Source: Caldisericota bacterium (GTDB lineage Bacteria; Caldisericota; JANLFM01). Taken from it: DNA of 16,954 bases. Location: positions 74,143 through 91,096 of the forward strand of contig JANLFM010000005.1 in NCBI GenBank assembly GCA_024655865.1. The letters run 5' to 3'. How positions within the stretch are numbered: position 1 is the first letter of the stretch; every line of letters starts with the position of its first letter. Of this stretch, positions 1 through 16,954 are shown piece after piece. The position numbers and the translations under genes are program-made. The notes under the pieces were generated by a model that saw only the letters and a program-made list of their open reading frames with translations, ran no database searches and was not told where the DNA came from.

Positions 1-819
1 GCTGGCCAGGAATAGGAAGGAAAGGAAAAAGTAGAGGAGTATGCTTCCATTAAAGGGAACGTGAAACCAAAAAACGGCCACGGCCAAAACCAGCGTGGAG
101 ATCCCGAAAGCGATCGCCATATAAGGGATGATTTTCCCCAGCATAAGCTCCACCGGTTTCAAGGGAGTAACAATCAGGGTTTCAATGGTTCCCCGTTCCT
201 TCTCCTTCACAATGGCAAAGGCGGTAAGGTTAATGCTCATCGTCTGGAGTATTACCCCCACTAAACCAGGAATATTGAAGTTGAGGCTTTCCAGGCTGGG
301 ATTATACCAGACCCTGGATTCCAAATTGACGGGAACAAACTTGATTTCCGTCCCCAAACGACTGGCCATTTGCGCGGAGAGCTGCACGTTAAAATCCTGA
401 ACTATGGCCTGCGCCGAGAAAAGCGCTGTCTGTGCCATAGTAGGGTTTGAGCCATCAATTAAAACCTGTACTTCGGCCTTCTGCCCTCGGGAAAGGTAGT
501 AGCTGAACTTATTGGGAATCACGAGACCGCATTTCGCTTTTCCGGAATCTATGAGCTGACTGAGCTCTTCCAGATTCGAGACTTTATAGGTTAAGTCAAA
601 ATATCCTGATTGAAAGAAGTGCTGACTTAGATTGAAGCTTTCGTTAGTTTCATCCAAATCCAGTAAAACAGTGGATATGTGCTTTACGTCGGAGGAAACC
701 GCATAACCAAAAAGAAAGAGAAGGAGAACGGGAAGAACGATGATCACGGAAAGGGAAATTGGATCACGAAGAATGTGTACAAACTCCTTTTTCATAATTG
801 CCTGTATTCGCTTTCTCAT
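1..819 (-). CDS. ABC-2 type exporter permease (YhhJ/YbhS-like), 3' end outside window
   Basis: Inner-membrane permease subunit of an ABC-2 efflux pump. It has an ATG at 819 and 273 codons open to the left edge, so the C-terminal part is missing (family members are usually about 370 residues). Visible in order: a basic N-terminus ending in KKEFVHILRDP, TM1 at about residues 22-42, a large extracytoplasmic loop at about 43-180, TM2 at about 185-204, the family hallmark EKERGTIETLIVTPL at 206-220, then two further hydrophobic segments at about 231-251 and 259-273. The start ATG overlaps the TGA of the preceding ATPase gene as ATGA, with a GGAGG about 10 bases upstream, so translation is coupled. 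It is the fifth gene of the TetR-adaptor-ATPase-ATPase-permease operon. A second permease often follows in such operons and would lie outside the window. Family assignment is firm; the exported substrate is unknown. Confidence 0.93.
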   Translation of the reverse strand, partial: MRKRIQAIMKKEFVHILRDPISLSVIIVLPVLLLFLFGYAVSSDVKHISTVLLDLDETNESFNLSQHFFQSGYFDLTYKVSNLEELSQLIDSGKAKCGLVIPNKFSYYLSRGQKAEVQVLIDGSNPTMAQTALFSAQAIVQDFNVQLSAQMASRLGTEIKFVPVNLESRVWYNPSLESLNFNIPGLVGVILQTMSINLTAFAIVKEKERGTIETLIVTPLKPVELMLGKIIPYMAIAFGISTLVLAVAVFWFHVPFNGSILLYFFLSFLFLAS

Positions 820-1721
820 GTGGCGTTTCCCTCCAGATGAACGAGTCTTACGTAGCAATCTTCAAGCGAGAAGTTCGTTTCTTGAATCCGTGCGTCACGA
901 TCTCGAGTCATAGCGATCAGCTTCGCTGCCCCTTCCTGGTCCTGGACGATCACTCTCAGGATATTCCCAAAAAGATAGGCATCTTGAACAAAAGGGCTTA
1001 CAGAGAGCTCACTCAGAAAAGAAACGGGATCAGGAAGGATCACGTTAAAGACCTTCCCCTGTGGTACCGCTTTAATTTCCCGGGGAGTCCCCACTGCCAG
1101 AACCCTCCCTAAATGCATAAAGGCAATCATCTGGCATCTTTCCGCTTCGTCCAAAAGGTGGGTGGTAATCAGGATCGTGCATTTCTGTTTTAAAATAGAG
1201 AGCTCCTCCCAGAAATCCTTACGGCTTGCAGGATCCATACCACTCGTGGGTTCATCTAAAAAAAGAATCCTTGGCTCATGCATCACCGCGCACGCTAAAG
1301 CCACCCATTGTTTTTTTCCTGGGGGCAATTCCCGAATGCGCCGGTTTCGGAATCGAGAGAGCTCATACCGGGAAAGGATCTCCTCTCTCTTTGCTTTAGA
1401 CTCCACCCCATAAATTTGGGCATAAAATTCCAGGTTTTCCTCCACGGTAAGATCCTCATACAGCGAGCAGAATTGGGAGGTATATCCAACGAATCCCCTG
1501 ATCCTTTCTGCCTGATAGAAGCTATCCAGACCCATTACCAAAGCCTTGCCTGAAGTAGGAGGAAGAATTCCACAGAGAATTCTAATTGCTGTAGTCTTTC
1601 CGCTTCCATTTGGGCCCAGAAGGCCAAAAATCACCCCTTCAGGGATGGAAAGGGAAGCGATGTTCACTGCGGTAAGGTCGGCGAATTTCTTAGTTAAGTT
1701 CTGGATTTCAATTATTTCCAT
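816..1721 (-). CDS. ABC exporter ATP-binding protein, second NBD with degenerate signature motif
   Basis: Cytoplasmic ATPase, 301 residues, of the ABC-2 efflux pump. Walker A is GPNGSGKTT (36-44), Q-loop Gln is Q83, Walker B with catalytic Glu is ILFLDE (152-157), D-loop SGMDP, and the switch His is H188 in TTHLLDEAE. The signature that should read LSGGQ is instead LPPGK (132-136), which should not contact ATP normally. The partner ATPase next door keeps its signature but lacks the switch His. The pair corresponds to the two halves of the fused E. coli YbhF/RbbA-type protein, here encoded separately. The ATG at 1721 overlaps the upstream ATPase gene by 14 bases and has an AGGA 8 bases ahead. 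Residues after about 215 form the usual regulatory tail of ABC-2 ATPases. Confident about family and motifs; substrate unknown. Confidence 0.95.
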   Translation of the reverse strand: MEIIEIQNLTKKFADLTAVNIASLSIPEGVIFGLLGPNGSGKTTAIRILCGILPPTSGKALVMGLDSFYQAERIRGFVGYTSQFCSLYEDLTVEENLEFYAQIYGVESKAKREEILSRYELSRFRNRRIRELPPGKKQWVALACAVMHEPRILFLDEPTSGMDPASRKDFWEELSILKQKCTILITTHLLDEAERCQMIAFMHLGRVLAVGTPREIKAVPQGKVFNVILPDPVSFLSELSVSPFVQDAYLFGNILRVIVQDQEGAAKLIAMTRDRDARIQETNFSLEDCYVRLVHLEGNAT

Positions 1722-2652
1722 AGTTCTTTTCCTGAAGAATCTGAATAAAAACGTCGTTCAAATCTGGATCAGTGATTTCCAGTTCGGCCAGGGGGATGGC
1801 ATTTTTCATAAGGATTTTAGAAATTTTCCTCTTTCTTTCTGAAACATCCCCAGAAATGATGCGCAGTTCACTGCCATAATTGATGATCTTCAGATCCGGC
1901 CAGACTTTAAGTAACGCCTCCTTGGCTTCGAGGAGATGATCGGATTTGAGCCGGATTATCTTTTCCTTAAAGGAAGTTTTAAACTTCTCGGGCGTATTGC
2001 AGGCAATAATTCTCCCGGTGTGCATGAAAGCTACCCGGTTGGATCTTTCTGCCTCTTCCAGGTAAGGAGTAGCCAGAAAAATAGTGGTGCCTTTGGCCTT
2101 TAAATCAAAGAGTAACTGCCAGAACTCGCGCCTGGAAATAGGGTCCACACCCGTTGTCGGCTCGTCCAGGAAGAGAATGCTGGGAGAGTGCATCAAAGTA
2201 CAGGAAAGCGCCAGTTTCTGCTTCATTCCTCCTGAGAGAGTACCGGCTCGTTTGTTCCGAAAAGGGGCCAGACGAGAGAATTTCAAAACTTCGTCCTCCC
2301 TTTTTTGGGCCTCCTCGAGAGGGATGGAAAAAATGTGGGCATAAAAGTTGAGGTTTTCTTCTACAGTAAGGTCCTCGTATAGGGAAAATTTCTGGGGCAT
2401 GTATCCAACCAGGCGGCGAATTTCCTCAGGCTCTTTGCGTATATCAAAGCCCAATACCCTGGCACTTCCCGAGTCGGGAGCGAGGATCGTGCAAAGCAGG
2501 CGAATGAAGGTGCTCTTTCCAGCGCCATCCGGGCCAACGAGGGAAAAGATCTCCCCTTTGCTGACATTGAGGCTTACCTCGTTTACGGCTATGATGCCCG
2601 AAAATTCCTTGAATAAATTTTGTGCTTCAATCACTATTTGGGAGGTAGACAT
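1708..2652 (-). CDS. ABC exporter ATP-binding protein, first NBD with switch His replaced by Pro
   Basis: Cytoplasmic ATPase, 314 residues, partner of the following ATPase. Walker A is GPDGAGKST (40-48), Q-loop Gln is Q87, the signature is a canonical LSGGM (139-143), Walker B is ILFLDE (159-164) and the D-loop is TGVDP. The switch-region His is absent: the sequence is LATPYLEEAE with Pro at 196. As I recall, Pro or Ala there is frequent in the first nucleotide-binding half of YbhF-like proteins, so this is probably functional asymmetry rather than decay. The tail at 225-314 resembles the C-terminal domain of ABC-2 ATPases. The gene overlaps the 3' end of the adaptor gene by 26 bases. Its ATG has only a weak AGG about a dozen bases upstream, suggesting it depends on ribosomes finishing the adaptor. 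Drug- or lipid-type efflux is the usual role; the substrate is not visible here. Confidence 0.95.
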   Translation of the reverse strand: MSTSQIVIEAQNLFKEFSGIIAVNEVSLNVSKGEIFSLVGPDGAGKSTFIRLLCTILAPDSGSARVLGFDIRKEPEEIRRLVGYMPQKFSLYEDLTVEENLNFYAHIFSIPLEEAQKREDEVLKFSRLAPFRNKRAGTLSGGMKQKLALSCTLMHSPSILFLDEPTTGVDPISRREFWQLLFDLKAKGTTIFLATPYLEEAERSNRVAFMHTGRIIACNTPEKFKTSFKEKIIRLKSDHLLEAKEALLKVWPDLKIINYGSELRIISGDVSERKRKISKILMKNAIPLAELEITDPDLNDVFIQILQEKNYGNN

Positions 2653-4399
2653 CAGCAGGAATACCTATCTTAAGGAGATGCTCCGGGTCGCTGATTAGCA
2701 CCTTTACCGCAAAAGTCAAGAACGTGCGCTGTTCAATGGTCTGAACGTTTTTGGGAGTAAACTGTGCCTTGGGACTGATGTAAACGACTTTACCGGCGAA
2801 TTCTTTTTCGGGATAGGCATCGACTTTGACCTTAACCTCTTGATTCAAGTGTACTTTTCCTACTTCGGTCTCGCTAAGGTAGATTTTTACGTAGAGATTA
2901 TCGAGATCCGCAAGAGAACAGATGGCACTGCCGGCATTAACCGTATCTCCAGCATTGGCATACTTTTCAAGCACTACGCCAGTAATGGGAGCCTTGATGA
3001 CGCATTTCTGAACCAGCTCCTGGGCTAAATTGAAAGCCGCTTCCGTTTGCGCCACAGTGGCGCGGAGAGAGTCTATATCCTCAGGCAAAGCCCCTTCCTT
3101 AATCTTCCTTAAGCTCTCCTGGGCCTCTTTGAGTTTAGCTCTCAAAGAGTCGCGATCAGCCCTGGCCTTATCCAGTTGGGCCCTTTCCTCTGCCTTGAAT
3201 TCCACAACCTTCTTTGTCTCTTCGAGAACCTTCTGGGCAGTCTCCAGGTTTTCTTTGGCGGAAAGATAGGCTAACTCCAGGGGATCGGCCTGGCCAAGAG
3301 CAATGGTGTAATTCGCCTGAGCGAGGCTCAACGCTTTGGAAGCAGCCTGATAGGCTTGTTGAGCCTCCTGAATGTGAGCCCCGTATCCCTTGGCCACCAG
3401 AGCATCGTAAGTGGCCTGCGCTTGCTCTAAAGCAGCGCAGGCCGCCTCATATTCTGCTTCCGCCTTTTTAAGGAAATAATCCTCGCCTTCAGCTTGAGCC
3501 AATTCCAGTTTTCTTTGAGCTTCCCTGAGCTCGATTTCCGCGAGCTTCACCTGATATTCTGCCTGGTCTATCTGCGCGGGATTGCCAGACCTTTGCGCGT
3601 AATCCCTGAGAGTTTTCGCCTCCTCCAGCTTTATCTCACAAGCATCATAAGCTGCTTGTGCTTGAAGGATATCGGGATTTCCGTTTGAAGTTTGAGCCAT
3701 CCTCAGTTGGGCTTCGCAAGCGGTTTTTCTGGCTTTAGCCTCTTCCAGGGCGGCTTTGGCGGCGATCAATTCCGGGGAGGTGGGAGTAGCCGTAGCAGCT
3801 TTGTAAGCTTGCTCAGCTTTTAAAAAGTTCAATTTGGCCTGCTCCAGCTCTGCTTCTGCCTGAAAGAGAGGCAGGCTCTTGCCCAGCTTTTTCGCTTGCT
3901 CTAACTTTTTCTGCGCATCATCAAAATTAATCACGGCAAGGTCGTACTGGTTCTGAGCCTGGGCAAGCTTCAATTCCCTTGGGGCTTCGAAATCATAGAT
4001 CTCCTGAGCCAGGGAGTAGGCTTGCTCCGCACCATCCAGTAGGGCCTGAACATATTCCAGATTGGCCTCGGCAATGGCAATTTCTTCCGTGGTAGCTCCA
4101 TTTTCCGCCTTCTTTAACTGCGCTTGGGCCTGGTACATTGCTTGTTTGGCCTGCTCCATCTTCCAGATCAAGGTAACATCTTCAATCGAGCAAAGGGCCT
4201 GGCCGCTTTGCACCTGGTCGCCTTCCTTGAAACTCATGGAGGTAATGCGCCCCGTACTCTCGGAGATCACCCTAACTTCTTCAGCCTCAATGGTCCCCCA
4301 AAAGCACAACTCCTTTGAATTGGAACATGCTGAGATGAAAGGAGTAAGCGCAGTAAGGGTTAAAGTCAGGACAAGAAAGTAAATTACCTTTCCTTTCAT
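2627..4399 (-). CDS. HlyD-family periplasmic adaptor lipoprotein with expanded helical repeats
   Basis: Membrane-fusion adaptor linking the ABC-2 pump to the cell exterior. It has 590 residues, whereas relatives such as YbhG have about 330. Residues 1-24 are a lipoprotein signal with lipobox ISAC and the lipidated Cys at 25. The first half of the biotinyl-lipoyl domain is about 36-76 (VISESTGRITSMSFKEGDQV) and the second half about 466-498 (IKAPITGVVLEKYANAGDTV), followed by a beta-barrel to the end. Between them lies an Ala/Glu/Gln-rich helical region of nearly 390 residues, containing at least seven units of about 33 residues (141-371), each ending in a Gly/Pro turn such as TSNGNP or RSGNP. 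The start at 4399 lies one base after the TetR stop. A GGGGGTGAT ribosome site at the end of tetR serves it. Family is certain; the repeat expansion is the odd feature. Confidence 0.93.
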   Translation of the reverse strand: MKGKVIYFLVLTLTLTALTPFISACSNSKELCFWGTIEAEEVRVISESTGRITSMSFKEGDQVQSGQALCSIEDVTLIWKMEQAKQAMYQAQAQLKKAENGATTEEIAIAEANLEYVQALLDGAEQAYSLAQEIYDFEAPRELKLAQAQNQYDLAVINFDDAQKKLEQAKKLGKSLPLFQAEAELEQAKLNFLKAEQAYKAATATPTSPELIAAKAALEEAKARKTACEAQLRMAQTSNGNPDILQAQAAYDACEIKLEEAKTLRDYAQRSGNPAQIDQAEYQVKLAEIELREAQRKLELAQAEGEDYFLKKAEAEYEAACAALEQAQATYDALVAKGYGAHIQEAQQAYQAASKALSLAQANYTIALGQADPLELAYLSAKENLETAQKVLEETKKVVEFKAEERAQLDKARADRDSLRAKLKEAQESLRKIKEGALPEDIDSLRATVAQTEAAFNLAQELVQKCVIKAPITGVVLEKYANAGDTVNAGSAICSLADLDNLYVKIYLSETEVGKVHLNQEVKVKVDAYPEKEFAGKVVYISPKAQFTPKNVQTIEQRTFLTFAVKVLISDPEHLLKIGIPADVYLPNSD

Positions 4400-4400
4400 G

Positions 4401-4991
4401 CTATATCACCCCCAAAAGGGTACAGTAATTTAATTGAATCTCCCTCATTGTTTTCTCTTCCTCAATCTCTAAATCTCCGGTTAAAAACCCCAAAAACAAG
4501 GAGAGAAGGAAATAAAAAATGATCCTGGCGAGAATTGAAACCGAGGCCTGGCTTTTTTCTCTGGCGATCTTTTGGATGTCCGAGGATAAAGCCGCAATCA
4601 TGTTTCCTTTCCACTTTTCAAAGATCTTCCTTGATTCGGGGTCCATTAAAAGAAAGTTGTGAAAGATCAACCGAAAAAATTCCCTCTTCTCTTTCAGGAT
4701 TTCCAATAGAACACGCGGTACATTTTCCAGGCGCACCCTGGGATTGGGTTCCTTCCTATTCGCTTTAGTGATCCTTTCTTCAATCAGATGCAAAGTGTAG
4801 GAAAAGAGAGAAGAAAAAAGCTCCTTTTTGGTGCGGAAATACAGATAAATCGTTCCCTTGGCCACCGAGGCTCGTTCGGCAATTTCTTCCATCCGGGTTT
4901 CATGAAAACCCTTTTCTGAGAAGACCCCGATAGCTGTTTGAATAATTCTCTCCTTCGTGGTGTTTCCCTTAATGACTAACCGGTCAGTCAT
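4401..4991 (-). CDS. TetR/AcrR family transcriptional repressor of the efflux operon
   Basis: DNA-binding repressor, 196 residues. The N-terminal TetR helix-turn-helix spans about 12-58, with TTKERIIQTAIGVFSEKGF, EEIAERASVAKGTIYLYF and the closing KKELF. The remainder is the divergent all-helical ligand-binding and dimerisation domain (EFFRLIFHNFLL, FLLSLFLGFLTGDLE). It is the first gene of the exporter operon, so it most likely represses itself and the pump until a ligand binds. A 20-bp palindrome covers its own first seven codons, and the presumed -10 box lies six bases before the ATG. I chose the ATG at 4991 because the HTH begins only about a dozen residues later and no other start codon lies before it. 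There is no Shine-Dalgarno sequence. Ligand unknown. Confidence 0.94.
   Translation of the reverse strand: MTDRLVIKGNTTKERIIQTAIGVFSEKGFHETRMEEIAERASVAKGTIYLYFRTKKELFSSLFSYTLHLIEERITKANRKEPNPRVRLENVPRVLLEILKEKREFFRLIFHNFLLMDPESRKIFEKWKGNMIAALSSDIQKIAREKSQASVSILARIIFYFLLSLFLGFLTGDLEIEEEKTMREIQLNYCTLLGVI
4972..4991. promoter_or_regulatory. Probable TetR operator palindrome over the tetR start codon
   Basis: Read on the minus strand, ATGACTGACCGGTTAGTCAT is an inverted repeat with 9 of 10 base pairs matching, centred between 4981 and 4982. It starts exactly at the A of the tetR ATG and ends in codon 7. TGACTGAC-type half-sites are typical of TetR/AcrR operators. Placed at the expected transcription start, a bound repressor would block initiation or early elongation. 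The site lies upstream of the divergent polX promoter, so an effect there is possible but less direct. The symmetry is seen; the function is inferred. Confidence 0.75.
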
Positions 4992-4997
4992 ATTGTA

Positions 4998-5003
4998 ATT
5001 ATA
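4998..5003 (-). promoter_or_regulatory. -10 box of the TetR-efflux operon, leaderless arrangement
   Basis: TATAAT on the minus strand ends six bases before the tetR ATG, so transcription should begin at or next to the start codon. No -35 at 16-18 bases is convincing. A perfect TTGACA (5016-5011) is only 7 bases upstream of this box, too close to pair with it. Confidence 0.55.
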
Positions 5004-5018
5004 TAGCCCCTGTCAAGT

Positions 5019-5024
5019 TATAAT
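5019..5024 (+). promoter_or_regulatory. -10 box of polX, leaderless arrangement
   Basis: A perfect TATAAT ends eight bases before the polX ATG at 5033. There is no Shine-Dalgarno sequence in the bases between or just upstream, so the message probably starts within a few bases of the ATG. No good -35 is visible; a TTGTAA is 20 bases upstream. Confidence 0.6.
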
Positions 5025-5032
5025 TAAGTGAA

Positions 5033-6766
5033 ATGAAAAATCAGGAGGTTGCCCTTTTACTGAATAAAATTTCAGCGCTTCTTGAGCTGAAAGGTGAAAA
5101 CCGCTTCAAGGTTATCGCCTATGCCGAGGCTGCACGGCGCATTGAAAACCTTCCTACTCCCATCGAAAATCTTTATCGTGAAGGAAAGCTCAGCGAGATT
5201 CCCGGTGTTGGGCAAAGCATCGCGGAAAAAATCAAGGAATACTTGGAAACAGGAAAGTCTTCCTACCTGGAGGAGCTCGGCAAGGAAATTCCCGAGGAGC
5301 TGATAGAGCTGGAGCAAGTTCCTGGAGTAGGACCTAAAGTGGCCCTGCTTCTCTACAAGGAGCTGGGGGTAAGAACCCTCGATGATCTGGAAAAGGCCCT
5401 TTCCGCACACAAGGTAAGAAATTTACCCCGTCTAGGTCCAAAATCCGAGGAAAACATTTTAAGGGGTTTGGAAACAATAAAAAGGAGGTCTTCCAGGATT
5501 CCTCTCGGGTTAGCACTCCCAGTAGCTGAAGAGTTAGTCCTTTACCTCAAGCAATTCCCCTTTGTAGAGAGGGTAGATGCCTGCGGTAGCCTGAGAAGAA
5601 TGAAGGAAACCATTGGGGATCTCGACGTTCTCGTTGCCTCTAACGATGAGGAAAAGGCAATGCAGGCTTTTACCAGGTGGCCTGAAGTTCAGGAGGTCCT
5701 CGCTTTTGGATCTACTAAATCCTCAGTTTTGACGAAAAGCGCCTTGCAGATCGATTTAAGGGTGGTGAGGCCGGAGTCTTATGGCGCTGCCCTCCAGTAC
5801 TTCACGGGGTCCCAAGCCCACAACATCAAACTCAGGGAAATTGCTATTCGTAAGGGTTTTAAGCTCAACGAGTACGGGGTTTTCAGGATCGAGGATGATA
5901 AAAAAATTGCCGGAGCAACTGAGGAAGAAGTTTATGCCGCCCTGGACCTTCCCTGGATTCCTCCGGAGTTGAGGGAAGACCAAGGCGAAATAGAAAAGGC
6001 AAAATTGGGGGAACTGCCACATCTGGTAGAGCTCAAAGATATTAAGGGGGATCTCCACGTACATACCGATTGGAGCGATGGCACTTCCACAATCGAGGGA
6101 ATGGTTCGGGGTGCTAAAAAGCGGGGGTATGAATACCTGGCGATCTGCGATCATGCACAGTCCCTTGGGGTTGCTGGAGGGCTAACCTGGGAGAAGTTCC
6201 AGGAGCAGAAGCTAAAAATAGAGGAAGTTTCCCAAAAAGAAAACTTCCCCATCCTTTGGGGGCTGGAGGCCAATATTCTGGCAGATGGGGATCTCGATTT
6301 TCCAGAAGAGATCTTAAGGGAATTTCAGATTGTAGTAGCTGGAGTGCACTCCGCCTTCAGACAGACCAGGGGAAAAATGACGGAGCGCATCGTACATGCA
6401 CTCAAATCCGGGGTGATTCACATCCTCAGTCACCCCACCGGCAGGTTAATCGGAAAGCGGGATCCCTACGAGGTGGAGGTGGAAAAAATTCTAGAGGTAG
6501 CCAGAGAGAGCAATACGGCCATGGAGATCAATTCCTCGCCAGAAAGGCTGGACCTGAAGGATCGGGATTGCCGAAAGGCGAAGGAAGAGTACGGGTTAAA
6601 AATGGTAATTAATACTGACGCTCATTCTGAAGAAAATCTGGATTTGATGAAATATGGTGTTGCCGTAGCGCGAAGAGGTTGGCTGGAACCCGGGGATGTT
6701 TTAAACACCTATCCCTGGAAACAATTATTAGAATGGCTTAAAGGAAAAAGGGAGAGGATGCCCTAA
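5033..6766 (+). CDS. polX: DNA polymerase X with PHP 3'-5' exonuclease domain
   Basis: Family X repair polymerase, 577 residues, the usual size for bacterial PolX. It fills short gaps in DNA, and its PHP domain gives metal-dependent 3'-5' exonuclease and AP-site processing in characterised relatives. The N-terminal 8-kDa and helix-hairpin-helix region spans about 1-150, with IPGVGQSIAEKI (56-67) and VPGVGPKVALLL (96-107). The nucleotidyltransferase palm has GSLRR (185-189), the metal pair D196/D198 in GDLDVL and the third Asp in QIDLRVV (D241). The C-terminal PHP domain (about 337-570) keeps all expected ligands: H342, H344, D349, D373-H374, E412, H439, H467, D529 and H531. Both activities therefore look intact. 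It is divergent from tetR across 41 bases, and its stop overlaps the convergent hslO gene by four bases. Confidence 0.97.
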   Translation: MKNQEVALLLNKISALLELKGENRFKVIAYAEAARRIENLPTPIENLYREGKLSEIPGVGQSIAEKIKEYLETGKSSYLEELGKEIPEELIELEQVPGVGPKVALLLYKELGVRTLDDLEKALSAHKVRNLPRLGPKSEENILRGLETIKRRSSRIPLGLALPVAEELVLYLKQFPFVERVDACGSLRRMKETIGDLDVLVASNDEEKAMQAFTRWPEVQEVLAFGSTKSSVLTKSALQIDLRVVRPESYGAALQYFTGSQAHNIKLREIAIRKGFKLNEYGVFRIEDDKKIAGATEEEVYAALDLPWIPPELREDQGEIEKAKLGELPHLVELKDIKGDLHVHTDWSDGTSTIEGMVRGAKKRGYEYLAICDHAQSLGVAGGLTWEKFQEQKLKIEEVSQKENFPILWGLEANILADGDLDFPEEILREFQIVVAGVHSAFRQTRGKMTERIVHALKSGVIHILSHPTGRLIGKRDPYEVEVEKILEVARESNTAMEINSSPERLDLKDRDCRKAKEEYGLKMVINTDAHSEENLDLMKYGVAVARRGWLEPGDVLNTYPWKQLLEWLKGKRERMP

Positions 6767-7677
6767 GAACGCCTGTCAATTTTGGCAATTATCTCCAGGA
6801 TATCCTCTTCAGTGAATAAATACTCGGCATTACAAAATTGGCAGCGCACCGAAGCGCTTTTTTCGCTTTTCAACAGATCCTTTAATTGCTCTGTACCTAA
6901 AAGCGCTAAGGCTCTTCTTGCGCGGTACCGAGAACAATGACAATAAAACTTCAAGCCATTTTCCTGAGTAATTTGAGAGGGAAGTTCCCCGGCGATGGTA
7001 TGGAAAATTTCCTCTGGAGTTTTTCCTTGAAGGATCATGGATGAAGGGGGGTGCATCCCTTCGATTTGATCTTCAACCGTGCTCAAAATCTCCTCTGGCG
7101 TTCCAGGTGTTGCCTGGACAATATATCCTCCTGCTGCGGCAACAGTGCCTTCCTTGCTAACAAAAACTCCGCAACCTACAACGGAAGGGATCTGCTCGCT
7201 CTGAAGAAAATAATAAGCAAGATCCGAAGCTAACCCTCCGGTTACTATGTTCACCGTGCCCACATAAGGGTCCCTGAGGCCTAAATCCTTCACAACATAC
7301 AGAAATCCTTTGCCAATGGCCCTTGGGACGTCAAATTTTCCTTCCGGGGTTAGCCAGGTGTCGAGTTGAGTCTCCCTGATGTACCCTCTTACCCTGCCTA
7401 ACCAGTCGCACTGCGCAAAGACCCCGCGAGCCGGGCCATCGGAAACCACCTGGAGGTTGACAGACTGGTTTTCTTTCAAAAGACCCCCCATTAAGGCTGA
7501 CAATGTAAGCAGCCTGCCCAGAACGCAGGTAGAGAGGGGTGAAAGATCGTGCTTTTTCCGCGCCGTTTCCACCAAATTTGTTGTCCGGCATGTGAGCACG
7601 GAAATAGAGTTCCGAATCAGGCCTTTAACTAAGTAATCCACGCCAGGTAGCCGTTCAATGCCCGGGAAGGAGCACAT
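6763..7677 (-). CDS. hslO: Hsp33 redox-regulated chaperone
   Basis: Cytoplasmic holdase switched on by oxidative unfolding. About 304 residues from the chosen start; Hsp33 is normally near 290. The N-terminal chaperone core starts at DYLVKGLIRNSISVLTCRTTNLVE. The C-terminal zinc redox switch is complete, with a CxC motif (YCHCS) and a CxxC motif (CQFC) 30-odd residues later. I place the start at the ATG at 7677 because a GGAGGGG lies seven bases upstream. The frame stays open to an ATG at 7701, and a GTG at 7641 would give the most family-like N-terminus but lacks a ribosome site. It is the last gene of a three-gene operon after the HAD phosphatase and overlaps its end by 23 bases. The 3' end overlaps polX tail to tail by four bases. 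Confidence 0.95.
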   Translation of the reverse strand: MCSFPGIERLPGVDYLVKGLIRNSISVLTCRTTNLVETARKKHDLSPLSTCVLGRLLTLSALMGGLLKENQSVNLQVVSDGPARGVFAQCDWLGRVRGYIRETQLDTWLTPEGKFDVPRAIGKGFLYVVKDLGLRDPYVGTVNIVTGGLASDLAYYFLQSEQIPSVVGCGVFVSKEGTVAAAGGYIVQATPGTPEEILSTVEDQIEGMHPPSSMILQGKTPEEIFHTIAGELPSQITQENGLKFYCHCSRYRARRALALLGTEQLKDLLKSEKSASVRCQFCNAEYLFTEEDILEIIAKIDRRS

Positions 7678-8356
7678 TCTGTAGCCCCTCCAGTGGTCCA
7701 TACCAGTCCACGAGTTCCGTTTTTTGTTGATCCAGGGAGTCTTTAGCCACGAGATAGGTAAATAATCCCAATCTTTTGGCTACCATGTCATCTGAAGGAG
7801 AATTGCCGACCATGATCGCCTGCCATGGTTGTATTCCCAGGTACGATAAGATCTCGTAATAATACTCCAGGCAAGGCTTCCCAGAATGCATGTTTTCGTA
7901 TGTGGTTACTAACCTGAAGGGTAAATCTTCAATTCTTGCCCACTCCAATCTTTTCCTGATAGCTATTTCTGGAAAAATAGGACTCGTAGCGACTACCAGG
8001 AGGTAACCTCTTTCAAGGAGATTTTCAAGTAGGTCTCTTGCTCCAGGCATCGGTCTAGTGATATCCCTCAATTGAGAGTAGTCTGTGAGATAAAAATCCC
8101 GGATTTGAGGCGCTAATTCCTCATAATCGAGACCGGTGAGCTTGATGAACTCCTTCCAGAAAACCTGTTCGTTAGTTAAGGAAGGATGTGGAGGGAAGAT
8201 CATAGCGTTACTGGCCTTTATCAGGGAATCGATAAACTTCGAGGGTTCGATCAAGTGAGAAAACCTTCTACTTAAAAGGGAAAAATAACGAGGTATAAAG
8301 ATAGAAACATCGTTATCCAAAAGGGTGCCATCAAGATCCAAAAGAACTGCTTTCAC
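7655..8356 (-). CDS. HAD-superfamily phosphatase
   Basis: Predicted small-molecule phosphatase or phosphoglycolate-phosphatase-like hydrolase, 233 residues. Motif I DLDGT has the nucleophile D7 and acid/base D9. The helical cap is about 15-95. Motif II Thr is T124 in VATSP, motif III Lys is K160 in SGKP, and motif IV is GNSPSDDM with D189/D190. All four HAD motifs are present, so it should be active; the substrate cannot be read from sequence. I choose the GTG at 8356 over the in-frame GTG at 8362 because AGGAG lies seven bases before the former but abuts the latter, and it gives the typical MKAVLLDLDGT opening. It sits between a small unknown gene (two-base gap) and hslO in one operon. Confidence 0.9.
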   Translation of the reverse strand: MKAVLLDLDGTLLDNDVSIFIPRYFSLLSRRFSHLIEPSKFIDSLIKASNAMIFPPHPSLTNEQVFWKEFIKLTGLDYEELAPQIRDFYLTDYSQLRDITRPMPGARDLLENLLERGYLLVVATSPIFPEIAIRKRLEWARIEDLPFRLVTTYENMHSGKPCLEYYYEILSYLGIQPWQAIMVGNSPSDDMVAKRLGLFTYLVAKDSLDQQKTELVDWYGPLEGLQNVLLPGH

Positions 8357-8358
8357 AT

Positions 8359-8721
8359 TCACTCTCCTTTCTTCTCATTGGGTGGTTCAAGGTTAAACCA
8401 GGATGGCTTAGGCAGCTTTCCGGGCTTCAAGTCCTTTTCCAGGCCATCATCTTTTAATTCCCCCTCAGAAGGAGCGAGCTCCTTTTGCGGAAACTGAGCC
8501 ATAAACGAAGTAGCCTTCTCATAAAGCTGCCTGGTCTCTTCAGGGGTAAGCAAGCGATCCTCCTCCTGGGGTAAAATACCCAACTCTTTGGCGGCCTTGG
8601 CGAGGAGAAACTGCCAGAGATCCCCATAAATATGCGCCTTGCCTTGAAATTCCTCCATAAATTTGGAGAACTCAGCAAAAAATTGTGAGAAAAACTCCTT
8701 GAATTCTTCAGAATCAAACAT
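8359..8721 (-). CDS. Small acidic protein of unknown function
   Basis: I do not recognise this 120-residue protein. The N-terminal part is Phe-rich and amphipathic (FKEFFSQFFAEFSKFMEEF), followed by GDLWQFLLAKAAKELG and TPEETRQLYEKATSF. It then becomes a charged, Pro-rich, probably disordered tail from about residue 78 ending in NEKKGE. There is no signal peptide or membrane segment. It leads the operon with the HAD phosphatase and hslO. The frame includes a GTG at 8724, but ATG 8721 lies six bases after a TAAAAT -10-like box and no Shine-Dalgarno is present, suggesting a leaderless start. The stop is two bases from the phosphatase start, which supports it being a real gene. Confidence 0.75.
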   Translation of the reverse strand: MFDSEEFKEFFSQFFAEFSKFMEEFQGKAHIYGDLWQFLLAKAAKELGILPQEEDRLLTPEETRQLYEKATSFMAQFPQKELAPSEGELKDDGLEKDLKPGKLPKPSWFNLEPPNEKKGE

Positions 8722-8727
8722 CACTTT

Positions 8728-8733
8728 ATTTTA
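8728..8733 (-). promoter_or_regulatory. -10-like box of the small protein-HAD-hslO operon
   Basis: TAAAAT on the minus strand is followed by six bases and then the ATG at 8721, the same geometry as at tetR. The -35 region is not recognisable. No ribosome-binding site lies between. Confidence 0.45.
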
Positions 8734-8768
8734 CCGCAAAATCGAAAGGTGAGCAGTTTTAGGGGTAG

Positions 8769-8797
8769 TTTACAAAAAGAACAGAGAATGGCATGAT
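8769..8797 (+). promoter_or_regulatory. Putative promoter of the glmS operon
   Basis: TTTACA (8769-8774), a 17-base spacer, then CATGAT (8792-8797) preceded by a TGG extended -10. Transcription would start near 8804, giving a leader of about 55 bases before the ribozyme cleavage site. The -10 is imperfect (4 of 6), partly compensated by the TGn. Confidence 0.5.
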
Positions 8798-8859
8798 TAA
8801 AGAGCGGGTAAAAGGGCTCGCACGGAAATCGTCCAGGAAAGGAGGATAGCTTAAACCTA

Positions 8860-9010
8860 GCGCCAGGGCCTGTTTAAGGCCGACGAGGGAGAGGTTAATC
8901 GAAACTTTCGGCGGATACCTCTAGGGTCCTCTACTCCGACCTGAAGGCATGGGGACAAAACTCCGAAGAAATTCGGCGAACAAATCCCCGCCCAGGAGTG
9001 CAAAACCACA
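8860..9010 (+). ncRNA. glmS self-cleaving ribozyme-riboswitch
   Basis: The untranslated leader of glmS matches the glucosamine-6-phosphate-activated ribozyme. Cleavage is expected between A8859 and G8860 (A|GCGCC). P1 is GGCCT/AGGCC (8867-8871 with 8877-8881). P2 is AGAGGT/ACCTCT (8890-8895 with 8917-8922), enclosing the hallmark TTAATCGAAACTTTCGGCGG, with its CGAA/TTCG mini-hairpin and conserved GCGGAT. GGCG at 8910-8913 is complementary to CGCC just after the cleavage site, as expected for the core pseudoknot. Downstream, AGGGTC/GACCT resembles P3, and GGGGA/TCCCC enclosing CCGAA-GAAA-TTCGG and CGAACAAA resembles the P4 region. A GGAGG then starts at 9018. When GlcN6P accumulates, cleavage should destabilise the message. 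The 3' limit is approximate. Confidence 0.95.
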
Positions 9011-9030
9011 TAACGAAGGAGGCCAAAGTC

Positions 9031-10854
9031 TTGTGTGGCATAGTTGGATATGTTGGCGCAAGGCCTGTACTTTCCATTTTGCTTGATGGTCTTAAGAAAT
9101 TGGAGTATCGAGGCTATGACTCCGCGGGCATCGTCGTTCTGGGAAGGGATCTGAGTCTGTTCAAAAAGCAGGGGAAAATTTCTTTGCTGGAATCCCAGAT
9201 ATCTCATTCTCAAGTGGATGGCCATGCCGGAATAGGTCACACCAGGTGGGCCACTCACGGAGTCCCAAATGATATCAACGCCCACCCTCACCTGGATTGC
9301 ACCGGGAAACTCGCCGTTGTTCACAACGGGATTATCGAAAACTACATGGAACTAAAGACAGCTCTAATTCAAAAAGGTCACGTGTTCAAGTCTGACACGG
9401 ACACTGAGGTTATTCCTCACTTAATTGAGGAAGAGCTTCTCAATAAGGACGACCTGCTTAAGGCAGTCCTCGGTTCTATTAGCTTACTCCGGGGGTCATT
9501 CGCCCTGGCGATAATTCACAAAGACTTTCCAGAAAAAATAGTCTGCGCAAGAAGGGAAAGCCCCCTGGTCCTGGGTATCGGTAACGGAGAAAATTTCCTG
9601 GCTTCGGACATTCCGGCCCTTCTCCCTTACACTAAGAAAATAATCGTGCTGGACAACGATGAGGTGGCATTAATCGAGAAAACCACTGTTTCTATATTCG
9701 ATGTTCAGGGAAAACGTATCCACAGGTCACCCCAAACAGTAGACTGGGATGCTCGCATGATAGAAAAGGGTGGCTTCGAGCACTTCATGCTCAAGGAAAT
9801 TCACGAACAGCCGAACGTCATTAAAGACACTATGGAAGGACATTTAGATCTGGCCTACAATAAGGTTCTGCTACCGGAGGGGCCAGAAGATAGCCTGCTT
9901 CAGCATTTGGAAGCAATTTACATCACAGCTTGTGGGACAGCTTACCATGCGGGCTTATACGGTAAATATTTGATTGAAGCCTTAACCGGTGTCCCTACTG
10001 AGGTGGAGATCGGCTCAGAATTCCGATACAGGGAAAGGATGTTCAAGGATAAATCCTTAGGCATCGTGATCAGCCAATCAGGGGAGACCGCGGATACCCT
10101 GGCAGCTATGCGCAGGATGAAAGCCGAAGGTATTCCTGTTTTCGCCATCACCAACGTGGCGTCTTCCTCGGTTGCCCGTGAGTCTGACTGGGTATTTCAC
10201 ACCAAAGCCGGGCCGGAGGTTGCCGTAGCCTCCACAAAGGCTTACACGGCACAACTGCTCTCCCTCGCACTTTTTGCCCTGAGATTAAAAGGGGCAAGAG
10301 AAGGCTCTGAGGATCTAAGGGCCAAAGCGCTCGTTCAGGAGTTGCAAAGGCTCCCTATTTTAGCGGAAACGACCTTTAATCTGGAAGGCAAAATACAGGC
10401 TTACGCTAATCGCTTAAGGTATCTTACCGATTACTTCATGTTGGGAAGGGGTCTAGACTATGTTACTGCCATGGAAGGGGCTTTAAAGCTCAAAGAGATC
10501 TCCTACGTGCACTGTGAGGCTTACCCTGCAGGGGAGCTGAAACATGGTCCCCTGGCGCTGATCACTTCTGGAAAGCAGGTGTGCCTTTTAGCGACCCAGA
10601 GACAACTTCTACCTAAAATCCACTCCAACTTAAAGGAGGTAAAGGCCAGAGGAGCCGAGGTATTAATCCTGAGGTTTTCTGATAGCGAGGAGATGGAAGC
10701 CGACGAAACCTTTATCCTGCCCGCAACTTCCGATTACCTGAGCCCGCTTCTGGCTATTATTCCTTTGCAACTTTTCGCGTATTATATGGCTAAGGAAAAG
10801 GGTTGCGATATTGACCAGCCGAGGAACCTGGCAAAGTCTGTGACAGTAGAATGA
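9031..10854 (+). CDS. glmS: Glutamine-fructose-6-phosphate aminotransferase
   Basis: Makes glucosamine-6-phosphate from fructose-6-phosphate and glutamine, the entry to UDP-GlcNAc and peptidoglycan. 607 residues (E. coli has 609). The start is a TTG at 9031: it yields MCGIVGYVGARPV with the catalytic N-terminal Cys2, and a GGAGG lies eight bases upstream. The frame extends further to 8998, but that would bury the nucleophile. The class II glutaminase domain (about 2-235) has YRGYDSAGI and GHTRWATHG. Two SIS sugar-isomerase domains follow, with TACGTAYHAG, SQSGETADT, STKAYTAQ and GRGLDYVTAMEGALKLKEISY, and the C-terminus PRNLAKSVTVE is canonical. All key motifs look intact. It is preceded by the glmS ribozyme and followed by a RAM-domain gene. 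Confidence 0.98.
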   Translation: MCGIVGYVGARPVLSILLDGLKKLEYRGYDSAGIVVLGRDLSLFKKQGKISLLESQISHSQVDGHAGIGHTRWATHGVPNDINAHPHLDCTGKLAVVHNGIIENYMELKTALIQKGHVFKSDTDTEVIPHLIEEELLNKDDLLKAVLGSISLLRGSFALAIIHKDFPEKIVCARRESPLVLGIGNGENFLASDIPALLPYTKKIIVLDNDEVALIEKTTVSIFDVQGKRIHRSPQTVDWDARMIEKGGFEHFMLKEIHEQPNVIKDTMEGHLDLAYNKVLLPEGPEDSLLQHLEAIYITACGTAYHAGLYGKYLIEALTGVPTEVEIGSEFRYRERMFKDKSLGIVISQSGETADTLAAMRRMKAEGIPVFAITNVASSSVARESDWVFHTKAGPEVAVASTKAYTAQLLSLALFALRLKGAREGSEDLRAKALVQELQRLPILAETTFNLEGKIQAYANRLRYLTDYFMLGRGLDYVTAMEGALKLKEISYVHCEAYPAGELKHGPLALITSGKQVCLLATQRQLLPKIHSNLKEVKARGAEVLILRFSDSEEMEADETFILPATSDYLSPLLAIIPLQLFAYYMAKEKGCDIDQPRNLAKSVTVE

Positions 10855-10871
10855 GTGGAAAGGGGGTAAAC

Positions 10872-11102
10872 ATGAAGGCGTACGTATTCATTAAAACCGA
10901 ACTAGGGCAAGCTATGAACGTAGTTGAGGAGCTTCGCCAAATTGGTAGTATCAAAGAGGCTTATGGCATAACCGGTCCTTACGATGCCATTGCCGTAGTG
11001 GAAGCCCCAAACCCCACGGAAATCGCCACCATGGTAATGTCCCGAATACAAAAAATTAAGGGCGTTAAGGACACGATGACCTGCTTCGCTTTAGGAGACT
11101 AA
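10872..11102 (+). CDS. Stand-alone Lrp/AsnC ligand-binding (RAM) domain protein
   Basis: A 76-residue protein made only of the alpha-beta effector-binding domain normally found at the C-terminus of Lrp/AsnC regulators, with no DNA-binding domain. The typical pattern AYVFIKTELG...VVEELRQIGSIKEAYGITGPYDAIAVVEA...IQKIKGVKDTMTC is seen across the whole length. Such stand-alone RAM proteins oligomerise and bind amino acids in studied cases; partners are generally unknown. I start at ATG 10872 because AAGGGGGT lies a few bases upstream; an earlier in-frame ATG at 10851 overlaps the glmS stop as ATGA. It follows glmS on the same message, so it should share ribozyme control. Its last 12 bases overlap the convergent kinase-like gene. 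Confidence 0.88.
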   Translation: MKAYVFIKTELGQAMNVVEELRQIGSIKEAYGITGPYDAIAVVEAPNPTEIATMVMSRIQKIKGVKDTMTCFALGD

Positions 11103-11762
11103 AAAAAGGAAGGCTGAGAGAAAGACGGAAATCAGAAGATTATCCAATTCTGAGGGGCTTAGGGCCTCCACAATAGCGCAAATTACGCCCCCCAAAAGGG
11201 GGATGTGAAGCGGCAGTGGGTACCCTGTAAGCCAGAAACCTGAATATATTGCCACTGTGGCTCCCAGGAAGCAGGCTAAGCCTCCTTCTATAGTTTTTTT
11301 CCTGTTCCAGGGAAGGCGAATTGGTGTTCTTCCGAAGCGCGATCCTACAGCATCAGCGAGACCATCTCCTAAGGAAAGGGAAAAAATAACGGCTGTCCCC
11401 ATACTCTTTTTATCCCAGAACAATAAAGTTATTAAAAAAAGCGAAAAGGCAAAAAGGAGTACCCCCCATTTGCCGTCGTGATCGCAAGAGAAAGGCTGGG
11501 CCAGAGTATTCAAAAAGGAAAATTTTTTCCAGAAGAGGACCACCATTAAGGTTAGCACGGCGAGAAAAGCAATAAGGGATGCGATCCAGTGACTTTGAAA
11601 ATTAAGCCATAGCAAACCCCACAGGCCGGCTACAAAGTGCAAAAAATTCCTGGTCACCCTTCCTTTAAAACCAATCTTTTTGAGGCCCAGCGCTATGCAC
11701 CAAGAAAGAACCACCGCAAAAGCCGTTATCAAAATTGCTATTAAATCCTGGTAACTTTGCAT
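11091..11762 (-). CDS. Membrane CTP-dependent polyprenol/phytol kinase-like protein (phosphatidate cytidylyltransferase family)
   Basis: Integral membrane protein of 223 residues with about six or seven hydrophobic segments, ending in LISVFLSAFLFLVS. The diagnostic region is LGDGLADAVGSRFGRTPI, then RKKTIEGGLACFLG and, near the end, EALSPSELDNLLI. Together these are the pattern of the dolichol/phytol/farnesol kinase branch of the CDP-DAG synthase superfamily. It probably phosphorylates an isoprenoid alcohol with CTP, feeding lipid-carrier or quinone metabolism; the alcohol cannot be determined here. No Shine-Dalgarno precedes the ATG at 11762, and a TATACA lies nine bases upstream, so it may be leaderless. 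It is divergent from the HIT gene and overlaps the RAM gene tail to tail by 12 bases. Confidence 0.82.
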   Translation of the reverse strand: MQSYQDLIAILITAFAVVLSWCIALGLKKIGFKGRVTRNFLHFVAGLWGLLWLNFQSHWIASLIAFLAVLTLMVVLFWKKFSFLNTLAQPFSCDHDGKWGVLLFAFSLFLITLLFWDKKSMGTAVIFSLSLGDGLADAVGSRFGRTPIRLPWNRKKTIEGGLACFLGATVAIYSGFWLTGYPLPLHIPLLGGVICAIVEALSPSELDNLLISVFLSAFLFLVS

Positions 11763-11771
11763 TAGAAAAAG

Positions 11772-11779
11772 TGTATAAT
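11772..11779. promoter_or_regulatory. Overlapping divergent -10 boxes (HIT gene / kinase-like gene)
   Basis: TATAAT at 11774-11779 on the plus strand serves the HIT gene, with an expected start near 11786 and a short leader containing GAAGGGA. On the minus strand, TATACA (11777-11772) precedes the kinase-like ATG by nine bases. The two boxes share four base pairs, so polymerases could not occupy both at once. -35 elements are weak on both sides. Confidence 0.5.
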
Positions 11780-11800
11780 CTTGGCGAATAGAAGGGAAGA

Positions 11801-12283
11801 ATGGAAAGACTCTGGGCGCCCTGGAGAATGGATTATATCTGCAAAGGAAACTCTAATTGTTGTTTCCTCTGCGAAAAATCAAGGGAAAAGAACGAAGAAA
11901 ACGATTTCGTCCTTTTCAAGAATGAGCGTGTCATCGTATTGCTAAACATTTATCCTTACAACAACGGCCATCTGCTCATCGCTCCCTGTCGCCACATTTC
12001 GGGGCCGGAACAATTTCTGCCTGAGGAAGCTCTGGACTTCTGGCAGGCGCTTAATAACTCCCTCTCCGCTCTTAAAGCTGCGCTAAAACCAGATGGATTC
12101 AATATTGGCGCTAATTTAGGAAAGGTCGCTGGTGCTGGATTAGAATCTCACTTTCATCTGCACGTGGTTCCCAGGTGGCATGGAGATACGAATTTTATGC
12201 CCATCCTGGCCGAAGTAAAGGTCATGCCCGAGCATCTTTCCACCACCTATCACAAGTTAAAAGAGCACTTCCCCGAATTTTAA
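11801..12283 (+). CDS. HIT-family nucleotide hydrolase/transferase (Ap4A phosphorylase-like)
   Basis: Histidine-triad enzyme, 160 residues, acting on nucleoside phosphates; the closest architecture is the Ap4A phosphorylase/hydrolase group with N-terminus MERLWAPWRMDYI. The active-site triad is HFHLHVVPRW (H117, H119, H121), preceded by the substrate-side NNGHLLIAP (54-62) and FNIGANLGKVAGAG (100-113). A CxxC near the N-terminus (C21, C24) together with H65 in CRHISG is the zinc site of this subgroup. Likely role: clearing Ap4A or other dinucleotides under stress. The ATG at 11801 follows GAAGGGA, and a TATAAT lies about 21 bases upstream. The gene ends two bases from the convergent 245-aa gene, with no terminator between. 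Confidence 0.93.
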   Translation: MERLWAPWRMDYICKGNSNCCFLCEKSREKNEENDFVLFKNERVIVLLNIYPYNNGHLLIAPCRHISGPEQFLPEEALDFWQALNNSLSALKAALKPDGFNIGANLGKVAGAGLESHFHLHVVPRWHGDTNFMPILAEVKVMPEHLSTTYHKLKEHFPEF

Positions 12284-12285
12284 GC

Positions 12286-13023
12286 TCAAAGGGAGTTTTT
12301 GAAATAGCGCCATCCTGTCTTGGCAAACTTAATCCTTTCAGGGTCCTCTTTCAGCCATTTCTTAGCGTTGATAAAACCCTCTCTGGGATCGTCCTTTTTA
12401 GGATCGAAAAAGCCCTCAAAGCCGAAATTGGATTTCAAATAATCCTTCAGGGCGTTTTCCAGCAAATCCTGAAGTGGTTGCTTGATTTCTGTGACCAGTA
12501 CCTCGTAGCCCTTATTCCTCAGTATTTCCTTTGTTTTAGTGTGAATATGGCCGCTGCAAATATAAATCATGGTATTCTCCGGGGAAGCGTGAAGCTGCTC
12601 CAGGAGCTCTAAAGTAACTCTCGCTGCTTCATCCAGGTATTTCTTCTCCTCAAAAAATGGAGATTGAAAAAAAAGCAGTTCTATTTCTCTCCAGAGAAAC
12701 TTCTTCTGTCCGTGATGATAGACCCCGATTAATACCCCACCTATCGGACAGCCAGTACCTGCATCATCAATGTCTACCCTCTCCTCCTTCAGGGTGGCCA
12801 GTCCTTCTCCGTTCAAGAGGCGTAAGAGGGTATAGTCATCTGTAGAAACAATTTTAAACTTTCCCTTGCTGTTCCTGTAAATTACTACGTTGAACTTGGG
12901 AGAAAGTGGCAGCCTGCCCCTTCCCTTAAAGTAAATCCAGGGATCAGGAACTTCTACTTCCTCCAGGTACTCTCGGAGGATGGAAACGAAGCGATCTGCG
13001 GTTTCTTGGTCGGGAATTTCCAT
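12286..13023 (-). CDS. Uncharacterised 245-aa protein coupled to the sensor kinase
   Basis: I cannot name a family. 245 residues, soluble, no signal peptide. An N-terminal alpha-beta part contains YFKGRGRLPLSPKFNVVIYR and a Lys-rich strand (about 30-60). A central motif DIDDAGTGCPIGGVLIGVY (84-102) looks like the first strand of an RNase H/integrase-type fold, recalling the D-E-A-G motif of RNase HII. It is followed by a predicted strand with acidic residues (WREIELLFFQ), then MIYICSGHIHTKTKEILRNKGY (about 152-173), EVLVTEIKQPLQDLLENALKDYL and a Lys-rich end (WLKEDPERIKFAKTGWRYFK). The ATG at 13023 shares its A with the kinase stop (TAATG), with GGAG eight bases upstream, so translation is coupled to the sensor kinase. 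A longer frame to 13059 lies inside the kinase gene. A fold-level nuclease guess is inference only. Confidence 0.82.
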   Translation of the reverse strand: MEIPDQETADRFVSILREYLEEVEVPDPWIYFKGRGRLPLSPKFNVVIYRNSKGKFKIVSTDDYTLLRLLNGEGLATLKEERVDIDDAGTGCPIGGVLIGVYHHGQKKFLWREIELLFFQSPFFEEKKYLDEAARVTLELLEQLHASPENTMIYICSGHIHTKTKEILRNKGYEVLVTEIKQPLQDLLENALKDYLKSNFGFEGFFDPKKDDPREGFINAKKWLKEDPERIKFAKTGWRYFKNSL

Positions 13024-14420
13024 TATCCTCTCTCCAGCTTGAGGCCAAAGGTGAAGCAACTACCCTCTCCAGGAGCGCTTTCGACCTGAATTTTAGAACC
13101 ATGAGCCTCAATGATCTCCTTGGCGATAGCCAGCCCCAGTCCAGCTCCCAACTTTTCCCCGCGAGGAATCTTTGTGGATCGGTAAAAGCGATCGAAGATC
13201 CGAGGGAGCTCGTCGGGGGAGATACCGATTCCGTTGTCCTTTACGCTGATAATTGCTTCGTTCCCCTTTTTAAAGCAGGAGACTCTAACTATCCCACCTT
13301 TTTCGGTATAACGCAAGGAGTTGTCCAGGAAAATCTCCAATACCTCCCCTACCCTATCTGGATCTCCCAGGACAATGATCTTTTCTTCAGGCAGTTGAAG
13401 CTCCAAATTTACTCCCTTGCGCTGATACGGAAGGTCTAACTTATCCTTGATCCAATGAATGAGGTTTTTTAAATCAAAGGGGCAAAGCTCCATCTTGATG
13501 GCCCCGGCTTCCAAACGTGATAGCTCCAGAATAGAATTTACCAGGCTCTCGGTCTTTTTCACCTCTTCCAGCACGAGCTTCAGGCTCTCTTCCCTCTTGG
13601 CCTCTGGAAGTACCCCGTCCATCAGGGCCTCAATATATCCTTGCACAGTGGTCAAAGGGGTTCTCAGTTCGTGAGAAATATTAGCTAAAAGCTCCTTCCT
13701 GATCCTCTCTGTTTCCTCCAACTTTCTGGCCATGTCATTTAAGACCTGGGCCAGTTCTCCTAACTCGTCCCTGGAAGAGAGTTCCACCCTTGCCGTAAAG
13801 TCCCCTTGAGAGAACTTCAAAGCCATTTGCTTCATTTTCTTGATCGGCAGGGTGACCTGCCTGGAGACAAGATAAACCAAAAACAAGGAAAAAAAGGCGG
13901 CGATTCCACCTCCAATTAGGAGAGAGCTAGTCAAGGGAAAGCTGAGGACACCACCTAAGTTGGTTCTCTCCTGGACAATCTGAATGGTTCCTATCAACTT
14001 GTTGTTCACGTAAACAGGGGATGTAACCACATCAGCTTTTTGGCCATTGGATAGTGAGATCTCAATTGAGGAAGTTATCCCCTCTAAGGCCTTATCGATC
14101 TCAGCTTGCACGGGCTGAATTTCTTCTGGATACCTGGATTGCACCTGCAAATCCCCATTGGCATCAGTGAGAAAGACTTTCACTCTGTAGAACATGGAGA
14201 GCTGCTCGAGCAAGGGCCTGAGTTCATACCAGCGCCTGGCTCTTTGAATATTCTGGGCCACAATGGAGGCCAGCTCTGGCCCCCTGCGCTCAAGGGAGAA
14301 GTTGGTCAAAAACTGGGTCCATTTTGGCTCAATCACCGCCCTTTGAATTAACAGGGTAATTAAGATGGTAAGCAGGATCACAAGTAAAAAACTGAGGATA
14401 AGTTTTGTTCGGTAGGACAT
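13023..14420 (-). CDS. PhoR/BaeS-type membrane sensor histidine kinase
   Basis: 465 residues. TM1 (about 8-27), an extracytoplasmic sensor region (about 28-161, ALEGITSSIEISLSNGQKADVVTSPVYVNNKLIGTIQIV resembling a PAS/Cache-like fold), and TM2 (162-184). A HAMP linker spans about 185-238, a HisKA dimerisation domain has the phospho-acceptor H250 in ANISHELRTPL, and the ATP-binding domain has N-box EIFLDNSLRYT (N367), G1 VKDNGIGIS, F-box IFDRFYRS and G2 GAGLGLAIAKEIIEAHG. Every catalytic box is intact. The ATG at 14420 overlaps the regulator stop (TAATG), and its own stop overlaps the next gene the same way. It is the cognate kinase of the adjacent OmpR-type regulator. The signal is not evident; the periplasmic domain is generic. 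Confidence 0.96.
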   Translation of the reverse strand: MSYRTKLILSFLLVILLTILITLLIQRAVIEPKWTQFLTNFSLERRGPELASIVAQNIQRARRWYELRPLLEQLSMFYRVKVFLTDANGDLQVQSRYPEEIQPVQAEIDKALEGITSSIEISLSNGQKADVVTSPVYVNNKLIGTIQIVQERTNLGGVLSFPLTSSLLIGGGIAAFFSLFLVYLVSRQVTLPIKKMKQMALKFSQGDFTARVELSSRDELGELAQVLNDMARKLEETERIRKELLANISHELRTPLTTVQGYIEALMDGVLPEAKREESLKLVLEEVKKTESLVNSILELSRLEAGAIKMELCPFDLKNLIHWIKDKLDLPYQRKGVNLELQLPEEKIIVLGDPDRVGEVLEIFLDNSLRYTEKGGIVRVSCFKKGNEAIISVKDNGIGISPDELPRIFDRFYRSTKIPRGEKLGAGLGLAIAKEIIEAHGSKIQVESAPGEGSCFTFGLKLERG

Positions 14421-15112
14421 TATTTCAAGCTCTCAAATTTATATCCCACATCCCTCACCGTCTTAATTAGCTCGGGAGCGGAGGGGTCATTTTCTATCTT
14501 TTTTCTAATATTCCCGATGTGCACGTCCACCACCCTGGGATCTCCCACGTAATTCACTCCCCAGACAAGATCCAGAAGTTGCTCTCTGGTAAAAACTCTC
14601 CCTGGAGAAGAGGCGAGAGTTTTAAGCAGGTCGAATTCCAGAGCAGTCAGTTTAATCTCGATGCCGTTGCGCCAGACCTGCCTTGATCCTGTGTTAATTT
14701 TTAGACGCTCGTCTCCTAAGATTTCTTCCTTTTGAACTTGCCAATATTTGCTCCTTCTTAAATGAGCCTTTACCCTGGCGACTAACTCCTTGGGACTAAA
14801 GGGTTTAGTAATATAATCATCCGCTCCAATAGAGAGGCCAATTACCTTGTCAGTTTCCTCGTCCTTAGCGGTGAGAATTAGGATGGGAACGGTGGATGAT
14901 TGGCGAATCAAGCGACAGATTTCCAGACCATCGAGGCCCGGAAGCATTAGATCCAGGATAACCAGGTCAGGATGGTGCTCCTTATAAGCATTCAGTGCTT
15001 CTTCACCATCTGGAACGATGTATATGGAATATCCTTCCCGTTCCAGATAAAGCTTGATCAAATCCGCGATCTTTGTCTCGTCTTCTATTACGAGAATAGT
15101 TTCCTTTTCCAT
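14420..15112 (-). CDS. OmpR/PhoB-family response regulator
   Basis: Two-domain transcription factor of about 230 residues. Receiver: acidic pair in VIEDE, phospho-acceptor Asp in VILDLMLP (D54 counted from this start), Thr in ILTAKD and Lys in YITKPF. C-terminal winged helix: LTALEFDLLKTLASSPGRVFTREQLLDLVWG, VDVHIGNIRKKI and IKTVRDVGYKFE. It is phosphorylated by the kinase encoded immediately downstream. Two starts are possible, ATG 15118 and ATG 15112. A TATAAT (15125-15120) sits one base before the first and seven before the second, and no Shine-Dalgarno exists. Transcription should begin about 15113, so I prefer 15112 as a leaderless start (MEKETILVIEDE). It leads a three-gene operon. Confidence 0.95.
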   Translation of the reverse strand: MEKETILVIEDETKIADLIKLYLEREGYSIYIVPDGEEALNAYKEHHPDLVILDLMLPGLDGLEICRLIRQSSTVPILILTAKDEETDKVIGLSIGADDYITKPFSPKELVARVKAHLRRSKYWQVQKEEILGDERLKINTGSRQVWRNGIEIKLTALEFDLLKTLASSPGRVFTREQLLDLVWGVNYVGDPRVVDVHIGNIRKKIENDPSAPELIKTVRDVGYKFESLK

Positions 15113-15119
15113 CGCCATT

Positions 15120-15148
15120 ATTATAGGCGAGAAAGGAATAAATTTAAA
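15120..15148 (-). promoter_or_regulatory. Promoter of the response regulator-kinase operon
   Basis: On the minus strand: TTTAAA (15148-15143), a 17-base spacer, then a perfect TATAAT (15125-15120). The expected start is about 15113, adjacent to the second ATG of the regulator. The -35 falls in the T-run of the terminator of the upstream 22-aa gene, so termination and re-initiation sequences overlap. Confidence 0.65.
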
Positions 15149-15175
15149 AAGAGGAGGATGTTATCCTCCTCTTTT
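15147..15175. terminator. Intrinsic terminator with perfect 13-bp stem
   Basis: AAAAGAGGAGGAT (15147-15159), loop GTT, ATCCTCCTCTTTT (15163-15175). Read on the minus strand the hairpin is followed by TTTTT and lies 17 bases after the stop of the 22-aa gene, so it ends that transcript. Its sequence is symmetric enough to work in either direction, but no plus-strand gene here needs it. Confidence 0.88.
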
Positions 15176-15192
15176 CTACTCAAAATAGCGTC

Positions 15193-15261
15193 CTATTTCT
15201 TCTTGGAAGAAGATTTAGTGGTCTTGCCCCCGGTTTTCTTTCCGCCACCGCACTTGGGCAT
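15193..15261 (-). CDS. 22-residue Lys/Gly/Ser-rich peptide, independent transcription unit
   Basis: A very short gene coding for a 22-residue peptide beginning MPKCGGGKKTGG and ending in a Thr/Ser/Lys tail: eight Lys, no acidic residue, one Cys, no hydrophobic stretch. Its reality rests on context. A GGGAGG (15274-15269) lies seven bases before the ATG. A promoter TTGGCG-17-TATATT lies just upstream, starting within ten bases of the preceding gene's stop. A strong hairpin terminator follows 17 bases after the TAG. The peptide should be cytosolic and may bind nucleic acid or a metal through Cys4, but I do not recognise a family. The alternative is a small RNA in which the reading frame is incidental; the well-spaced ribosome site argues for translation. 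Confidence 0.65.
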   Translation of the reverse strand: MPKCGGGKKTGGKTTKSSSKKK

Positions 15262-15287
15262 ATCTAATCCTCCCTTCCTACCTGATA

Positions 15288-15316
15288 AATATAATTAAAG
15301 ATCTCTGAGGCGCCAA
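15288..15316 (-). promoter_or_regulatory. Promoter of the 22-aa peptide gene
   Basis: On the minus strand TTGGCG (15316-15311), a 17-base spacer, then TATATT (15293-15288), 4 of 6 and 5 of 6 matches. Start expected near 15281, a 20-base leader with GGGAGG. A TTGACT overlaps the -35 upstream edge (15321-15316) and could pair with a weaker TTAATT at 17 bases. Confidence 0.55.
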
Positions 15317-15324
15317 GTCAATAT

Positions 15325-16278
15325 CTAAAGCCTCTCAGCCATCACCACATGGAAAGAATAAAGTCTTTTATTTTCGCTCTTTATCCAGCAAAATTTGATG
15401 GGAGCTGCAAAAGCGGGAGAAAGGATGCCACTTTCAATTGCTTCCCGCGCATGAGGATCATTGTAAATAGCGGGGCTAGCTACGATGGTCAACCTGAAGG
15501 GGGAGTCCACAAACTCCACCCTTCTTAACTCTTCAATTGTAAATAGCTTTTCCTCCAGGTCCCATTTTTCCGCTTCCAAAAGGAAGGGACGCACATTAAC
15601 GAGAGCAATATTTTCACTCAAAGGGCCAACTATCTTGACGTTTGCCAGATCAGTATTCTTCTCCTTCTTTCTGAGGAAGTCAAGCAGCACCTCATTAGTT
15701 TCAGCTACCACTTTGCCGTGGAATGTCGAAGAAATTAAAGGCTTAAGCAGGTGTTTGGCCTTACACCCTTCCCTTAATTTGCTTTCCCCAACGGGTTGCA
15801 CTCCAAGATCAACAGCGCTGACAATTTCCCGTACCTCATCTTTGGTTAGATAAAAAAGCGGAGCAAAAACGTTATTCATCAGAGGCTCTCCCCTTAATCC
15901 CCAGGAATCGCTCTGGTTGGCGCCCGTCAGGATAAGGTGCTCTGGGAAGTTTTCCCTGATTAAGCCTAATTTAGCTTTTTTCGTGCACCGATTACACGAG
16001 GGCCCATTTTTCAGGATTTTTTCCAAAGTGGACTGGCCAGAGATAATGATGGGCTCCAGATGGAATTTCTGGCAGATGGATTTTACTCTTTCCGGAATAC
16101 TCTTATAAGTATAAGGTCCCCAATCAACGTGGGCGGGAAATACCCTTTCCTTGCCGCAGGCCTGGACGGCTAAGAAAAGAACTAAGGAACTATCTATTCC
16201 TCCGCTAAAGGCGACAACAATTTCTTTACCGGCAGAAGCTTCTTCGATCGAGCGAAGTAAAAAGGGCAGGTCCGGCAA
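15325..16278 (-). CDS. PP-loop ATPase with CxxC...C triad, LarE/TtuA-like sulfur-transfer candidate
   Basis: ATP-pyrophosphatase of the PP-loop (adenylating) superfamily, 317 residues. The PP-loop is AFSGGIDSSL (23-32), followed by HVDWGPYTY and ILTGANQSDSW (116-126). Three Cys are placed at 95 and 98 (CNRC, followed by TKKAK) and 172 (REGCKAKHLLKP), the spacing style of enzymes such as TtuA that hold a [4Fe-4S] cluster for sulfur transfer. The C-terminal 100 residues (about 210-317) form an extra domain I do not recognise, with two strand-rich stretches. Likely role: activating a carboxylate, tRNA base or cofactor for sulfur or amine insertion; the substrate is unknown. The frame opens with a TTG at 16278, a weak GGA ahead of it, 12 bases after the response regulator stop. 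LarE itself is the main alternative. Confidence 0.82.
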   Translation of the reverse strand: MPDLPFLLRSIEEASAGKEIVVAFSGGIDSSLVLFLAVQACGKERVFPAHVDWGPYTYKSIPERVKSICQKFHLEPIIISGQSTLEKILKNGPSCNRCTKKAKLGLIRENFPEHLILTGANQSDSWGLRGEPLMNNVFAPLFYLTKDEVREIVSAVDLGVQPVGESKLREGCKAKHLLKPLISSTFHGKVVAETNEVLLDFLRKKEKNTDLANVKIVGPLSENIALVNVRPFLLEAEKWDLEEKLFTIEELRRVEFVDSPFRLTIVASPAIYNDPHAREAIESGILSPAFAAPIKFCWIKSENKRLYSFHVVMAERL

Positions 16279-16290
16279 ATTCCGCGTATT

Positions 16291-16683
16291 TTAAGGTGAT
16301 CTTCGGCGGTTAAGTACCTTTTCGACGGTTTCCTGAAGCTGTTTGAGCGTGAAGGGCTTGGTGAGGTAGTCGGGAGTCGCATGAACCGCCGCATAGATCT
16401 GATCTACATAGGAATCACGGACAGTGATCATGATCGTCGGAATTGTAAGGAGCTGGGGATCATGACGAAGCTCATCCAGGAAAGCATACCCATCCATTTC
16501 AGGCATTACATAGTCTAAGAGAATTAAATCGGGTCTATCCTGACGAGCTTTCTCCAACCCTTCCCTGCCGTTGTAGGCTGCAATAACGCGATAGCCTAAG
16601 CCAGTTAAAAAATCGCTCAGAAGCTTAACGATATCAGGTTCGTCATCTACTATTAGGATTTTTTCTTTTATTTTTTCCTCCAC
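16291..16683 (-). CDS. Single-domain CheY-like response regulator
   Basis: A stand-alone receiver domain of 130 residues. Acidic pocket in LIVDDEPD (D13, D14), phospho-acceptor D57 in LILLDYVMP, Thr87 in IMITVRD and Lys109 in YLTKPF are all present. There is no output domain, so it acts by protein contact or as a phosphate relay. The usual AGADDYLTKP region reads HATPDYLTKP, a mild departure. I start at the GTG at 16683 because AGGAGG lies four bases upstream. The frame extends to a GTG at 16716, but that lies in the promoter. It sits 12 bases upstream of the PP-loop gene and probably forms an operon with it. Its kinase partner is not obvious; the PhoR-type kinase nearby already has its own regulator. 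Confidence 0.93.
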   Translation of the reverse strand: MEEKIKEKILIVDDEPDIVKLLSDFLTGLGYRVIAAYNGREGLEKARQDRPDLILLDYVMPEMDGYAFLDELRHDPQLLTIPTIMITVRDSYVDQIYAAVHATPDYLTKPFTLKQLQETVEKVLNRRRSP

Positions 16684-16704
16684 GGCGCCTCCTGTATTTT
16701 GATT

Positions 16705-16713
16705 ATTATAGCA
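16705..16713 (-). promoter_or_regulatory. Extended -10 promoter of the single-domain regulator operon
   Basis: TGCTATAAT on the minus strand is a perfect TGnTATAAT extended -10. The -35 region is only a T-run. The start is expected near 16698, giving a 15-base leader with AGGAGG. Confidence 0.65.
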
Positions 16714-16789
16714 CACAGATATTTTAAAAAAATGGACTTCCGGAAACTCAATTCTTTTTTGCGATAGCTACATCTATTTTGTTAATTTT

Positions 16790-16885
16790 ATGCGGGATAC
16801 CCTCAAGGTAAAGGACGAAGGGGTTTATTCCACCTTCAAAGAAGAAGGGGGTAGTACAATGAGAAGAGTATTTATTTCAGGGTAA
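16790..16885 (+). CDS. Doubtful 31-aa open frame next to tRNA-Thr
   Basis: The 220-base stretch between the single-domain regulator and tRNA-Thr holds no recognised gene. An ATG at 16790 opens a 31-residue frame (MRDTLKVKDEGVYS... ending MRRVFISG). A GGGGGTAGTACA precedes an internal ATG at 16862, which would leave only eight residues. No ribosome site precedes the first ATG, and a TTGCGA...TTAATT promoter is weak. I list it because codon choice is not absurd, but it may be chance. Confidence 0.15.
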   Translation: MRDTLKVKDEGVYSTFKEEGGSTMRRVFISG

Positions 16886-16905
16886 AAAGTTCCATCACCA
16901 ATTTC

Positions 16906-16954
16906 TGGAGCCGACGGAGGGACTTGAACCCCCGACCAGCTGATTACAAATCAG
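16906..16954 (-). tRNA. tRNA-Thr(UGU), 5' part outside window
   Basis: The 3' part of a minus-strand tRNA, cut by the right edge. The anticodon loop TTTGTAA (complement of 16944-16950) carries anticodon UGU for Thr, flanked by stem GCTGA/TCAGC of which four 5' bases are visible. Then come variable loop TGGTC, T-arm GGGGG-TTCAAGT-CCCTC, acceptor 3' strand CGTCGGC, discriminator T and an encoded CCA (16908-16906). The D-arm and 5' acceptor strand are beyond the window. No clear intrinsic terminator follows. Confidence 0.92.

Follow-up and report, generated by a model that had tools for sequence, protein, structure and literature searches.

A gene of only 22 codons, flanked by genes for a PP-loop ATPase and a response regulator of the OmpR type, is present in a Caldisericota bacterium and, on comparison with related genomes, almost certainly encodes a protein. 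By the same comparison, selection has maintained the Lys-rich peptide in three or more species of a single Caldisericota family. The gene is located in a stretch of DNA of 16,954 nt, subsequently designated the window.

Gene layout and signals for expression

The initial annotation of the window had described a free-standing gene for a 22-residue basic peptide, and indeed Shine-Dalgarno sequence, ATG, 22 codons, stop codon and terminator are all present (Table 1). Its account of the product holds as well: MPKCGGGKKTGGKTTKSSSKKK contains eight Lys residues, a single Cys and no acidic residue, and in addition no Arg. The hairpin, which had been read as a perfect stem of 13 bp, does comprise 13 Watson-Crick pairs followed by a T-rich tail, but it possesses one further G-U pair. 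A Walker-A-like stretch in the peptide, GKKTGGKT, was set aside as a coincidence, as the congeneric species described below has GKKATSKT.

The gene had further been placed between two operons. It does lie between its two neighbors, but both are encoded on the same strand and only 63 nt separate the end of the ATPase gene from the ATG. Since strand and short gap agree and no terminator-like site is listed between the ATPase gene and the small gene, the latter may possibly be read by co-transcription from the former. The promoter is the weakest part of the gene call. The candidate TTGGCG-17-TATATT (15316-15288) matches 9 of 12 consensus positions, with TTGACT at 15321 as an alternative box, and promoter-like sites barely exceeded the shuffle background (4 found vs 2.2 expected). 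The three gene-bearing species each have a TTGAC box 5' of the ATG, at -60, -55 and -59. A dedicated promoter is a plausible reading of the sequence; the abundant transcript that promoter and terminator had been taken to imply is speculation.

Table 1. Positions of the small gene, its predicted signals and its neighbors in the window.
Feature	Position	Strand	Remarks
22-codon CDS MPKCGGGKKTGGKTTKSSSKKK with stop TAG	15193..15261	-	ATG at 15261; codon-level conservation
Shine-Dalgarno GGGAGG	15269..15274	-	7 nt 5' of ATG
Intrinsic terminator	15146..15176	-	13 Watson-Crick pairs plus one G-U, loop AAC (3 nt), T-rich tail
Putative promoter TTGACT/TTGGCG ... TATATT	15288..15321	-	consensus match only
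PP-loop ATPase (upstream neighbor)	15325..16278	-	LarE-like by weak match, under family cut-off
OmpR/MtrA-type response regulator (downstream neighbor)	14420..15112	-	ATG at 15112
Response-regulator promoter with TATAAT	15120..15148	-	
Histidine kinase after response regulator	13023-14420		

Three further features of the window were noted alongside. The open frame of the response regulator has its first ATG at 15118, which probably lies two codons ahead of the true start. Directly 3' of the histidine kinase gene, positions 12286-13059 (-) encode a 257-aa protein for which Pfam and NCBIfam returned no match. A glmS ribozyme is located at 8848-9003 (+), just 5' of a glmS gene of this Caldisericota genome.

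Codon-level conservation in related genomes

Five genomes of a small Caldisericota family were compared, i.e. the window genome (G000) and G001, G002, G003 and G004. The congener G001 (Caldisericota A05DMB09, contig JANLFL010000003.1) carries a 22-codon ORF, MPKCRGGKKATSKTTKSTSKKK, at the same position and with zero indels, and a search with the real frame recovered this gene at E 3.8e-4. Both ORFs differ by 16 substitutions in 69 nt, which are distributed over the three codon positions as 5/1/10 (binomial P 0.016), and NG86 estimates amount to dS 1.19 and dN 0.13, i.e. dN/dS ~0.11. All eight Lys residues are retained, with silent swaps between AAA and AAG. When sets of 16 substitutions were drawn at random, 0.017% kept an intact ORF with ≤5 amino-acid changes. 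Conservation reaches 80% in the ORF, as compared to 64% and 68% in the flanks.

A third gene was found in G003, which belongs to a different genus. Here, the ATPase gene is followed by 262 nt, a 22-codon ORF (MPCGAKKAPAKATAKKTPTKKK) and then the same response regulator, and the gene is equipped with a strong Shine-Dalgarno sequence, a promoter-like TTGACG box (-59) and a self-complementary hairpin of 13 bp whose sequence is unrelated. Alignment of this peptide to the other two is uncertain owing to low complexity (shuffle P 0.004-0.006), but all three agree in having exactly 22 codons, eight Lys and a single Cys and in lacking acidic residues. The Shine-Dalgarno sequences of the relatives read AAAGGAGG and AGGAAAGGAG; GGAGG is placed 7 nt from the ATG in two species and GGAG 9 nt in the third, so that the proper spacing of a ribosome-binding site, a criterion for a small protein-coding gene, is found in three species. 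Likewise, the terminator starts 16-18 nt past the stop codon in all three, while the stem sequences differ.

In G002 and G004, which represent a third genus, the gene is absent from the locus: the ATPase gene reaches the regulator promoter, leaving no room for the ORF. As two genomes of another genus lack it at this locus, the small gene is dispensable. Second copies were not detected by pattern search in the five family genomes.

The initial annotation had suggested looking for codon-level conservation and had named broken frames in relatives as the outcome favoring a small RNA. The frame and its length of 22 codons turned out to be intact in the congener and in the second genus, and the substitutions between congeners bear a codon-level signature. 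Because frame, length, Shine-Dalgarno sequence and terminator are kept and the substitutions in the congener are concentrated at synonymous positions, we regard the gene as protein-coding rather than as a small RNA only.

A tentative role in RNA binding and its alternatives

The best explanation at present, which we advance tentatively and with less than even confidence, is a free-standing gene for a 22-residue, intrinsically disordered and polycationic microprotein that would bind RNA, perhaps on the ribosome. Transcription would start at the gene's own promoter or run on from the PP-loop ATPase gene, and would terminate at the hairpin, and the resulting short mRNA would be translated efficiently. 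Once Met has been removed before Pro2, the peptide would serve as a cationic ligand of RNA, in association most probably with the ribosome or with RNA. Its Lys clusters KK 8-9 and KKK 20-22 would make contact with phosphates, and the N-terminal Cys, the only one in the peptide, would be free to engage in metal, thiol or disulfide chemistry. RNA binding, to which we give the same tentative weight, is suggested by composition alone, the analogy being with bS22 (PMC10618245) and other tiny ribosomal proteins rich in Lys and Arg.

The same composition would fit binding to DNA, membranes or polyanions equally well. The chief rival is a role at the nucleoid or on polyanions in general, in which the peptide would be a cationic, tail-like molecule resembling histone H1 tails or polyamines rather than a ribosomal factor; we consider this rather unlikely. 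AKATAKKTPTKKK and KTTKSSSKKK resemble H1-like tails in composition, and the G003 peptide gave a weak, non-significant match to the Rv3852 family (E 1.2). However, no DNA-binding domain is present and the likeness to H1 tails is compositional only.

It is improbable that the transcript itself is the product, as a non-coding or dual-function small RNA in which the ORF is incidental or secondary. The putative transcript is short and ends at a strong terminator, and similarity of the downstream flank slightly exceeds that of shuffles (0.68 vs a maximum of 0.60). Against this stand the frame-specific substitution pattern with its low dN/dS of ~0.11, the constant Shine-Dalgarno spacing in the congener and the length of exactly 22 codons in all three species, as well as the lack of conservation of the hairpin stems; no Rfam covariance model matched the small-gene region at its gathering score.

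Slightly less probable still is that the 22-mer represents a shortened relative of bS22/mS38 or another ribosomal mini-protein. Members of the bS22/mS38 group (AURKAIP1/COX24 family, PF08213) are likewise tiny and Lys/Arg-rich, and annotation frequently overlooks them. In bacteria, many bS22 proteins begin with MP[CSN]GxKK and carry KKK at or near the end, as does the G003 peptide, which also scored against bS22 of F. johnsoniae at a shuffle P of 0.013. A search of 386 genomes for the G003-type signature MPCGxKK returned mainly N-termini of bS22 (MPCGKKKKRHKIATHKRKKRLRKNRHKKK and similar), identified as such through match to solved ribosomes. However, bS22 proteins are 29-31 aa long and contain a conserved helical core rich in His and Arg; this basic core, which defines bS22, is absent from the 22-mer, and the score of the window peptide against bS22 remained within the shuffle range (P 0.23). 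The 22-mer was accordingly rejected as bS22, as it matches neither PF08213 nor NF047430 and a separate bS22 is encoded in the genome. A full bS22 of 30 aa, MGSVLKKRRKKISKHKLKKRRKALRHKRKK, was recognized in this Caldisericota genus, at G000:C1:54008-54088 (L290) and in the congener (L284), scoring 34.9 bits with PF08213 (cut-off 23). Since both genomes carry it elsewhere, the 22-mer does not replace bS22. Further basic ribosomal mini-proteins, such as bTHX, resemble the 22-mer in size and charge, but the sequence of the 22-mer found no counterpart in Pfam, NCBIfam and PDB.

Least likely is that the small ORF serves the response-regulator/histidine-kinase operon as a leader peptide or attenuator, where ribosomes stalled at its Lys codons would control the terminator. 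A short Lys-rich ORF immediately before a terminator and a same-strand regulatory operon would suit this arrangement, but in all five family genomes (the window at 15112-15125 and L030, L031, L032, L033), including the two without the small gene, a TATAAT ends 6-8 nt 5' of the response-regulator ATG, suggesting that the regulator is transcribed from its own promoter, probably as a leaderless mRNA that does not depend on the small gene. This putative promoter argues against a leader role, and so does the failure to find a conserved antiterminator pairing with the 5' arm of the terminator (0, 7 and 2 bases paired, at differing places); moreover, constraint spans the whole peptide and not only a run of codons.

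Distribution and similar phage peptides

Searches of Pfam, NCBIfam, PHROGs and PDB with the window peptide detected no family match. When ~85,000 species, not including the window's own genome, were scanned for MPKCxGxKK, 34 matches were obtained. The single real one is that in the Caldisericota congener; the remaining 33 were set aside, their count being about that expected by chance. The profile search missed the G003 gene, and hence absence elsewhere, as far as it is based on similarity, is weak evidence.

On viral contigs, 10 of 58 distinct ORFs with MPCGxKK are short and preceded by a Shine-Dalgarno-like site (one or two are doubtful), as compared to none of 27 for the order-swapped control MPGCxKK. 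Ultra-short Lys-rich phage peptides of this kind (L119, L121, L128, L140, L146, L148, L197) have strong Shine-Dalgarno sites, and several of their ORFs are located just 5' of terminase or head genes, according to gene names read from the translations. Like the microprotein proposed here, MPCGGKKTGGKRPPKK (L119) and MPCGSKKPTKKVKTTKKK (L197) start with MP(K)C(G)GxKK and have a Lys/Gly/Thr-rich tail ending in KK(K), and in L197 a terminator-like hairpin follows downstream as well. The closest, MPCGGKKTGGKRPPKK, has the run GGKKTGGK in common with the window peptide, which reads GGGKKTGGK there. Unlike the 22-mer, the phage peptides comprise 13-18 aa and belong to phage genomes; they were picked by pattern, which biases the similarity scores; convergence is possible, and common ancestry is undemonstrable at such length. 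Searching the phage collection with the peptide by tblastn gave no matches, nor did two DNA searches with the phage loci, and no annotated relatives of the phage MPCGxKK peptides were found. That the window peptide belongs, with these phage peptides, to a larger undescribed class of MP(K)C(x)GxKK microproteins of 13-22 residues, present in phages and some bacterial chromosomes, provided with strong ribosome-binding sites and acting on ribosome or RNA through their likeness to the bS22 start, appears to us a long shot.

Significance

The gene presents a clean case of a locus far under the size limits of annotation whose protein is demonstrably selected, in a little-studied phylum. Should the likeness to phage and ribosomal mini-peptides go beyond convergence, this would hint at a class of microproteins, associated with translation or RNA, that has so far been overlooked.
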